From contig NSIL01000014.1 of NCBI GenBank assembly GCA_002737365.1, positions 1-64,000 on the forward strand: a DNA stretch of 64,000 nt, given 5' to 3'. The position numbers were made by a program, and so were the translations under genes. A model generated the notes under the pieces. It had not been told where the DNA came from, did no database searches, and worked only from the letters and a program-made list of their open reading frames with translations. Shown here one piece after another: positions 1-64,000 of this stretch. The DNA comes from Acidobacterium sp. GTDB lineage: Bacteria > Acidobacteriota > Vicinamibacteria > Vicinamibacterales > UBA2999. How positions within the stretch are numbered: the stretch's first letter is position 1; each line of letters opens with the position of its first letter.

Positions 1-1
1 A

Positions 2-124
2 TTCCTGATTGTCATCGAGACGGCTGGCAGCAACTTCTCCGCGTATTCGCCGGACTTGCCGGGCTGCGTCGCGACTGGCGCGACGCGCGAGGAGACCGAA
101 CGCCGGATGTACGAGGCGAGCCAC
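2..124 (+). pseudogene. HicB-type antitoxin remnant (N-terminus off window)
   Basis: Frame 2 from the left edge reads as the core of a HicB antitoxin: a beta strand, SAYSPDLPGC, then GCVATGATREETERRMYEA. HicB proteins are the antitoxins of HicAB toxin-antitoxin pairs. The family normally continues from MYEA into a helix of the type IxxHLEGL and an Arc- or HTH-like DNA-binding domain. Here the reading changes at about position 121 to unrelated, low-complexity sequence that runs antisense into the PIN gene. I therefore infer a truncated gene abutting the next toxin-antitoxin locus. The upstream part, including any HicA toxin, is outside the window. Confidence 0.6.
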
Positions 125-160
125 GCGGCAGGCCCGCGAACGCCCTTGGTGTGGCGGCCG

Positions 161-616
161 TTACTTCGGATTCTGCGTCGGCCGATCCTGATCGAGCGGA
201 TGCTGCCATCGCAGGCGGGGGAACCGGGAGAAGTCGCGGTCGGTGGTGATGTAGGTGCAGTTGTGCTCCAAAGCCAGCGCCGCGAGATAGGCATCCTGCA
301 CCCGGTTGCCGCGGCAGTCCGCGCGCTCGCACAACTCCCGGAACAACGACCAGTGCTGCGCGTCTGCCCGCAGGGGCCGGGCGGCCGATCCGGCGAGGCA
401 GGCATCGACGAACTGTTCGGCGGTCTTGCGGGGCGCGGGCGTCTTGTAGATCGACGGGTGCGTGGCGATGCGGACGACGGCGGCCAGCACCGGCTCGAAC
501 AGCCCCACCGGCTCCGGACCGCTCAGCGCGGCTTCCAGCCATCGCCGATAGTCCGCGTGCCGGTCGCTTTCCTCCCGAAAAGCGTAGAGCAGCACGTTGA
601 CGTCGAGCGCCATCAT
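161..616 (-). CDS. PIN-domain ribonuclease toxin (VapC-like)
   Basis: The 151-residue product is a PIN-domain protein. It opens with MALDVNVLLYAFREES, which carries the first acidic metal ligand (DVNVLLYA). Near residue 110 it has DAYLAALALEH, and it ends with a third acidic motif TTDRDF. These are the Mg-binding carboxylates of VapC-type endoribonucleases that cleave tRNA or rRNA. The start ATG overlaps the stop of the upstream gene at 613-616 (ATGA), so the two are translationally coupled as antitoxin then toxin. An alternative ATG lies one codon downstream. The last 15 residues look extended beyond the usual family end and run toward the HicB remnant. Confidence 0.85.
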   Translation of the reverse strand: MMALDVNVLLYAFREESDRHADYRRWLEAALSGPEPVGLFEPVLAAVVRIATHPSIYKTPAPRKTAEQFVDACLAGSAARPLRADAQHWSLFRELCERADCRGNRVQDAYLAALALEHNCTYITTDRDFSRFPRLRWQHPLDQDRPTQNPK

Positions 617-858
617 CGTAGGCCATCCATCCGGTCGTAGACCGTGCCCAGGTCGTCGAGGGTCACGCCCGCCTGCAGGCCATCACCCTTGAAGGTGGGC
701 AGTGTCACCGGCCCGCGGCGGGCCGGCTCGGGCCGGGACAGCCTCAGGCGAAGGGCTTCCTCGACCAGCGCGGCGAGCGTCGTCCCCTGCCGGGCGGCGA
801 AGGCCTTCGCCCGCCGATGGAGGCTCTCGTCCAGCGCAATGATCGTTCGACGTGACAT
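613..858 (-). CDS. Ribbon-helix-helix antitoxin of the PIN pair
   Basis: This 81-residue protein begins MSRRTIIALDESLHRRAKAF, a ribbon-helix-helix DNA-binding signature. A helix follows (TTLAALVEEALRLRL), then a flexible C-terminal tail that in such antitoxins wraps the toxin active site. The ATG at 858 is preferred over a TTG two codons upstream because family members start right before the SRRT strand. It precedes and overlaps the PIN toxin by four bases. The upstream 35 bases (about 860-895) are strikingly AT-rich for this genome and are the obvious place for the autoregulated promoter, although no clear -35/-10 pair can be fixed by eye. Confidence 0.82.
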   Translation of the reverse strand: MSRRTIIALDESLHRRAKAFAARQGTTLAALVEEALRLRLSRPEPARRGPVTLPTFKGDGLQAGVTLDDLGTVYDRMDGLR

Positions 859-947
859 GCACAAATCATATCATTACAAGAAACAAATGTATCTCGTCAT
901 GGCCGGATGGCAGCGCCGACGATACCCTGAGTGATATTCTGCGTGGC

Positions 948-2363
948 ATGACGACGCGCATCCGACTGGCCCTGTCTGCGCTGGCTGTGGCCGGCACCAT
1001 CACCACCACCGGGGCACAGGCCCCATCAACCCAGGCCGCCATCGAAGCGGAAACGCTGCAACACTTCCAGGCGCTCTTGCGCATCGACACGCAGAGCCCG
1101 CCCGGGAATGAATCGAAGGCCGTCGAATACCTGAAATCGGTATTCGACAAGGAAGGCATCCCCTACCAGGTGTTCGCCAAGGATCCGCAGCGCGCCAACC
1201 TCGTCGTGCGCATCAAGGGCAACGGCAAGAAGCGGCCCCTGCTGCTGATGGGCCACACCGACGTGGTGACCGTCGACGAGAAGAAGTGGACGTTCCCGCC
1301 ATTCGGCGCGGTGCGTGACGGCGGCTACGTCTATGGCCGCGGCGCCATCGATGACAAGGACAACCTGACCGCGGCGCTGATGACCATCCTCAGGCTCAAG
1401 CGCGACAACACACCGCTCGACCGCGACGTGATCCTGCTGGCCGAGGCCGGTGAAGAAGGCGCCCCCGATGTGGGCGCGCAGTTCATGGCCGACCACCACC
1501 TCGACGCCATCAACGCCGAGTTCTGCTTCGCCGAAGGTGGCGGGGTCGTCCGCGAGGGCGGCAAGGTGCGTCAGGCCAACGTCGGCACCACCGAGAAGGA
1601 ACCGCGGCCGATCGAGATCATCGCCCGCGGACCGGCGGGCCATGGTTCAGTGCCGTCGCGCAATAACGCCGTGACCTCGCTGTCAGCCGCCGTCGGCAAG
1701 GTGGCCAACTGGGTGCCGCCGCTGCGCCTCAACGAAACCACCGGCGCCTACTTTCGCAAACTGCAGACGATGGTGACGCCGGCGGTGGCCAAGGTTTACC
1801 GCGACGTGCTGAGCCCTGACTCCAAGGTCAATGGCCCGGCCGCGGAATGGCTGCTCGAGAACCAGCCGGCACACTGGTCCATGCTCCACACCTCGCTCGT
1901 CCCGACCATCGTCGATGCCGGCTTCCGCTACAACGTGATTCCGTCCGAGGTGAAGGCGACCTTCGACGTGCGGCTGCATCCAGATGAGAACCAGGAGACC
2001 TTCCTGGATGAAGTGCGCAAGGTGATCAACGACCCGCGTGTGGAAGTGCGGTGGTTCCGCGATCGCTATCGCCCGGCCGGCGGGTCGCGGCTCGACACCG
2101 AGGCGTTTACGACGCTCGAGGCGCAGTTGAAGAAGCACTACAACACCGAGGTGCTGCCGACGATGGGTACTGGTGCCACCGACATGTCGAACATCCGCGC
2201 CAAGGGCATCCCGTGCTACGGCATCGGCCCGGCCATCGACACCGAAGACGGTCCCAAGGGCTTCGGCGCGCACAGCGATCAGGAGCGCATTCTTGAAAGC
2301 GAGTTGCACCGCTTCGTGCGCTTCAACTACGACCTCGTGATGGAACTCGCGAAGGCACGATGA
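948..2363 (+). CDS. Secreted M20 family zinc peptidase
   Basis: The product is a 471-residue M20/M25/M40 metallo-hydrolase with a signal peptide (residues 1-25, ending TTGAQA). Metal and catalytic motifs are all visible: MGHTDVV (H103, D105), GRGAIDDKD with the bridging Asp near 135, EAGEEG with general base Glu 169/170, the ligand Glu near 196 (CFAEGGG), and the final His in FGAHSDQE. The dimerisation domain (about 205-330) contains GPAGHGS. The reading frame is open further upstream, but ATG 948 is chosen because it gives a clean signal peptide. It probably cleaves small peptides or acyl-amino acids in the periplasm. No operon partner is evident upstream. Confidence 0.9.
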   Translation: MTTRIRLALSALAVAGTITTTGAQAPSTQAAIEAETLQHFQALLRIDTQSPPGNESKAVEYLKSVFDKEGIPYQVFAKDPQRANLVVRIKGNGKKRPLLLMGHTDVVTVDEKKWTFPPFGAVRDGGYVYGRGAIDDKDNLTAALMTILRLKRDNTPLDRDVILLAEAGEEGAPDVGAQFMADHHLDAINAEFCFAEGGGVVREGGKVRQANVGTTEKEPRPIEIIARGPAGHGSVPSRNNAVTSLSAAVGKVANWVPPLRLNETTGAYFRKLQTMVTPAVAKVYRDVLSPDSKVNGPAAEWLLENQPAHWSMLHTSLVPTIVDAGFRYNVIPSEVKATFDVRLHPDENQETFLDEVRKVINDPRVEVRWFRDRYRPAGGSRLDTEAFTTLEAQLKKHYNTEVLPTMGTGATDMSNIRAKGIPCYGIGPAIDTEDGPKGFGAHSDQERILESELHRFVRFNYDLVMELAKAR

Positions 2364-2365
2364 GG

Positions 2366-2391
2366 CGTGGGGCTTGGGCCTTGGGGCTTGA
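2366..2391. repeat. Short G-rich tandem repeat between genes
   Basis: The gap between the M20 peptidase and the next gene is almost entirely a degenerate tandem of GGGGCTTGGGCCTT units. The 12-mer GGGGCTTGGGCC recurs on the minus strand at about 27393-27425, where it encodes a protein N-terminus. Confidence 0.5.
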
Positions 2392-3312
2392 GTGACGCTC
2401 AACCACGGCTGGTCGTATCGGGAACAGGTCGGCGCGGCGGCGGCCGGCCTGACGGCGCTCGATTACCTGGCCGCGACCAGGCCGCATTCGACCGCCGCCG
2501 AGTGGGCTGACCGGTTCGCACGAGGCGAACTCGAAATCGAAGGCTCCCCTGCCACCGCGGCCGCCGTGCTGCAACCCGGCCACCTCATCGTCTGGCATCG
2601 TCCGCCATGGGACGAGCCTGACGTGCCGACGCAATTCGCGATCGTCCATGAAGACGACAGCATCGTCGCCGTGAACAAGCCCAGTGGCTTGCCGACGATG
2701 CCCGCCGGGGGATTCCTCGAACACACCCTGATGCACCTGCTGCGGCAGCGCTTTCCAGAGGCGAGCCCCTTACACCGGCTGGGCCGATGCACCTCGGGCC
2801 TCGTGCTGTTTGCGCGGACCCACGCAGCCGCCGCGGTGCTGTCGAAGGCGTGGCGCGACCACGAGGTGAAGAAGTCGTATCGCGCGCTGGCCAGCGGCGT
2901 GTCGATGCTTGACCGGATCGAGATTGCCGCGGCGATCGGCCCGGTGCCGCATCCGCAACTGGGCCGCGTCTACGCGGCGGCCACAACCGGCAAAGCGTCG
3001 CGCAGCGTGGCGACGGTGGTGGAGCGAGGCGAGGACCAGACCCTGTTCAGCGTCGATATCACCTCGGGCCGGCCGCACCAGATCCGGATTCACCTGGCCT
3101 GCGCGGGGCATCCATTGGTGGGCGATCCGCTCTATGACGTGGGCGGGACGATCAGGGTCAATCCCGGACTGCCCGGCGACGGCGGCTATCTCTTGCACGC
3201 CGAGTGGTTGTCGTTCGCGCACCCGATCACGGGCCACACGCTACAATTGCAGGCACCGGCGCCTGCCACGCTGCGCACCGTGGCCGAAGCGTCACTGATT
3301 CCTTCCCTCTGA
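2392..3312 (+). CDS. RluA-family pseudouridine synthase, variant active site
   Basis: This 306-residue protein starts at GTG 2392. It has an N-terminal S4-like region (residues 5-70) and then a pseudouridine synthase fold: VNKPSGLPTMP, HRLGRCTSGLVLFAR at residues 128-142, and the late motif GRPHQIRIHLACAGHPLVGDPLY. Members of this family isomerise uridine in rRNA or tRNA. The usual HRLD motif reads HRLG here (codon GGC at residue 131), so the canonical catalytic aspartate position holds glycine. Some family branches are known with this variant, so it may not mean loss of function. The gene follows the peptidase after 28 bases and precedes the aldo/keto reductase by 12 bases, suggesting co-transcription. 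Confidence 0.85.
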   Translation: MTLNHGWSYREQVGAAAAGLTALDYLAATRPHSTAAEWADRFARGELEIEGSPATAAAVLQPGHLIVWHRPPWDEPDVPTQFAIVHEDDSIVAVNKPSGLPTMPAGGFLEHTLMHLLRQRFPEASPLHRLGRCTSGLVLFARTHAAAAVLSKAWRDHEVKKSYRALASGVSMLDRIEIAAAIGPVPHPQLGRVYAAATTGKASRSVATVVERGEDQTLFSVDITSGRPHQIRIHLACAGHPLVGDPLYDVGGTIRVNPGLPGDGGYLLHAEWLSFAHPITGHTLQLQAPAPATLRTVAEASLIPSL

Positions 3313-3324
3313 GATCGAGACGCC

Positions 3325-4410
3325 ATGTCGCTCAACCACTACATCACGCTCGGCAACTCCGGGCTCCGAGTCAGCCCGCTCTGCCTTGGCACCATGACGT
3401 TCGGCGAAGACTGGGGCTGGGGCTCCACCGTCGCAGAATCGGAGGCCATCCTCGAGCGCTTTCTGGAGCGTGGCGGCAACTTCATTGATACCGCCAACGG
3501 TTATACCAGGGGCCACTCCGAAGTGATCATTGGTGACTACTTCGCCAGGACACCGGGACGCCGCGACCGGGCGGTGATTGCCACCAAGTTCCTCACCAAC
3601 CTGTACAAGGGCGACCCGAACGGCGGCGGCGCGGGTCGCAAGTCGATTGTCGCGGCCTGCGAGCAGTCGCTGCGGCGCCTGCGCACCGACTACATCGATC
3701 TCTACTGGATGCATTTCTGGGATCGTTTCACGCCAATCGACGAAACCATGCGCGCGCTCGACGACCTGGTGCGGGCCGGCAAGGTGCGCTACATCGGCAT
3801 CTCGGACACGCCGGCGTGGAAAGTGGCCCAGGCGCAGACGCAGGCCCACTTCCGCGGCTGGGCGCCGATTATCGCGTTGCAGATCGAGTACTCGCTGATC
3901 GAGCGCACAGTTGAGGGTGAGCTGACACCAATGGCGCTGGAGCTGGGGCTCGGTGTGACGCCGTGGTCACCGCTTCGTGGCGGCGTGCTGTCGGGGAAGT
4001 ACACGCGCCAGAACAAGGACCAGCTGAAGTCCGACCGGGGCGAGCGGGTCACCAAGTTCCTGACCGAGCGCACCTACACGATTATCGACGAACTGATTCG
4101 ACTTGCCGGCGAGCTCAACTCAACGGCGGCCGCCGTGGCGCTGGCCTGGGTGCAGTCGCGGCCGAGCGTGGCCTCGACCATCATCGGCGCGCGCCGGCTC
4201 GATCAACTCGATCAGAACCTGGCCGCGCTCGACCTCGCGCTCACCGACGCACAGATCGCCGCGTTGAACAAGGTGTCGGAGCCGACCCTCAGCTTCCCCG
4301 CCGGCTTCGGGCCGATGGCCACGATGTTCGGACAGGGCGGCACCACCATCAACGGCGCGCCGTCGCAGATGTGGCCGATGCTGCCACAGCGTGACGACGA
4401 ACGTTACTGA
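3325..4410 (+). CDS. Aldo/keto reductase
   Basis: This 361-residue NADPH-dependent oxidoreductase has the (beta/alpha)8 AKR fold. Visible signatures are the N-terminal hairpin (LGNSGLRVSPLCLGTMTFG), the catalytic Asp and Tyr in FIDTANGYTRGHSE, the Lys in IATKFL, and the His in DLYWMHFWD. The cofactor site lies near STIIGARRLDQLDQNL. This branch typically reduces aldehydes, ketones or sugar derivatives, and the substrate cannot be read from sequence. It is cytoplasmic, with no signal peptide. It sits 12 bases after the pseudouridine synthase in the same direction. Confidence 0.92.
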   Translation: MSLNHYITLGNSGLRVSPLCLGTMTFGEDWGWGSTVAESEAILERFLERGGNFIDTANGYTRGHSEVIIGDYFARTPGRRDRAVIATKFLTNLYKGDPNGGGAGRKSIVAACEQSLRRLRTDYIDLYWMHFWDRFTPIDETMRALDDLVRAGKVRYIGISDTPAWKVAQAQTQAHFRGWAPIIALQIEYSLIERTVEGELTPMALELGLGVTPWSPLRGGVLSGKYTRQNKDQLKSDRGERVTKFLTERTYTIIDELIRLAGELNSTAAAVALAWVQSRPSVASTIIGARRLDQLDQNLAALDLALTDAQIAALNKVSEPTLSFPAGFGPMATMFGQGGTTINGAPSQMWPMLPQRDDERY

Positions 4411-4508
4411 CCGCAGACGGCTGGGCAACCTGTCTCAAACACAGCCGCAGATTTACACCGATTCTGATCCGCAAGCCCGCGCGAACCAGATGCGGGAGGA
4501 CCCACGTC

Positions 4509-4525
4509 GCCGGGCTTTGCCCGGC
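4509..4525. terminator. GC hairpin between convergent genes
   Basis: A perfect 7-bp stem, GCCGGGC/GCCCGGC with a TTT loop, sits between the convergent aldo/keto reductase and PepSY gene ends. No T tract follows, so intrinsic termination is only possible, not shown. The rest of 4411-4538 holds no gene. Confidence 0.35.
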
Positions 4526-4538
4526 TGACCAGCGAGGC

Positions 4539-5615
4539 CTAAGGCCGGCGCGGGCGCACGACGCGTTGCCACCAGGCGATCGACCCCGTCATGAACAACA
4601 CGGCCGGCGTCAGGCCGAAGAGAAACCAGACCCACCGGCCGGCTCGCCCGCCGATGCCGCCTACATGGAGGGGCGTGATCGACGCCATTACGGCGTCTCC
4701 CCACGTGCGCGAGGCCGCGGTGGCGGCCAGGCAATCGCCGTTGTACTGGTCGAGATAGATCGCCGTCAGCTCCGAACCCGCCGGCGTCGGGCTGCGGTCC
4801 GCGAACTGCACGAGGAACGCGCCGCGGTCGCCGAACGGCAAGACGACGCGGGCAACGGGCATTCCCGGCGCCTGTGCGCGTGCCCGATCGATCATCTGCG
4901 TCCACGAAGGCCGATCGGGGTTGGCGTTGGTGGGAGGGGCCGACTGCGGCGGCCGTGTCACGGTCACCGCCGACCCGCGGGAGATGACGAAGCGGAACCC
5001 CGCCGGGAAGACGAACGCCAGTCCGGTGATCGCCGAGAGCGCGATGACGGCCACGCTCCAGATGCCGATGGCGCGATGCAGTCGCCAGGCCAGGCGGCCG
5101 CGGCTGACATCCACAGCCAGCGCGCGGCGCCAGCCCTGGCGGCCCGGCCACCAGATCACCAGTCCCGTGGCGCACAGGATCAGGATGGCGAACGCGCCGA
5201 CGCCGTTGACCAGCCGGCCGGTGCGGCCGGCCATCAGGTTGAAGTGCAGGTCCTGAAGCGCGACCACGGCGGCGTGCGCCGGCAGTTCGCCAAGCACACG
5301 CGTGCTGATTGGGTCGATCAGCACGGTCACGAACTCCGAGCCATGCGTGACGTAGGCGAGGTAGACCGGCCGCCGCGTGGTCGGCGCCTCGACACCCGAC
5401 AAGCTGTGTTGCGGATAGGCGCGGCTCACGCTCTCCATGACGGCCACGGGGTCGGCCAGCGGGCCGGCGGCGCCGGCTACGAACAGGTGCGGAGAGAGCG
5501 CCCGCTGCAGGTCGACACGAAACACCAGCGCCGCGCCGGTCACCGACACCGCGCACACGTAGAGCCCGAGCAGGAGCCCCGTCCAGAGATGGAGCTGAAA
5601 GATCGCGCGTCTCAT
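4539..5615 (-). CDS. PepSY-associated TM-helix membrane protein
   Basis: The 358-residue inner-membrane protein matches the PepSY-associated TM-helix family. It has a first membrane helix at residues 5-30 (FQLHLWTGLLLGLYVCAVSV), a periplasmic PepSY-like domain, a central pair of helices (FAILILCATGLVIWWPG and IGIWSVAVIALSAITGLAF), a second periplasmic domain and a last helix near the C-terminus. Conserved His residues in the helices (HLW, HFN, LHR) fit a heme- or redox-related role. ATG 5615 is chosen because the family begins right at RRAIFQLH. It lies 70 bases downstream of the BtuB-like receptor and under the same B12 riboswitch, so a role in cobalamin or linked metal-chelate uptake is inferred. 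Confidence 0.85.
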   Translation of the reverse strand: MRRAIFQLHLWTGLLLGLYVCAVSVTGAALVFRVDLQRALSPHLFVAGAAGPLADPVAVMESVSRAYPQHSLSGVEAPTTRRPVYLAYVTHGSEFVTVLIDPISTRVLGELPAHAAVVALQDLHFNLMAGRTGRLVNGVGAFAILILCATGLVIWWPGRQGWRRALAVDVSRGRLAWRLHRAIGIWSVAVIALSAITGLAFVFPAGFRFVISRGSAVTVTRPPQSAPPTNANPDRPSWTQMIDRARAQAPGMPVARVVLPFGDRGAFLVQFADRSPTPAGSELTAIYLDQYNGDCLAATAASRTWGDAVMASITPLHVGGIGGRAGRWVWFLFGLTPAVLFMTGSIAWWQRVVRPRRP

Positions 5616-5656
5616 GTTGGCCACGACCAACCTTCCGCCTCCGCGCCAGGCGCTAC

Positions 5657-5680
5657 GGCGGACAAGAAAGGTTTGTCGCC
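5657..5680. repeat. Inverted repeat between btuB-like and PepSY genes
   Basis: GGCGGACAA pairs with TTTGTCGCC around a short loop, with one bulge. It lies in the 70-base gap downstream of the receptor and resembles the other short palindromes in this window. It could attenuate transcription between the two genes or be a REP-like unit. Confidence 0.4.
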
Positions 5681-5685
5681 ACGTC

Positions 5686-8082
5686 TCAGCGGCGCCCGCC
5701 CGTGTTAACGCGCACGCCGGCCACGAACGACCTCGGCATCGCGGGGTAGCCGAGCACGCTTTCATACGACTCGTTGGCGACGTTCTCGCCGCGCACATAC
5801 AGCGTGATCAGCGCGTGGGCGCGCACGTCGAGGCCCAGGCTCATGACCGTGTAGCCGGGGTTCACCGTTATGTCGGTGGTGATCGGCATGGGCCTCGCAG
5901 CGTTCGGCACCGTGCGCAAGGACAAGAAGCTGTTGTCGTGGCGATCGCCGACCAGGCGCGCGCTGGCATTGACCGAGACGCGGCCGCTCACCCACGACGC
6001 GCGGATGTTACCCGAGTTCTTCGGCCGCCGCAGCAGTGGCTGACCGGGCTGGAACTGCTGGCTGGTGCTGACATTGGTGACCACGCGGTGGTCCACGTAG
6101 GTGTAGCTGGCCGATGCCGTCAGGCCCGCCCACGGACGCTGCAGGGCCCACTCCATTTCCCAACCATCAGCCTTGGAGCCATCGATGTTGATGTACTCGG
6201 GGATGCCGTCGCCGGCCACACCGCCGCGATACGCAATCTGATCGGTATAGTCGTTGTTGAAATAGGTGACGAGGGCCCGGTATCGCTGATTCGCAAACGT
6301 CGCCTCCACGCCAATGTCGCCCGTGCGCGCCTGCTCCACTTTCAGGTCCGGCGCCGGGTCGGTGAAGGAACCACCGAAGCGCTCGCTGAGCGAGGGCGAT
6401 TTGATGCCCTGGCCGAGGTTGCCGAAGACCTTGAGCGATGACACCGCGCCACTCGTGAAGGGCACGAGGTAGCCGCCGGCCGACAGTTTCGGACTGAAGA
6501 ACGTGTCAGCGCTTTCCTTGCGGTCGAGGCGACCACCGACGGTGGCGAACCAGCGATCGCGCGCGCTGAAGAGTTGCTGAACGAACAACGACTGGTTGTC
6601 GAGCCTGACGTTGTCCGACAACGGGTTGAACTCGCGCTCCCATTCATAACCGGCGCTGAAGCGCTGGCCCGACCAGTCGTAGTCGGCCTGGTAGCGGAAC
6701 GCCGGCCGTTCGAACTCCGACTTGCTGGTGAACGGAAAATTCGACGATCGGCGCGAGGCCAGGAACTGTCCGGCGCCAGGGGTGGCGCCGGCCGCGACCA
6801 GCGCGTCGAACTCCACCGCGTCGACCAACCGTACCAGGCGGGTGCCGTTCGGGAAGATCGCGTTGGGCGTGCCCTCGAGAACGGCGTAGGTGAAGTACGG
6901 CGCATCGGCAATGGTGTCGGCAGACACGCTCTTGTAGCGGAAGTAGTTAAAGCTCGCCGTCCCTGACAGTCGCGATCCGAACGAGTGCGACAGGTCGACG
7001 TGGCCTGAGCGGTCACTGGTATCGTAGGCGCTGCCGGTATTGCGCGCGCCGTAGGCGATGGCGCCGACCGACGTGCCGTCGGCCGTCGTGGAGCGCACGC
7101 CGCCGCGCACCGCGACGCGGTTGCCGAGCGTGGCGCCGCCGCCGGCATCAAACGCCGTCTGCTTGAACGTGTCGTCTTCGGGCAGCAAGTCGGCAAACGC
7201 GCCGTCAGATTGCCGGCGCGACACACCAGCCGAGTAGTCCACGCGGCCCGAGGCGCCACCCATCAGGCGCGCGTCACCACGGAAGGTGCCGAACGATCCG
7301 CCTTCGGTGGAACCCGACACTTGCGGCCGATTGGCGGCACCGGCGCGACGGGTGAAGATCTGCACCACCGAGCCCATCGCGTCCGAGCCCCACAGCGACG
7401 ACTGCGCGCCGCGCACGACCTCCAGGCGTTCGATCTCGGCGGCATTGATGCGGCTGAAATCGAAGACCCCGCCGCTCTGGTTGACGCGCACGCCGTCGAT
7501 CAGCACCAGGTTGTAGTCAGACTCACCACCGCGCGAGAACATGGAGGTCACCGCTCCCTCGCGCCCCGAGGCTTCGACATTCACGCCCGGCACGAACCGG
7601 ACGATGTCGGCCAACGACGAAGCGCCGAGGGCGTCGAGGTCGGCACGCGTGAACGCGGTGACCGACTCGGTGACCCGCGTGCGGCTTTCGGCGGCGCGCG
7701 AGGCGGTCACCACCAGTGTGTCAGACACACCACCCACCTGCAGCGTGATGTTCTGCGGGCGTGGCGCGGCATCGCCGGTGATGGCGACCACCTGATCGGC
7801 AAAGCCCGTGCGGCGCACGCGCAGCTCCACCGGCACGCCGGCCGGGACTTCGACACGGAACGCGCCATCGGCTCCGGTGGTGGCCCGTGAGACCGAGCGT
7901 CCCGCGACCACCGCGTTCACCGTCGCGCCAGCGACGACGCCGCCAGTGGTATCGGACACAACCCCTTGCACGGCGACGCTCGTCGGCGCCGACGGCCCAA
8001 TGTAGCGTCCGGCTTCAGCCGGACCGATCGCGACGGGAATCAGGAAAAGAGAAACGAGTAGAGAACGAAATGGCAGTCGCAT
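5686..8082 (-). CDS. btuB: TonB-dependent vitamin B12 receptor (BtuB-like)
   Basis: This 798-residue outer-membrane receptor has a signal peptide (residues 1-24) and a carboxypeptidase-like regulatory domain (about 38-120, VSDTTGGVVAGATV). A TonB box region follows (SDTLVVTASR), then the plug (LGASSLADIVRFVPGVNV, SRGGESDYNLVLIDGVRVN, IERLEVVRGAQSSLWGSDAMG) and a beta barrel to the C-terminus. The GSDAMGG-like plug signature and short loops are those of BtuB-type receptors. The cobalamin riboswitch just upstream on the same strand makes B12 the likely substrate. ATG 8082 has an SD (GGGAGG) 8 bases away. Residues 20-30 (GPAEAGRYIGP) are encoded by a REP-like palindrome inserted after the signal peptide. 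Confidence 0.9.
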   Translation of the reverse strand: MRLPFRSLLVSLFLIPVAIGPAEAGRYIGPSAPTSVAVQGVVSDTTGGVVAGATVNAVVAGRSVSRATTGADGAFRVEVPAGVPVELRVRRTGFADQVVAITGDAAPRPQNITLQVGGVSDTLVVTASRAAESRTRVTESVTAFTRADLDALGASSLADIVRFVPGVNVEASGREGAVTSMFSRGGESDYNLVLIDGVRVNQSGGVFDFSRINAAEIERLEVVRGAQSSLWGSDAMGSVVQIFTRRAGAANRPQVSGSTEGGSFGTFRGDARLMGGASGRVDYSAGVSRRQSDGAFADLLPEDDTFKQTAFDAGGGATLGNRVAVRGGVRSTTADGTSVGAIAYGARNTGSAYDTSDRSGHVDLSHSFGSRLSGTASFNYFRYKSVSADTIADAPYFTYAVLEGTPNAIFPNGTRLVRLVDAVEFDALVAAGATPGAGQFLASRRSSNFPFTSKSEFERPAFRYQADYDWSGQRFSAGYEWEREFNPLSDNVRLDNQSLFVQQLFSARDRWFATVGGRLDRKESADTFFSPKLSAGGYLVPFTSGAVSSLKVFGNLGQGIKSPSLSERFGGSFTDPAPDLKVEQARTGDIGVEATFANQRYRALVTYFNNDYTDQIAYRGGVAGDGIPEYINIDGSKADGWEMEWALQRPWAGLTASASYTYVDHRVVTNVSTSQQFQPGQPLLRRPKNSGNIRASWVSGRVSVNASARLVGDRHDNSFLSLRTVPNAARPMPITTDITVNPGYTVMSLGLDVRAHALITLYVRGENVANESYESVLGYPAMPRSFVAGVRVNTGGRR
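8007..8024. repeat. REP-like palindrome inside the btuB coding region
   Basis: GTCCGGCT-TC-AGCCGGAC is a perfect 8-bp inverted repeat within codons 20-26 of the receptor gene. Similar TCCGGC palindromes are dispersed in acidobacterial genomes, from general recollection. Here it is in frame and translated. Confidence 0.6.
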
Positions 8083-8115
8083 GACCGTTGCCTCCCCGGG
8101 CAAGTCGATGGATAA

Positions 8116-8286
8116 CGCTTGGGGCAGGTCTCCTGGCTTGGAGGATGCAGAGCAGACTCTGCGACCCGCATCACCTTCCCCGGCACGAGCCGAGTGGTAT
8201 TCGATGCGGGATGTCCTTCCTTACAGTGGCGGGACCGCGCCGGTGTTGCACCGGACTTCCCTATTGAGCCCAACGTGGGCACCCGA
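8116..8286 (-). promoter_or_regulatory. Cobalamin (AdoCbl) riboswitch
   Basis: Read on the minus strand, the leader has the hallmarks of the cobalamin aptamer in order: GGTGCCC near 8285, the GGGAA and CCGGTG..CACCGG hairpin at 8240-8261, the GTCCCGCCACTGTAA core at 8222-8237, a variable hairpin, and the B12-box AGCCAGGAGACCTGCC at 8123-8138. It ends about 35 bases before the receptor start. Known switches of this class turn the downstream gene off when adenosylcobalamin binds, usually by hiding the ribosome-binding site or by termination. No terminator-like T tract is seen, so translational control is more likely. Confidence 0.93.
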
Positions 8287-8302
8287 AGCGCTCTTAGCTA
8301 TA

Positions 8303-8452
8303 TCACGCTTTATGACGAACGCCGTGGGCTCCATCCCACTCTTCGTAATAGTGCGGGCCGCTGCCCATGCTCGTGGCGGCGGTCCGGCCGACGAGCAACA
8401 TGCCAACCACGAGCACCGCGCCCGGCTTCGGCATGAACGACCTGACGCTCAT
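8303..8452 (-). CDS. Possible small membrane protein downstream of terC-like gene
   Basis: A 49-codon frame begins 7 bases after the TerC-like gene stop with MSVRSFMPKP. It has one hydrophobic stretch (GAVLVVGMLLVGRTAA) and a polar tail (HYYEEWDGAH). A purine-rich GGGGA lies about 11 bases before the ATG. I do not recognise a family. The position directly after terC and the plausible signal or membrane segment are the only support, and it may be chance. Confidence 0.28.
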   Translation of the reverse strand: MSVRSFMPKPGAVLVVGMLLVGRTAATSMGSGPHYYEEWDGAHGVRHKA

Positions 8453-8459
8453 GGCGGGC

Positions 8460-9137
8460 CTATCCCCTGCCGGTGCGCAGGGCGAACCACTTGCCCGTGA
8501 CGACCACGAAGATGGCGCCCAGCGCCGGCAACACATAGTGGAAATAGGCGGGGAAATCATGGAGCAACGGCGCCACCACGGTGTCGGAGATGGCCATCTC
8601 CAGTGAGACCCAGCCGAGCAGCGCGGCGCCGAAGGTAATGATCAGGGGCCAGCGATCCATCAGCTTCATCAACATGCTCGCGCCGAAGACGACCAGCGGA
8701 ATGCTGATGACGAGGCCAAGCGCCAGCAGCAGCTCGCTGCCCTTCGCCGCCGCCGCGACCGCCATCACGTTGTCAAGGCTCATCACGAAGTCGGCGACGA
8801 CAATCGTCTTGATCGCCGCCCACAGGTGATCGGCGGGCTCGACCTCAGCCTCGTCCGATTCGGGCAGCAGCAGTTTCACCGCGATCCACAGCAGCAGCGC
8901 CCCGCCGGCCAGTTTCAAATACGGAAAACGCAGCAACTGCACCGCCACCGCCGCCAGCAGCACGCGCAGGCCCACCGCCGCCCCGGCGCCCCAGAACACG
9001 GCGCGCTTGCGCTGCTGCTCGGGCAGCGATCGTGCGGCCAGGGCAATGACCACGGCGTTATCGCCAGACAGAATGATGTCGATGCCGATGATGGCGAAGA
9101 ACCCGGTCAGGAATGCGGGCGTGAGTATCTCGTCCAT
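8460..9137 (-). CDS. TerC family integral membrane protein (YjbE type)
   Basis: The 225-residue product is a polytopic membrane protein with the paired TerC signatures: IDIILSGDNAVVIALAARSLP near residue 20 and ADFVMSLDNVMAVAAAAKG near 125. Each carries the Asp-Asn pair set in a membrane helix. About seven hydrophobic segments are visible, with an acidic cytoplasmic loop (PESDEAEVEPAD). The family is associated with metal-ion export, notably manganese or calcium, and with tellurite resistance. The specific substrate here is unknown. ATG 9137 gives the usual family start MDEILTPAF, and an in-frame ATG seven codons upstream is possible. It is divergent from the ABC-F gene across 57 bases. Confidence 0.88.
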   Translation of the reverse strand: MDEILTPAFLTGFFAIIGIDIILSGDNAVVIALAARSLPEQQRKRAVFWGAGAAVGLRVLLAAVAVQLLRFPYLKLAGGALLLWIAVKLLLPESDEAEVEPADHLWAAIKTIVVADFVMSLDNVMAVAAAAKGSELLLALGLVISIPLVVFGASMLMKLMDRWPLIITFGAALLGWVSLEMAISDTVVAPLLHDFPAYFHYVLPALGAIFVVVTGKWFALRTGRG

Positions 9138-9194
9138 GAAGGTGTGCTGCGCGATCATACCCCGGGGCGGTGCACACGCTATACTGGAAAGCCC

Positions 9195-10832
9195 TTGATC
9201 GCATTTGCCAACATCAACAAGCAGTACGGCAAGCAACTGCTGTTCGTCGAAGCCTCATTCCAGTTGAACCCGGGAGAAAAGGTCGGGCTGGTCGGGCCGA
9301 ACGGCGCCGGCAAGACCACCATCTTCCGCATGATCGTTGGCGAAGAGGCCCCGGACGAGGGCGACGTCAGCGTCCCGAAGAAGCTCACCATCGGCTACTT
9401 CCGCCAGGATGTGGAAGAGATGTCGGGCCGGTCCGTGCTGGACGAGGCGATTGCCGGCAGCGGTCGCGCCGGCGACCTGCACCACGAGCTTGAAGAGCTG
9501 CAGCACGCCATGGGCGACCCGGCCCGCGCCGGCGACATGGACACGATCCTCGCCCGCTTCGGCGAGGTGCAGGAAGAGTACGACCACCTTGGCGGCTACG
9601 CTCTCGAAAGCCAGGCTCGCGAAGTGCTGCACGGGCTGGGCTTTGATGATGAGCGGATCGACGGCGACGTCGGTGCGCTGTCTGGCGGCTGGAAGATGCG
9701 CGTCGCGATGGCGCGCGTGCTGCTCGGCAAGCCCGACGTGCTGCTGATGGACGAGCCGACCAATCACCTCGACCTCGAATCGATCATCTGGCTCGAAAGT
9801 TTCCTGAAGTCGCACGAGGGCGCGCTGCTGATGACCTCGCACGACCGCGAATTCATGAACCGCATCGTCTCCAAGATTGCCGAGATCGACAGCGGCGAGA
9901 TCACGGTCTATTCGGGCGATTACGACTTCTACGAGCGCGAGCGCGCCACGCGCGAGGCCAACAAGGAAGCCGCCTACGCCCGCCAGCAGTCGATGCTGGC
10001 CAAGGAACAGCGCTTCATCGACCGCTTCAAGACGCACGCCTCCAAGGCAGCCCAGGTGCAGAGCCGGATCAAGTCGCTCGACAAGATCGAGAAACTCGAG
10101 CTGCCGAAGCAGCGCGTCGTGGTCAAGTTCACCTTCAAGGATCCACCACGGTCTGGCGATCAAGTCGCGGTGATCGAGGGGCTGTCGAAAGCCTACGGCA
10201 AGCGCGTGATCTACGAGGACTTTAATCTGACGATCCGCCGCGGCGAACGCTGGGCGGTGATGGGCAGAAACGGCGCCGGCAAAACGACGCTGCTCAAGAT
10301 GCTGGCCGGGGCGCTGGCGCCTGATGGGGGTGACGTGCGGCTGGGCGCGAGCTTGAAGATGGGCTACTTCGCCCAGCAGTCGCTTGACACGATGGACGCC
10401 GACCTCACGGTCTTCGAGCAGCTTCAGAAGGATTTCTCTCGCGAAGGCGTGGGCGCGCTGCGCTCGCTCGCGGGCGCGTTCCAGTTCTCCGGAGACGACG
10501 TCGACAAGAAGATTCGGGCGCTGTCGGGCGGCGAGAAGTCACGGCTCGCAATGGCCCGGATGCTGTTCGATCCGCCGAACTTCCTGGTGCTCGACGAACC
10601 GACCAACCACCTCGACCTGGCCACCAAGGAAATGCTGGTCGATTCGCTGAAGGCGTTCGAAGGCACGATGATCTTCGTGTCGCACGACCGCGCCTTCCTG
10701 CGCGGCATCAGCAACCGGGTGCTGGAGCTCGGCGGCGAATCCGGGACGGATGCGCATCCGCATGCCTACCTCGGCTCGTACGTGGAGTACGTGGAACGCA
10801 CCGGCCACGAGGCACCGGGCATTCACACGTAG
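9195..10832 (+). CDS. ABC-F family ATPase (EttA/Uup type)
   Basis: The 545-residue protein has two ABC ATPase domains and no membrane segments, as in ABC-F translation factors. Domain 1 (about 1-245) has Walker A GPNGAGKTT, signature LSGGWKMR and Walker B VLLMDEPTNHLDL. Domain 2 (about 320-535) has GRNGAGKTT, LSGGEKSR and FLVLDEPTNHLD. They are joined by the charged P-site interaction linker (residues about 245-320, rich in Arg/Lys/Gln). Known members act on the ribosome to restart stalled translation or protect against antibiotics. TTG 9195 is taken as start because it follows TGGAAAG by 5 bases and gives the typical opening of a nucleotide-binding domain. The longer frame upstream is antisense to terC. 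Confidence 0.9.
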   Translation: MIAFANINKQYGKQLLFVEASFQLNPGEKVGLVGPNGAGKTTIFRMIVGEEAPDEGDVSVPKKLTIGYFRQDVEEMSGRSVLDEAIAGSGRAGDLHHELEELQHAMGDPARAGDMDTILARFGEVQEEYDHLGGYALESQAREVLHGLGFDDERIDGDVGALSGGWKMRVAMARVLLGKPDVLLMDEPTNHLDLESIIWLESFLKSHEGALLMTSHDREFMNRIVSKIAEIDSGEITVYSGDYDFYERERATREANKEAAYARQQSMLAKEQRFIDRFKTHASKAAQVQSRIKSLDKIEKLELPKQRVVVKFTFKDPPRSGDQVAVIEGLSKAYGKRVIYEDFNLTIRRGERWAVMGRNGAGKTTLLKMLAGALAPDGGDVRLGASLKMGYFAQQSLDTMDADLTVFEQLQKDFSREGVGALRSLAGAFQFSGDDVDKKIRALSGGEKSRLAMARMLFDPPNFLVLDEPTNHLDLATKEMLVDSLKAFEGTMIFVSHDRAFLRGISNRVLELGGESGTDAHPHAYLGSYVEYVERTGHEAPGIHT

Positions 10833-11080
10833 CCCCTGCAGCGGCGGTTCCTGAATACTCAGTTTCCGCCATGCGATATCGCTGGCACCGCAGCAATTTG
10901 TGAGGAGTTCTGCCAAGGTGTACGTCGGTTCACGCCTGATCTAGCGTGGCACGCGGCTAGCAGGATCCATCCCGGTGGCCGGGTGTGGAATGCCGTCGTG
11001 GGCGGGGAGCACTACGGGACGCCGTCACCTAACCTGCGGCACCAGAATTTGGTGTTGCGGCTGGCAATGTCGCGTGGCGC
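10833..11080. other. Intergenic region with weak hairpin
   Basis: No recognised gene. The plus strand stays open for about 88 codons after the ABC-F stop without a convincing start or family match. A 9-bp stem with two wobble pairs (11036-11044 with 11050-11058) sits just before the end of the convergent ABC ATPase gene and could be a weak terminator. Confidence 0.4.
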
Positions 11081-11887
11081 TCACGCCATGTGCACGTGGT
11101 AGTAGCCGCCCGACTGGCTGACTTGCAACGACGCATCAAAAGCGTGGCCGAGGTGGGGCGCGGTGAGAATGTCTCCCTTGGCCCCATCGGAGGCAACCCG
11201 GCCGCGCCTCAGCAGAATCACCCGGGCAATCTCGGGGATGATCTCGTCAACATGATGCGTCACCAGCAGGATCGTGGTCCCGTCCTGCGCCAGCACGCGG
11301 ACCTGCTCCATGAACGCGTGGCGCGAGACCAGGTCGAGCCCGCGCGTCGGCTCGTCCAGCACCAGCGCCACCGGCTGGTGCACCAGCGCCCGGGCGATTA
11401 GCACCCGCCGCGCTTCCCCCGTCGACATGGTATCGAGCGTGGCGTCAGCGAGCCGGCCGGCATCGATGCGGTCGAGCGCGGCCATCGCCGCGCGCCGCAT
11501 CTTGTCGGTGACGCGCTGGTGCGCGAAGGTGCCATGCGTGGCAAAGAACCCTGAGACCACCACCTCAAGGCCGGTCAGCACGCCGTTGGCGTTGCCGCGC
11601 ACAAACCGGTCGTGGAGATCGGCTGACACGATGCCCAGCTTCGAGCGGAGCGCAAACACGTCCCAGCGGTCCTGCCCGAAGACCCGCATCGGTGAGGGAC
11701 CGCCCAGATGGCCGAGCGGGTAGACCTCGAGTGTCAGCAGCTTGATCAGGGTCGACTTGCCGGCGCCGTTCGGGCCGAGAATGGCGGTGTGCTCGCCGCG
11801 GCGAATGGTCAGCGTGAGGCCGTCGAGAATGCGGAGACCACCGAGCATGACCACCGCGTCGGCGAGTTCGAGGAGGGGCGGCATCAT
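11081..11887 (-). CDS. Stand-alone ABC transporter ATP-binding protein
   Basis: The 268-residue protein is a single ABC ATPase domain: Walker A GPNGAGKST at about 40-48, a Q-loop region (SKLGIVSADLHDRF), the signature variant MSTGEARRVLIAR, Walker B ALVLDEPTRGLDL and the H-loop LLVTHHVDEI. The STGE signature and the F-A-R-S-K-L-G-I-V-S region resemble the YlmA/ModF-like group of ATPases linked to metal or molybdate import. No permease or binding protein is adjacent, so the partner is unknown. Start is the first of two adjacent ATG codons at 11887, and the open frame upstream belongs to the decayed dehydrogenase region. Confidence 0.85.
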   Translation of the reverse strand: MMPPLLELADAVVMLGGLRILDGLTLTIRRGEHTAILGPNGAGKSTLIKLLTLEVYPLGHLGGPSPMRVFGQDRWDVFALRSKLGIVSADLHDRFVRGNANGVLTGLEVVVSGFFATHGTFAHQRVTDKMRRAAMAALDRIDAGRLADATLDTMSTGEARRVLIARALVHQPVALVLDEPTRGLDLVSRHAFMEQVRVLAQDGTTILLVTHHVDEIIPEIARVILLRRGRVASDGAKGDILTAPHLGHAFDASLQVSQSGGYYHVHMA

Positions 11888-11919
11888 GCGGCAGGCGGGT
11901 GCAGTGCTTCCTACTGTAC

Positions 11920-12275
11920 TCCGTCCGCTCAATCCGGAGCACGGCGCCGTCGTCTTCCTCGATGAGCACATAGATCAGCCCGTCGGGCCCCTGGCGGACG
12001 TCGCGGACGCGTTGGTGGTAGTCCTGCAGCAGGGTTTCGCGGCGAACCTCCCAGAGCTGCTCGTTGAAGACCACGCGCTCGACGCCGCCGGTGCGGACCG
12101 GGTCGCCGGCATACAGTTCCTTGACGTCAGCAAGTCACGCGCCTTGGTAGCGGCCGCGGCCAAGTGCCAGCGTGTGAGTGTCGCCCTCGAGGCCGCGCGC
12201 AACGAGAGAGGCGGTGGCCAACAGGGCGGCGCAAGCGGCCAAGGCAACAGGAGTCCGGCGTTAAAAAGCGGTCAT
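11920..12275 (-). pseudogene. Remnant of a PQQ-type glucose/sorbosone dehydrogenase
   Basis: On the minus strand, about 11930-12120 encodes the typical C-terminal blade of soluble aldose sugar dehydrogenases: ELYAGDPVRTGGVERVVFNE, then RVRDVRQGPDGLIYVL and DDGAVLRIE. In a different frame upstream (about 12130-12260) lies a signal-peptide-like run (ALAACAALLATASLVARG) and GDTHTLALGRGRYQGA, ended by a stop. The catalytic centre is missing, frames are broken, and the 3' end runs into the ABC ATPase start without its own stop. I read this as a deleted, frameshifted gene. Confidence 0.6.
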
Positions 12276-12322
12276 GGTGACGACATCTTATCGCCACGGT
12301 GCGTCGGGCTTGCGCCTCCCTT

Positions 12323-12748
12323 CTACAGGGCCAACGAGGTCGACCAGTCTTCCCACATCAAGCCATCCACCCGTTCGAACTCGCGGATATTGGCCGTGAC
12401 CAGGGTGAACCCCCGGCGCGCGGCCTGCCCGGCCAGGAGCGAGTCATAGGCGCCGATGGGGCGGCGCTCGTGCTCAAGCAGCGCGCGCACCTCGCCGGCG
12501 GCTCTCGCATCGGCGTCGTCAAACGCCACCAGACGGATGGGGCCTGACAGAAACGCCTGGACGCGCTCCGTGTTGTAGTCGCGACGCGCACTCTTCGACA
12601 CGCCGTACCACAATTCGTGAAGGGCGACGGTGGAGACGCACACCACTGAGCCCTCTGCCAGTGCCTCCCTAAACCGGCGCCGGACCGGAATGGAAGAACC
12701 GTTGATCAACGCGATGCAGGCGTTGGTGTCGAGGGTGTATTCGATCAC
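12323..12748 (-). CDS. vapC: VapC family PIN-domain toxin
   Basis: The 141-residue PIN endonuclease starts VIEYTLDTNACIALINGSS (first Asp in LDTNACI). It continues with STVALHELWYGVSKSARR (conserved Glu) and ends with the acidic cluster IGAYDSLLAGQAARRG and LVTANIREFERVDGL. These are the carboxylates that hold Mg in VapC toxins, most of which cleave initiator tRNA or 23S rRNA. GTG 12748 is chosen over a longer ATG start because it forms a GTGA overlap with the antitoxin stop and matches family length. It lies directly downstream of its AbrB-type antitoxin. Confidence 0.9.
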   Translation of the reverse strand: MIEYTLDTNACIALINGSSIPVRRRFREALAEGSVVCVSTVALHELWYGVSKSARRDYNTERVQAFLSGPIRLVAFDDADARAAGEVRALLEHERRPIGAYDSLLAGQAARRGFTLVTANIREFERVDGLMWEDWSTSLAL

Positions 12749-12984
12749 GAGAAGTCGGCGCGCGGCGGCGCCGCCGGCTGGTGGCGGCCGTCGGGCATAA
12801 AGGGCTCGGCGGCAAAGCGATCGAGAGCCGTGAACCAATCGTCGATGTTCCACTCCACCGGCTCAAGCAGCACGCCGCGGCCCTGGCGGGTGATCCGAAC
12901 CTCGGTGCCGGGAAAGCGGAATTCCAGCGGCAGGCGCACGGCCTGGCTGCGGCCGTTCAGAAAGAGCTTGGCAACTTTGTTCAC
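12745..12984 (-). CDS. vapB: VapB antitoxin, AbrB/SpoVT-like
   Basis: The 79-residue antitoxin opens VNKVAKLFLNGRSQAVRLP, the swapped-hairpin AbrB DNA-binding motif (KLFxNGRSQAVRLPxEFRF) of VagC/VapB proteins. The second half (residues 45-79) contains the Trp-rich toxin-binding segment EWNIDDWFTALDRF. GTG 12984 is preceded by GGAGGG at 8 bases, which settles the start. It overlaps vapC by four bases and lies 20 bases downstream of a palindromic TATA-rich operator. Confidence 0.9.
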   Translation of the reverse strand: MNKVAKLFLNGRSQAVRLPLEFRFPGTEVRITRQGRGVLLEPVEWNIDDWFTALDRFAAEPFMPDGRHQPAAPPRADFS

Positions 12985-13006
12985 GGGTTGACCCTCCACT
13001 TGAAGA

Positions 13007-13027
13007 GTATATATCAATGGTATATAC
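13007..13027. promoter_or_regulatory. Palindromic vapBC operator/promoter
   Basis: GTATATATC-AAT-GGTATATAC is an inverted repeat with 9-base arms (one mismatch), 22 bases upstream of vapB. VapBC complexes repress their own promoters at such sites. Its TATATA core could overlap the -10. The role is inferred. Confidence 0.6.
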
Positions 13028-13032
13028 CAACG

Positions 13033-14049
13033 CTAGGACACGGCTGGGACGCCGTCGATCAACTCCGCCGGCCAGAGCGCCATCGACTGGTCGTGGTCGA
13101 GGAAGTCGCGGCAAATGCCGTGGAACTCGTCGGCGGTCTGCGAGCGGCGGATCTGGTGCAAGAACGTCCCCGGCACGCCTTCGCCGAGATAGTTGAGGAA
13201 TTTCTTCATTCGCTCGCACTGGACCTTCTCGGGCTTGTCGGCACCCGCCTGCGAAGCCCAGAGCGCGCGAATGTATTCCCACACTTCGCGCCCCACGGGC
13301 AGGGTCACAACCTCGCCGCGCAACTGCTGGCGAATCTGGTTGAACAACCAGGGACTGCGAATGACGCCGCGGCCGATCATCAGGCCGCCGGCGCCAGTCC
13401 GGGCTAGAAGTTTCTGCGCTTGTTCCGCCGAATAGACGTGTCCGTTGGCGATTACCGGGCACGGCATGCGCTCGACCGCCTGGCGAATGCGGTCGTAGTG
13501 CACGGGCAACCGGTACATCTGCGCGACGGTGCGCGCATGCACCGTCAGGGCATCGAGCGAGTGGCGCGCGAAGATCTCGAGCAGCTGATCAAACTCGTCC
13601 ACGGTGGCGAAGCCAAGCCGCGTCTTCACCGTGAACTTGATCTGCACCGCATCGCGCAGCGCGCCGAGAATGGCGTCAATCCGCTGCGGCTCCCGCAGCA
13701 GCCCGCCGCCGGCGCACTTGCGATAGACAATCGGCGCAGGGCACCCGAGGTTGAGGTCGATCGCGGTCACGGGGAGTTGCTGCAGGAACTTGGCCGTGCG
13801 GATCAGCGCGGGAATGTCGTTGCCGATCATCTGCGCGATCACCGGCCGCCCGGTGGTGTTGCTGGTGATGTCATTGACAATCCACTTCTCCGGCGTCGAC
13901 GTGGCGTGGACGCGGAGGTACTCGGTCCAATAGACATCGGCGCCGCCATACTGGTGGATCAGCGTCCAGAACGCGCCGTCGGTAACCTCCTGCATCGGCG
14001 CCAGGGCCAGGATCGGCGCCTGGCCCTGCCGCAGCTGTTCGAGCGTCAT
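13033..14049 (-). CDS. tRNA-dihydrouridine synthase
   Basis: The 338-residue flavoenzyme reduces uridines in the tRNA D-loop. It shows the TIM-barrel FMN-binding motifs of the Dus family: LALAPMQEVTDGAFW near the N-terminus, DLNLGCPAPIVYRKCAGGGLL with the catalytic Cys, VKTRLGF, LTVHARTVAQMY, VIANGHVYS and GLMIGRGVIRSPWLF. The C-terminal third is the helical tRNA-binding domain. Which uridine it modifies cannot be told. ATG 14049 overlaps the pepT stop by four bases (ATGA), so it is translationally coupled to pepT. Confidence 0.93.
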   Translation of the reverse strand: MTLEQLRQGQAPILALAPMQEVTDGAFWTLIHQYGGADVYWTEYLRVHATSTPEKWIVNDITSNTTGRPVIAQMIGNDIPALIRTAKFLQQLPVTAIDLNLGCPAPIVYRKCAGGGLLREPQRIDAILGALRDAVQIKFTVKTRLGFATVDEFDQLLEIFARHSLDALTVHARTVAQMYRLPVHYDRIRQAVERMPCPVIANGHVYSAEQAQKLLARTGAGGLMIGRGVIRSPWLFNQIRQQLRGEVVTLPVGREVWEYIRALWASQAGADKPEKVQCERMKKFLNYLGEGVPGTFLHQIRRSQTADEFHGICRDFLDHDQSMALWPAELIDGVPAVS

Positions 14050-15287
14050 CCCGCCTTCTCTTCCCACACCTTGGCCACCGCCACGATCACCTCGACGGCC
14101 TTTTCCATGTCCTGCACCGACACCCATTCGAGGCGGGAGTGGAAGTTCTGCTCGCCGGCGAAGATGTTGGGTGTCGGCAGGCCCATGAACGACAACCGCG
14201 ACCCGTCGGTGCCACCACGGATGGGACGCTCGCGGACCTGGAGGCCGGCGCGGGCAATGCCCTCACGCGCGTACTCGACCACCAGCGGATGCTGATCGAT
14301 CACCTCGCGCATGTTGCGGTACGACTCCTCGACCACCGCCTCGAACGCCGCGCCAGGCACGCCGCTCACGACCTCGGCCGCGAGCCCTTGCAGCCACGCT
14401 TCTTTCTCGGCCAGGCCGCTGGTCTTGAAGTCGCGAACCAGCAATTTCACCGACGTGCGATCGACGCCGGCGTCGACGACGTACGGGTGAACGAAGCCGT
14501 CTCGCCCTGCCGTGGTTTCCGGCGACAGCCGATCACCCGGCAGGCGCTCGATGAACCGCGCCGCCAGCTTGATGGCGTTCACCATGTGACCCTTCGCGTA
14601 ACCGGGATGCGTGTTGAAGCCACGGAAGGTGATGGTGATGGCGTCGGCCGAGAAGCTTTCGAACTCCAATTCGCCGCGGGGGCCGCCGTCCATGGTGTAG
14701 GCATAGCGCGCGCCGAAGCGGGCGACGTCAAAATGCTTCGTCCCCTGCCCGACTTCCTCGTCCGGCGTGAAAGCAATACGGATGGTGCCGTGCGGCACTT
14801 CCGGATGGGTCACGAACCACTCGGCCGCGGTCATGATCTCGGCGACGCCGCTCTTGTTGTCGGCGCCCAGCAGCGTCGTGCCTGAGGCGGTGACGATGTC
14901 GTGGCCGAGGCAGTCGCCAAGGTATGGCATCTCAGCCACCCGCAGGATCGCCGCGGGATCGTCTGGCAGCACGAGATCACGCCCGTCGTAGGCGCGGTGA
15001 ACAATCGGCTTCACACCAGCCCCGCTCATCTCGGGCGAGGTATCGACATGGGCGATGAAGCCGATGACCGGCACGTCGGCCTTCTTGGTGGTCGCGGGAA
15101 TCGTAGCCATGACGTAGCCGTGCTCGTCGAGCACGGCGTCTGTAACTCCGATCACGCGCAACTCGGCGACCAGATCACCAAGGAGGGCGAGTTGCCCGGG
15201 CGTACTGGGATATGCCGTCGCATCCTCGCGTGATTGTGTGTCGTAGGCGACGTAGCGAAGAAAACGCTCGAGGACGGGGCTCAGCAT
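14046..15287 (-). CDS. pepT: Peptidase T (aminotripeptidase)
   Basis: The 413-residue M20B peptidase releases the N-terminal residue from tripeptides in the cytoplasm. Zinc and catalytic motifs are intact: IAHVDTSPEMSG (H80, D82), TTLLGADNKSGVAEIM, FTPDEEVGQGTKHFD (Glu base and ligand), YTMDGGPRGELEFE, and the C-terminal RGGTDGSRLSFMGLPTPN and FHSRLEWVSV with the last His. Length matches the family (about 408-413). ATG 15287 gives the usual opening LSPVLERFLRYVAYDTQS. It is the first gene of a pepT-dus unit. Confidence 0.94.
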   Translation of the reverse strand: MLSPVLERFLRYVAYDTQSREDATAYPSTPGQLALLGDLVAELRVIGVTDAVLDEHGYVMATIPATTKKADVPVIGFIAHVDTSPEMSGAGVKPIVHRAYDGRDLVLPDDPAAILRVAEMPYLGDCLGHDIVTASGTTLLGADNKSGVAEIMTAAEWFVTHPEVPHGTIRIAFTPDEEVGQGTKHFDVARFGARYAYTMDGGPRGELEFESFSADAITITFRGFNTHPGYAKGHMVNAIKLAARFIERLPGDRLSPETTAGRDGFVHPYVVDAGVDRTSVKLLVRDFKTSGLAEKEAWLQGLAAEVVSGVPGAAFEAVVEESYRNMREVIDQHPLVVEYAREGIARAGLQVRERPIRGGTDGSRLSFMGLPTPNIFAGEQNFHSRLEWVSVQDMEKAVEVIVAVAKVWEEKAG

Positions 15288-15373
15288 GCAGACCCGATCG
15301 TCACTCACCCGCACGTCGGCGGATCGGTCCCGTCCCATAAATTGATCGTCCCCCAGCTCGTCACGCCCGAATT

Positions 15374-16672
15374 CTATCGCGGCAGCTTCATCACCAGCAC
15401 CTTGTCGATGCGGCGGCCGTCCATGTCCATCACTTCGAACTTCATGCCGCCCCACTCGAAGTGGTCGGCAGTCTTCGGCACGCGACCGAGGCGCGCCATC
15501 ACGAAGCCGCCAATGGTGTGGTACGCGCCGGCCTCGTCTTCGGGCAGCGATTCCAGCCCGAAGTGCGTCGAGACCGTTTCCATCGACGCCGACCCGTCCA
15601 CCAGCCACGAACCATCAGCACGCGCCACGAACTCGCCAATCGCTTCAGCCGCATCGCCGGGCAGTTCGCCGACAATCGCCGTCAGCAAGTCGGTGACCGT
15701 GACCAGGCCTTCGACCGCGCCGTACTCATCCATGACCAGCGCCACGTGCTTGTGCGATCCGCGGAACGACTCGAGCAACTGCACCGCCGGCATCGAGTCG
15801 GGCACGAACAGTGCCTCGCGCGTCAGCGTGCGCAGGTCGATGTTGACGCCGCGAAACGCCATCGGCAGCAGGTCGGCGGAGCGGACAATGCCGAGCACTT
15901 CGTCAAGGCCCCCGTGGCAGACCACAAACTGGGTGTGCGAGTGCGAAGCCAGGAACTCGCGCAGTTCCCCTTCGCTGGCGTCGACATCGATCCATTCAAT
16001 ATCGGGACGCGGCGTCATGATGCCCGAGACGCGCTGGTCGCCCAACTGGAACACCCGCTGGACGATGTTCTCCTCGGTGGCGCCGACGGCACCGGTTTCC
16101 GCGCCCTGGCTGATCAGCGCCTTAATCTCGTCTTCGGTCAGGTTCGGCTCGGCGTTGCCCTTGATGCCGAAGACGCGCAGCACCAGGTTGGTTGACGCCG
16201 TGAGCAACGCCACCGCCGGCGCGCCAATGCGCGACAGTGCAATCATGGGACCCGCGACCCACGAGGCAATCGCCTCGGGATTGTTCAGGCCGATGCGCTT
16301 CGGCACCAGCTCGCCGATGATCAGCGACAAGTAGGTGATCACCGCCACCACCAGGCCGAGCGCGATGCCTTCAGCGTAGGGGGCCAGCAGGGTGACCTGC
16401 GAGATCGGCACGGCCAGCTTCTCGGCGAGGGTCGCGCCGCCGTAGGCACCGGCCAGCACGCCGACCATCGTGATGCCCACCTGCACGGTCGCCAGGAACT
16501 GATTGGGCTCATGGGTCAGCGCCAACGCGGTCTTGGCGCGCTCGTCGCCATCCTCGGCGCGCTGCTGCAGCCGCACCTTTTTGGCGGCCACCACGGCGAT
16601 CTCCGACATGGCGAAGACACCATTAGCGAGGATGAGGAGAAAGATGACGAAGAATTCGGTGCCGATGGCCAA
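15374..16672 (-). CDS. CNNM/CorC (HlyC-type) membrane transport protein
   Basis: The 432-residue protein has an N-terminal DUF21/CNNM membrane domain (helices in FFVIFLLILANGVFAMSEIA, LATVQVGITMVGVLAGAYGG, VAVITYLSLIIGELVPKRI). Two CBS domains follow (about 205-330, beginning IMTPRPDIEWID), and then a CorC/HlyC domain (DEAGAYHTIGGFVMARLGRVP). The family is linked to magnesium or cobalt efflux, and older annotations as hemolysin are misleading. TTG 16672, 7 bases after GAAAGG, gives the standard start, and the frame further upstream is not conserved-looking. It precedes pepT by 86 bases on the same strand. Confidence 0.9.
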   Translation of the reverse strand: MAIGTEFFVIFLLILANGVFAMSEIAVVAAKKVRLQQRAEDGDERAKTALALTHEPNQFLATVQVGITMVGVLAGAYGGATLAEKLAVPISQVTLLAPYAEGIALGLVVAVITYLSLIIGELVPKRIGLNNPEAIASWVAGPMIALSRIGAPAVALLTASTNLVLRVFGIKGNAEPNLTEDEIKALISQGAETGAVGATEENIVQRVFQLGDQRVSGIMTPRPDIEWIDVDASEGELREFLASHSHTQFVVCHGGLDEVLGIVRSADLLPMAFRGVNIDLRTLTREALFVPDSMPAVQLLESFRGSHKHVALVMDEYGAVEGLVTVTDLLTAIVGELPGDAAEAIGEFVARADGSWLVDGSASMETVSTHFGLESLPEDEAGAYHTIGGFVMARLGRVPKTADHFEWGGMKFEVMDMDGRRIDKVLVMKLPR

Positions 16673-16755
16673 TTGTAGCCTTTCGACCCCTGATTCCCGC
16701 CGTCCGAGCGGGACGGGCAAACCCCAGGCTGAACCGCCCGTATCGGCAGGTCGCC

Positions 16756-16812
16756 ATGCTGACCCTCGCCAACGTGCGGAAATCCTTTGGCCAGACGGTG
16801 GCCGTCGAGGAC
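16756..16812 (+). pseudogene. N-terminal stub of an ABC transporter ATPase
   Basis: An ATG opens MLTLANVRKSFGQTVAVED, the first beta strands of an ABC ATPase, then at once diverges into sequence with a small GAGGACA hairpin (16807-16827) and the leader of the rhomboid gene. About 19 residues of a normally 230-300-residue protein remain. A deletion remnant is inferred. Confidence 0.5.
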
Positions 16813-16850
16813 ACCGAGGATGTCCTCTGTGGCTTATATACTCACCAGGG

Positions 16851-17690
16851 ATGTTCAAGCGGAAGACCGAGGGGTCCGTCATTTGCTCGTCGTGCGGCGT
16901 GCTGGTGGGCGTCAACGACGGCGACTGCTATAACTGCGGGCGGCGCAATCCCGGCCTGTGGGGCTTTGGCCCGGCGCTGCGCAGCCTCGGCAACGATCTC
17001 GGCTTCGTCCCGATCGTCACCGGCGGCACGGTTATTCTCTTCGTACTGTCGCTGATCCTCTCGCGCGATGGCATGCAGATGGGCCTCGGCCCGAACACGC
17101 AGATGCTGATTCTGCTGGGCGCGAGCGGCGCGTTCCCGGTGGTGGCGCTCGGACGCTGGTGGACGCTGCTCACGGCAGGCTGGCTGCACGGTGGCATTCT
17201 CCACATTTTCTTCAACGTGCTCTGGATTCGGCAGTTGGCGCCCGAGATCGCGAACCTGTACGGGCCCGGCCGGATGATCATCATCTACACCGTGTCTGGC
17301 ATCACCGGCTTCGGGCTGAGCACCGCCATGTTCTTCTCGCCGATTCCGATCCCGTTCCTCGGCGGCGCCAACGTCACGGTCGGCGCCTCGGCGGCGATCT
17401 TCGGGCTGCTCGGCGCGCTCGTGCACTACGGCAAACGCACCGGCAGCAGCCATGTCGGGCAGGCGGGCCTGCAGTACGCGCTGATCATGGGCGTGATGGG
17501 CTTCATCATTCCGGGCATCGACAACAGCGCGCACCTGGGCGGCTTCATCGGCGGCTATCTCACCTCGCTGATTCTTGATCCGCTGAAGCCGGAACGTGTC
17601 GATCACCTCGCCATCGCGGTGGTGTGCCTGCTTGTAACCTTCGTCGCGATCGTGTGGTCGGTGATCACCGCGCTGCCGTACTTCCAATAG
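16851..17690 (+). CDS. Rhomboid family intramembrane serine protease with zinc ribbon
   Basis: The 279-residue product begins with a zinc ribbon (ICSSCGVLV...CYNCGRRN, residues 11-31) followed by a rhomboid domain with six or seven membrane helices. Catalytic elements are visible: HGGILHIFFNVLWIRQL in the second helix region, the nucleophile in VTVGASAAIFGLLGALV (GASA), and the base His in IDNSAHLGGFIGGYL. Rhomboids cleave membrane proteins within the bilayer. The N-terminal ribbon probably recruits or senses a partner. ATG 16851 follows CACCAGGG closely. Confidence 0.92.
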   Translation: MFKRKTEGSVICSSCGVLVGVNDGDCYNCGRRNPGLWGFGPALRSLGNDLGFVPIVTGGTVILFVLSLILSRDGMQMGLGPNTQMLILLGASGAFPVVALGRWWTLLTAGWLHGGILHIFFNVLWIRQLAPEIANLYGPGRMIIIYTVSGITGFGLSTAMFFSPIPIPFLGGANVTVGASAAIFGLLGALVHYGKRTGSSHVGQAGLQYALIMGVMGFIIPGIDNSAHLGGFIGGYLTSLILDPLKPERVDHLAIAVVCLLVTFVAIVWSVITALPYFQ

Positions 17691-17760
17691 GCCGGCCTTC
17701 GGTCGGTTGGATCCAACTTCGGCCAATTGAACGCTCAGCTCGACCGCAGACAGCACACTT

Positions 17761-17955
17761 TCAAATCACCAATGACCAACGACGGTGACGTGTGACCGGG
17801 CGCACTGTACAGCCGTCGAGCTCGATCAATCTCCAATAGTCCATCGCAACCTCACTGGCACATCGATCGCACAACCACGGCATAGAGCTGCGTTCCGCGG
17901 CTCCCCGGTGCGGCGCCAGATCGACGGGCAGCACCAGTCCCTTGGAGTCATCCAC
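17761..17955 (-). CDS. Hypothetical small protein with CxxC motif
   Basis: A 64-codon frame from GTG 17955 reads VDDSKGLVLPVDLAPHRG, then MPWLCDRCASEVAMDYWR and a basic tail. The composition looks protein-like and a CxxC could bind metal, but I recognise no family, there is no good ribosome-binding site, and GC bias support is weak. It might instead be the tail of a lost gene. Confidence 0.25.
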   Translation of the reverse strand: MDDSKGLVLPVDLAPHRGAAERSSMPWLCDRCASEVAMDYWRLIELDGCTVRPVTRHRRWSLVI

Positions 17956-18018
17956 TCCATAATTTTGAATACAGCTTCGGTTCGTCCCAGATTCATGGCC
18001 TCTGGGAGCAGTTTTGTT

Positions 18019-18179
18019 GGGGTAAACAGCAGCCTTTGCCCCTGTGACTAGTGGCACAAATACTGCTCCTCGGAGGACTGCCTGCGAAGTTGGGCCGAAC
18101 TACCGATAAGACGGAACGGCTCTTGGGTAAAAAGAAATATCGCCGGGTTTCCCCGGTGTTCTGGAGGTATAGAGAAACT
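18019..18179 (+). promoter_or_regulatory. Structured 5' leader of the TonB receptor gene
   Basis: Within the 490-base gene-free stretch 17691-18179, the last 160 bases fold well by eye. There is an 8-bp stem GGGGTAAA/TTTGCCCC (18019-18042), a TCCTCGGAGGA hairpin, a GGGCCG/CGGCTC stem enclosing CCG/CGG, and CCGGG/CCCGG just before the ribosome-binding site GGAGG. I could not match it to a known riboswitch class. The rest of 17691-18018 shows only a weak hairpin right after the rhomboid stop and the small frame on the minus strand. Confidence 0.35.
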
Positions 18180-21140
18180 ATGACGTTTCGAAAAGTGCTA
18201 GTCGCGTCGGTGATGACACTCCTGGTGGCCACCACCGCTGCTGCACAGCAGCAGACCGGCGAAATCTACGGAAGGGCGGCCGACAAGTCGGGCGCCGTAT
18301 TGCCCGGAGTAACGGTCACCATCGAAGGGCCCGCGCTGATCGCGCCGCGTGTGTCCGTGACGTCGGAAACGGGCAGCTACCGCGCACCCGAGCTGCCGAT
18401 CGGCACTTACTCGGTCACCTTCAAGTTGCCCGGCTTCCGCACCATGGTCATGCAGGACATTCGCGTCACCATCGGCTTCCGCGCCCAGATCAATGGCACG
18501 CTCGACCTGTCGTCGGTGCAGGAGACGGTCACCGTGACCGGCGAGAGCCCGATTGTCGACACCCGCGAGACGGGCACCTCGACGACGTTCAACCTGGAGA
18601 CGATGCGCGACATCCCGTCGGCACGCGACCCCTGGGTCATGCTCGAACGCACGCCCGGCATCACCATGGACCGCGCCAACGTCGGCGGCAACCAGTCGGG
18701 CCAGCAGTCCGGCTACATCTCGCGCGGCTCGAGCACTGGCAACAACAAGTGGTCGGTCGACGGCGTCGACATCACCGACATGGCCGCCACTGGCGCCTCG
18801 CCCATGTACTACGACTTCGACATGCTGGAAGAAATGCAGGTCACCACGGGCGGCGCCGACGTCACCCAGCAGACCGGCGGCGTCGGCATCAACCTGGTGA
18901 CCAAGAGCGGGACGGATCGCTTCAAGGGTTCGGGCCGTTACCTGCTCACCGACGACAAGTTCGTCGACGACAACATCACGCCGGAGTTAAAGGCGCAGGG
19001 CGCCGGTGCGGGCGCGCCCATCCAGAACATCAAGGACTACGGCTTCGACGTCGGCGGCCCGATCGTCAAGGGCAAGCTGTGGTATTGGGGCAGTTACGGC
19101 ACGCAGGACATCAAGGTCGGCGTGGTGGGCTTCTATAATCAGACACCCGAGTGCCGTCCCGGCGGCGTCGCGATCAACCCACGCACGGCCGACACGGCGC
19201 TGCTGCGCAGCTGCCTGTCGACTGACCTCACCACCCTGAACAACTACAACTGGAAGTTGAGCTACGTGCCGTTCAAGAACAACCGTCTGAACTTCCAGAA
19301 CACCTGGGCGGAAAAGGTTCGCAACGCGCGCGACGCGTCAGATACGCGGCCGATCGAGACCACCTACCGCCAGAAAGCTGTGTCGAGCGACTTCGGCCAG
19401 TTCGGCTGGCTGACCGGCCCCACGCCCTTCTGGAAGGCCGGCGACCAGCACGTCATCAGTGATCGCTGGCTGCTCGACGTCATGTGGTCGCACGTCGGCA
19501 ACAACTTCGTGCTCGACTTCAATCAAGACGAACTGCGCGACGTCCAGGCGCGTTTCGAGACCAGCACGGGTATTTGGGGTCGCTCGTTCCAGGCGTCGAC
19601 GTTCCTGCGCCCGACCAACAGCCTCGACGTCACCAGCAGCTACTTCCTGCCCAACAGCATGGGCGGCGACCACGCATTCAAGGTCGGCTACCGCTGGCGC
19701 TCGGCGCACTCCACCAGCCTCAACCACCACGGCGGGTTCGTTGACGCACGCTTCACGAACGGCGTCGCCAACTCGGCTGACATCTGGCGCGACGGCAACT
19801 CGGAGTCGCACCTCAGTACCATGGCCTTCTACGCCGCCGACACCTTCACGAAGAACAAGCTGACGATCAACCTCGGCTTCCGCGTCGACCGCCAGGACGA
19901 CACGGCGGTCGCCGCCCCGGTGCCGGCCAACTCGCTGTTCCCGACGTTGATGCCTGCCGTTGACTTCAAGGGCGCGGATGCCGGCGTCGTGTGGACAGAC
20001 TTCTCGCCGCGCATCGGCGTCACCTATGACCTCACGGGCAACGGCCGCAACGTCATCTCGACGTCCTATGCCACCTACTACGGCCAGATGGGGCCAGGAC
20101 AGTTGTCGAACCAGCTCGCCGCCACCGGTGCGGTGGTTGTCCGCTACCCGTGGGCCGACACCAACGGCGACACGTTCGTGCAGGCCTCGGAGGTCAACAC
20201 GACCGTGCCGTTCCTGGCCAAGAGCGCCGCCTACGATCCGGCCAACCCGACGGCCACCGCGTCGCCGATTCGGGTTGACCCGAACATCAAGAACGACCGC
20301 ACGCGCGAGTTCATCGTCGGCTTCGACCGCCAGCTCGGGCCGCAGATGGCCGTAGGCGGCAGCTACGTCTGGCGCAAGTACGATCAGTTCTCTTGGACCG
20401 ATCGCGACAACTTCACGAGCGCCAACTACGTCGCGGTACCGTTCCAGCCGACCGGCTGCCCGGCAGGCGCGCGCTGCGAGGCCGTGACCTACTACCAGCC
20501 GAACGTGCTGATTCCGTCGCCCGGGATGGTCACGAACCAGCCCGATCGGTATCGTGACTTCAACGGCTTCGAGCTGACTTTCCAGAAGCGCCCGTCGAAC
20601 AACTGGTCGGCCAGCGCCAGCGCCGCCTACAACAATGCCATCGATTACTGGGATTCGGCGAATGCCTACGAGGATCCGACCAACATCGACAAGCTGAACG
20701 GCTTCCAGTACGCGCCGGAATCAGGCGGCAGCGGCATCGGTGGCATCTTCACCAACGCGAAGTGGCTGGTCAAGGTCAACGGTCGCTACACCGCGCCCTG
20801 GGGCATCAACATCGCGGCCAACTACCAGGCGCGTCAGGGCTATCCCTACCTGCAGACCATCCTGTCGCCGGCGCGGGCCAACGGTGCGGGCCAGGTGCAG
20901 GCGCAGCTCGATCCGCTTGGCGAGCTCCGCCTGGGCAACCTCCACACGGTGGACGCGCGCATCGACAGAACGTTCCGCTTCGGCTCCGTCACCCTGGTGC
21001 CGGCGTTCGATGTGTTCAACCTGACCAACACCAACACGGTGCAGGCGGTGAACCGCAACCAGGCGGCGGCCAACGCCAACCAGATCAGCGGCATCATTGC
21101 GTCGCGGGTCGCCCGCTTCGGCATCAACGTCCGTTGGTAG
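18180..21140 (+). CDS. TonB-dependent receptor with carboxypeptidase regulatory domain (Oar-like)
   Basis: The 986-residue outer-membrane protein has a signal peptide (1-22, VATTAAAQQ). A carboxypeptidase-like regulatory domain follows (about 24-115, GRAADKSGAVLPGVTVTIEG), then a plug domain (ETVTVTGESPIVDTRETGTS, YISRGSSTGNNKWSVDGVDI, EEMQVTTGGADVTQQTGGVG) and a long beta barrel ending in GINVRW, an aromatic C-terminal residue as required for barrel assembly. Such Oar-like receptors import polymers or chelates in acidobacteria, but the ligand is unknown. The ATG has GGAGG 12 bases upstream. A strong terminator follows 18 bases after the stop, so it is a single-gene unit. Confidence 0.93.
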   Translation: MTFRKVLVASVMTLLVATTAAAQQQTGEIYGRAADKSGAVLPGVTVTIEGPALIAPRVSVTSETGSYRAPELPIGTYSVTFKLPGFRTMVMQDIRVTIGFRAQINGTLDLSSVQETVTVTGESPIVDTRETGTSTTFNLETMRDIPSARDPWVMLERTPGITMDRANVGGNQSGQQSGYISRGSSTGNNKWSVDGVDITDMAATGASPMYYDFDMLEEMQVTTGGADVTQQTGGVGINLVTKSGTDRFKGSGRYLLTDDKFVDDNITPELKAQGAGAGAPIQNIKDYGFDVGGPIVKGKLWYWGSYGTQDIKVGVVGFYNQTPECRPGGVAINPRTADTALLRSCLSTDLTTLNNYNWKLSYVPFKNNRLNFQNTWAEKVRNARDASDTRPIETTYRQKAVSSDFGQFGWLTGPTPFWKAGDQHVISDRWLLDVMWSHVGNNFVLDFNQDELRDVQARFETSTGIWGRSFQASTFLRPTNSLDVTSSYFLPNSMGGDHAFKVGYRWRSAHSTSLNHHGGFVDARFTNGVANSADIWRDGNSESHLSTMAFYAADTFTKNKLTINLGFRVDRQDDTAVAAPVPANSLFPTLMPAVDFKGADAGVVWTDFSPRIGVTYDLTGNGRNVISTSYATYYGQMGPGQLSNQLAATGAVVVRYPWADTNGDTFVQASEVNTTVPFLAKSAAYDPANPTATASPIRVDPNIKNDRTREFIVGFDRQLGPQMAVGGSYVWRKYDQFSWTDRDNFTSANYVAVPFQPTGCPAGARCEAVTYYQPNVLIPSPGMVTNQPDRYRDFNGFELTFQKRPSNNWSASASAAYNNAIDYWDSANAYEDPTNIDKLNGFQYAPESGGSGIGGIFTNAKWLVKVNGRYTAPWGINIAANYQARQGYPYLQTILSPARANGAGQVQAQLDPLGELRLGNLHTVDARIDRTFRFGSVTLVPAFDVFNLTNTNTVQAVNRNQAAANANQISGIIASRVARFGINVRW

Positions 21141-21157
21141 CAGCGGCGTAACACTCG

Positions 21158-21194
21158 AAAGGCCGGTGGGAGCGAATCCCACCGGCCTTTTTTT
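21158..21194 (+). terminator. Strong intrinsic terminator
   Basis: An 11-bp perfect GC-rich stem (21161-21171 with 21177-21187), a 5-base GCGAA loop and a run of seven T, with flanking AAA/TTT, lie 18 bases after the TonB receptor stop. Confidence 0.95.
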
Positions 21195-21353
21195 GTACGC
21201 CGCTGCCCGAGGGCGCGAGCCTGACGAGACGCGAAACGTCGAGCCCTACGCGCAGCGCAGCCGCGCCACCCGTAGCGCCGTGCTTGACACCGCCGTCATA
21301 CGGGCGTCTCACTGTGGTCTCCACGTGACGTCACCAGCGGAGGTGAATGCTCG

Positions 21354-23570
21354 TCAGCCTGCCGGGTTCGCGTGGCCGGGCGCCTTCAAAAGCAGAAATC
21401 CCAAAGGTGGGACGGTGAGACTAATTGAATAACGATGGTTGTGCGTGGCGATGTCCTCGGCCCCAACACCCCCCTCATTGCCCATGTTGCTGCCGCCATA
21501 CGCCTCGGCGTCGCTATTGAGCAACTCGCGATAGCGGCCGGCGGCCGGCACGCCAAGCCGGTAGTCGCGCCTGGGCACGGGCGTGAAATTGACGATGGCG
21601 ATGAGACTTGCACCTGATTGGCTTGCGGCGTGCCGGCTGAACGCGATGACGCTGCGCTCCGCATCATCGCAATCGATCCACGAGAACCCCTCGGGCTCGT
21701 GGTCGGCTTGCCATAGTGCGGGCTCTTCGCGATAGACGCGATTGAGATCGCGCACCCAGCGCTGCAAACCGGCGTGACGCGGGTCGCCCAGCACTTCCCA
21801 ATCCAGCTGCCCGTCGTGGTTCCACTCGCGCCACTGGCCGATCTCGCCGCCCATGAACATCAGCTTCTTGCCCGGATGCGCGTACATGTAACCGTACAGC
21901 GATCGTAGACCGGCGTGCTTCTGCCACACGTCGCCCGGCATCTTGTCGAGCATCGACTTCTTGCCGTGCACCACTTCGTCGTGCGAGAACGGCAGCATGA
22001 AGCGCTCGCTGTAGGCGTAGACCATCGAGAAGGTGATCTTGTTGTGATGCCACTTGCGGTGGACCGGCTGTTGCTTGGTGTAGTCGAGCATGTCGTGCAT
22101 CCAGCCCATGTTCCACTTGTAGGTGAAGCCCAGTCCGCCATCGGTGATGGCGTGCGATACGCCAGAAAACGACGTCGATTCTTCGGCGCAGACGACCGCG
22201 CCCGGGCATTCATGGGCGACCAGCTGATTCAGGTGCTTGACGAACTCAATGGCTTCGAGATTCTCGCGGCCGCCGAACTGGTTGGCAATCCACTGGCCCT
22301 CGTCACGCGAGTAGTCGAGATACAGCATCGCCGACACGGCGTCGACGCGCAGGCCATCAATGTGAAACTCGCGCAGCCAGAACAGCGCGTTGCTCAACAG
22401 AAACGCGCGCACTTCGTGGCGGCCGTAGTTGAAGACCAGCGTGCCCCAATCCTGGTGCTCGCCCTGGCGCGGGTCGGCGTGCTCGTATAGTGCCGTGCCA
22501 TCGAAGCGCGCCAGGCCATGCTGGTCCTTGGGGAAATGTCCGGGCACCCAATCGAGCAGCACACCGATGCCGGCAGCATGAAAGGCGTTGACGAGCGCCT
22601 TGAAATCGTCGGGCGTGCCAAACCGGCTGGTCGGCGCGAAGAAGCCAATCACCTGGTAGCCCCACGAGCCCGTGAAGGGGTGCTCCATGATCGGCAACAG
22701 CTCGACGTGCGTATAGCCCATCTGCTGGACGTATGGGACCAGGAGCTCACCGATCTCGTAATAGGTCAAGAGCTGTCCGTTGGCGGCGCGTTGCCAGCTG
22801 CCGAGGTGCACCTCGTACACCGACATCGGCTTGCGCAACCACTGGCCACTGCGGCTGCGCTCGGCCATCCAGTCGCCGTCGGTCCACTGGTACGGGTCGT
22901 CGTGCCAGACGATGGCGGCGGTTTGGGGCGGGAGTTCGAATCGCCGGCCGCACGGATCGGACTTGAGCACGGCCTGGCCGTTCGGACCAATCACCTCGAA
23001 CTTGTAGCGATCGCCCTGGCCAAGGTCGGGCATGAAGATCTCCCAGTAACCGGCCGGGCGAATGGCGCGCATCGGATGCACGCGACCGTCCCACCCGTTG
23101 AAGTCGCCGACCACGCTGACGCGTTGCGCGTTAGGTGCCCACACGGCGAAGTGCACGCCGCGGCGAATGCCATGGGTGATGGCGCGCGCGCCAAGGCGAT
23201 CGTAGACCCGGTAGTGCGTGCCCTCGCCCAGCAAGTGCAGATCGAACTCCGTCAGCACGGGTCCGTAGCGATAGGCATCATCCGTCTCGCTGGACGAACC
23301 ATCAGACCAGGTCAAGCGGAGGCGGTAGTCGAACTCGTCGCGCCGTTCGTTGGACACGACGCCTTCGAACAGGCCTTCGGGATGAATGCGGGTAAGGACC
23401 AGGCCGTCGGGCTGGCCGAACGGAATGATCTCGACGCTGCGGACATGAGGTCGGAAGACACGGATGGCGACGCCGCCATCGACGTCATGCGGACCGAGCA
23501 CCGCGAACGGATCAGCGTGCATGCCGCGCGCGATGGCGTCGATTGTTGCGCGCGCCAGCGGCGGGGCCAT
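21354..23570 (-). CDS. glgB: 1,4-alpha-glucan branching enzyme
   Basis: The 738-residue GH13 enzyme forms alpha-1,6 branches in glycogen. It has an N-terminal domain (about 1-110, with HADPFAVLGPH), a CBM48 module (120-215, FAVWAPNAQRVSVVGDFNGW), the catalytic barrel (250-620) and a C-terminal all-beta domain. Catalytic residues are D410 (IDGLRVDAVSAMLYLDY), E463 (VVCAEEST) and the Asp in PFSHDEVVHGKKSM, all present. Full length agrees with long-type GlgB. ATG 23570 is the only sensible start. No other glycogen gene is adjacent in the window. It converges with the TonB receptor. Confidence 0.96.
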   Translation of the reverse strand: MAPPLARATIDAIARGMHADPFAVLGPHDVDGGVAIRVFRPHVRSVEIIPFGQPDGLVLTRIHPEGLFEGVVSNERRDEFDYRLRLTWSDGSSSETDDAYRYGPVLTEFDLHLLGEGTHYRVYDRLGARAITHGIRRGVHFAVWAPNAQRVSVVGDFNGWDGRVHPMRAIRPAGYWEIFMPDLGQGDRYKFEVIGPNGQAVLKSDPCGRRFELPPQTAAIVWHDDPYQWTDGDWMAERSRSGQWLRKPMSVYEVHLGSWQRAANGQLLTYYEIGELLVPYVQQMGYTHVELLPIMEHPFTGSWGYQVIGFFAPTSRFGTPDDFKALVNAFHAAGIGVLLDWVPGHFPKDQHGLARFDGTALYEHADPRQGEHQDWGTLVFNYGRHEVRAFLLSNALFWLREFHIDGLRVDAVSAMLYLDYSRDEGQWIANQFGGRENLEAIEFVKHLNQLVAHECPGAVVCAEESTSFSGVSHAITDGGLGFTYKWNMGWMHDMLDYTKQQPVHRKWHHNKITFSMVYAYSERFMLPFSHDEVVHGKKSMLDKMPGDVWQKHAGLRSLYGYMYAHPGKKLMFMGGEIGQWREWNHDGQLDWEVLGDPRHAGLQRWVRDLNRVYREEPALWQADHEPEGFSWIDCDDAERSVIAFSRHAASQSGASLIAIVNFTPVPRRDYRLGVPAAGRYRELLNSDAEAYGGSNMGNEGGVGAEDIATHNHRYSISLTVPPLGFLLLKAPGHANPAG

Positions 23571-23606
23571 ATCCGTATGCTACTCTGCGGGCCGTACAAA
23601 CTGTGG

Positions 23607-23628
23607 GGACAAGCCTTCAGGTTTGTCC
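23607..23628. repeat. REP-like palindrome upstream of glgB
   Basis: GGACAAGCCT-TC-AGGTTTGTCC forms a 10-bp stem (one G-T pair) with a two-base loop. It lies in the divergent gap between glgB and the cyclophilin gene and resembles other dispersed palindromes in this window. Confidence 0.5.
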
Positions 23629-23702
23629 GAGGACCCTATGAACCGCCGCCGGTGCGAGCAACAGAGTGGCCGTGAACAGAATTCGCATGGCCGCATTATC
23701 GT

Positions 23703-23757
23703 CGCACCTGAGCACCTGGGCACCTGGGCACCAACCCCTTAGGCACCCCAGGCACTT
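23703..23757. repeat. CACCTGGG short tandem repeat
   Basis: Three near-identical units of GCACCTGGG (first one GCACCTGAG) are followed by an inverted, degenerate copy (GGCACCCCAGGCAC), just upstream of the cyclophilin promoter region. No gene is seen in 23629-23776. Confidence 0.5.
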
Positions 23758-23776
23758 TGCTTGTTATGATTAAGGC

Positions 23777-24286
23777 ATGACTACCGCGACATTCGACACT
23801 TCCGAAGGCACTTTCAAGGTCAAGCTCTACGACGACAAGGCGCCAAAGACCGTCGCCAACTTCGTCGGCTTGGCCACCGGCACGCAGGAATGGACCGACC
23901 CCAAGACCAACCAGAAGGTCAGCCGGCCGTTCTATGACGGCCTGATCTTCCACCGCGTGATCGACGGCTTCATGATCCAGGGCGGCTGCCCGATGGGCAA
24001 CGGCATGGGCGGTCCCGGCTACAAGTTCGCGGACGAGTTCGGTCCCGGGCTGAAACACACCAACGATGGCCTGCTCTCGATGGCCAACTCCGGGCCCAAC
24101 ACCAACGGCAGCCAGTTCTTCATCACCCTGGCGCCCACGCCGTGGCTCGACAACAAGCACGCCATTTTCGGCGAGGTCACCGAAGGCATCGACATCGTCC
24201 GCGCCATCGGCAAGGTCAAGACCGGCTCGCAGGATCGTCCGGCCAAGGAAATTGTCGTCAAGTCGGTGACGGTCGAGAAGAGCTAG
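23777..24286 (+). CDS. ppiB: Cyclophilin-type peptidyl-prolyl cis-trans isomerase
   Basis: The 169-residue cyclophilin catalyses proline isomerisation during folding. It carries the active-site signatures [18 protein letters not shown] (catalytic Arg in FHRV), [18 protein letters not shown] and [15 protein letters not shown]. There is no signal peptide, so it is cytoplasmic. ATG 23777 lies 5 bases after TTAAGG. It is single-domain and the normal length. It is divergent from glgB and converges with argG. Confidence 0.96.
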
Positions 24287-24390
24287 GCTGGCCCACGCGC
24301 TGGTCAGTCACATCTACGTGCAGCTGTCGAACTACCTGCTGCTACGCGAGTATTACGACGACGACCTCGGCGTCCTCATACCTGAAGTAG

Positions 24391-25755
<1,365 letters not shown>

Positions 25756-25800
25756 TTAATTCAGGAAGCGCGCAATCTCCTCGATCACCCGCGGCTGACG

Positions 25801-26121
25801 CTAGCGGTAATCGTCGCGGGTCGGCGCGAAGACATCGAGCACGCGGCAATCGGTGATGCCGCGGCCGGAATGCCGGGCCTCCGGCGGGATGACATAGACC
25901 GCACCCGGGGTCAGACGGTGGGTCGTCCCCTGCACGGTCAGTTCCAGCTCCCCTTCGATCACGCTGACAATCTGCTCATGCGGATGCTGGTGCTCGGGAA
26001 ACGACGCGCCGGCATCGACTTCGACCCACGAATGCGTCTGGCGATCAGTATGGATGAGCCGCGCGCGGAGGCCGGGGAAGATCTCGCGCACGGGCAGGGT
26101 GCTGACGGTGATGAACGGCAT
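25801..26121 (-). CDS. Small cupin-domain protein
   Basis: The 106-residue protein is a single cupin barrel. Motif 1 is FPEHQHPHEQIVSVIEGELE (His cluster and Glu as metal ligands), followed by motif 2, PGAVYVIPPEARHSG. These small cupins bind a metal and act as sugar isomerases, dioxygenases or regulators, and the substrate is not predictable. It is the last gene of a minus-strand run with the GNAT protein nine bases upstream. Confidence 0.85.
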   Translation of the reverse strand: MPFITVSTLPVREIFPGLRARLIHTDRQTHSWVEVDAGASFPEHQHPHEQIVSVIEGELELTVQGTTHRLTPGAVYVIPPEARHSGRGITDCRVLDVFAPTRDDYR

Positions 26122-26130
26122 CCCGATACG

Positions 26131-26430
26131 CTACCTCAGTAACGCCCTCATCAAGGGGTCCCGGGTCATCACGGCGCGGGCGTAGCCGCAGATCGGCACG
26201 ATCCTCAGGTCGCCCGCTCGCGCCCAGTCAACCGCGGCCTGCACCAGCTCGCGGCCGAGACCCGAGCCGCGCAGTTCAGGCGCGACCTCGACGTAGTCGA
26301 TGCGCATCACGCCGGCTTCCGGAACCGCATAGTCGAGAGATCCCATCCGCGCGCCATTGATGTGCAAGACAAACTCCTGCGCATCCTTGTTCGCTTCACG
26401 CGTGATGGTGACGTTGGCCCCAGCAGCCAT
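26131..26430 (-). CDS. GNAT-fold N-acetyltransferase (YjdJ-like)
   Basis: The 99-residue protein belongs to the short GCN5-related acetyltransferase group. VTITREANKDAQEFVLHING is followed by the acetyl-CoA loop VEVAPELRGSGLGRELVQAA (R/Q-x-x-G-x-G/A pattern), and IVPICGYARAVMTRDP near the end. This group is small, lacks the first GNAT strand pair and is of unknown substrate. Its start overlaps the stop of the upstream gene by one base (TGATG), so translation is coupled. Confidence 0.85.
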   Translation of the reverse strand: MAAGANVTITREANKDAQEFVLHINGARMGSLDYAVPEAGVMRIDYVEVAPELRGSGLGRELVQAAVDWARAGDLRIVPICGYARAVMTRDPLMRALLR

Positions 26431-27431
26431 CAGGGGGTGACCGTCACGGTGACGTGGCCGTCCGCCATCAAAGCGCCATCGTCGGCGCGGGCGCGCAGCA
26501 CGTAGACACCGGGCGCCCCGAAGGTGACCTGCACCGACACCTGGCCGTTAGCCGGCATGGCCGGTGGCGCCCAGACCGGTGCCCACGGCGAGTTGGCGCC
26601 TGCCCGCGTGTCTTCCCACGACATCACCTGTTCGGGTGCGAAGGTCACCGAGCCCGGACCGCGATAGACGAACCACGACACATGCAGGCCGACGTTCTTG
26701 CCCACCGTCACGCGCGCCGGCGGCAGCGTCGCGCGGTTGACGCGAATCGGCGCCTGCGAGTCGGGCGAGGTGTCGGCGCCGACGTCGCGGCGCGAACCGG
26801 TGTTGGCGACGGCCGCGCCCGACAGGCCCGAGGAGCGCCGCTTCGGGATGCCGTCGTCACCGACTTCGACAATCAGCGTCACCGGTTGCCCAACCTTGGC
26901 GTCGAGGGCCTTGCGGCCCTGCACCTCCACCGTGGGTGGCTTGTTCGCGCGAATCTCCGGACTGCTCGTCCCCGCGCCCAGCGCGCCGGTTTCCGACGCG
27001 CGCACCACGTCGTCAATCTGGTAGTCGAGCCGCAGGCTGGCATAGGCCTTCTCGGTCTTGCCCTGCGTCGTCAGCGTCCAGACCAACTCGTCCTTCTCGG
27101 TGAAGCCTTTCGGTACCGGCACGCGAAACACGAAGCGGTTACGCCGGGGCAGAAAGCGGGTGGGCTGGCCCTGGTCGGCGCCACCGATGCTGAGGCCGTT
27201 GGCGGGACCGGCCGCCACGTCGACCTCTTCTTCCCAATTCCGGTTCATGTAGCCGAACACGAAGTAGGTCACGCCGTCCGCGCCCACTTCCCAGCCTTCG
27301 TACGCCGGCGACACGTTCTGGCCGCGCGAATACGACAGCGACTGCGCACTCGCGAGCGATGCCGACAGTAGCACTATCGCGGTAACTGCCTTGGCCCAAG
27401 CCCCAGGCCCCAGGCCCCAGGTCCCCGTCAC
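26430..27431 (-). CDS. Secreted protein of unknown function
   Basis: The 333-residue product has a signal peptide (about 14-29, VTAIVLLSASLASAQ) and two Ig-like beta regions. It contains WEVGADGVTYFVFGYMNRNWEEEVD near the start and a C-terminal PGVYVLRARADDGALMADGHVTV domain. I recognise no named family. Similar proteins are seen next to cytochrome c/PHM-like genes in acidobacteria, by recollection only. The start GTG overlaps the preceding gene's stop (GTGA), and residues 4-12 (TWGLGPGAW) are encoded by a G-rich short tandem repeat. It is probably periplasmic and functionally tied to the upstream oxidoreductase. Confidence 0.7.
   Translation of the reverse strand: MTGTWGLGPGAWAKAVTAIVLLSASLASAQSLSYSRGQNVSPAYEGWEVGADGVTYFVFGYMNRNWEEEVDVAAGPANGLSIGGADQGQPTRFLPRRNRFVFRVPVPKGFTEKDELVWTLTTQGKTEKAYASLRLDYQIDDVVRASETGALGAGTSSPEIRANKPPTVEVQGRKALDAKVGQPVTLIVEVGDDGIPKRRSSGLSGAAVANTGSRRDVGADTSPDSQAPIRVNRATLPPARVTVGKNVGLHVSWFVYRGPGSVTFAPEQVMSWEDTRAGANSPWAPVWAPPAMPANGQVSVQVTFGAPGVYVLRARADDGALMADGHVTVTVTP
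27393..27425. repeat. CCTGGGG tandem repeat encoding a protein N-terminus
   Basis: On the minus strand this is about three copies of CCTGGGG followed by CTTGGGCC. It shares GGGGCTTGGGCC with 2366-2391. It forms codons 4-13 of the secreted protein gene. Confidence 0.55.
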
Positions 27432-28885
27432 TGCTGCGGCCGCACCACGGCGGCCGGTTGTGGCGCAATGTTGCAGAGCGGACAGCCAATCACCATGCTG
27501 TTACGCGTCAGCTTCAACTTCTCGCGCCGCGCCGCCATCTCGGCCTGGAATTGTTCGTCCGTCAAGAACACGCGATTGCCCAGGTCAATGAACATGTTGG
27601 CGACCGAGCGGTTGCCAGAGCCCTGCCAGTTGCGCGGATCCGGCACGTTCTTGTTCGACGGCGAATTATCCATGTAGCCGACGATGTGCAGGATGGTGTC
27701 CTTGGGCAGCAGCGGCGCCGTGTCGTCGTCGTAGTCGTAGCCGCGCACCCAGTTGTGGTCGTAGCCCACGCAGTTGATGGTCTGGATGTTGTAACCCCAG
27801 ATCGCTTCGAGGCACATCCGCGCGCCGGGCGCGTGCAGGTGCGGCTCGAACGACAGGATCTTGGTGTTCTCTTTCAGCAGCGCGTAGGCGTGCAGTTGCT
27901 GACCGCCCTCCATGGCCTTGATGTCGATGTCGACGCCGTTGCCAAGCGAATACGTCGCGCGACGATACTCCGGCTGGTAGCCCTTGGGCATGAACTTGAA
28001 CGCGATCTCGAGGTGCGCCTTGGTGTCGCGGCCGTTCGAATGCAGGTGAACCGAGTCGGACACGATGCTCGAGCCAGCCCTCAACAGGCGCGCGGACTTG
28101 GCGTCGAAGAAGTCGGCCTCGCGGCCGACTTCGTGCACCGGCCACGAGGTGCTGTCGTCACTGGCCGCAAGTGAATCCGCGGGGGCCGAGTCTTCGCCGA
28201 GCACGCGCGTGCTCCAGATCATGTGATGGAACACGAAGCGGCCGCCGACGGTTTCGCGGCCGGTCCCGCCAGACTCGACGTCGTTGACCTCCCTGACCTC
28301 CATCGCCGAGACGTAGCGGTCTTCGGTCAGGCCGGTCGGCACGCGCGGGATCTCACCCCACCAGTCGGGCGCGGTGCCCTTAACGAGCATGTCCGTGGTC
28401 TTGACCACGAGATCCGGAGTGCCGATCGCCCACTTCGAGTCGTCGGTCCACGTCCGCGACGGCGGCAGGTCGGTGGGGTTGCCGCGCGGAGCGCCGGCAT
28501 CGGCCCACTTCGCGATCTTGGCGATTTCTTCCGCGCTGAGCGAGGGGTCGTTCTTGAACTTCTGGATGCCGATGTTCTTCTCGACATACCACGGCGGCAT
28601 CACGCCGGCCTTGGGGCCGATGCCGGTGCGCTGCTTGATAGCGCGCGCCCACGGCCGCGCGTCCTCGTAGGTCCGCAGCGACATCGGCGCCACGCCCTCG
28701 GGCCGGTGGCAGTTCTCGCAACTGCGCTGGAGAATCGGCGCAATGTCTCGGGTAAAGGTCACCTCGACCACCGGCACCGATGCCTGGGGTTCGGCGCGCC
28801 CGGCCAGAGGCGCCACAACGGCAGCCACAACCGGGGCCAGGAGAACGACGATCCAGAACGGGGTGCGGCGGGTCGGATTCTCCAT
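27428..28885 (-). CDS. Cytochrome c fused to copper type II monooxygenase-like (PHM-like) domains
   Basis: The 485-residue secreted protein has a signal or anchor helix (10-29) and a c-type heme site C56-E-N-C59-H60 in ILQRSCENCHRPEGVAPMSL. A region follows with the histidine and methionine pattern of ascorbate-dependent copper monooxygenases: H220-H221 (FVFHHMIW), H280/H282, H349-x-H351 (EPHLHAPG) and M405 (GYMDNSPSN). A C-terminal CPLC pair is at 468-471. PHM-type enzymes hydroxylate a C-H bond using two separate coppers. Here the heme domain could supply the electrons. It is divergent, by 56 bases, from a PAL-like propeller and leads the run of secreted protein, GNAT and cupin. Confidence 0.8.
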   Translation of the reverse strand: MENPTRRTPFWIVVLLAPVVAAVVAPLAGRAEPQASVPVVEVTFTRDIAPILQRSCENCHRPEGVAPMSLRTYEDARPWARAIKQRTGIGPKAGVMPPWYVEKNIGIQKFKNDPSLSAEEIAKIAKWADAGAPRGNPTDLPPSRTWTDDSKWAIGTPDLVVKTTDMLVKGTAPDWWGEIPRVPTGLTEDRYVSAMEVREVNDVESGGTGRETVGGRFVFHHMIWSTRVLGEDSAPADSLAASDDSTSWPVHEVGREADFFDAKSARLLRAGSSIVSDSVHLHSNGRDTKAHLEIAFKFMPKGYQPEYRRATYSLGNGVDIDIKAMEGGQQLHAYALLKENTKILSFEPHLHAPGARMCLEAIWGYNIQTINCVGYDHNWVRGYDYDDDTAPLLPKDTILHIVGYMDNSPSNKNVPDPRNWQGSGNRSVANMFIDLGNRVFLTDEQFQAEMAARREKLKLTRNSMVIGCPLCNIAPQPAAVVRPQQ

Positions 28886-28941
28886 GCCAAGAGTATGAAC
28901 CTACCGGGGCCAAGGTGCAAAGGCCGTGCTATCGTCTCGGC

Positions 28942-30069
28942 ATGCGAACGAAATGGCACCTCTCACTCCTCATCCTTCTGGCGGTCCTCGTTGGCGGCAT
29001 CGCATCAGGTCGCGACGTTGCCAGCGCCCAGGCCAAGCCGGCTGCGCCGCGCTTCCAGGTCGATCCGGATTGGCCGCTCGAACTGCCGAATAACTGGATT
29101 CTCGGCTCCGTGACTGGCGTGTTCGTCGACGCCAAGCAGCACGTCTGGGTCACCCACCTGCCCGAGACCCTGACCGAAGAAGAGCTCTATCAGATGCAGA
29201 AGCCGCCCATGGGCACCTGCTGCGCGCCGGCGCCCGTCGTCCTCGAGTTCGACGAGAAGGGCAAGCTCGTTCAGGGCTGGGGCGATGCGGCAACCCAGGA
29301 CGTGTCGCAGTTCCCGAAGAACCCGCACGGCATCTTCGTCGACCACAACGACTTCGTGTGGGTAGGCAGCCACGCCCATCACCGCGTGATGAAGTTCACG
29401 CGCGCCGGCAAGCTGGTGTTCACCATCGGCGAGTTCGACAAGGTTGGCGGCAGCGCCGACACCAAGCTGCTCGGCGGCCCCTCGGGCATCTGGGTCGATC
29501 CCAAGACCAACGAGGCCTTTATCTCCGACGGCTACCGCAACCGACGGGTGGTCGTGGTCGAGGGCGCCACCGGAAAGTACCTGCGGCACTGGGGCGCCTA
29601 TGGCAACGTGCCCGACGACACCGAGAAGTTCGATCCCAAGACGATGATGAGCGGCGCACTGCCCAAACAGTTCTCGACTCCGCACGGCATCACCGGGACC
29701 AAGGATGGCAAGATCTACGTCGCCGATCGCCGCGGCAACCGCATCCAGGTGTTCGACCAGGCCGGCAAGTTCCTCTCGGAGAAGATCATCGCGCCGGCGA
29801 CGCTGTCGTCAGGCTCGGCCTTCGTGCTGGTACCGTCGCACGACGCCGCACAGCAGTACCTCTACATGGCCGACGGCACGAATCACAAAGTGTGGATATT
29901 GCGCCGCGGTGATCTCGAGGTAATCGGCGAGTTCGGCCGTGGCGGCCGCCAGGTCGGCCAGCTCCTGCGCCCCCACGGCATGAGCATCGACAGCCGGGGC
30001 AACCTGTATGTCGGCGAGGCGTCGACAGGGCGCCGCGTGCAGAAGTTCACGCTGCTACCGGGCAAGTAG
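28942..30069 (+). CDS. NHL-repeat propeller, amidating-lyase (PAL)-like
   Basis: This 375-residue secreted protein (signal peptide 1-29) is a beta propeller with NHL repeats. Three PHG motifs, NPHGIFVD (H129), TPHGITGT (H248) and RPHGMSID (H345), are spaced like the three zinc-binding His of peptidyl-alpha-hydroxyglycine alpha-amidating lyase. The blades contain typical VADRRGNRIQVFDQAGKFL repeats. Bacterial members are often labelled amidating lyase-like without proof of activity. ATG 28942 gives a clean signal peptide. The divergent neighbour is PHM-like, and in animals PHM and PAL act in sequence in peptide amidation, so the pairing is suggestive. Confidence 0.82.
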   Translation: MRTKWHLSLLILLAVLVGGIASGRDVASAQAKPAAPRFQVDPDWPLELPNNWILGSVTGVFVDAKQHVWVTHLPETLTEEELYQMQKPPMGTCCAPAPVVLEFDEKGKLVQGWGDAATQDVSQFPKNPHGIFVDHNDFVWVGSHAHHRVMKFTRAGKLVFTIGEFDKVGGSADTKLLGGPSGIWVDPKTNEAFISDGYRNRRVVVVEGATGKYLRHWGAYGNVPDDTEKFDPKTMMSGALPKQFSTPHGITGTKDGKIYVADRRGNRIQVFDQAGKFLSEKIIAPATLSSGSAFVLVPSHDAAQQYLYMADGTNHKVWILRRGDLEVIGEFGRGGRQVGQLLRPHGMSIDSRGNLYVGEASTGRRVQKFTLLPGK

Positions 30070-30076
30070 GCATCAC

Positions 30077-30123
30077 CAGGAGACCAGAAGGTCAAGAGTT
30101 TCTCTTGATCTTCTGGTCTCCTG
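30077..30123. terminator. Long bidirectional hairpin between convergent genes
   Basis: A 22-bp stem with a single G-T wobble and a TTT loop (arms 30077-30098 and 30102-30123) fills the gap between two converging genes, ending at the stop of the minus-strand gene. It is likely a two-way terminator or a dispersed palindromic repeat. Confidence 0.75.
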
Positions 30124-30423
30124 TCATTTCTGCTGCAGCGTCACCAGCACAGCTTCCAGGTCAAACATGTCATGCCCCAGGGCATCGACGGTCACCTGCA
30201 GCCCGGGCCGCAACACCGACTGCGGCAGCTTCTTCAGCCCCTGCATCACCTGCATGGTCTCGTTCATGTCGATCTCGTAAGTCGCGCCGTCCACCGCCTT
30301 CACGTCGAGCTGGGTGGCGTGGACCGTGACGATCGACCCCACGATCTTGAACTTCTCGTGGCCCGAAATGCCCGTCAGTGCCAGGGCCACCAGCAACACC
30401 GTCGCGCATGCCCGTCTCGTCAT
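30124..30423 (-). CDS. Small secreted protein of the copper operon
   Basis: The 99-residue product has a signal peptide (1-19, TVLLVALALTGISG) and a small beta-rich domain (HEKFKIVGSIVTVHATQLDV...). It resembles OB-like periplasmic domains found next to copper-resistance genes, but I cannot assign a family firmly. ATG 30423 is chosen by the signal peptide. It starts one base after the copB stop, so it is the last gene of the copA-copB operon. A role in periplasmic copper handling is inferred from position only. Confidence 0.7.
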   Translation of the reverse strand: MTRRACATVLLVALALTGISGHEKFKIVGSIVTVHATQLDVKAVDGATYEIDMNETMQVMQGLKKLPQSVLRPGLQVTVDALGHDMFDLEAVLVTLQQK

Positions 30424-30424
30424 G

Positions 30425-31210
30425 TCAGAACCATAACCGCAAACCGGTAACCAGTCGCCACCCGCCGACATCCTCGCCCTGCTCGCGGGCCAGGTCGCCG
30501 GTGCCGAACACCTTCCGGTGCCATAGCAGGCCGGCATAGGGCGCCAGCTCGCGGCGGATTTCGTAGCGGAACCGCGCGCCGAACTCGATCGAGCTGAGGC
30601 CGGCGCCGACCTGCCGCTCGGGGTCGGACTTCCCGAAGGCGTTCAGCTCGAAGATCGGTTGGACGGCGACGCGATCGTTCAATAACAGGTCGTACTCCAC
30701 TTCAGCCCTCAACGCAGTCCGCGCTGATTCGCCAAAGTATCCGGTGACTTCGACGTCAAACCACTGCGGCGCCAGACCCTGGAGGCCGATGGCGGCCCAG
30801 GTGCGCGCGGGGCCGGGCGTGAAGTCGTGCCTCACGCCGCCGACCACCGTCCACCAGCGCGAGAAGTTACGCCCCAGCAGCAAATGCCCTTCGGCATCGT
30901 CGAACGCGCCCTCTTGGTAGTTGGCTTCGGTGCGGACCCAGATGCGGTTAAGGTCGCCACCGACCCAGCCTTTGGCATCCCAAATGGCGCCGCCGCCACT
31001 GTCGGACACCTGCCATTCGAGTTGATCGGCCAACACCAAGAAGTGCAGGCCATCGTCGTGAACCGCGTGGCCCTGCAGATCGGGGGGAAACGCCGCCTTG
31101 CGCTCTTCTTCCGTGGGCGGCGGCACGGGCGTCGTTTGCGCCACGACCGTTGACGGCACGGTGCACCCGAGCACCAGCAGCGCCACGCGAAGAAGCCTGG
31201 TGGCACCCAT
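30425..31210 (-). CDS. copB: Copper resistance outer-membrane protein CopB
   Basis: The 261-residue protein has a signal peptide (1-24) and matches the CopB/PcoB family: HDDGLHFLVLADQLEWQ, GGDLNRIWVRTEANYQEG, LLLGRNFSRWWTVVGGVRHDF, and a C-terminal beta barrel ending LRLWF with the terminal Phe needed for outer-membrane insertion. CopB works with the periplasmic oxidase CopA in copper sequestration and export. The start overlaps the copA stop by one base (TAATG), showing coupling. The Met-rich N-terminal repeats of some CopB proteins are absent. Confidence 0.9.
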   Translation of the reverse strand: MGATRLLRVALLVLGCTVPSTVVAQTTPVPPPTEEERKAAFPPDLQGHAVHDDGLHFLVLADQLEWQVSDSGGGAIWDAKGWVGGDLNRIWVRTEANYQEGAFDDAEGHLLLGRNFSRWWTVVGGVRHDFTPGPARTWAAIGLQGLAPQWFDVEVTGYFGESARTALRAEVEYDLLLNDRVAVQPIFELNAFGKSDPERQVGAGLSSIEFGARFRYEIRRELAPYAGLLWHRKVFGTGDLAREQGEDVGGWRLVTGLRLWF

Positions 31211-33015
31211 TATTCCTCCACCCGCACTTCGCGGAACATGCCCGTTTCCATGTGATATAGCAGGTGGCAGTGGTATGCCCACCTGCCCAGGGCATCGGCG
31301 CGCACGCGATATGCGCGCTTCGTTCCCGGCGGCATATCGATGGTGTGCTTGCGGACCTGAAAGTTGCCGGCTTCGTCTTCGAGATCGCTCCACATCCCGT
31401 GCAGGTGAATGGGGTGCGTCATCATCGTGTCGTTGACCAGCACCACGCGCAGGCGCTCGCCGTAAGTGAGCCGCAGCGGCTCGGCGTCGGCGAACTTCAC
31501 GCCGTTGAACGACCAGGCGAAGCGTTCCATGTGGCCGGTGAGATGCAGTTCGATCGTGCGGCTGGGCTCGCGGCCATCGGGATCGGCGAACGTGCTCTTC
31601 AGGTCGGCGTAGGTCAGCACGCGGCGGCCGTTGTCGCGAAGGCCGATGCCGGGATCATTCAGCCGGGCGGTCGGGGCCATGGTCTGCATGTCCACCAGCG
31701 GACTGTTCTCGGTGTCCGGATGCGCCTGGGCGCCACCACCGGCTGACATGTTGTGGCCGGCATGGGGATCAACCGCGGCCGGTGCGGCCGGCATGTTGTG
31801 CCCGGCGTGGGGATCGAGCGCGGCCGGTGCGGCCGGCATAGTGTGACCGGCGTGGGGATCAACCGCGGCCGGCGCCGCCATCGCCGCCATGTCGTGGCCT
31901 GGCCCGCCGTGGCCCATGTCGGCCATGCTCAGCAGCGGCCGCGGATCGAGCGACGGCACCGGCGCCTGCAGGCCCTCGCGCACGGCCAGGGTGCCGGCCG
32001 CGTAGGCGGTGCGATCCATCGCCTGCGCAAAAATCGTGAACGCATCCTGGCCCGTCGGCTCGACGATCACGTCGAAGGTCTCGGCACAGCCGATGCGGAA
32101 CTCATCAACCGACACCGGATGCACGTATTGACCGTCGGCGGCCACCACGGTCATCTTCAATCCCGGGATGCGGACATCGAAGTAGGTCATCGCCGAGCCG
32201 TTGATGACGCGCAGGCGGACGCGCTCGCCCGACTTGAACAGCCCGGTCCAGTTGCCTGCCGGCGTGACGCCGTTCATGAGGTGCGTGTAGGTGTGCCCCG
32301 ACACGTCGGCCAGGTCGGTGGCCGACATGCGCATCTCGCCCCACGCGAGACGGTCGGCGACCGTGGCCTTGAAGCCGTTCTTCCGGACGTCTTTCAGGAA
32401 GTCACCGAAGTTACGGCGATCGCGATTGTAGTAGTCGGCCTGCTTCTTGAGCTTGTCGAACACACGCTTCGGATTTTCGTCGGTCCAGTCGCTGAGCAGC
32501 ACCACATGTTCGCGGTCATAGCGGAACGGTTCGGGCTCCTGCGGATCGATCACGAGCGGGCCATACAGGCCACGCTGCTCCTGAAAGCCCGAGTGGCTGT
32601 GGTACCAGTAGGTGCCGCCCTGGCGCACGGGGAACTTGTAGGTGAAGGTTTGGCTCGGGTGGATGCCGTGAAAGCTCAACCCCGGCACGCCGTCCATGTT
32701 GGCCGGCAGGATCATGCCGTGCCAGTGGATCGAGGTGTCTTCCGACAGCGCGTTGGCCACGCGCAGGGTCACCGTGTCGCCCTCGCGCCAGCGCAGCAGC
32801 GGCGCCGGGATGCTGCCGTTCACGGTGATGCCGGTGCGCGTCGCGCCGGTGAAGTTGACCGGCGTTTCAGCGATGCGCAGGTCGAACTCGGTGCCACGCA
32901 ATGTGGCCTGGCTGGCGCGCGAGTCTTGTGCCAACCCACGCATTGGCCACAGGCCAAAGCCGGCGGCGGCGCTGCCGGCGGCCAGTCCTTTTACAAACGT
33001 CCGTCGATCGATCAT
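31210..33015 (-). CDS. copA: Multicopper oxidase CopA (Tat-exported)
   Basis: The 601-residue oxidase has a twin-arginine signal (DRRTFVKGLAAGSAAAGFG). Three cupredoxin domains carry the copper motifs HWHGMI (type 2/3 site), YWYHSHSGFQEQRG, HPIHLHGMWSD, and the type 1/trinuclear motif AYHCHLLYHMETGMF. Residues about 370-430 form a Met/His-rich insert with three 15-residue repeats (PHAGHNMPAAPAAVD), a likely Cu(I)-binding arm. CopA/PcoA oxidises Cu(I) and binds copper in the periplasm. It follows a small Cys/His-rich secreted protein and is coupled to copB. Confidence 0.95.
   Translation of the reverse strand: MIDRRTFVKGLAAGSAAAGFGLWPMRGLAQDSRASQATLRGTEFDLRIAETPVNFTGATRTGITVNGSIPAPLLRWREGDTVTLRVANALSEDTSIHWHGMILPANMDGVPGLSFHGIHPSQTFTYKFPVRQGGTYWYHSHSGFQEQRGLYGPLVIDPQEPEPFRYDREHVVLLSDWTDENPKRVFDKLKKQADYYNRDRRNFGDFLKDVRKNGFKATVADRLAWGEMRMSATDLADVSGHTYTHLMNGVTPAGNWTGLFKSGERVRLRVINGSAMTYFDVRIPGLKMTVVAADGQYVHPVSVDEFRIGCAETFDVIVEPTGQDAFTIFAQAMDRTAYAAGTLAVREGLQAPVPSLDPRPLLSMADMGHGGPGHDMAAMAAPAAVDPHAGHTMPAAPAALDPHAGHNMPAAPAAVDPHAGHNMSAGGGAQAHPDTENSPLVDMQTMAPTARLNDPGIGLRDNGRRVLTYADLKSTFADPDGREPSRTIELHLTGHMERFAWSFNGVKFADAEPLRLTYGERLRVVLVNDTMMTHPIHLHGMWSDLEDEAGNFQVRKHTIDMPPGTKRAYRVRADALGRWAYHCHLLYHMETGMFREVRVEE
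31747..31881 (-). repeat. Three 45-bp coding repeats in copA
   Basis: Exact 45-base periodicity at 31747, 31792 and 31837 encodes the PHAGHxMPAAPAAxD units. Copies one and two differ at few positions, and copy three is more diverged. The period is 15 codons, so unit gain or loss keeps the frame. Confidence 0.9.
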
Positions 33016-33038
33016 GTACCTGTCTCCTCGCTAGTAGA

Positions 33039-33091
33039 GGCGGGTCTGCCACCTTCGCGCGGAGCGCTTCGGTGGACGGGTCAGACCCGCC
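33039..33091. repeat. Large imperfect palindrome upstream of copA
   Basis: GGCGGGTCTG (33039-33048) pairs with CAGACCCGCC (33082-33091). Inside, CCACC pairs with GGTGG and GCGC with GCGC around a GGA loop, giving a cruciform-like 53-base element between the copA start and the preceding gene. It resembles a dispersed repeat family and could also shape the copA mRNA leader. Confidence 0.7.
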
Positions 33092-33110
33092 GGTTCCATC
33101 GCGAGGGCGA

Positions 33111-33476
33111 TCAGATGCGAAGGACGGAGAGTGCCGCCAGATGCGGCGATTCGTGGCAGAGATGGTGTGGATGGAGGGGAGCACCGGAGGAGGTGAGGTC
33201 GCGGGCTGGCGTGATTAACGCTGTGACCAACGGTGCCGCGCCCAGTTCCTGCGCCTTGACCGTCTTGGCGACCGTCAGCCGCGGTTCGGCGACTTCAGGC
33301 AGGCACGCATGCGACGCCTCACCGCTGATCGCCGTGGCCGGCGCCGATTCCGTGTGGCACGAGGCCACCTCAGGCGTGGCCAGCTCATCGAGACACTCCA
33401 GTCCACACGCGAGCAGCCGGCCCGACGCCAGGAGCATCATGATCACGAGCAGGTGCGAGGTGGAGCGCAGCGACAC
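33111..33476 (-). CDS. Small Cys/His-rich secreted protein upstream of copA
   Basis: This 121-residue product has a hydrophobic N-terminus (LLVIMMLLASGRLLACGLEC). Cysteines and histidines follow in pairs: ACGLEC, ASCH, SHAC and a C-terminal HPHHLCHESPH. I know no named family, but the pattern suits a periplasmic copper-binding protein. GTG 33476 is preferred. A TATAGT box at 33487-33492 lies so close that the transcript would be nearly leaderless, and ATG codons 12 residues later are alternatives. It is the likely first gene of the copper operon, with copA starting 95 bases after its stop. Confidence 0.65.
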   Translation of the reverse strand: MSLRSTSHLLVIMMLLASGRLLACGLECLDELATPEVASCHTESAPATAISGEASHACLPEVAEPRLTVAKTVKAQELGAAPLVTALITPARDLTSSGAPLHPHHLCHESPHLAALSVLRI

Positions 33477-33588
33477 GATTGTTACGACTATACTAAATTC
33501 ATGCGGAAACCGCTCAGCGGCCCAATGTTGCCGCAGCGTCATATGCAGTCACTACCCTAGTCAATCTGTCAATTGTATGGAGGGTGTC

Positions 33589-34407
33589 GTGGCTGCGCCT
33601 GTGAAACATTTCCTGATCGCCTCCGACTTCGACCAGACCCTGAGCTTTAACGACTCGGGCCTGGTGCTGAGCGAGCTGCTCGGCGTCGGTGAGTTCCAGA
33701 AGAAGGTCGATGGCCTGGCCGCGACCCACCTGGTGCAGCAAGGTGGCGAGCTGGCGTACCTGATCCGTCACGATCCGGAGTTTCGCGGCGTGCGCCGCGA
33801 GCATCTGGTCGAGGCCGGACGGCGCGTCCGGATGAAGGGGTCGATCCCCGCGCTGGTGGACTTCCTGCGTCGGGGCATCGACGGCGCGCGATTCACGTTC
33901 TGCGTGGTCTCGGCGGCGCCGCGCGAGGTGGTCGAGTCGGCGCTGGCGGGAATCGTGCCGCCGGACCACATCTTTGGCACCGAGTTCGATTACGACGGGC
34001 TCTCGGGTGAGGTCCGCGCCATCCGTCGCGTCGTCGCCGGCTATGGGAAGGTCGCGGTGATCGAGCAGCTCGAGAGCCGCCTGCAGATTGCGCCCGACCG
34101 CACGATCTACGTCGGCGACGGCAGTTCCGACTTGCACGTGATGCTCCACGTCAACAACCGCGACGGCTTTACGATTGCCGTGTCGAAGAACTGGCAGTTG
34201 GCGCGGGTGGCCAAGAGCACGGTTCTCAGCGACAGCGCGTTCAGCATCGTCGTCCCCATGCTCGATCAGATCTTCGATTGGAGCACCGGGGATATTCGGG
34301 CATTGTTCGAGTCTCACGACCTTGCGCTCGACGACTGGCAGAAAGACCGGACCGATCGCGTCCGAGTGACGGCCGCACGCCAGGCGCCGTCGCGCCCTGC
34401 AGCGTGA
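33589..34407 (+). CDS. HAD-family phosphatase (MtnX/PSP-like)
   Basis: The 272-residue hydrolase has the HAD motifs: motif I LIASDFDQTLSF with the nucleophile Asp, motif II FCVVSAAP, a conserved Lys region (GYGKVAVIEQLE) and motif IV TIYVGDGSSDLHVM. The arrangement is that of the phosphoserine-phosphatase/MtnX branch, so it may dephosphorylate a small metabolite. GTG 33589 follows GGAGGG by 4 bases. An in-frame ATG four codons upstream lies inside the ribosome-binding site and is less likely. It is divergent from the copper operon. Confidence 0.85.
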   Translation: MAAPVKHFLIASDFDQTLSFNDSGLVLSELLGVGEFQKKVDGLAATHLVQQGGELAYLIRHDPEFRGVRREHLVEAGRRVRMKGSIPALVDFLRRGIDGARFTFCVVSAAPREVVESALAGIVPPDHIFGTEFDYDGLSGEVRAIRRVVAGYGKVAVIEQLESRLQIAPDRTIYVGDGSSDLHVMLHVNNRDGFTIAVSKNWQLARVAKSTVLSDSAFSIVVPMLDQIFDWSTGDIRALFESHDLALDDWQKDRTDRVRVTAARQAPSRPAA

Positions 34408-34418
34408 TCGCAAGCAAC

Positions 34419-34640
34419 ATGGCTGAGTACCTCGGGTGGGCGGCCACGGCGGTCTTCGTCAGTTCGTATTTCATGTCGCGTCCGGAAACGATGCGGGGCG
34501 TGCAGGTGGTGGGGGCACTGATCTGGATGATGTACGGCGCCGCGATCGGCGCCACGCCGGTCATCGTGGCGAACGTCCTGGTCTGCGCGGCCGCGGCATG
34601 GACGATGTTGAAGGTGCGCGCCAAGCCAACTGGAGGTTAG
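34419..34640 (+). CDS. Small PQ-loop-like membrane protein
   Basis: The 73-residue protein has about three membrane helices (LGWAATAVFVSSYFM, VQVVGALIWMMYGAAIGA, PVIVANVLVCAAAAWTML). This is the size and pattern of half-transporters of the SemiSWEET/YgjV PQ-loop type, which function as dimers. Family assignment is by pattern only. It begins 11 bases after the HAD gene and is followed 12 bases later by the HupE-like gene. Confidence 0.6.
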   Translation: MAEYLGWAATAVFVSSYFMSRPETMRGVQVVGALIWMMYGAAIGATPVIVANVLVCAAAAWTMLKVRAKPTGG

Positions 34641-34652
34641 AATCCGGTATTG

Positions 34653-35357
34653 ATGATCCGGAAGACTCGGGTGGAGCTGGCAACCCGCCTCTATATCTGC
34701 CTCCTGTTTGTCCTTGCGGCGCCGTTGGCCAGCGACCTGCTCGCGCACGGCGTGGCCGCCAGCGACAAGGACCTGATCACGCAAGGCCGCCAGCTGGCGG
34801 TCTTCGTCTACCTTGGCGCGAAGCACATGGTCACCGGATACGACCACCTGCTGTTCCTGTTCGGCGTGATCTTCTTCCTCTACCGCCTGAAGGAAGTCGC
34901 CCTCTACGTCACGCTGTTCGCGGTCGGCCACAGCATCACGCTGCTCTACGCGGTGCTGAGCGGCACGCACGTCAACCCGTTCATCATCGACGCCATCATC
35001 GGATGGTCGGTGGCCTACAAGGCACTCGACAACATGGGCGGGTTCCAGTGCCTGTTGGGCGTTCAGCCCGACACCAGGTTGGCAGTGTGGATCTTCGGCC
35101 TGTTCCACGGCTTGGGCCTCGGCACCAAGCTGCAGGACTTCTCGCTCTCGACCGAGGGACTCGTGCCGAACATCCTGGCCTTCAATGTCGGCGTCGAGTT
35201 GGGCCAGGTGCTCGGCCTCAGCGCCATCCTGATCGCCATGGGCTTCTGGCGCCGCTCGCAAGGCTTTCACCGGCACGCCTTCGCCGCCAACGTCATCGTG
35301 ATGACCTGCGGCTTCATTCTCGTCGGTTATCAACTCGTCGGCTACGTCACCCAGTAG
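34653..35357 (+). CDS. HupE/UreJ family membrane protein
   Basis: The 234-residue polytopic protein has a signal-like first helix and then the HupE/UreJ_2 core: GAKHMVTGYDHLLFLFGVIFFLYR, VTLFAVGHSITLL, GLFHGLGLGTKLQDF and FNVGVELGQVLGLSAILI. The His and Asp residues set in helices (H-x4-YDH, GHS, FHGLGLG, E-x-GQ) are those thought to bind nickel or cobalt during import. ATG 34653 is chosen over TTG 34650. The gene after it is a membrane-anchored soluble partner often found with this family. Confidence 0.85.
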   Translation: MIRKTRVELATRLYICLLFVLAAPLASDLLAHGVAASDKDLITQGRQLAVFVYLGAKHMVTGYDHLLFLFGVIFFLYRLKEVALYVTLFAVGHSITLLYAVLSGTHVNPFIIDAIIGWSVAYKALDNMGGFQCLLGVQPDTRLAVWIFGLFHGLGLGTKLQDFSLSTEGLVPNILAFNVGVELGQVLGLSAILIAMGFWRRSQGFHRHAFAANVIVMTCGFILVGYQLVGYVTQ

Positions 35358-35394
35358 GGCCACCAATGTCACCGCTGACGCAGACTGGAAACGC

Positions 35395-35955
35395 ATGACC
35401 ACGTCCGAAGTGCCACCCCTGCCGTCAATCGAGCAACTGATCCGCGCGATCGGCGTCGCCGTCGTGATCGCCGGCATCATTCTGGTCACGGCCGTGTTGC
35501 CCGCCGAGTACGGGATCGACCCCTCGGGGATCGGCCGGGCCATCGGCCTGCTGAGGCCGCCGGCCTCGGCGGTGGACATGTCCATTCCAGTCACGGCTGA
35601 AGCCGCGGCCACGGTCACGACACATGACGCGGCCTATCGCAGCGACGAGATGACCTTGACGCTGAAGCCGGGCGAGGGCGCCGAGATCAAGGCGACGATG
35701 ACCAAGGGCGGCAGCTACGTGTTCAGTTGGACCGTCGAAGGCGGGACGGTCGAGTTCGACATGCACGGCGAGCACACCGACGGCACCGGCGGCGAGGCCA
35801 GCTACGCGAAGGGTGAAGACGCCGCGAGCCTCCACGGCACCTTCCACGCGCCATTCGACGGCCGACACGGCTGGTTCTGGCAGAACCTCACGTGGGAGCC
35901 AGTGACCATCAAGCTGAAGACCAGCGGCTTCTACAGCAAGATCGAGAAGCTCTAG
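35395..35955 (+). CDS. Membrane-anchored periplasmic partner of HupE-like protein
   Basis: The 186-residue protein has one N-terminal membrane helix (IRAIGVAVVIAGIILVTAVLP) and a periplasmic beta domain containing EMTLTLKPGEGAEIKATM, FDMHGEHTDG and GRHGWFWQNLTWEPVTIKLKT. Its neighbours and pattern match what databases call transmembrane anchor protein, co-located with HupE/UreJ genes. The His residues may help present a metal ion to the transporter, which is an inference. It starts 37 bases after the transporter stop. Confidence 0.75.
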   Translation: MTTSEVPPLPSIEQLIRAIGVAVVIAGIILVTAVLPAEYGIDPSGIGRAIGLLRPPASAVDMSIPVTAEAAATVTTHDAAYRSDEMTLTLKPGEGAEIKATMTKGGSYVFSWTVEGGTVEFDMHGEHTDGTGGEASYAKGEDAASLHGTFHAPFDGRHGWFWQNLTWEPVTIKLKTSGFYSKIEKL

Positions 35956-36077
35956 GGACGGTCGGGGCGCGCGTTCAAGCGGGTACTGGACGCGGAACTC
36001 GAAGAGTTCCGGACCGTTCTCGGCCAAAGTGGACCACGTTCTGGAACGTCTGCGGCGCGGCCGACGGACTGCCGGCC

Positions 36078-36773
36078 CTAGTCTTCCTTCCACGGATTGT
36101 TCGCGAACACGGCCAGTTCCGTCCACAGCACGCGGCGCGGCATGTTCAGGCCTGCCATGATCGTCGCCGCGATGTCGCTGGCATAGAGCTTGTTGGGATT
36201 GTTGCGGCCGGTCTTGCCCATCCAGTTGGTCTGCACCTCGGACGGACAAATGCAGACCACCCTGATGCCATGCGGCCGTAGCTCGGCCTGCCAGCACTGG
36301 CTGATGCCGCGCACCGCCCACTTGCTGCCCGAGTACGCCGTGCCACCCTTGGCGCCCTTCGTGCCCGAGGTCGAGGCCAGGTTGACGATGTCGCCGCTGC
36401 CTTGCGCCTTCATCAGCGGCGCGACCCGATTGGTGAGGTCGACCATGCCGAACACGTTGATGCCGAACAACTGGCGCATGGCATTGATGTCGAGCGCGCC
36501 GATCTCCGCGTTGTAGCCGGTACCGGCGTTGTTGATCAGCACGTCGATGCCGCCCATCACGCTGACGCACGCCTCGACCGTGCGCGCGTTGTCGGCGTCG
36601 ATGGCGACATCGGCCGTGATGCCATGAGCGCCGGTCGCCTTGGCCACCGTGCCAATTTCCGCATTCTTGCGGCCGGTAAACACGACCTGGTGTCCTGCGG
36701 CGCGAGCCTCAACGACGATGGCGGCGCCAATACCCTGGCTGCCGCCGGTGACGAGAAAGCGTTGGGTCTGCAT
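36078..36773 (-). CDS. Short-chain dehydrogenase/reductase
   Basis: The 231-residue oxidoreductase has the classical SDR features: cofactor motif VTGGSQGIG (residues 8-16), [11 protein letters not shown], a Ser in [11 protein letters not shown] and the catalytic YSGSK. It resembles 3-oxoacyl-ACP reductase-like enzymes, but the substrate is unknown. It is cytoplasmic and complete. It is divergent from the molybdenum hydroxylase genes (43 bases apart), with which it could share regulation. The 122 bases between it and the preceding gene hold no recognised gene. Confidence 0.9.
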
Positions 36774-36815
36774 GGCCTCATTATGCGCATGTTTGGCGTA
36801 TCCTCAGAACACATC

Positions 36816-37286
36816 ATGCCCATCACGCTCACCGTCAACGGCAAGGCCCACACGCTCGACGTCGAGCCGGAGATGCCCCTGCTGTGGGCCCTGCGCGAAA
36901 CCATTGGCCTGACCGGCACCAAGTTCGGTTGCGGCATTGCCGCCTGCGGGGTGTGCACGGTCCATCTGGATGGCCGGCCGGTGCGCTCGTGTGTGCTGCC
37001 GATTTCGGCCGCCGATGGCAAGACCGTGACCACCATTGAAGGGCTGGCGCCTGACGGCGTGCTCAGCAAGGTGCAGCAGGCCTGGATCGCGCATCAAGTG
37101 CCGCAATGCGGCTATTGCCAGTCGGGCATGATCATGGCAGTCGCCGCATTGCTGGCGGCGACGCCCAAGCCGACCGACGCCGACATCGATGCCGGGCTCA
37201 CCAACATCTGCCGATGCGGAACGTTTGCGCGCGTGCGAGCGGCCATCCACGACGTCGCGAACAGCACCGACGGGAGCGCGTCATGA
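36816..37286 (+). CDS. [2Fe-2S] subunit of a xanthine oxidase-type molybdenum hydroxylase
   Basis: The 156-residue subunit binds two iron-sulfur clusters. The plant-type ferredoxin set is [18 protein letters not shown] (plus a later Cys in VRSCVLP), and the helical-domain set is [13 protein letters not shown] and NICRCGTF. The family is the IorA/CoxS group, moving electrons from the molybdenum cofactor subunit to an acceptor. ATG 36816 gives the usual start. It overlaps the large subunit by four bases (ATGA). There is no FAD subunit nearby, as in isoquinoline 1-oxidoreductase-type enzymes. Confidence 0.92.
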
Positions 37287-39460
37287 ACAAGTGGTCACGC
37301 CGCGCGTTCATCGGCGCCGGCACGGTCGCCGGCGGCGGCTTCTTGCTGGGCGTCGCCGGCTTCACTTTTGCGCCCAGCCGCCACTCGCTGGTCTCGGCCG
37401 ATGCCGCCGCCAAAGGCCAGCTCACCACCTGGATCACGATCACCCCTGACAACATGATCGACATCCTGATCCCGCATTGCGAAATGGGACAGGGCGCGTC
37501 GACGGCGCTCGCCATGATGGCGGCCGAGGAACTGGAAGCGGATTGGTCGCTGGTGCGCGTGCAGGAGGCGCCGGCCGAGGATGCGTACGCCAACGGCTAC
37601 ATCATCCGCGCCATGGGTGGCGGCTACGTGCCGGCCATGCTCGGGCGCGGTGTCGACTACGGCGCCTACAAGGCCATGGAATGGATTGGCCTCATGGTGA
37701 CGGGTGGCTCCACCTCGGTTCGGGGCACCGGCGAGTGGGGCATGCGCGTGGCCGGCGCCGCAGCGAAGGAAATGCTCGTGGCCGCGGCAGCGAAACAGTG
37801 GAACGTGCCGGCGTCCGAGTGCGTGGCCAAGAGTTCGCGCATCACTCATGCGGCATCGGGCAAGAGCGCTACCTACGGTGAACTCGCACCTGCCGCCGCG
37901 ACCGAATCAGTTCCCACCAGTCCGACACTCAAGAACCCAGACACCTTCACGATTCGTCGTACTTCAGCGCAGCGCCTCGACCTTCCATCCAAGGTGGATG
38001 GCAGCGCGGTCTACGCCATCGACTTCACTATGCCGGGCATGCTGTACGCCGCGCTGGCGATCGCACCGGTGCAAGGCGGCAAGCTGGTCGCGGTGGACAC
38101 CGCACCGGCGGACGCGATGCCGGGGGTCAAGAAAGTCGTGAAGCTGGATGAAGCGGTCGCGGTGGTGGCTGACAGCTTCTGGCGCGCGCGTCGCGCGCTG
38201 GCCGCGCTCAAGCCCGAGTTCAGCGATGCCGGCCACGGCGCGGTCTCGACCGATTCGATCTTCGCGGCGTTCGACCAGGCCCTCGGCCCGGCGCCAGCGG
38301 TGCCGAAGAACGCGGCCAGGACCATCACCGCCGACTACCGCGCGCCGTTCCTGGCGCACGCGACGATGGAGCCGATGGTCTGCACGGCGAGGGTTGAAGG
38401 CGCCGGCGCCGAGACGCTGGCCGAGGTGTGGGCCGGGGTGCAGGATCCCCTGAACGCGCGCAGCGTCGCCGCCAAGGCGCTCGGCACCGACGTGCATAAC
38501 GTGCGGCTCACCAACTTCATGCTCGGCGGCGGCTTCGGCCGGCGCCTGCCGTTCACTTTCGACTACGTTGACCTGGGCGTGCGCGTCGCCAAGGCGATGT
38601 CGCCGATACCGGTCAAGACGATCTGGACCCGCGAGAACGACCTTCAGCACGACTACTACCGCGGGGCGGCGCTGTCGCGTCACGCCGGCGCGCTTGATGC
38701 CAACGGCACGCCTCTCGCCGCGCACTCCAACTACACCGGCGGCGGTAACGACGAGGCGGTGTTCATGCCCTACAAGATCGCCGAGATGGCGGCTGAGGGA
38801 AAGAAGGCTCCCCACGCGATCAGGGAGGGCCAGTGGCGCTCGGTGCTCAACTCGCAGCACGGCTTCTTCAAGGAATCGTTCATCGACGAAATGGCGCACG
38901 CCGCCGGCAAGGATCCGTTCGAGTTCCGCCGCGGACTGGTGACCGAACAGCCGCGCTTCAAGGCCGCGCTCGAGAAGGCCGCCAGCATGTCGGGTTGGGG
39001 CACGCCGCTGCCGCCCGGTGAGGGGCGAGGTATTGCCGTGTGCGACAGCTTCGGCACTATCTGCGCGGAAGTCGTGCACGTCGCGGTCTCACCCGAAGGG
39101 CAACTGAAGGTGCTGAACGTTTACGCCGCCATCGACTGCGGCGACGTCATCAACCTGGACGGCGCCACGGCGCAGGCCGAGGGCGGGATCATCTTCGCGC
39201 TGTCGGCCGCCCTGCTGAGCGAGATCACCATCGACAAGGGACAGGTGGTCCAGACGAATTTCCGCGACTACCCGATGATCCACATCGCCGATGCCCCGAA
39301 GATCACCACGGCGTTCATCCGTTCCGATGCGCCGCTCGGCGGCCTTGGCGAACCGCCGGTGCCGCCGCTGGCGCCGGCCCTGTGCAACGCCATCTTCGCC
39401 GCGACCGGCGTGCGCGTGCGCGAGTTGCCAATCAGGAAGACGTCGCTGAAGAAGGCGTAA
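37283..39460 (+). CDS. Molybdopterin-binding subunit, isoquinoline 1-oxidoreductase type
   Basis: The 725-residue large subunit has a Tat-type signal ([19 protein letters not shown]) and the aldehyde/xanthine dehydrogenase fold with molybdopterin motifs: [44 protein letters not shown] and, near the end, [18 protein letters not shown] with the catalytic Glu. This is the IorB branch, periplasmic, hydroxylating N-heterocycles or aldehydes with electrons passing to cytochromes. It partners the iron-sulfur subunit just upstream. The true substrate is unknown. Confidence 0.92.
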
Positions 39461-39553
39461 CAACCATGAGCACACCAAGTTCCTGTGCGAGTGTTCCTGC
39501 CCTGACCCGCCGCCGGCCCGAGGCCGCGTGCGCGGTAGTGCTACCGTTAAGGG

Positions 39554-42133
39554 ATGCGCACCCCGATTCTTGCCCTTGTCCTGTGCCTGACGGCCCTGCC
39601 CGCCACGGCTCAGCGCCTGCCGGGCACCGTCGTCCCCGAGCGCTACACGCTATGGTTTGCGCCGGACCTCGATCAAGAAACGTTCCGCGGCCGCGAGTCG
39701 ATTGCCGTGTCGCTGTCGGCGCCAGCCACCACGATCACCCTGCATGCCGCTGAGATCACGTTTGGCGAGGTGACCATCGAGGATGCCGGCGGCTCGCAGC
39801 CGGCGACGGTCACGCTCAACGAGGCGACCGAGACGGCCACGCTGACCGTGCCCCGCGCGATTGCCCGCGGGCGCGCCTTGATCCGCATCACCTACACCGG
39901 CATCCTCAACGACAAGCTGCGCGGCTTCTACCTGAGCAAGGCCAACGGCCGCAAGTACGCGGTCAGCCAGATGGAAGCCACCGATGCGCGGCGCGCGTTC
40001 CCGTCGTTCGACGAGCCCGCCTTCAAGGCGACCTTCGACATCACGCTGATGATCGACGCCGCCGACACGGCAATCTCCAATGGCCGGCAGGTGTCAGACA
40101 CGCCGGGACCGGAGTCTGGCAAGCGCACCATCGTGTTTGCGCCGACGCCGAAGATGTCGAGTTACCTGGTGGCGTTGCTGGTCGGTGACTTCGTCTGCCG
40201 GTCAGGCCGTTCGGGTGCGACGCCCATTCGTGTCTGCTCGACGCCCGACAAGCAGGGTTTGACCGCCTTCGCGCTGTCAGCAGCGGAACAACAGGTCGCC
40301 TTCTTCAACAACTACTTCGGCATTCCCTACCCCTACGAGAAACTCGACATCATCGGCGTGCCCGACTTCGCCGCCGGCGCCATGGAAAACGCCGGCGCCG
40401 TCACCTTTCGCGAACGGATGCTGCTGGTCGATGAAGCCACCGCCTCGGTGGCAGTGCGCAAGAGCGTCGCCTCGGTGATTTCGCACGAGCTCGCGCACCA
40501 GTGGTTTGGCAACCTGGTGACCATGAAGTGGTGGGACGACATCTGGCTGAACGAAGGGTTCGCGACCTGGGCCGCCAACAAGCCGCTCGCCGTGTGGAAG
40601 CCGGAATGGAAGATGGACGCCAACGCCGCGTCGGAAACGCAGGCCGCGCTCGGCCTCGACGCGCTGCGCTCGACCCGCGCCATCCACACCCAGGTGGAGA
40701 CGCCGGCGCAGATCAACGAAGTGTTCGATCCGATCGCCTATGAGAAGACCGGCGGCGTGTTGGGCATGATCGAGGCGTATGTCGGCCCCGAGCCGTTTCG
40801 CAAGGGCGTCGCGTCGTACCTGTCGAAGTACTCGCTCGGCAACGCCGCCGGCGAGGACTTCTGGACCGAAGTCACGCGCGTCACCGAGAAGCCGGTCAAT
40901 CGCATCATGAAGAGTTTTGTCGAGCAGCCGGGTGCGCCCATGCTGTCGGTGCAGACCACGTGCGTGGCCGGTGACACCGAGGTGTCGCTCAAGCAGCAGC
41001 GCTTCGTCGGCGCGCCCGGCGCCCCGGCGGCGGCGCCGCAAACCTGGACGCTGCCGGTGTGCGTCAAGACCGCGACGGGACCGGCGACCTGCACCATCGT
41101 GACGCAAGCCGAGCAAACCATTCGCGCGCCTGGATGCGGCGCCGCGATGGTCAACGCCGATGCCCGCGGCTACTACTTCACCGAGTACGAACCCGCCGCC
41201 GTCGCCGCGCTCGCCACGCGGACGCCGCCGCTGACCGCGGTCGAGCGCATCAGCCTGCTCGGCGATGAATGGCGCATGGTGCGGGCCGGACGCCACGACA
41301 TCGGGGTGTTTCTCGATCTCGCGGCAGCGTTCGCGACGGACCACACACCGGAAGTGCTGGCGGCGTTCGCCGGCCGCCTGGGCTCGGTCGCCGGCGACAT
41401 CGCCGACACCACCGAGCGCCCCGCCTTTCAGGCGTGGGTCCAGGCCCGACTGCGCCCGGCCCTCGATGCCATCGGCCTGACCGACGGCCTGAAGGATTCA
41501 GACGAGGTCAACAGCCGGCGCGGCAGGTTGCTGCAGTTACTGAGCGGCGATCCCGCCGTGCAGCAGCGCGCCCGCGAACTGGCCGAGGCCTACATGGCCA
41601 GGCCCTCGTCACTGTCGCCGACGCTGGTGTCGCCGGTGCTGCAAGTGGCCGCCGCCGGTGGCGATGCCGCACTTTATGATCGGTATGTCGCGCGCATGAC
41701 CGCCTCCTCCGCGGCGCCGGAAGAGTTCTACCGCTACTTCAACACCCTGGCGTCGTTCCGCGACCCGGCGTTGGTGAAGCGCACGCAGCAGTTCGCGCTG
41801 TCGCCGCAGGCGCGGTCGCAGGACGCGCCCCAGTTGTTCGCGCAGTTCCTGGGTTCGCCGGCCACGCAGGACGGCACGTGGGCTCTCGTCAAGGCCGAGT
41901 GGCCGGCACTCACCGCCAAGTTCGGCACCTTCCAGGGCCTCCCGAACATCGTCGGCGCCCTCGGCGCGTTCTGTTCGGCCGAGCACGCGGCAGACATCAA
42001 GGCGTTCTTCGAGGCGCATCCAGTGCCGCAAGCCGCGCGGGCGCTGCAGCAGTCGCTCGAGCGCATCGCGACCTGCGCCACGGTCAAGACGCGGCAGTCG
42101 CCGGCGTTCGGCAAGTGGCTGGCGGCGCGCTGA
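39554..42133 (+). CDS. M1 family aminopeptidase
   Basis: The 859-residue secreted peptidase has a signal peptide (1-19). The exopeptidase motif is GAMEN at 275-279, and the zinc site is HELAH at 311-315 with the third ligand E334 (WLNEGFATW). An ERAP1-like helical C-terminal domain runs from about 520 on. It removes N-terminal residues from peptides, probably in the periplasm. An insertion near 470-540 includes several cysteines (TTCVAGDTE, LPVCVKT, ATCTIV), plausible disulfides. It is transcribed with the molybdenum hydroxylase genes, 93 bases downstream. Confidence 0.93.
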   Translation: MRTPILALVLCLTALPATAQRLPGTVVPERYTLWFAPDLDQETFRGRESIAVSLSAPATTITLHAAEITFGEVTIEDAGGSQPATVTLNEATETATLTVPRAIARGRALIRITYTGILNDKLRGFYLSKANGRKYAVSQMEATDARRAFPSFDEPAFKATFDITLMIDAADTAISNGRQVSDTPGPESGKRTIVFAPTPKMSSYLVALLVGDFVCRSGRSGATPIRVCSTPDKQGLTAFALSAAEQQVAFFNNYFGIPYPYEKLDIIGVPDFAAGAMENAGAVTFRERMLLVDEATASVAVRKSVASVISHELAHQWFGNLVTMKWWDDIWLNEGFATWAANKPLAVWKPEWKMDANAASETQAALGLDALRSTRAIHTQVETPAQINEVFDPIAYEKTGGVLGMIEAYVGPEPFRKGVASYLSKYSLGNAAGEDFWTEVTRVTEKPVNRIMKSFVEQPGAPMLSVQTTCVAGDTEVSLKQQRFVGAPGAPAAAPQTWTLPVCVKTATGPATCTIVTQAEQTIRAPGCGAAMVNADARGYYFTEYEPAAVAALATRTPPLTAVERISLLGDEWRMVRAGRHDIGVFLDLAAAFATDHTPEVLAAFAGRLGSVAGDIADTTERPAFQAWVQARLRPALDAIGLTDGLKDSDEVNSRRGRLLQLLSGDPAVQQRARELAEAYMARPSSLSPTLVSPVLQVAAAGGDAALYDRYVARMTASSAAPEEFYRYFNTLASFRDPALVKRTQQFALSPQARSQDAPQLFAQFLGSPATQDGTWALVKAEWPALTAKFGTFQGLPNIVGALGAFCSAEHAADIKAFFEAHPVPQAARALQQSLERIATCATVKTRQSPAFGKWLAAR

Positions 42134-42207
42134 GCGTCACTTGAACACCCCTTGCGGCGCATGGGGGTTCTCGGCTCTACTTACGGTTCGGAACTAAAGG
42201 AGCTGCC

Positions 42208-43383
42208 ATGTCAGTCAGAAAAGCGACACTGTCACGAATTCTCGGATCTGCCCTCGCCGTCGGCGCCGCCATCACCTGGACGACATGGGACACCAATTCC
42301 ACCGCGCGTGCCCAGGCCAAGCCGGCCGCGCGGGCCGCAGTCGGCAATGTCATCTCGGGCGAAGGACTGCCCAACCCGGCGCCGAAGGTCACCCAGAACT
42401 GGGGCGAGCTGCCGGCCGGCCGGACGTGGGGTACCTCGGCGGGCATCGACATCGATCCGAAAGACGGCCATGTGTGGGCCTACGAGCGTTGCGGCGCCGG
42501 CACGGCCGGTGGCGGGCCGGTGGATTGCGACAACAACCCGGTCGATCCGGTGTTCAAATTTGATCGCCGCACGGGCAAGGTGCTCGCCAACATCGGCAAG
42601 GGCGTGATGGTGACGCCACACGGCATCCACCTGGATAAGGACGGCAACGTGTGGATCGCCGACTTCGCCAATAACAAAGAAGGCACCAAGGGCCAGCAGG
42701 TCCACAAGTTCAGCCCCAAGGGCGACAAGCTCTTGAGCCTGGGCATCGCCGGCAAGCCGGGCAACGCCGACGGCCAGTTCAACCAGCCGAACGACGTGGT
42801 GACCGGACCCGACGGCAGCATCTACGTCTCGGATGGACACGACGGCCAGGGCATGATCACAGCCGCGGCCCTCGCCGAGGGCCTGAAGCGCGGCGCGACG
42901 GCTCGCATCAGCAAGTTCACGGCCGACGGCAAGTTCATCAAGTCGTGGGGCAAGCTCGGTACCCGACACGGTGAGTTCCGTACGCCACATGCGATGGTGT
43001 TCGACGCGAAGGGGCGTCTGTGGGTAGCGGATCGCGGCAACCATCGGCTGGAGATTTTCGACCAGCAGGGCAACTACCTCGAGTCACGCTACATCTACGG
43101 CCGCATCAGCGGCATGTTCATCAAGGGCGACACGATGTATGCGATCGACTCGGAGTCGAGTCCGCTGAACCACACGGGCTGGCGCAACGGCGTGCGCATT
43201 GGTCACATCGACGAAGACCGCGTCACCGCATTCATCGGCCCGTTCGAGCGCGAGGATCGCGGCTACCAGGGCACGGCCGGAGAAGGCGTGGCGGTCGACG
43301 CCGACGGCAACGTCTACGCGGCGGAAGGGCCGAACTCGATCCGCCAGGCGGGCGGCGCGTTTACCAAGTACTCCGTGAAGTGA
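42208..43383 (+). CDS. Secreted NHL-repeat propeller protein (second PAL-like copy)
   Basis: The 391-residue protein has a signal peptide (about 1-36) and NHL blades: VTPHGIHLDKDGNVWIAD at 135-152, a QPNDVVTGPDGSIYVSDG blade, and FRTPHAMVFDAKGRLWVAD with RGNHRLEIFDQQGNYLESR. It is a second, diverged relative of the propeller at 28942-30069. It has PHG and PHA motifs, so at least two of the possible zinc His are kept. SD AAAGGAGCTGCC lies right before the ATG. The next gene is an octaheme cytochrome, so this propeller also neighbours a heme protein. Confidence 0.82.
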   Translation: MSVRKATLSRILGSALAVGAAITWTTWDTNSTARAQAKPAARAAVGNVISGEGLPNPAPKVTQNWGELPAGRTWGTSAGIDIDPKDGHVWAYERCGAGTAGGGPVDCDNNPVDPVFKFDRRTGKVLANIGKGVMVTPHGIHLDKDGNVWIADFANNKEGTKGQQVHKFSPKGDKLLSLGIAGKPGNADGQFNQPNDVVTGPDGSIYVSDGHDGQGMITAAALAEGLKRGATARISKFTADGKFIKSWGKLGTRHGEFRTPHAMVFDAKGRLWVADRGNHRLEIFDQQGNYLESRYIYGRISGMFIKGDTMYAIDSESSPLNHTGWRNGVRIGHIDEDRVTAFIGPFEREDRGYQGTAGEGVAVDADGNVYAAEGPNSIRQAGGAFTKYSVK

Positions 43384-43437
43384 TTCGGCGGCCATCACCA
43401 TGACCACGAGCAATCCCCTTGGTGGCGGCCGACTGAA

Positions 43438-44691
43438 ATGACCATCAAGCCACATGCGCTGATCTTGTGTTCGGCCGGACTGCTGGCCATTTCGCTGTCA
43501 GTGCAGGTCTCGACGCAGGCACCCGTCGCTCAAGCCAGTGCCATACCGCAGACCGGCGATCGGGCGTATGTCGGGTCGCAAACCTGCCGGCGCTGCCACA
43601 CCGCGACCTACGAGCGCTGGGCCAGGACCCGGATGGCCAACGTCGTGGTCGATCCACGCGTCCGGCCCGAGGTGGTGTTGCCTGATTTCTCGAAGGCCGA
43701 TCCCCTGCTGACATTCAAGCTCGACGAAGTGGCGTTTGTCTATGGGTCGAAGTGGAAGCAGCGCTACTTCGCGAAGCGCGGCGATGACTACTTCCCGCTG
43801 CCCGCCCAGTGGGATGTCGCCAACAAGGTGTGGCGTCCCTACCTGGTTCAGCCGAACACCGACTGGTGGGTGCCTCACTATCCTGGCGACAACTCGCAGC
43901 GGCCGACCGGTCCGCTGTGCGACGGCTGCCATTCCGTCAACTACAACGTCCGCACCAAGACCGTCACCGAATGGAACGTCGGCTGCGAGAAGTGTCACGG
44001 CCCTGGCGGCGACCATGTCACGCGGCCGACTGCCACCAACATCGTCAATCCGGCCAAGCTGGATTTCGTTCGCGCCAACGACACGTGCATCCAGTGCCAC
44101 TCGCAAGGCAAGCCGCGGCGCAATCCGATTGAGGGCCGTTTCTACGACTGGCCGGTGGGATTTGATCAAGGCGAACAACTCAAGGACTTCTGGGAACTCG
44201 AGGAGCACAAGCTCGGGGAGACGACGTTCACGCACTTCGCCGATGGCAATGCTCACAAGAATCGGATGCAGGGCAATGACTTCGTCCAGAGCGCCATGTA
44301 CCGGCACGGGGTGACCTGTTCGAGTTGTCACGACTCGCATGGCACACCTAACGAGGCGCTGCTGATTAAGCCGTCACGGGATATCTGCCTGACGTGCCAC
44401 AATCCGTCTTCGCCGAGTGGCCCACGTGGCGCCACGCTCGAAGACCATACCCACCATGCGCGGGGCAGCGCGGGAAGCGATTGCGTGGCGTGCCACATGC
44501 CGAAGATCGCCCAGACCATCGCCAACGTCAACGTGCGCAGCCACACCTTCGCGTTCATCACGCCCAGGATGACCGACGATTTCAAGATCCCGAACCCCTG
44601 CACCTCGTGTCACACGGACAAGTCCACCACGTGGGCCCGCGAAGCGATGCGGGGATGGAGCAACGTCTCGCCTTGGCGTGGTGACCGATAG
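43438..44691 (+). CDS. Octaheme c-type cytochrome
   Basis: The 417-residue periplasmic protein has a signal peptide and eight CxxCH heme sites: CRRCH, CDGCH, CEKCH, CIQCH, CSSCH, CLTCH, CVACH and CTSCH. The spacing and the CHS/CHGPGG/SSCHDSHG segments resemble cytochrome c554-like multiheme proteins, seen in acidobacteria with or without TPR tails. It likely transfers electrons in the periplasm, and an enzymatic role is possible but not shown. It overlaps the next gene by a few codons and follows the NHL protein by 54 bases. Confidence 0.9.
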   Translation: MTIKPHALILCSAGLLAISLSVQVSTQAPVAQASAIPQTGDRAYVGSQTCRRCHTATYERWARTRMANVVVDPRVRPEVVLPDFSKADPLLTFKLDEVAFVYGSKWKQRYFAKRGDDYFPLPAQWDVANKVWRPYLVQPNTDWWVPHYPGDNSQRPTGPLCDGCHSVNYNVRTKTVTEWNVGCEKCHGPGGDHVTRPTATNIVNPAKLDFVRANDTCIQCHSQGKPRRNPIEGRFYDWPVGFDQGEQLKDFWELEEHKLGETTFTHFADGNAHKNRMQGNDFVQSAMYRHGVTCSSCHDSHGTPNEALLIKPSRDICLTCHNPSSPSGPRGATLEDHTHHARGSAGSDCVACHMPKIAQTIANVNVRSHTFAFITPRMTDDFKIPNPCTSCHTDKSTTWAREAMRGWSNVSPWRGDR

Positions 44692-45343
44692 CGTGAGGCG
44701 AGTGCGCCTGGGCCTGATCGCGGCTGCCATAATCGGGGTGGCGGCGTCGGCATCGGCCCAGGCGGCTAGTGCCTGCCGCGTGATCTGCGAGATCGAGTTG
44801 AAGGTGGAACCGACGTTCACCATCGACAACCTGGCGCGACGGCATCGAGTGGTCACGCCCGATGGCGTCACCGAACGGGTCGAACGCGAGCACGTGTTCG
44901 AAATGGTCTTCGCGGTGGATCTGTCGACGCGACTGTCATGGTTGGAGTTCACCGCCGAGGCCATCACGGCGCCGTTCGCCGACGACCACGAGGTGGGGTT
45001 GGAGCTGGAGATGAACCTCCACTGGCTCCCGGAATCGCGGACCGCCGGGTGGGTCAGCTCTCACTTCGACATCGTCGACAAGTTCAGCGGTGCCGAGCGC
45101 CCTGGCCCGACCCGCGCGTACATCCACAAACTGGATCTCGAACTCGACACCGCGTTCCATCCGTTCAACCGGCTGCCCGAAGGGCGATGGTTGAGGGGCG
45201 TCGAATTCGAGACCTCGCTCGACTATCTCGTGACGGGCCTGCCCAAGCGTGGCGATGTGTTCGCCGATGGCACGCGTTTTCTGGACCGTGCCAGTCCGTG
45301 GTCGCTGTCGTTCGTGCTGGTCATCCCGGTCGCGCCGTTTTAG
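44678..45343 (+). CDS. Secreted protein, possibly outer membrane
   Basis: The 221-residue product begins with a signal peptide (LIAAAIIGVAASASAQA) and has alternating polar/apolar beta strands (HEVGLELEMNLHWLP, YIHKLDLELDTAFHPFNR) ending in SFVLVIPVAPF, with a C-terminal Phe typical of barrel proteins. I do not recognise the family. GTG 44678 overlaps the cytochrome gene by 14 bases, and a GTG at 44693 is an alternative start. Location suggests a link to the multiheme cytochrome, perhaps as a barrel partner. The stop overlaps the convergent peptidase gene by four bases. Confidence 0.7.
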   Translation: MVTDSVRRVRLGLIAAAIIGVAASASAQAASACRVICEIELKVEPTFTIDNLARRHRVVTPDGVTERVEREHVFEMVFAVDLSTRLSWLEFTAEAITAPFADDHEVGLELEMNLHWLPESRTAGWVSSHFDIVDKFSGAERPGPTRAYIHKLDLELDTAFHPFNRLPEGRWLRGVEFETSLDYLVTGLPKRGDVFADGTRFLDRASPWSLSFVLVIPVAPF

Positions 45344-47046
45344 CGCGGCGCCGGGCTACCGAACAATTGGCCGAAGAAGTCGCCCGGGTTCCACGCCGGT
45401 CGCGTCGTCTCCTGCGCCACCAGCCAACCGGTCAGAAAATTGAGGCGCGCGTGCTGCGCGCCCGCCTCGAAATCAAACGGCTGCGACATGTCGTCATTCG
45501 GCTTGTGGTAAACGTCGCGGCGATACGCCGCGTTAATCTGCCCGCCATCCCGCGCTGGGTCGCCGGTCTTGAAGCCGCTCTTGATGAAGAGCGACGGAAT
45601 GCCCTGGCGCACGAAACTGAAGTGGTCGCTGCGGATGAACAGCACCTGCTCGGGAATGGGATCCTCTCCGATCGCGATGCCCAGGTGCTGTGCCGCCTTG
45701 GTGACGGGCGCCATCAGCGACGAGTGCTGCGCGCCGTAGGGGACGATGTCGAGCAGCGGGTGGAAGAGGAAGGGCATGTCGAGCGTCATGTCGGCGACGA
45801 GCGATTCCTTCGGCACGGTCGGATGGCGCACGAAGTAATCGGAACCCAGCAGGCCGCGCTCCTCGGCCGTCACGAACAGGAACAGCGCCGAGCGCCGGCT
45901 CTTGGTCGGCAGCGCCGTGGCGGCATGCGCGATCTCCAGCACGATCGCCACACCGGAGGCGTTGTCGTGCGCGCCGTTGTAGATCTCGTCGCCGTTCATG
46001 GCTACGCCACGCCCGAAGTGATCGACATGAGCGATGTAGACAACGTGCTCGGCCTGCAGTTGCGGATCGCTACCCTTGACGCGTCCCACGAGGTTCGCGC
46101 TGTCGATGTCTTTGCGAGTGCTGCTGGTGGTGACCGAGATGCGCGTCGGCAGGTCGAACGCCTGTGGCTTGCTCGCGGCGGCGGCGGCGAAGATCTCTTT
46201 AAGAGGCGTCGGCGTCCCGGCAAAGAGGGCCGCCGCACCGGTGTGGTTCAGCGACGCCGATCCGCGCAGCGCCACGTCGCCGCGGCTGGGCTGTCCCTGC
46301 GCATCGACCCAGGCGAAGCTGCCTTGCTTGCTGGTGGCGACGCTGACGTCCCAACGGAAGCGCGGATCGTCTGCCGATGTGAAGCTGATGGTGCCTATGG
46401 CGCCGCGCTTCACGGCCTCGGCTTCTTTGGCCGGCCCCGACGAATAGTAGGCGCGTTCGTTGCTCGGCAAGCTGGCCGGCGCGCCGCTCAAATACACTAC
46501 CACTTTGCCCGCGAGGTTCGGGGCGGCCGCGTAGTCGTCGTAGCCGAGCCCTGGCGCGCTGACGCCGTAGCCGACAAACGCGACCGGCGCCTCGTCTATC
46601 GCGACCTTCTCGCGCAGGTGATCGGGGGCAAGCAGGTAGTCCACGCCGTAAGCGAGGGTCTTCGTACCGGCCTTCGACGTCACCTTCAGGGAACTGGCGT
46701 TCTCGACGACCGCCGCGTTACGAAGCGGCACGCGCTGGCGGAAGCCGCCGTTCTCACCTGCAGGCTCTACACCGTAAGACTTAAGCGTCGTCTCGACGTA
46801 GTCCAGCGCCTGGTCGTAACCGGCGCTCCCCAGCCCGCGGCCTTCGAGCTTGTCGTCGGCCAGCTTGCTCATGTGCTGGCGAATGAGGTCAGGCTTGATC
46901 GCATCAAGCGCGGTGCGGACACCCGGGTCATCGAGGTTGGTGGCGGCCACCGCTGCTGGCAGCGCCGAACTCGAACCCTGGCAGCCGCTGACCAGCGCCA
47001 GCACGACGAGGCCAAGAATGAATCGCAAGCTGAAACGTACGGACAT
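45340..47046 (-). CDS. M28 family metallopeptidase lipoprotein with PA domain
   Basis: The 568-residue product has a lipoprotein signal (LALVSGCQGS; lipidated Cys at 22). An inserted PA-like domain (about 140-300) precedes the M28 aminopeptidase core: VVYIAHVDHFG (zinc His), NGAHDNASGVAIVLEIAH (bridging Asp), FLFVTAEERGLLGSDYF (Glu base), a late Asp (VADMTLDMP) and HKPNDDMSQPF near the end. It trims N-terminal residues of peptides outside the cytoplasm. It is divergent from the selenoprotein gene by 98 bases. Confidence 0.93.
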   Translation of the reverse strand: MSVRFSLRFILGLVVLALVSGCQGSSSALPAAVAATNLDDPGVRTALDAIKPDLIRQHMSKLADDKLEGRGLGSAGYDQALDYVETTLKSYGVEPAGENGGFRQRVPLRNAAVVENASSLKVTSKAGTKTLAYGVDYLLAPDHLREKVAIDEAPVAFVGYGVSAPGLGYDDYAAAPNLAGKVVVYLSGAPASLPSNERAYYSSGPAKEAEAVKRGAIGTISFTSADDPRFRWDVSVATSKQGSFAWVDAQGQPSRGDVALRGSASLNHTGAAALFAGTPTPLKEIFAAAAASKPQAFDLPTRISVTTSSTRKDIDSANLVGRVKGSDPQLQAEHVVYIAHVDHFGRGVAMNGDEIYNGAHDNASGVAIVLEIAHAATALPTKSRRSALFLFVTAEERGLLGSDYFVRHPTVPKESLVADMTLDMPFLFHPLLDIVPYGAQHSSLMAPVTKAAQHLGIAIGEDPIPEQVLFIRSDHFSFVRQGIPSLFIKSGFKTGDPARDGGQINAAYRRDVYHKPNDDMSQPFDFEAGAQHARLNFLTGWLVAQETTRPAWNPGDFFGQLFGSPAPR

Positions 47047-47144
47047 CCGGTCAGCTTGGTCTGAACGAGGACGGCGGTCAACCCCATTTCGAGGTCTCCA
47101 ATCGCGCCTTGTAACCTGCCGTCGGCGGCGGCATCATAGCCGCC

Positions 47145-48185
47145 ATGCGAAGACGGAGCCTCGGCATTCTTGCGGCGCTTGCCTTGTCGGTGGTTTACAT
47201 GGCCGGTCAAGCACCGGCAACGCCTGACACCTCGAAGATCGGCCCACAGGTCGGCGCGACCGTGCCGGCGTTCGAGGGGACCGATCAGTTCGGCAAGCCC
47301 CACACCCTGGCCTCGGCCTATGGGCCGAAGGGCGCGATGCTGGTCTTCTTCCGCTCCGCCGATTGGTGACCGTACTGCAAAACGCAGCTCGTGGAGCTGC
47401 AAAGCCGCTACGCCGACATCACCAGGCAGGGCTTGGGCCTGATTGCCGTCAGCTACGACGCGCCCGAGACGTTGAAGAAGTTTGCGGGCTCGCGCGGGAT
47501 CATGTTTCCGCTGATCTCCGATCCGGGGTCGGCCATCATCAAGCGGTATGGGCTGCTGAACGACACGGCTGATCCCAAATCGAGAACCTACGGCATTCCC
47601 CACCCCGGCACGTTGATCGTCGATCGCAAGGGCGTGGTGCAGTCCCGCTTCTTCGAGGATGCCTACCAGGAGCGCTACACGGCCGCGACGATTCTCAGCT
47701 CGCTCGGCGCTGGTGGCGCCGGCCGCATGTCGGCCACGACGACGCACTTGTCCATGACGGCGTCGATCAGCGACACCGACGCGGCTCCGGGTGAACGGCT
47801 CGCGATTGTGGTCGACGTGACGCCCCAGCCGGGGATGCATCTCTACGCGCCTGGCAAGCACACCTACCAGGCCGTCCAGCTCACGCTCGACCCGCAGCCG
47901 TGGCTGCGGCCGCAGGCGACGGTCTATCCCGCGTCGGAGATCTACCACTTCAAGCCGCTCGACGAGCGCGTCGAAGTGTTCATGAAGCCTTTCCGCCTGC
48001 GCCGGGATGTCACGTTGCTGGCGACGCCAGAGGGGCAGAAGCTGCTCGGGGCGATGACGACGGCGACGATCAGCGGGACGCTGGAGTATCAGGCTTGCGA
48101 CGACAAGGTCTGCTACCACCCGGCGCGCATCCCGGTCAGTTTCGTGGTGTCACTGAAGGGACTCGATCGCCGGCCGCCTGGTTAG
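47145..48185 (+). CDS. Probable selenoprotein: redoxin domain (UxxC) plus DsbD-alpha-like domain
   Basis: Two frames in the same phase are split only by TGA at 47367-47369. The first 74 residues are a signal peptide (1-21) and the start of an AhpC/TSA-redoxin fold (IGPQVGATVPAFEGTDQFGK, LVFFRSADW). Then come UGA and PYCKTQLVELQ, so UGA takes the first Cys position of the family's WCPYC motif, giving U75-P-Y-C78. The rest of the redoxin domain (to about 190) is intact. A C-terminal domain (about 200-346) resembles DsbD-alpha, with CDDKVCYHPARIPVSF. A SECIS-like hairpin follows 15 bases after the UGA. The 346-residue product is probably a periplasmic thiol/selenol oxidoreductase. The alternative is a nonsense mutation. 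Confidence 0.82.
47384..47400 (+). promoter_or_regulatory. SECIS-like hairpin for UGA recoding
   Basis: GCAGCTC-GTG-GAGCTGC is a perfect 7-bp stem with a three-base loop starting with G. The loop lies 21 bases after the UGA. Bacterial SECIS elements need a short stem with G in the first loop positions about 16-37 bases downstream, so geometry fits. Confidence 0.75.
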
Positions 48186-48351
48186 CGCGAATAGGGCCGC
48201 CCCGTGTCAGCCGGGGAGTCCGAACAGTCGGGGTGGCGTGTTGAGCGCTGGGGTTTCGGACCTTCGAGGCCCGCCCCTCCGCTCGCATTCGGCGATCAGC
48301 TTGCGTCCAGGACGGAAGGCCGACAAACCAGCGAGCTAGCAGGGAGACGAG

Positions 48352-49356
48352 ATGTATTCAGATCGCCGCACGTTCCTGAAGTCCACGGCCGCTGGTGTGG
48401 TCTCGGCCACTGCCGCGACGCTCGCGGCGTCGGCGCCCTTGGAGGCGCGAACCGGCGCCTTCGAGATGCCGCGCGACATGACGCTGCTGAACATGCGCAC
48501 CGCGGCCGGGCCCCGGCTCGGCGTGAAGCTGCCCAAGGGCATCCTCGATGTGGCGGCGGCCGCCGCCAGGTTCAAGCTGCCGGCGCCGGTCGACACCGAC
48601 GACCTGCTGCAGAACGGCAAGGGCGGCATGCTGGCCACTCTCGTGGCTGCGGCGGCCGCGGGTCCGGCCGCGCTCTTTCTCCAGGAGAGTGCCGTGCAGC
48701 ATGCGCCGCTCGTCACGCGTCCCGAGAAGATCATCATGATGGGGTTCAACTATCGGCGGCATGCCGCCGAAACCAACACGCCCATCCCCGCCAATCCGGT
48801 CCTCTTCAACAAGTTCAACAACACCCTCAACCACCACGGCGGCACGATTGCGCTGCCCACCGCGACGGCGAAGCAGTTCGACCACGAGATCGAGCTGGTG
48901 GTCGTCTTCGGACGCGAGTGCCGCAACGTGTCGGAAGCCGACGCACTCAACTACGTTGCCGGCTACTGCACCGGCAACGACTTTTCCGCGCGGGACATGC
49001 AGTACCTCACGTCGCAGTTCATGATCGGCAAGACGTTCGACGGGTTTGCACCGCTTGGCCCGCACCTGGTCACCAGTGACCTCGTGGGCGATCCCAACAA
49101 CCTGAGGCTCGAATGCCGGATCAACGGCGAGCAGCGGCAGGACTGGAACACCAACGACATGATTTTCAACTGCCGGCAGATCATCAGCTTTGCGTCGCGG
49201 ATGATGACCATCAAGCCGGGCGACATCCTGTTCACCGGCACGCCGCACGGCGTGATCTTTGGCAAGCCCAAGGCCGAACAGGTGTGGCTGAAGCCGGGCG
49301 ACCGCGTGGCCTGCAGCGTGGAGAGGCTCGGCGAGCTCGCGTTCAGTCTCACCTGA
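48352..49356 (+). CDS. Fumarylacetoacetate hydrolase family protein
   Basis: The 334-residue enzyme has a Tat-like signal (DRRTFLKSTAAGVVSATAAT) and an FAH C-terminal catalytic domain (about 120-334). The metal ligands are the Glu pair in FDHEIELVVVFGRECRN and the Asp in GYCTGNDFSARDMQYLTSQ. It also has FTGTPHGVIFG and GDRVACSVERLGEL. Family members hydrolyse or decarboxylate diketo acids or act as isomerases. Export of such an enzyme is unusual but seen in acidobacteria. SD AGGGAGACGAG precedes the ATG. The 166 bases before it hold no gene. Confidence 0.9.
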   Translation: MYSDRRTFLKSTAAGVVSATAATLAASAPLEARTGAFEMPRDMTLLNMRTAAGPRLGVKLPKGILDVAAAAARFKLPAPVDTDDLLQNGKGGMLATLVAAAAAGPAALFLQESAVQHAPLVTRPEKIIMMGFNYRRHAAETNTPIPANPVLFNKFNNTLNHHGGTIALPTATAKQFDHEIELVVVFGRECRNVSEADALNYVAGYCTGNDFSARDMQYLTSQFMIGKTFDGFAPLGPHLVTSDLVGDPNNLRLECRINGEQRQDWNTNDMIFNCRQIISFASRMMTIKPGDILFTGTPHGVIFGKPKAEQVWLKPGDRVACSVERLGELAFSLT

Positions 49357-49431
49357 CGCCGCGCGGCCATCGAGCCCGTGGGATTCGATGCCGGCAGGCC
49401 GAGCCGATCCCTCCCTCTCGTGGAATTCTTG

Positions 49432-49680
49432 GTGGACACGAAAGCCGAGCTCTTCGAGCTGATGGTGCGGTCGGACCTCCACGTACTGGGTGCGTTGCTT
49501 GAGGAAGACCGCGCTGCGCTCTGTGGGCCGCAGTATGCGCATCAGCCCGCCGCGCCTCGCGCGCGGGGACGGTCCCGAGCGAAGTGGTGCTCGGCGGACA
49601 GAAGGTGGCCGTCTCCCGGCCACGGGTCCGCGCCGAGAGCCACGACGTCCCGCTGCTGCCCAGCGCGACGTCGGATACGC
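49432..49680 (+). pseudogene. IS256-family (mutator-type) transposase N-terminal remnant
   Basis: The first frame reads VDTKAELFELMVRSDLHVL, then ALLEEDRAALCGPQYAHQPA. After a frameshift at about 49570 it continues PSEVVLGGQKVAVSRPRVRA and ESHDVPLLPS. This is the conserved N-terminal region of IS256-type transposases (normally about 400 residues). The DDE catalytic domain and terminal repeats are absent. It is a truncated, frameshifted relic. The flanks 49357-49431 and 49681-49780 show nothing else. Confidence 0.8.
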
Positions 49681-49780
49681 GGTTTGGCAGGCCGGTCAAA
49701 GCCGGCTGCCCCGCAAGCGGGCGAGGCCCGGAGCTGGCGCCAGAGCACCGACTCCGGGCGAGGCCAGACGACGCAGCTTT

Positions 49781-52774
49781 CTAGAACGCGATCCGCGAGC
49801 CGAACTGCACCGACCGCGGGAAGCCGCTGCCGCCGCGAAGGTTCGTCAGCGTCAGGAATGTGTTGGGCAGGCGCTCGTCCGAGTTGGCCGCGAGGGGGTT
49901 GTCCCAGTTCGTGCGGTTGGTCAGATTGAACACGTCGACGAAGAGTTCGACGGTGCGGTCCTGAATCTTCCGCCGCCAGCCGGCCCGGACGTCGACCTGG
50001 AAGTAGTCGGGACCGTAAGCACCGAAGCGCCCACCCTTGTTCTCGACGTCTTTCAGCGCGTTCAGACTTGTGCCGCTGTAGGTGCCGGCCGGTGACGGAT
50101 CGTCGAGCTGGCCGTTGCGGTTGACGTCGATGTTGCTGTTGTAGATCGTGAACGGCGATCCGCTCATGTAGCGCGCCGTCGTGGCCAAGGTCATGCCCCC
50201 GGTCTTCGGCACCTCGACGCGGCCGGCCACCGACAGGACGTGGCGCCGGTCGATGGGGGTCGGTCCGAAGCGCTGGTCGAGATTCATCTCGGTGAGCACC
50301 TGGTCGGTATTCTTGTCGGCTTGGTCCGTGGCCGTGCCTCGCGACTTGGACAGCGCATACGACACACGCCCCGACCACTTGTTGGCGTAGCGCTTCTCGA
50401 GCTGCAGGTTGAGCGCGTCGTAGTTCGAGCTGCCGCCGTTCTCGAACACCCATACCTGCTGGCGGTAGTTGACCGCGTCAGTGCCAAAAATGCCGAAGGC
50501 GTCGAGGCGCTGGATGGCGCCGGTTCGCGTCGTGTTGGCGCGCAGCATCGGCAGCAGGTTCCGCCCCAGGAACATATCGCGGTTCATGATGCGCACGTAG
50601 TCGGCGTGGAACGCCAGCGTCGGCGCCAGCTCGCGGACGAAGCCAGCGGTCACCTGGTGGGCGTACGGCTGCCGGCGGTCTGGCGAATCGTAGATGACAA
50701 CGCCCGTGTTCCGTGGGCTCGTCCCCGGCGGGAACAGCTGGTTCAAGAGAGTGCGATTCACGACGGGACCGTTGACGAGGAGCGGATCGGTCGGGAGCTG
50801 GCCGCGGCTCGGGCCTGGATCCACGCTGTCATTCGGGAAGTTGGCGACGATCGACGAGGTGAACTTCGGGAACTCGATCGTGTCGTCGAGGGCGCCGAGA
50901 ATCGTGCGGTTGTAGAAAATCCCGTAGCCGGCGCGCACGAGCGACTTGCCGCTCGCGCCCAGCTGCCGCGTGAGGCCGATGCGGGGCGAGAAGTTGTTCT
51001 TGTCGACGTTGGTCGTCTGACCTGATTGGAAGAGTGGATTGTCGGCCGTCTCAAGCGTCGGGAAGATCTCAAGGTCGTAGCGGAGGCCGAGGCTCAGCGT
51101 CGTGTGCGGGCCCATCTGCCACTTGTCCTGAACAAAGCCCTCGTAAACGTGATTGGTCATGGTCGCGTCGTAGGCATTCGGGATGCGGATCTGGAGCCGT
51201 TCTGGGTAGGTGCGAGGGTCGGCTGGATTGAACCGCAAGTCGGTGTTGAAGTTGAACGTGCCGTTCTGGTTGATCTGCGATACGCGGCGCAGCTTGGTGT
51301 AGGTGTAGCGCCCGCCCACCTTGATGTTGTGGTCGCCCTTCTTGCCGGGCACGAACCACGAAAAGCTGTCCTCGACCTGGTAGTTGGTATCCCACGGGCC
51401 TTGCGACTCCGTGCTGCCACCCTCGCGCTGCTCGAGGTAGTTGAGCTGCGGAGCGCACAGCGCCATGTTGCTGGCTGCTTCGCCGCCGAACTTGAAGCCT
51501 TCGTTGCCGCCCTCAGGCCCCTGGCCGCGCGTACACAGGTTGCCGTGCCACCAGTGCTCCCACGTCTTGGCGATGCGGAACGTGTTGACCATGGTGCCCC
51601 CGAGCACGCTCGTGAACGTGCCCACGGCCGTCTGGTCCAGATCGGTCTCGTCCTGCCACACATCGCGTTCCGACGCTCGATCGGGGACAACCGGAAACTG
51701 CGGCGCGGTCTCGCGGAGCCACCGCACGGCCCAGGTGTGGTTGGCCGTGACCTGGTGATCGAACCGGATCAGCGTGTTCCAGTCGTTCCGGTCCTCGACC
51801 TGCGAGAAGTCGCGTTCTGGTCGCGACAAAAACGCCCGCGTGCGGCTGGGCTTGTCGACCTGACGTTCGAGGCTGACGAAGAAGTGCGCCTTGTTCTTGA
51901 TGATCGGCCCGCCGAGCACGAAGCCATACTCGCGTTTCTCGACCTGCGCCTTCGGCAGGTTGCGCTGACGCGCGATGACGTCCTTCGAGGTGAGCGAGTT
52001 GCTCACGGCATAGCCGAACAACACGCCCGAGAACTTGTTGCTGCCGGTCTTGGTGACGGCGTTCACGATGGCGCCACCGGCACGTCCGTATTCGGCGTCG
52101 TACATCGAGGTGATGACCTCGAATTCCTGAATAGCCTCGAGCGGCGTGCGCACCTGCGCTCCGGAACTCGTGCCGAGCGCGTTGTCGCCGTTGTAGCCGC
52201 CGTCGACCGACACGTTGTTGTTCTGGCTCGACTGGCCGTTCGAGACGATCGTGTCGTTGCCCATCTGCGTGGAGGGCGAGAACTGGACGCCCGGCAACAG
52301 CGCCACCGTGGCGAAGTAGTTGCGGTTCATGGCCGGCAGTTCGGCTAGTTCTCCGGCGCTGACGTTGCCGCCGACGTCGGTAGCCGTGAGGTCGATGATC
52401 GGCGAGTTACCGGTGACCGTCACCGACTCTTCAAGGGCGCCGATGGCCATCGTGAGGTTGACCGTGATGGTCGTGCCCACGGCCAGCACGAGTGCGCGCC
52501 GTTCGTACGTCCGAAACCCCTCGAGCTTGGCAGCGATGCGGTAGCGCCCGGGGGCCATCTGCGCGAGGTGGTAGACGCCCTCACCGCTGGTCGTTGCCTC
52601 GCGGAACTGACCGCTGTCTTCGTTGGTCACGACGATGGCCACACCCGGGAGCGCAGCGCCTTGTTCGTCCAATGCCCGGCCCGAGAACTCCGCGGTACCC
52701 TGCTGAGCAAGCGCCGGCCAGCCGCCCAGCAACACCATTGCCACCGCCCACACGCCGATGCGAATCATGAACAT
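49781..52774 (-). CDS. TonB-dependent receptor with carboxypeptidase regulatory domain
   Basis: The 997-residue outer-membrane receptor has a signal peptide (1-23, GGWPALAQQ) and a carboxypeptidase-like regulatory domain (about 28-110, GRALDEQGAALPGVAIVVTN). The plug follows (ESVTVTGNSPIIDLTATDVG, NVSVDGGYNGDNALGTSSG, EFEVITSMYDAEYGRAGGAI), then a long barrel ending VQFGSRIAF with terminal Phe. It is of the same Oar-like class as the receptor at 18180-21140 but clearly a different gene. The ATG has GGAGGA 6 bases upstream. Ligand unknown. The transposase relic sits just beyond its 3' end. Confidence 0.94.
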   Translation of the reverse strand: MFMIRIGVWAVAMVLLGGWPALAQQGTAEFSGRALDEQGAALPGVAIVVTNEDSGQFREATTSGEGVYHLAQMAPGRYRIAAKLEGFRTYERRALVLAVGTTITVNLTMAIGALEESVTVTGNSPIIDLTATDVGGNVSAGELAELPAMNRNYFATVALLPGVQFSPSTQMGNDTIVSNGQSSQNNNVSVDGGYNGDNALGTSSGAQVRTPLEAIQEFEVITSMYDAEYGRAGGAIVNAVTKTGSNKFSGVLFGYAVSNSLTSKDVIARQRNLPKAQVEKREYGFVLGGPIIKNKAHFFVSLERQVDKPSRTRAFLSRPERDFSQVEDRNDWNTLIRFDHQVTANHTWAVRWLRETAPQFPVVPDRASERDVWQDETDLDQTAVGTFTSVLGGTMVNTFRIAKTWEHWWHGNLCTRGQGPEGGNEGFKFGGEAASNMALCAPQLNYLEQREGGSTESQGPWDTNYQVEDSFSWFVPGKKGDHNIKVGGRYTYTKLRRVSQINQNGTFNFNTDLRFNPADPRTYPERLQIRIPNAYDATMTNHVYEGFVQDKWQMGPHTTLSLGLRYDLEIFPTLETADNPLFQSGQTTNVDKNNFSPRIGLTRQLGASGKSLVRAGYGIFYNRTILGALDDTIEFPKFTSSIVANFPNDSVDPGPSRGQLPTDPLLVNGPVVNRTLLNQLFPPGTSPRNTGVVIYDSPDRRQPYAHQVTAGFVRELAPTLAFHADYVRIMNRDMFLGRNLLPMLRANTTRTGAIQRLDAFGIFGTDAVNYRQQVWVFENGGSSNYDALNLQLEKRYANKWSGRVSYALSKSRGTATDQADKNTDQVLTEMNLDQRFGPTPIDRRHVLSVAGRVEVPKTGGMTLATTARYMSGSPFTIYNSNIDVNRNGQLDDPSPAGTYSGTSLNALKDVENKGGRFGAYGPDYFQVDVRAGWRRKIQDRTVELFVDVFNLTNRTNWDNPLAANSDERLPNTFLTLTNLRGGSGFPRSVQFGSRIAF

Positions 52775-53039
52775 AGACCATCCTCCGTGATGTTCAAAAA
52801 CCTCAGTTGAGCCGAAGCGGATACGGCGACGAGACGCATTGAAACCTCCCCGACACCATGGTGGAACCCGCGCTGCCGAACGGACGAACGATTAGATAGA
52901 CGACATTAAGCGCTCATTGCTTCCATTCGTCAACTGGGCTTGATCCGATCTGGTGGCAAGTTGGCGACAACGCTGACATTGTTTTTCGTTCCTCGTTTCC
53001 AGGAAAAGGCACTGGCTGTGAGGCGAAGCCTAGCCGTTC

Positions 53040-53359
53040 TGGGAATGCCACCGAACGCGAACTCGTGGAGATTCGCCTTGCCGACGACGATCGCGCCGGC
53101 GGTGTCGATGTTGTCCTTGAGCGCAATCGGAATCCCGTGCAGGGGGCCGCGCAGTTTGCCGGCGCGCTGCTCCTCGTCGAGCGTGCGCGCCTGGGCCAGG
53201 GCAGCCTCGCGCATCACGGTGATGAACGCGTTCACCTTCGGGTTGTAGACGTCGATGCGCCCGAGGCAGGCGTTGACGAGCTCCACCGCCTAGCGCGGTG
53301 CCCGCCGCCACTCCGCCGACCAGAGACATCGTGAACTCGCGACGGGATACAGGCGTCAT
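53040..53359 (-). pseudogene. Decayed Tat-exported amidase
   Basis: ATG 53359 opens a twin-arginine signal (MTPVSRREFTMSLVGG). After a frameshift near 53290 the amidase-signature N-terminus follows (AVELVNACLGRIDVYNPKVN, LRGPLHGIPIALKDNIDTAG with the catalytic Lys). About 30 residues are then deleted, and the frame rejoins at VVGKANLHEFAFGG, after which homology ends. The Ser-cisSer-Lys triad is incomplete. This is a non-functional remnant. The leader of the TonB receptor gene (52775-53039) holds no other gene. Confidence 0.8.
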
Positions 53360-53477
53360 ACGCCGCAACGATACACCGTGCGGGTGCGACCTGAACCCTC
53401 AATCCAGCGAGGGTCATCGCTGGGTCTGAGAACGGGTCTTCTGTTGACTCGGGAGGCCGCGAATATCGCTTATTGTC

Positions 53478-56291
53478 CTACTGACCCAGCCGCTTCTTCA
53501 CCTCGTCGAGCCAGTGCTCGACGACGACCATCGTCGGCGAATCAGCGCCCGCACTGCCGGGCTCTTTGATCAGGACGAATCGGCCATCGGCGGCGACGTC
53601 GTACGTCCGGCCCCGCAACACGGCGTAGTACGGTCTCATGCTGAACAACGGCGCCGGTCGTCCGTAGGTGAAGTCCTTGCCCGAATCCGTTGAGACCGGA
53701 ACGGTCATCATCCGATCGTCGAGGGAGCCGTAGAACAACTCGCGCCCGTTGCGGGCCCACATCGCACGTCTGCCGCCGGCCGCCGAGATCTGCCAGCGGC
53801 CCGTATCCACCGCGGGAAACGGCCGCACATAAATCTCGCGCCGGCCGGACTCGTCCGATTCGTACGCGAGCCATCGGCCGTTGGGTGCGATCTCTCCGTT
53901 CTCGTCGCTCTTTGGCGTCGGCGTGAGGATCTTTACCGTTCGAGTGCCTGCCAGCGGCAACGCCTTCACGTTGGAGTCCGGCTCTTCGGATAAGTAGAGC
54001 AACGTCTGTCCGTCAGGAGACACCGATGTCGGGATGACCGAGGAACTAGCTTCTTCGCGGAGCAGTTCGGAGGTCCCGGTTCCATCGGCAGGTCGCCGCA
54101 TCAGACGGCCGCGGCCCGCTTCCGTCGAACTATAGAAAAGCGATCGTCCGTCGGGTGACCAGATTGGCGAGCGCTTGTCGGTCTTGTCCCCCTCGAGCGT
54201 CAGACGACTCAGGAGATCGTGTTCCAGATCCCAGACCCAGATGTCCCGGTTGCCATCGTTGACGTCGAGCGCGATCTTCTTGCCGCTCGGCGAGATGCGC
54301 GGGTAGATGTACTCACGGGGCTCGGCGGGAATCGCCTGCTCGCGCCCCTGCCGATCGACCCACACGAGCGTGCGGCGCACGCCGGTCTGCGCAGCGCCCG
54401 GCACGTACACGAGCCGGCCCTCCGACGACAGGCTGAACTGCCCCGGACCACCCGCCGTGATGTTGGCATTATCCGTCACGCCGACGATCAGCGGGACGGG
54501 GTCGCCCGTGCGCTCCGCCCGGCGCGCGTCGAATCGGGCCGCGAAGAGCGTTCCATCGCGCACATAGACGATCTGTCCTGTCGACAGCACACGGCCGTCG
54601 TGGCCGCCTTGAAGCACCGCACGCCGGGAACCGCCGTCCACAGGCTGCACAACGATCTCCGCCTGATTCCATGAGCCGGCTGATCTCTTGACGACGGTGT
54701 AGAGCACGGTCTTGCCGCCGTCCAGGATCTGCGGGGACGACGCCGCGGCGTCGTCGGCTTGCAGGGTGACGATCTGTTTCGGCGACCCACCGCCGGCGGG
54801 AACTGTGACAACGCCGCCCGGACCTTGCCCGATGGCGATCACATCGCTCTGCCAGTTGACACCGAACGGAGTGCCCAGCGACGCGAGAACCATCGAGGCA
54901 CCGCCCGTCACCGGAATCTTCTTGAGCGTGGCGGACGTCAACGTCGGCGTCGCGGCCGGTGTGGCACCGGGCGCCTGAGGCGAAGCCGCGGCTCCACTTT
55001 GTCCACCCTGTCCCGACCCAGTCGCTGAATTCGTCCCCGTGCCAAGAACGAAGTACGCCACCCACTGCGAGTCCGGCGAAATGACCGGATCGATCGGATC
55101 CTCTTCCGTTCCCTTGATCGGCTGCGCTTCGACCTCGTTCATGCGGCGGATGAACAACTGGCTGTTCGCGACGAACACGAAGAACGTGCCGTCCGGAGAC
55201 ATGGCGACGTTGTGCCGTGACGTCCTCGTGAACCGCTGATTCGCAGCGAGCGTGTGGACGAAGCGTGTGACGATGGCGGTCTGCGCGGGTGCGGGCTTGG
55301 CGAACCACGCCGCCACGGCGCCGATCGTGCCCACGGCAAGCGCGACGCCCATCCACATGGCTCGCTCGCGCGATCGCCGACGCGCGAGCACCGGCGCCGG
55401 CGCTCCAGCCGCGGAGCCGCCTTCAACGATCCACTGCAGATTCAGCAGCAGATCGTGCGCGCTCTGCACGCGCTGGTTGGGATCCTTCGCGAGGCACGTG
55501 CGGACGATGCGATCGAGCGCGGGGTGCACGAGCGGCTGCACGACCGAGACTGACGGCGCATCTTCTTTGAGAATCGCTCCGAAGAGGCTCGCCTGGCTCT
55601 TGCCGATGAATGCACGCCGGCCGGTGAGCATCTCGTAGAGGATGCAGCCGAACGCCCAGATGTCCGCGCGCGCGTCCGCTTCTTCGCCCTCCACCATCTC
55701 CGGCGCCATGTACGTAAACGTCCCGAGGATCGTCCCCTGCATCGTCAGCGGCGTCGTCATCGTCGCGGGCGACGTCATCATCGAGGCGGCGGGCGTGCTG
55801 ACGGTCGCGGTGCCGGCCACGATCTTCGCGAGGCCAAAGTCGAGCAGCTTGACTCCGGCCGGCGTGAGCATCACGTTGCCGGGTTTCAGGTCGCGGTGGA
55901 GGATGCCCTGGCGGTGCGCGGCGTTCAGCGCGCTCGCGATTTGAATGGCCCACGGCAGCGCCTGCTCGACCGGAATCGGCCCCTTGGCGATGCGCGCCGC
56001 CAGCGTCTCGCCCTCGAGGTACTCCATGACGAGAAACGCCGTCTGATCCTGCTCGCCGACGTCGAAGAGCGTGCAGATGTTGACGTGACTCAACTGGGAG
56101 ATGGCGCGTGCCTCGCGCTCGAAGCGCTCACGCAGGTCAGGAGCGGCGGCGATGTGCGGCAGCAGCGTCTTGACGGCGACGATGCGATCGAGGCGGGTGT
56201 CTTTGGCCTTATAGACCTCGCCCATTCCCCCGGCGCCGATGGCGTCAAGGATTTCGTACGGGCCGAGGCGCGTGCCAGCGGAAATGGACAT
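53478..56291 (-). CDS. Ser/Thr protein kinase with TolB/PD40 propeller
   Basis: The 937-residue membrane kinase has an N-terminal PknB-like domain (about 10-290): glycine loop AIGAGGMGEVYKAK, K41 (VAVKTL), catalytic loop LHRDLKPGNVM (D134), DFGLAK at 151-156 and an APE-like MAPEMV. A membrane helix follows (about 313-335, WMGVALAVGTIGAVAAWFA). The outer part is a WD40/TolB-type propeller with PD40 repeats (FFVFVANSQLFIRRM, RISPSGKKIALDVNDGNRDIW, WSPDGRSLFYSS). This architecture is very common in acidobacteria. The ligand and phospho-targets are unknown. Confidence 0.94.
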   Translation of the reverse strand: MSISAGTRLGPYEILDAIGAGGMGEVYKAKDTRLDRIVAVKTLLPHIAAAPDLRERFEREARAISQLSHVNICTLFDVGEQDQTAFLVMEYLEGETLAARIAKGPIPVEQALPWAIQIASALNAAHRQGILHRDLKPGNVMLTPAGVKLLDFGLAKIVAGTATVSTPAASMMTSPATMTTPLTMQGTILGTFTYMAPEMVEGEEADARADIWAFGCILYEMLTGRRAFIGKSQASLFGAILKEDAPSVSVVQPLVHPALDRIVRTCLAKDPNQRVQSAHDLLLNLQWIVEGGSAAGAPAPVLARRRSRERAMWMGVALAVGTIGAVAAWFAKPAPAQTAIVTRFVHTLAANQRFTRTSRHNVAMSPDGTFFVFVANSQLFIRRMNEVEAQPIKGTEEDPIDPVISPDSQWVAYFVLGTGTNSATGSGQGGQSGAAASPQAPGATPAATPTLTSATLKKIPVTGGASMVLASLGTPFGVNWQSDVIAIGQGPGGVVTVPAGGGSPKQIVTLQADDAAASSPQILDGGKTVLYTVVKRSAGSWNQAEIVVQPVDGGSRRAVLQGGHDGRVLSTGQIVYVRDGTLFAARFDARRAERTGDPVPLIVGVTDNANITAGGPGQFSLSSEGRLVYVPGAAQTGVRRTLVWVDRQGREQAIPAEPREYIYPRISPSGKKIALDVNDGNRDIWVWDLEHDLLSRLTLEGDKTDKRSPIWSPDGRSLFYSSTEAGRGRLMRRPADGTGTSELLREEASSSVIPTSVSPDGQTLLYLSEEPDSNVKALPLAGTRTVKILTPTPKSDENGEIAPNGRWLAYESDESGRREIYVRPFPAVDTGRWQISAAGGRRAMWARNGRELFYGSLDDRMMTVPVSTDSGKDFTYGRPAPLFSMRPYYAVLRGRTYDVAADGRFVLIKEPGSAGADSPTMVVVEHWLDEVKKRLGQ

Positions 56292-56364
56292 AAGAGGGTG
56301 ATTCTAGCGTTCGAAGGCTGCCGGCCAAAGCAATAAGCTGAAGTAGAATCGCTCGCGATCAGCC

Positions 56365-56469
56365 ATGCGAATCGATCTCAACTCGGACACCGGCGAATCT
56401 TTCGGGACAATAGGCGATATGAGCGGCCTCCCGGGTCAACATCAGGCCCGTTCTCAGATGCGGCGCTGA
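56365..56469 (+). pseudogene. N-terminal stub of 5-oxoprolinase subunit A (PxpA/LamB-YcsF)
   Basis: ATG 56365 starts MRIDLNSDTGESFGT, the characteristic opening of the LamB/YcsF family (normally RIDLNSDLGESFG and about 250 residues). It then loses similarity and stops after 34 codons. No subunit B/C genes are near. Confidence 0.65.
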
Positions 56470-56789
56470 CCAGGCTGCTTCGCCAGGCGCACCACTCGGG
56501 GCACATTCCGGGCCCGGCGGTGCCGCTCGGTCAGCCATCTTCTTGACACCCCGGCGTTACTCCTAGGCCGTGAGTCGGTACGCGACCCCTATCGGAAGAT
56601 GTCCACGAGATCGGATCAAGCACATCGTCATCACAAGCGGTACTCTTCAGATTTGCAGCAGGTTGCTACAAAACGCTGGGCCTCAACAAAGCGCCAGCCG
56701 TTGCCGGAATTTTTGAGGGATAAAAAGAGGGATCAAGACTGGCTAAATCAACGTAAGTCTTTTGAATGAAGCTACTTAACTGATAATTG
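56470..56789. other. Gene-free stretch beside tRNA-Ser, locally AT-rich
   Basis: No recognised gene. The last 150 bases (56640-56789) are clearly lower in GC than the rest of the window and abut the 3' end of tRNA-Ser, a common integration target. I see no integrase and cannot define a repeated attachment core here. Confidence 0.4.
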
Positions 56790-56878
56790 TGGCGGAGAGG
56801 GTGGGATTCGAACCCACGTGCCCTTTCGGACAACACGCTTTCGAGGCGCGCCCGTTACGACCACTTCGGTACCTCTCC
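56790..56878 (-). tRNA. tRNA-Ser (CGA)
   Basis: On the minus strand a complete 89-base tRNA is present: acceptor GGAGAGG/CCTCTCC, anticodon loop CTCGAAA (anticodon CGA), a long class II variable arm (GTCCGAAAGGGCAC), T-loop GGTTCGAATCC and encoded GCCA end. It decodes UCG serine codons. Confidence 0.97.
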
Positions 56879-56997
56879 GCTCGGGTAGGACCGCGACTGT
56901 CGCCGGAATTGCCGATTATACAGCACGACGGCTCATCGGAGAACCGGCTCGTGGCCTGGCGCCACGGCTCCCTTCCGGCATGGGATAATAACGGCAT

Positions 56998-57204
56998 ATG
57001 CCCGAGCGCCCAGATGTGACCGTCCGAGTCTTTTCGTCGATGGCCGAACAAGATCGCCACGATGCCGCATACTGGGCCGCCATCCCCATCGACATCCGGG
57101 TGATGCAGACATGGAAGCTCAGCGTCGAGCAGTGGCAACTGCAGGGTGCGCCGCCTCATGAACCAGGACTTTCTCGATCTGTTACGGTCGTTCGGCGCCC
57201 ATAG
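56998..57204 (+). CDS. Small partner of nucleotidyltransferase
   Basis: This 68-residue protein reads MPERPDVTVRVFSSMAEQDR, then DIRVMQTWKLSVEQWQLQG and EPGLSRSVTVVRR. The xTWxLSxEQWxLxG pattern is one I associate with small proteins encoded directly before MNT-like nucleotidyltransferases, possibly antitoxin-like, but I have no firm family name. It overlaps the nucleotidyltransferase gene by 47 bases in a different frame, so the two are likely coupled. Confidence 0.6.
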   Translation: MPERPDVTVRVFSSMAEQDRHDAAYWAAIPIDIRVMQTWKLSVEQWQLQGAPPHEPGLSRSVTVVRRP

Positions 57205-57610
57205 CGTCCGCTTCCTGGTCGTCGGGGCCTATGCCTTGGCCGTCCATGGACGACCGCGCGCGACCGGTGACTTGGACGTGTGGGTCGATGCCACTCCAGG
57301 CAACGCGGACCGTGTGCTGGCCGCACTCAGGGATTTTGGCGCCCCCCTTGCCGGCTTATCAGCGGCGGACCTGAGTGCCCCAGGTGTGGTCTACCAAATC
57401 GGTGTGCCGCCGGGTCGCATCGACATCCTGACCCAGTTGTCTGGACTCGTGTTCGACGAGGCGTGGCTCGCGCGTACTCGCGCGCCTTTTGGAACGCTCG
57501 AAGTGGATGTCATTGGCCGCGAGGCATTTATTCGGAACAAGCTCGCCACCGGCCGCGACAAGGACCGGGTGGACGCCAAGTCCCTCATCGAGCCGGGGCC
57601 ACCGGACTGA
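57158..57610 (+). CDS. Nucleotidyltransferase domain protein (MNT/AbiEii-like)
   Basis: The 150-residue protein contains the polymerase-beta-like nucleotidyltransferase motif VGAYALAVHGRPRATGDLDVWV, with the DxD acidic pair (residues about 41-43), then a third region GRIDILTQLSGLVFDE and VIGREAFIRNKLATGRDKDRVD. The fold is shared with toxin-antitoxin and antibiotic-modifying enzymes. Here the substrate is unknown. ATG 57158 is favoured over GTG 57146. With its overlapping small partner it could form a two-gene defence or toxin-antitoxin module. Confidence 0.82.
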   Translation: MNQDFLDLLRSFGAHSVRFLVVGAYALAVHGRPRATGDLDVWVDATPGNADRVLAALRDFGAPLAGLSAADLSAPGVVYQIGVPPGRIDILTQLSGLVFDEAWLARTRAPFGTLEVDVIGREAFIRNKLATGRDKDRVDAKSLIEPGPPD

Positions 57611-57617
57611 TTCCGCC

Positions 57618-57770
57618 CTAGCGGCCGAACAGTTTCTGCAAGAACGACTTCGGCCTTGGGCACTGGCAGCGCTGCCCCTTCGGCACGTCGCCCAGCACCT
57701 GCTCGATGTGCTGGCCGCATCCCACCCAGGTCGGCTTGCCGCATCTTGAACACTGAACCCGCTGGCACAT
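57618..57770 (-). CDS. Zinc-ribbon miniprotein
   Basis: A 50-residue frame starts MCQRVQCSRCGKPTWVGCGQ, continues HIEQVLGDVPKGQRCQC and ends in a basic helix. Four or more Cys (CSRC...CG...CQC) form a likely zinc ribbon. Small proteins of this GKPTWxGCGxHxEQxL pattern recur in bacterial genomes, function unknown. The convergent stop lies 8 bases from the nucleotidyltransferase stop. Confidence 0.75.
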   Translation of the reverse strand: MCQRVQCSRCGKPTWVGCGQHIEQVLGDVPKGQRCQCPRPKSFLQKLFGR

Positions 57771-57849
57771 GTCTTCCCCTTCTCACGCCAGTTTACCGCC
57801 CGTCCCAGGTCCCGCTGATGCGCTCGTAGTCGTCGCATCGCGGGCATCA

Positions 57850-58788
57850 CTAGTGCACGACGTCGGTCTCCTTGGCAGCGCGCTCCCGCTCAACAGCCGC
57901 GTGCTCTTCTTCATCCCACCGCCGCCGGATCCCGGCACTATGCCGGCGGCGACGCCACACGGCCAGCGCCGCCAGCAGGATCACGCCGAGCCAGAACGCT
58001 TCGCCCGACGTCACCATCGGCATCCAGACCGTCCACACCCGCTGGCGTTCCCAGAACCCATCCTCGGCGATGCCCAGCGGCTGCCCCGCCACGGTCGCCA
58101 CCGCGCGATCAAACGGCACCTCGTCTCGAACCAATCGCAAAATGGCCGCCGGCGCCGTGCCGCCATGCTCGCGGATGAGGTCGCGCACGAAGGCGGCCGA
58201 CAGCGAGTAGGCGCGCGATTGTGCCGCCGGCCCAGCCTCGAACATGGCGTCGACCGCACGCAGGCGCAGTCGCGGACCGGCCATCAGCTCCCACGCCAGG
58301 CGCGAACGGTCCTCGAAGTCCCAGGGCCGCTCAACCGCCACCGCCAGTCCCTCGTGAAACCAGCGCGGCACGTCGCGGCCCCCGGCCGCGCGCGCAATCA
58401 GCACGTGCGCCACCTCGTGCCGCAGCACATCCTCGAGCGTGTCGTGGGGATACACCGGTGAGCGGGCGGGAAACAGCACGACCAGTCCCGCGTTACCAAG
58501 CGCATAACCTGAAATCCAGTCGCCGGCGCGACGGGCCGCCTCGCTGTCTTCGCCGGCCAGCACGACCTGGATCGCCGGGCCAGGATCGTCAAGACCGACG
58601 GTCCGGACGATACCGGCCAGGGAGAGCGCGTTGAACGACTCCAGGCGCGTGCGGGCGGCAGCGAGTTCCCCGGGCGCCATGATCGCCAGGGCCGGCGCCG
58701 ACTGCGCCGCGACGGGTGCCGTCCCCACCAGCCCAGCCAGCAGCAGTACCATGCCCCACCGAACGGCCAGCGACGGCGTGTTCGCCAT
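57850..58788 (-). CDS. Membrane-anchored MA-type zinc peptidase
   Basis: The 312-residue protein has a signal peptide (about 1-29, VGTAPVAAQ). The zinc motif is LRHEVAHVLI (HEVAH at 124-128), with the third ligand in RWFHEGLAVAVE (E146) as in the peptidase MA-like superfamily. A C-terminal membrane helix (AFWLGVILLAALAVW) and charged tail follow. It is likely exposed to the periplasm. The substrate is unknown. Its first codons lie on the opposite strand of a TMEM175 remnant, so the promoter or N-terminus may have been changed by recombination. ATG 58788 is one of three clustered ATGs. Confidence 0.8.
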   Translation of the reverse strand: MANTPSLAVRWGMVLLLAGLVGTAPVAAQSAPALAIMAPGELAAARTRLESFNALSLAGIVRTVGLDDPGPAIQVVLAGEDSEAARRAGDWISGYALGNAGLVVLFPARSPVYPHDTLEDVLRHEVAHVLIARAAGGRDVPRWFHEGLAVAVERPWDFEDRSRLAWELMAGPRLRLRAVDAMFEAGPAAQSRAYSLSAAFVRDLIREHGGTAPAAILRLVRDEVPFDRAVATVAGQPLGIAEDGFWERQRVWTVWMPMVTSGEAFWLGVILLAALAVWRRRRHSAGIRRRWDEEEHAAVERERAAKETDVVH

Positions 58789-59023
58789 CATCATCACCAT
58801 CATGGTGCTCGAACTGAAGGTGCCGCACCAGGGCGACCTCGCCGCGCTGTGGGCGAAAACCACTTTGCGCCCCTGACGGTCGCGCTTTACGGCGTGGTGC
58901 TCTTCATGGCCGGCGCCACTCGCGTTCGTCAATCAGTGGATCGCCCTGGCACTGTACGCGGCGGCGGCCCTGAGCTGGCTGGTTCCGGATCGCCGGTTCG
59001 AGAAGCCATCCGCCGCTCCCTGA
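58763..59023 (+). pseudogene. TMEM175-type potassium channel remnant
   Basis: Three plus-strand fragments in different frames match the TMEM175 (DUF1211) family in order. The first is ASDGVFAIIITIMVLELKVP (58766-58855), the signature first helix. The second is LTVALYGVVLFMAGA (58873-58917). The third is FVNQWIALALYAAAALSWLV followed by PDRRFEK and a stop at 59021. The middle of the protein is deleted. The remnant is antisense to the 5' end of the MA peptidase and the 3' end of tadA. Confidence 0.75.
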
Positions 59024-59453
59024 AGAAGTCCTGAATGATCGCGCGGCACTCGTCCTCGAGCACGCCGCCGATGGCCTCAAGGCGGTGATTCAGTGCGGGG
59101 AACTCGTGTGCGCTGGTCATGGAGACGATGGCGCCTGAGCGGGGTTCGATGGCGCCGAAGACGAGAGTGCGAATGCGGGCGTGAACCATGGCGCCCACGC
59201 ACATCAGACACGGCTCGACCGTGACATACATGGTTGCGCCGGTGAGCCGGTAATTCTTGAGCGATGCGGCCGCCGCGCGCATCGCCACGATCTCCGCGTG
59301 AGCGGTCGGATCGGTCGCGGCAATCGGCTGGTTGAAACCCGCGCCGACCACCACACCATCAAGCACCACCACGGCCCCAACCGGCACTTCGCCGGCATTG
59401 CGCGCCTGCGCGGCTTGCGCCAGCGCCAGCCGCATGTAGTCGTCGTGATCCAT
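58929..59453 (-). CDS. tadA: tRNA adenosine(34) deaminase
   Basis: The 174-residue zinc deaminase converts A34 of tRNA-Arg(ACG) to inosine. Key motifs are DPTAHAEIVAMRAA (His ligand and catalytic Glu) and YVTVEPCLMCVGAMVHARI (two Cys ligands). FFRERR closes the usual domain. The last 26 residues (MASRTGDPEPASSG...) are unlike other TadA ends and are antisense to a TMEM175 remnant, so the original stop may have been lost. Its substrate tRNA-Arg(ACG) is encoded at 61555-61631 in this window. Confidence 0.93.
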   Translation of the reverse strand: MDHDDYMRLALAQAAQARNAGEVPVGAVVVLDGVVVGAGFNQPIAATDPTAHAEIVAMRAAAASLKNYRLTGATMYVTVEPCLMCVGAMVHARIRTLVFGAIEPRSGAIVSMTSAHEFPALNHRLEAIGGVLEDECRAIIQDFFRERRMASRTGDPEPASSGPPPRTVPGRSTD

Positions 59454-59476
59454 GCGGTGATTGTACCGGGAAGAAG

Positions 59477-59640
59477 CTAACGGATCGTCGGGTAGCCGTG
59501 CGCGGCGGTCTCGCCGGTGAACTGGAACTCGGTCAGCGTCTTGAAGCCAAGGGGTCGTTGAGGGCCTCGTCCGGCATGGCCACGGTGACCATGTGGTCCT
59601 TGCAGCACGCCATGTCACGATGCAACGCCTGCCGTCAGCA
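59477..59640 (-). pseudogene. Frameshifted C-terminal remnant of unknown gene
   Basis: On the minus strand VTVAMPDEALNDP in one frame continues as LGFKTLTEFQFTGETAAHGY and PTIR-stop in another, as expected for a frameshifted coding end. The family is not recognised. It lies in the 305-base gap upstream of tadA, which otherwise holds nothing. Confidence 0.4.
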
Positions 59641-59758
59641 GCAGGCAGGAAACAGGCGCATTTTCGATTCAAACGCGGACCAACGCGCTGAGAATCCACG
59701 CAATCCCACTCGCGACGTTGATATGATGGGGGTCCGATTCATGTGTCTGGAGGATTCG

Positions 59759-61369
59759 ATGATCGTTCGCGTCTGTCGTCTCGCTGCCCTGTGTCTGTGT
59801 TGTCTCATCGCCGGCTCCTCTGCGAGCTGGGCTCAAGAGAGTCACCTCGATGCCGCGGGCGACGTCCCCAAATACGTCAAAGACCCCATCCCCCTCTACA
59901 CCACTGCGCTCGGTCCCTTTAAGCGCCCCATCTCCACCAAGAACGCCGAAGCCCAAGCCTATTTTACCCAGGGCTTCCAGATGATGTACGCGTTCGCGCG
60001 CATTGATGCCATTCGCTCGTTCCGCGAGGCGTGGAAGCGCGACCCGGACTGCGCCATCTGCTACTGGGGCGAGGGCTGGGCGTGGGGCTCGTACTTGAAC
60101 GGCCCAATGTCGGCCGAGCAGTCGCCCTTCGCATACGCAGCCATGCAAAAGGCCGTGAGCCTGAAGGACAAGGCGACGCCGGTTGAGCGCGCGTTCATCG
60201 AAGCGCTCAGCGTTCGCTACGTGAAGAATTTCGATGTCAAGACCCGCAAGGAACAGGACCAGGCCTACGCCGATGCCATGGGCAAGCTGGCCGAGAAGTA
60301 TCCGAACGACCTTGACGCGGTCACGCTCTACGGCGATGCGCTGTTCCTGCTCGAGCCGCGCCGCGGCACCCGCGACATCAACCAGCCAAGCGTCAAGCGC
60401 CTTCACACGGTGCTTGAGACCGTGCTCAACAAGGATCCGAAGCATCCCGGCGCCTGCCACCTCTACGTGCACGCCACCGAGTCGACCGTCGTCCCCGACA
60501 AGGCCGCGGCGTGCGCCGAGTATTTGGGCAAGACCATTCCGGGTGCCAGCCACATCAACCACATGCCGTCACATACCTGGAACGTGGTGGGCCGCTGGGC
60601 CGATTCGGTGCGCGCCAACCTCGATGCGTGGCATTCAGACCTGAAGGCTGATGCCGGCGAAGGCTTCGCGATTTATCCGGATCACAACCTGCACATGTTG
60701 CTGTTTGCCGCCTCGATGGACGGCCAGGGCGCGATCGCGACGCAGGCCGGCAAAGACTACACCAAGCGCACGAAGGACACGATGTACCAGGTGCTGACGC
60801 TCGTCCGCTTCGGCCGCTTCGACGAGGTGGTCGAGATCACCACGCGCCCGGAACGTGAGATCCCGGCCGCGGCCTTCGACTTCTCGCAAGGCTACGCCAA
60901 ACTCAAGTTGGGCGACGTGGATTTCGCCAAGGCCTATCTCGCCAAGATTAAAAAAGTCGCGGCCACTTCCAAGCAGGAATTCCGTCAGCACTCGGCGGCG
61001 CGGCTCGGCGGCATCATGGCCGGCATTCTCGAAGGCGAGATCGCCCGCACCGAGGGTCACCTCGACGTCGCCATCGCCAACTTCGAGGCGGCGGCGAAGC
61101 TCGACGATGAACTGGAGTACGACGAACCCGAGCCGCTGCCATTTGCGGCGCGGCACTGGCTCGGTGCGGCGCTGCTTGAAGCCAAGCGGTCGGTCGACGC
61201 CGAGCGGGTCTACCGCGAGGACCTCAAGGCTCACCCGCACAACGGCTGGTCGCTGCTCGGCCTACAGCAGGCGCTGAAGGCGCAGGGCAAGACCGACGCC
61301 GCCGTGGACGCGGACCTGGCCAAGAGCTGGGCGCGCTCGGACACGTGGATTCGTTCGTCGCGTTTTTAG
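59759..61369 (+). CDS. Secreted TPR-repeat protein
   Basis: The 536-residue protein has a signal peptide (about 1-22, LIAGSSASWAQ) and tetratricopeptide-type helix pairs throughout. Examples are AYFTQGFQMMYAFARIDAIRS, DAVTLYGDALFLLEPR and LEGEIARTEGHLDVAIANFE. Conserved segments include CAICYWGEGWAWG, HLYVHATEST and HINHMPSHTWNVVGRW. Related secreted TPR proteins are widespread in acidobacteria with unknown role. The ATG is set by GGAGG 6 bases upstream, and longer frames are antisense or non-conserved. Confidence 0.82.
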   Translation: MIVRVCRLAALCLCCLIAGSSASWAQESHLDAAGDVPKYVKDPIPLYTTALGPFKRPISTKNAEAQAYFTQGFQMMYAFARIDAIRSFREAWKRDPDCAICYWGEGWAWGSYLNGPMSAEQSPFAYAAMQKAVSLKDKATPVERAFIEALSVRYVKNFDVKTRKEQDQAYADAMGKLAEKYPNDLDAVTLYGDALFLLEPRRGTRDINQPSVKRLHTVLETVLNKDPKHPGACHLYVHATESTVVPDKAAACAEYLGKTIPGASHINHMPSHTWNVVGRWADSVRANLDAWHSDLKADAGEGFAIYPDHNLHMLLFAASMDGQGAIATQAGKDYTKRTKDTMYQVLTLVRFGRFDEVVEITTRPEREIPAAAFDFSQGYAKLKLGDVDFAKAYLAKIKKVAATSKQEFRQHSAARLGGIMAGILEGEIARTEGHLDVAIANFEAAAKLDDELEYDEPEPLPFAARHWLGAALLEAKRSVDAERVYREDLKAHPHNGWSLLGLQQALKAQGKTDAAVDADLAKSWARSDTWIRSSRF

Positions 61370-61553
61370 GCTCGCATATTGCGGCCGGAGCGAGAGGAGA
61401 CGGACTGTGGCAGCCTGGCATTCGCGTTAGGTGTGGGAGCGCATCGTCAGCGACATCGCCAAGCGCATCGTCAAGAAGAAATAGCGCGCCAGCGGCTTCT
61501 AGCCCTTGAGGATGGTTTGCCGCCGGATCCCTGTGCTAAGCTTGACGGTCTGT

Positions 61554-61631
<78 letters not shown>

Positions 61632-61759
61632 ACTTTCGCCAACCCGTGCCATCTCGGTTGGCTACGGTTGGCAAGCCAACCAACCATAACACCACGCGAC
61701 GGTTGTCCACGCGGGCCTCGTGGCTCGCTCGGATTTGCTGATCAGGCATAATCTGGAGC

Positions 61760-63493
61760 ATGACGCCTCCGTACGCAAAGACACTTCTCACAGCGGCAAC
61801 AATCGTTCTCGCCACTGCCGTCGCTCTCGGTGGACAAACATCTCCACCACAGGCCGCCCCGCCGCCGGCCGGAACCCCCGCGACGATTCCCCCGTCGGTG
61901 GTCGCGGCGGCGGACAAGATCGCCAACGATCCGCAAGTCCTGGCACTGCTCAAAGACCAGAGCACGGATGCGGCCGCCAAGGCACGATGGAACCAGTTCC
62001 TCGAGCTCGTTCGCATCCCCTCGCCGTCGCGCCAGGAAAATCTGAAGGCGGCCGAGATTCATCGCCGGCTGGTTGCGGAATGGGGGTTCTCGCGGCCTGA
62101 AGTGATGACGCGCGCCGATGGGATCATCGAAGCCAGCGATACGAACATCGTCGACGGCCTTCCGGTCTACAACGCGTGCGTGGTGATCAAGGGGTCGTAC
62201 TCGGGTCGCGCTGACGCTCAGCACTACAAAGGCCAGTTTCCCAAGGTGCTCGTCGAGGGGCACATCGACGTCGTCAACCCCGAAGAACTGCCGAAGGCGG
62301 GTGACCCATCCATCCGCATCAAGCTCCAGCCGTACGCACAGCCAGTGGTCGCGACGCCGGCGGAGCTGGCCGCGATTCCCGATGAACTGTCGTTCGACGC
62401 CGCGGGGCGGGTCGTCGAGAACGACAACTACGCCACGGCCAGTAAGGTCTTCGCCAATGCGAAAGAAGCCGAAGCCGGCGGAGGGGTGCGCATCTATGTG
62501 CCGGGGTACGGCGACATGATGCCCAGCACATCAAATGCCTTTGTCCTCGCGGCCGCGATGAAGAAACACAAGATCCAGCCGGTCTACGACATCTGGATCT
62601 GCGGCACTGCCGGTGAAGAAGGCAAGGGCAACCTGGCAGGCGTCAAGCAGCTCTACGGCTTCGACCAGAAGGCCGGCACCGGCTCCAATCCCCTCAACAT
62701 CGTCGCCAACTTCGGCCTCGAGGGCGGCGGTACCGTCAACTTCATCGGCAGCTATCGTTTCGAAATGAAGTTCAAGGCGCCGGTGCCTCGCGGGGGCGGG
62801 AACGGTCCAAGTGCGCCTGAGGCCATGGCCGCCGCGATCGCGAAGATTGCCGACGTCAAGACACCGTCGGAGATCCGGGAAGGCGCACCGCGCACCACTT
62901 ACACCGTCGGCCGCGCGAGCTGCGAGCCCCCGCCGGCCGGCCGCACGGTCGTGCCGAGTTGCGCACTCGAAGTTGACATGCGTTCGACGCGCAAGGAACC
63001 GCTCGACGAGATACGCCAGATGATCGAGCCCATGTTCCAGGCGGGCGCGTCAACGGAGAACGCCCGGTATGGGCGCAAAGATGGCTCCCCGGAAGGGATC
63101 ACCCTGGAGCTGATGTGGTATGGCTTGCGGCCGGCGTTCGTGGCCGACAGCGTCGATAACGTGGCCGTGCACGCAGGTCTTCAATCGGGCATCCAGCTGG
63201 GGGTTCTCATGTCGCCGATGGTCGGCACGGGATCCGGCAGCTTGAACGACAACGTGCCGGCCAACACCGGCATCCCGACCTATCAATTCACCCTGGCTTC
63301 GTCGGCCGCCGGCGCCGGCGGGCACGCGTTCTGGGAGTGGGGTACTCGAGGCGCGCCTGCGACGGAGGTCGCCCGCATGCACCGGGTGCTCACGGCCGCG
63401 TTGATCGTGTCGGGATTCCACGCGGCGGACGGCACCGTCGTGCCACCAGCCATTGGCCCAATAGGCAAGCGGACGCGCGAAGTCGCGCGCTAA
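61760..63493 (+). CDS. Secreted M20-family peptidase
   Basis: The 577-residue enzyme has a signal peptide (about 1-25). M20 motifs are present: FPKVLVEGHIDVVNPEEL (His and Asp ligands), GYGDMMPSTSNAFVLAAAMK in place of the usual G-x-x-D segment, IWICGTAGEEGKGNLAG (Glu pair), NFGLEGGGTVNF (Glu ligand) and a late His in GAGGHAFWEWG. The dimerisation domain is at about 330-440 with internal cysteines (RASCEPP, VPSCALE). It is probably a periplasmic peptidase. It is followed 17 bases later by a free-standing M20-like dimerisation domain. Confidence 0.88.
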   Translation: MTPPYAKTLLTAATIVLATAVALGGQTSPPQAAPPPAGTPATIPPSVVAAADKIANDPQVLALLKDQSTDAAAKARWNQFLELVRIPSPSRQENLKAAEIHRRLVAEWGFSRPEVMTRADGIIEASDTNIVDGLPVYNACVVIKGSYSGRADAQHYKGQFPKVLVEGHIDVVNPEELPKAGDPSIRIKLQPYAQPVVATPAELAAIPDELSFDAAGRVVENDNYATASKVFANAKEAEAGGGVRIYVPGYGDMMPSTSNAFVLAAAMKKHKIQPVYDIWICGTAGEEGKGNLAGVKQLYGFDQKAGTGSNPLNIVANFGLEGGGTVNFIGSYRFEMKFKAPVPRGGGNGPSAPEAMAAAIAKIADVKTPSEIREGAPRTTYTVGRASCEPPPAGRTVVPSCALEVDMRSTRKEPLDEIRQMIEPMFQAGASTENARYGRKDGSPEGITLELMWYGLRPAFVADSVDNVAVHAGLQSGIQLGVLMSPMVGTGSGSLNDNVPANTGIPTYQFTLASSAAGAGGHAFWEWGTRGAPATEVARMHRVLTAALIVSGFHAADGTVVPPAIGPIGKRTREVAR

Positions 63494-63510
63494 CACTGGA
63501 GCATCTGATT

Positions 63511-63948
63511 ATGAAGCGTCTGATTTATTCGCTCGCATTCGTCGTCGCCATCGCCGCGACCGGCACCCCCGCCTTCGCCCAACAGGCGGGAAATTTACGT
63601 GTCGAGTTCCAGGGACCTGGGGGCCATAGTTCCGGCGCCTATGGGCGCGTCAGCGCCCTGCACGCCGCCGCTCGTGCGGTCATCCTGATGCAACAGGCAC
63701 TGCCCTCGGGCAGTTACCAGATCACGAACCTGACCGGCGGGAACTCGGTCAATTCGATCGCGTCCGACGGCCTCATCGAGATGAAGCTGACCGCCGCCAA
63801 TGCCGCCGCGTACCAGAAGCTGGTAGCCGCCGTGACGAACGTGGCGGCTGACGGCGCCGCCGCTGAGAATGCGTTTCGAGGCGTGAAGGCCGGAGACGTG
63901 ACGAGCGGAGCGCCGGCGACGGTTCGGTCTGTCGTCACGCCGTTCTGA
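63511..63948 (+). CDS. Stand-alone secreted M20 dimerisation (lid) domain
   Basis: The 145-residue product has a signal peptide (1-23, TGTPAFAQ). It consists of only the dimerisation domain of M20 peptidases: RVEFQGPGGHSSGAYGRVSA near 30-50, SYQITNLTGGNSVNSIASDG, and EMKLTAANAAAYQKLV. No catalytic residues remain. It is not a simple duplication fragment of the gene upstream, which has its own, different lid. It ends exactly at the base of a hairpin shared with a convergent gene. It may be a regulator of the upstream peptidase or an in-frame remnant that kept a signal peptide. Confidence 0.7.
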   Translation: MKRLIYSLAFVVAIAATGTPAFAQQAGNLRVEFQGPGGHSSGAYGRVSALHAAARAVILMQQALPSGSYQITNLTGGNSVNSIASDGLIEMKLTAANAAAYQKLVAAVTNVAADGAAAENAFRGVKAGDVTSGAPATVRSVVTPF

Positions 63949-63976
63949 AGGGTAGAACGCCCTCCATTGTCAGAAC
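63942..63976. terminator. Hairpin spanning two convergent stops
   Basis: GTTCTGA (63942-63948) pairs with TCAGAAC (63970-63976), and inside AGGG pairs with CCCT. The element covers the stop codons of both converging genes. No T run is present. Confidence 0.45.
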
Positions 63977-64000
63977 GTGAACTGCATACCAAAGCGCAGG
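63970..64000 (-). CDS. C-terminus of an outer-membrane protein (partial)
   Basis: The minus strand from the right edge ends LRFGMQFTF-stop. An alternating strand with a terminal Phe is the signature of a beta-barrel protein, very likely a TonB receptor or porin. The rest is outside the window. Confidence 0.5.
   Translation of the reverse strand, partial: LRFGMQFTF

Follow-up and report, generated by a model that had tools for sequence, protein, structure and literature searches.

A probable secreted selenoprotein joining a UxxC redoxin domain to a DsbD_N domain in Acidobacteriota

The whole stretch of DNA analysed here, 64,000 nucleotides long, is referred to as the window. On its forward strand a frame opens with ATG at 47145 and closes with TAG at 48183-48185, and the only in-frame stop among its 346 codons is a TGA at codon 75. 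An earlier reading made from the letters alone (the sequence-only reading) had described two same-phase frames split solely by this TGA, and the frame, coordinates and motif proved to be as described. Residues 71 to 78 read SADW-U-PYC, with selenocysteine (Sec) in the place of the first Cys of a thioredoxin-type motif, W-U-P-Y-C (RSADW-U-PYC). From the N to the C terminus the product consists of a signal peptide (probable, by eye), an AhpC-TSA/redoxin domain and a DsbD_N domain, and it is probably a secreted (periplasmic) selenoprotein. The redoxin fusion to a DsbD-alpha-like domain carrying CDDKVC had also been proposed from the letters, and both Pfam and the predicted folds agree with it. 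The features of the locus are as follows.

47145..48185, + strand: selenoprotein gene, 346 codons and a TAG stop, with one in-frame TGA
47145..47219, + strand: probable signal peptide, residues 1-25, MRRRSLGILAALALSVVYMAGQAPA (by eye; model pLDDT low at residues 1-20)
47250..47645, + strand: AhpC-TSA / redoxin domain, residues 36-167 (Pfam E 3.6e-29; AhpE fold match)
47367..47369, + strand: TGA codon read as selenocysteine 75 of UxxC (codon survey, hairpin covariation, selA association)
47376..47378, + strand: Cys78, partner of Sec75, at the position of the AhpE peroxidatic Cys (alignments)
47384..47400, + strand: bacterial SECIS-like hairpin, 7-bp stem (47384-47390 with 47394-47400) and loop GTG (47391-47393)
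47781..48125, + strand: DsbD_N (nDsbD-alpha) domain, residues 213-327 (Pfam E 3.7e-7; ScsB-N/nDsbD fold)
48096..48113, + strand: CDDKVC, residues 318-323, with the Cys pair C318/C323 (C-x4-C invariant in 41 of 41 aligned sequences)

An AlphaFold2 model built on 41 family sequences had a mean pLDDT of 92.7 and a pTM of 0.86. Residues W74, C78, P154, C318 and C323 are invariant in the alignment of family members (A1, 41 hand-chosen sequences that include full-length homologues). A gene caller run with table 11 stops the gene at codon 74, and no NCBIfam model reaches its cut-off against the product (14 weak matches, none above cut-off), so the gene is probably often mis-annotated. Elsewhere in the window, at 43438-44691, lies a multiheme cytochrome-like protein with eight CxxCH motifs.

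A homology search of genome contigs returned 80 loci, seven of which do not cover the codon and were left out of the count. The remaining 73 carry TGA (27), TGC (35) or TGT (11) and nothing else, in a sample whose Cys part is biased because 45 of its 46 Cys loci carry solely the search pattern ADWCPYCK, which demands Cys. Fifty-one loci of this first set were taken as the fusion family, and the Cys loci outside it match the redoxin part only. A search of the phylum made without the Cys pattern covered 396 genomes and matched 54 of them, some by the DsbD_N part only. Its 29 loci showed TGA in 23 cases, TGC in four and TGT in two; 11 of them duplicate first-set genes and 18 are new (16 TGA and two Cys). 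Twenty further regions were picked by hand, many of them because TGA had been flagged, and these gave 17 TGA and three TGC (four duplicates of first-set genes and 16 new genes, 15 with TGA and one with TGC). The distinct new genes beyond the first set number 34, with 31 TGA, two TGC and one TGT.

As expected of a bacterial selenoprotein, the in-frame UGA aligns with the Cys of homologues at the redox motif. This is what the sequence-only reading had anticipated when it placed the UGA on the first Cys of a W-C-P-Y-C family motif and called for an alignment of homologues, in which TGC or TGT is indeed seen at that codon. Its argument that both flanks are conserved and that decay is unlikely also stood, with one exception: codon differences against five close relatives were mostly synonymous downstream of the TGA in all five comparisons and upstream of it in four, the fifth (L033) showing 7 synonymous versus 10 nonsynonymous differences upstream.

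The genome to which the window belongs, an assembly of 54 contigs rated 97% complete, contains selA, selB, selD and tRNA-Sec, the set expected for a bacterial selenoprotein and the one that the sequence-only reading had proposed to look for. The selB gene lies on contig C8 (342.8 bits with a neighbouring stretch, against a cut-off of 242.25), selA on C12 (522.2 bits) and selD on C23 (343.9 bits), the last with one in-frame TGA of its own. The tRNA-Sec on C7 has anticodon TCA; the Rfam tRNA-Sec cut-off is not specific, as a tRNA-Ser (L010) passes it too, and the decisive evidence is the anticodon found by ARAGORN, which names L009 tRNA-Sec. By its sequence, selD (L026 1480-2526, on C23) is itself a Sec gene, with CAG-U-ASK, and by eye it adjoins ParB-like and ATP synthase b-subunit-like genes. 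This genome also holds a Sec redoxin candidate at L111 1438-2019 (C45:133446 region), a 193-codon frame with PKAFTGG-U-TAEC, that is, TxxU.

The gene selA was also looked for in 50 genomes with homologues, the window and L030 (which shares the genome of L028) being omitted. At E <= 0.001 it was detected in 23 of the 26 that have Sec forms, with only a fragment below cut-off in one of these (that of L046), versus five of the 24 that have Cys forms (Fisher p 2e-6). The Sec-form MAGs in which selA was not found are L034, L036 and L064, and the Cys-form genomes that have it are L059, L075, L076, L104 and L105.

A hairpin begins 14 bases downstream of the UGA, with GCAGCTC (47384-47390) facing GAGCTGC (47394-47400) across the loop GTG; the 7-bp stem with a G-first loop noticed earlier at SECIS distance is therefore present. 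A G in a small apical loop close to the UGA is a feature of bacterial SECIS elements according to PMC1088965. Near the UGA no Rfam family reached its gathering score, and the two sub-threshold matches were both to eukaryotic families. Both strands of the 64 kb were scanned crudely for a TGA that separates open stretches of at least 60 and at least 120 codons and precedes a 6-8 bp stem whose loop has G in the first two bases; the Sec75 site was the only match. The fold check suggested by the sequence-only reading came out in two ways: the stem is conserved with compensatory changes, of which L064 and L070 give examples, but the energy of the single-sequence fold is not remarkable (z = -0.48, equalled or bettered by 62 of 200 shuffles).

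The comparative evidence comes from 48 of the 55 distinct Sec stretches (alignment A2) and from 27 distinct Cys stretches (A3). In the Sec sequences 93.5% of stem cells are paired, with 12 double-change cells in three pairs, and none of 500 shuffles reached the paired percentage, the number of double-change cells or the covariation score, although such p values are optimistic because related sequences are not independent. Two other measures were not exceptional in the Sec stems: double-change pairs were as numerous in 89 of 500 shuffles, and further pair types in 116 of 500. The Cys sequences were 64.6% paired, a figure that 494 of 500 shuffles reached but that still exceeds the slid controls (14-39%). 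Within the first set, where the rows are the 51 fusion-family loci (L028-L076, L104 and L105, with L036 and L058 among those cut by contig ends) plus the window, the 28 Sec rows keep a mean of 6.68 of the seven pairs and the 24 Cys rows 4.63. Counted as distinct stems, the means are 6.33 for Sec (9 stems) versus 4.63 for Cys (24 stems), with an equally optimistic label-permutation p of 1.6e-4, and synonymous resampling predicts that the nine Sec stems would keep 5.04 pairs. The loop reads GTN in 68 of 68 Sec rows (55 distinct). The loop is also the codon of Val83, a position that is Val in 58 of 58 distinct Sec rows versus 8 of 27 in the Cys set; the RNA element would seem to hold this residue in place and to release it once Sec is lost.

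Two other fates of the UGA have to be weighed. It could be a true stop, with the locus being a pair of short protein genes, a pseudogene or the result of a miscalled base. Translation of the downstream frame could resume at a GTG at 47391, and the unremarkable single-sequence fold would fit. However, that GTG is the loop of the hairpin, the TGA is kept at the same codon in other genomes, differences in the flanks are mostly synonymous (L033 upstream excepted), and both the conservation of the stem and the association with selA speak against a stop, which we consider very improbable. The kept TGA, the mostly synonymous flanks and the covarying hairpin led us to reject all three versions: a pseudogene, a sequencing error and a restart at the GTG. 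The UGA could also be read as another amino acid by a suppressor tRNA or an altered code. Against this, the loci examined that lack TGA at the site have TGC or TGT there, and tRNA-Sec, selA, selB and selD are present in the genome, so that we give this reading even less credit than the stop. From these sequence comparisons, it appears nearly certain that SelB and tRNA-Sec would insert selenocysteine at UGA 75, directed by the downstream hairpin.

Concerning the distribution of the two forms, 49 of the 51 fusion-family loci have Acidobacteriota titles. Two homologues from MAGs labelled Actinomycetota, L073 (titled Bifidobacterium breve) and L038 (Acidimicrobiia), are placed inside the Acidobacteriota tree and are therefore probably mis-binned or mislabelled. 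Lineages without the Sec machinery mostly carry TGC or TGT together with a decayed hairpin. When the Sec/Cys label was laid on an unrooted tree of 85 sequences (those left of 100 rows after duplicate removal), a minimum of 11 changes was needed, their direction not being implied, and at least eight were forced by well-supported branches; shuffled labels needed 23. Locus L047, which has the Cys form (TGC), keeps 7 of 7 pairs and the GTG loop (hairpin region L047 3166-3210; the same gene occurs in L139 and L149), and selA was not found in its genome. It falls in a well-supported group of four (100/99) whose other members, L043, L048 and L057, are Sec forms; apparently Sec gave way to Cys here recently, leaving a fossil SECIS. 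For Prx-like oxidoreductases, the events counted in PMC1794560 are three from Cys to Sec and none from Sec to Cys. A divergent Sec group (L141, L142 and L144-L147) has about 29-33% identity to the window protein, the motif SAVW-U-P(Y/P)C and the same type of hairpin. Repeated switches in Acidobacteriota, including that of L047, would provide natural matched pairs with which to measure what Sec buys, and pairs this close make the question of why Sec is used over Cys testable in one enzyme.

The nearest solved folds of the N-terminal half are those of the peroxiredoxins AhpE and BcpB (AhpE: Z 19.4, rmsd 2.1, 149 aligned residues, 32% identity). In the alignment with AhpE, for which Sec was entered as C, the TxxC motif is matched by residue 75 at its Thr and by Cys78 at its Cys; Arg70 stands at the Pro of the peroxiredoxin signature. 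The active-site signature PxxxT/SxxC(U) was not found in the Sec75 protein, and the Thr position of PxxxTxxC holds Sec or Cys in 85 of 85 distinct rows; a peroxiredoxin proper was rejected on this signature. What the protein has is a PF00578/PF08534 domain with UxxC in place of TxxU, as in Prx-like thiol:disulfide oxidoreductases. Because a peroxiredoxin fold is here combined with a thioredoxin-like centre, thiol:disulfide exchange would be likelier than peroxidase activity, a distinction also drawn in PMC1088965 for Prx-like UxxC selenoproteins. A selenoprotein acting mainly as a peroxidase, in which Sec75 (or Cys78) would reduce periplasmic peroxides and DsbD_N would reduce the oxidised enzyme, would be in keeping with the closest solved folds and with the alignment of Cys78 on the peroxidatic Cys of AhpE. 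The loss of PxxxTxxC just described argues against it. So does the motif of known Sec peroxiredoxins, which is TxxU and not UxxC in PMC1088965 and is TxxU also in the other redoxin of this genome (L111), and we hold a main role as peroxidase to be unlikely.

The C-terminal half was assigned to DsbD_N (PF11412) by a Pfam match above the gathering score (30.6 bits versus 25), by its nDsbD fold and by its conserved redox Cys pair; the match is found at E <= 0.01 in 40 of 41 family members. Predicted alone, this half had a pLDDT of 92.8, and VIA-align matched it to ScsB-N (Z 13.7, 123 aligned residues, rmsd 2.2) and to nDsbD of Neisseria and E. coli (Z up to 12.2), the next unrelated fold scoring 9.1. 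Foldseek alone had ranked unrelated beta-sandwich proteins first, and it was the second look with VIA-align that put ScsB-N and nDsbD on top; the VIA list for the whole model is filled by the redoxin domain and does not contain nDsbD. Identity to the solved nDsbD/ScsB-N chains is 11-16%, and a profile search of PDB sequences with the DsbD_N part returned none at E <= 1. The same genome encodes a second DsbD_N protein, a 206-codon frame at L109 1339-1959 (C52:95302) with CDDRVC and no redoxin match, which shares 49-50% identity with the C-terminal half of the Sec75 protein. Loci L077-L082 and L100 match the DsbD_N half only.

The membrane domain of full DsbD (PF02683) was not detected by Pfam in the 346-residue product, and a search of the genome found neither a DsbD_TM (PF02683) nor a DsbD_2 (PF13386) protein despite the rated completeness of 97%. 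PF02683 is present in 47 of the 50 other genomes searched and genomes of the same genus are larger (4.0-5.9 versus 3.05 Mb), so the missing membrane DsbD is likely a gap in this assembly in spite of that rating. Within the flanks clustered (ORFs of at least 120 aa from window positions 41001-54500 and from the 51 loci with up to 3 kb of flank), no conserved neighbour gene pointed to a substrate. Setting aside those formed by the gene (39 loci) and by ORFs antisense to it (15 loci), none of the 18 largest clusters covers more than five loci, and a conserved operon partner was rejected.

The N-terminal domain of DsbD passes electrons to periplasmic partners, and for this reason we propose that the nDsbD-like domain feeds Sec75-Cys78. 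Judging from motif and fold, Sec75 and Cys78 of the redoxin domain would form a thioredoxin-type UxxC centre, in which Sec75 would attack a periplasmic substrate at a disulfide (or at an oxidised thiol), the resulting mixed selenosulfide being resolved by Cys78. The fused domain, through its C318/C323 dithiol, could then re-reduce the Se-S bond as an electron donor or docking module within the same protein, with an electron relay between the two centres, and the nDsbD-like domain itself may be recharged by a membrane reductase of the DsbD/CcdA type. This whole scheme, a secreted UxxC redoxin selenoprotein recharged through its fused nDsbD-like domain, seems to us reasonably probable. A periplasmic selenol relay had been suggested by the sequence-only reading too, which in this went further than the evidence; the relay is an inference.

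The DsbD_N domain might instead be a passive module for binding or stability that exchanges no electrons with Sec75, which would accord with the genome lacking a detectable DsbD membrane subunit and with the low identity to solved chains. Both Cys of the pair are, however, invariant in 41 of 41 sequences, in Sec and Cys forms alike, and the domain-only paralogue L109 keeps the same spacing; a passive role is thus quite improbable. The stricter version of the recharging scheme is a selenol relay within a single chain, where C318/C323 would directly re-reduce Sec75-Cys78, Sec would be kept because Cys slows the relay, and the SECIS would fix Val83. We offer this version tentatively, as a possibility well short of an even chance. 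If it were true, terminal reductase and electron feeder would be united in one secreted polypeptide.

Comparison with known systems shows which parts of this picture are new. UxxC Prx-like selenoproteins were described in 2005 (PMC1088965). The sequence-only reading had presented the fusion as unfamiliar, but its novelty fails, since a fusion of a Prx-like U/CxxC protein with Pfam11412 from Global Ocean Sampling metagenomes was published in 2021 (Xu et al., PMC9402790), where Pfam11412 is called a 'DsbC' domain; it is DsbD_N in present Pfam. The two domains and the U/CxxC motif are the same and additional conserved Cys are noted there, whereas that report is one sentence, naming no organism, and a figure on aquatic metagenomes. 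The match is one of domains and motif. Relative to that passage, the window family adds many Acidobacteriota genomes, the Sec machinery, covariation of the SECIS and repeated Sec/Cys switching. The entries in Table 1 of PMC13188914 for a Prx-like thiol:disulfide oxidoreductase (PF00578, UxxC) and a Redoxin family protein (PF08534, UxxC, HEU0032618.1) share catalytic domain family and UxxC with the window protein, but only the redoxin domain is given for them, and the table entries compared include no redoxin-DsbD_N fusion. Unknown_3 is likewise a UxxC redoxin fused to a Cys-containing domain, as far as its description goes, but with three conserved Cys including a CxxC, whereas the partner domain in the window has one C-x4-C pair.

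Among solved structures, nDsbD of E. coli (1jpe/1vrs) and N. meningitidis (6dps) and ScsB-N (6c29) resemble the C-terminal half in fold and in their conserved Cys pair (Z 11.5-13.7, one 10.8). They differ from the window domain, which sits behind a redoxin, has no DsbD membrane domain and spaces its Cys by 4; in E. coli nDsbD the spacing is 5 residues. The 1-Cys peroxiredoxin AhpE of M. tuberculosis has the fold of the N-terminal half, but its TxxC is U/CxxC in the window protein. The redoxin-DsbD_N architecture is thus already in print; new are its placement in genomes, the support for a SECIS, the selA association and the history of switches. A fusion selenoprotein found in print only as a one-sentence report from marine metagenomes (PMC9402790) is thereby anchored in many genomes of Acidobacteriota that have a Sec system.
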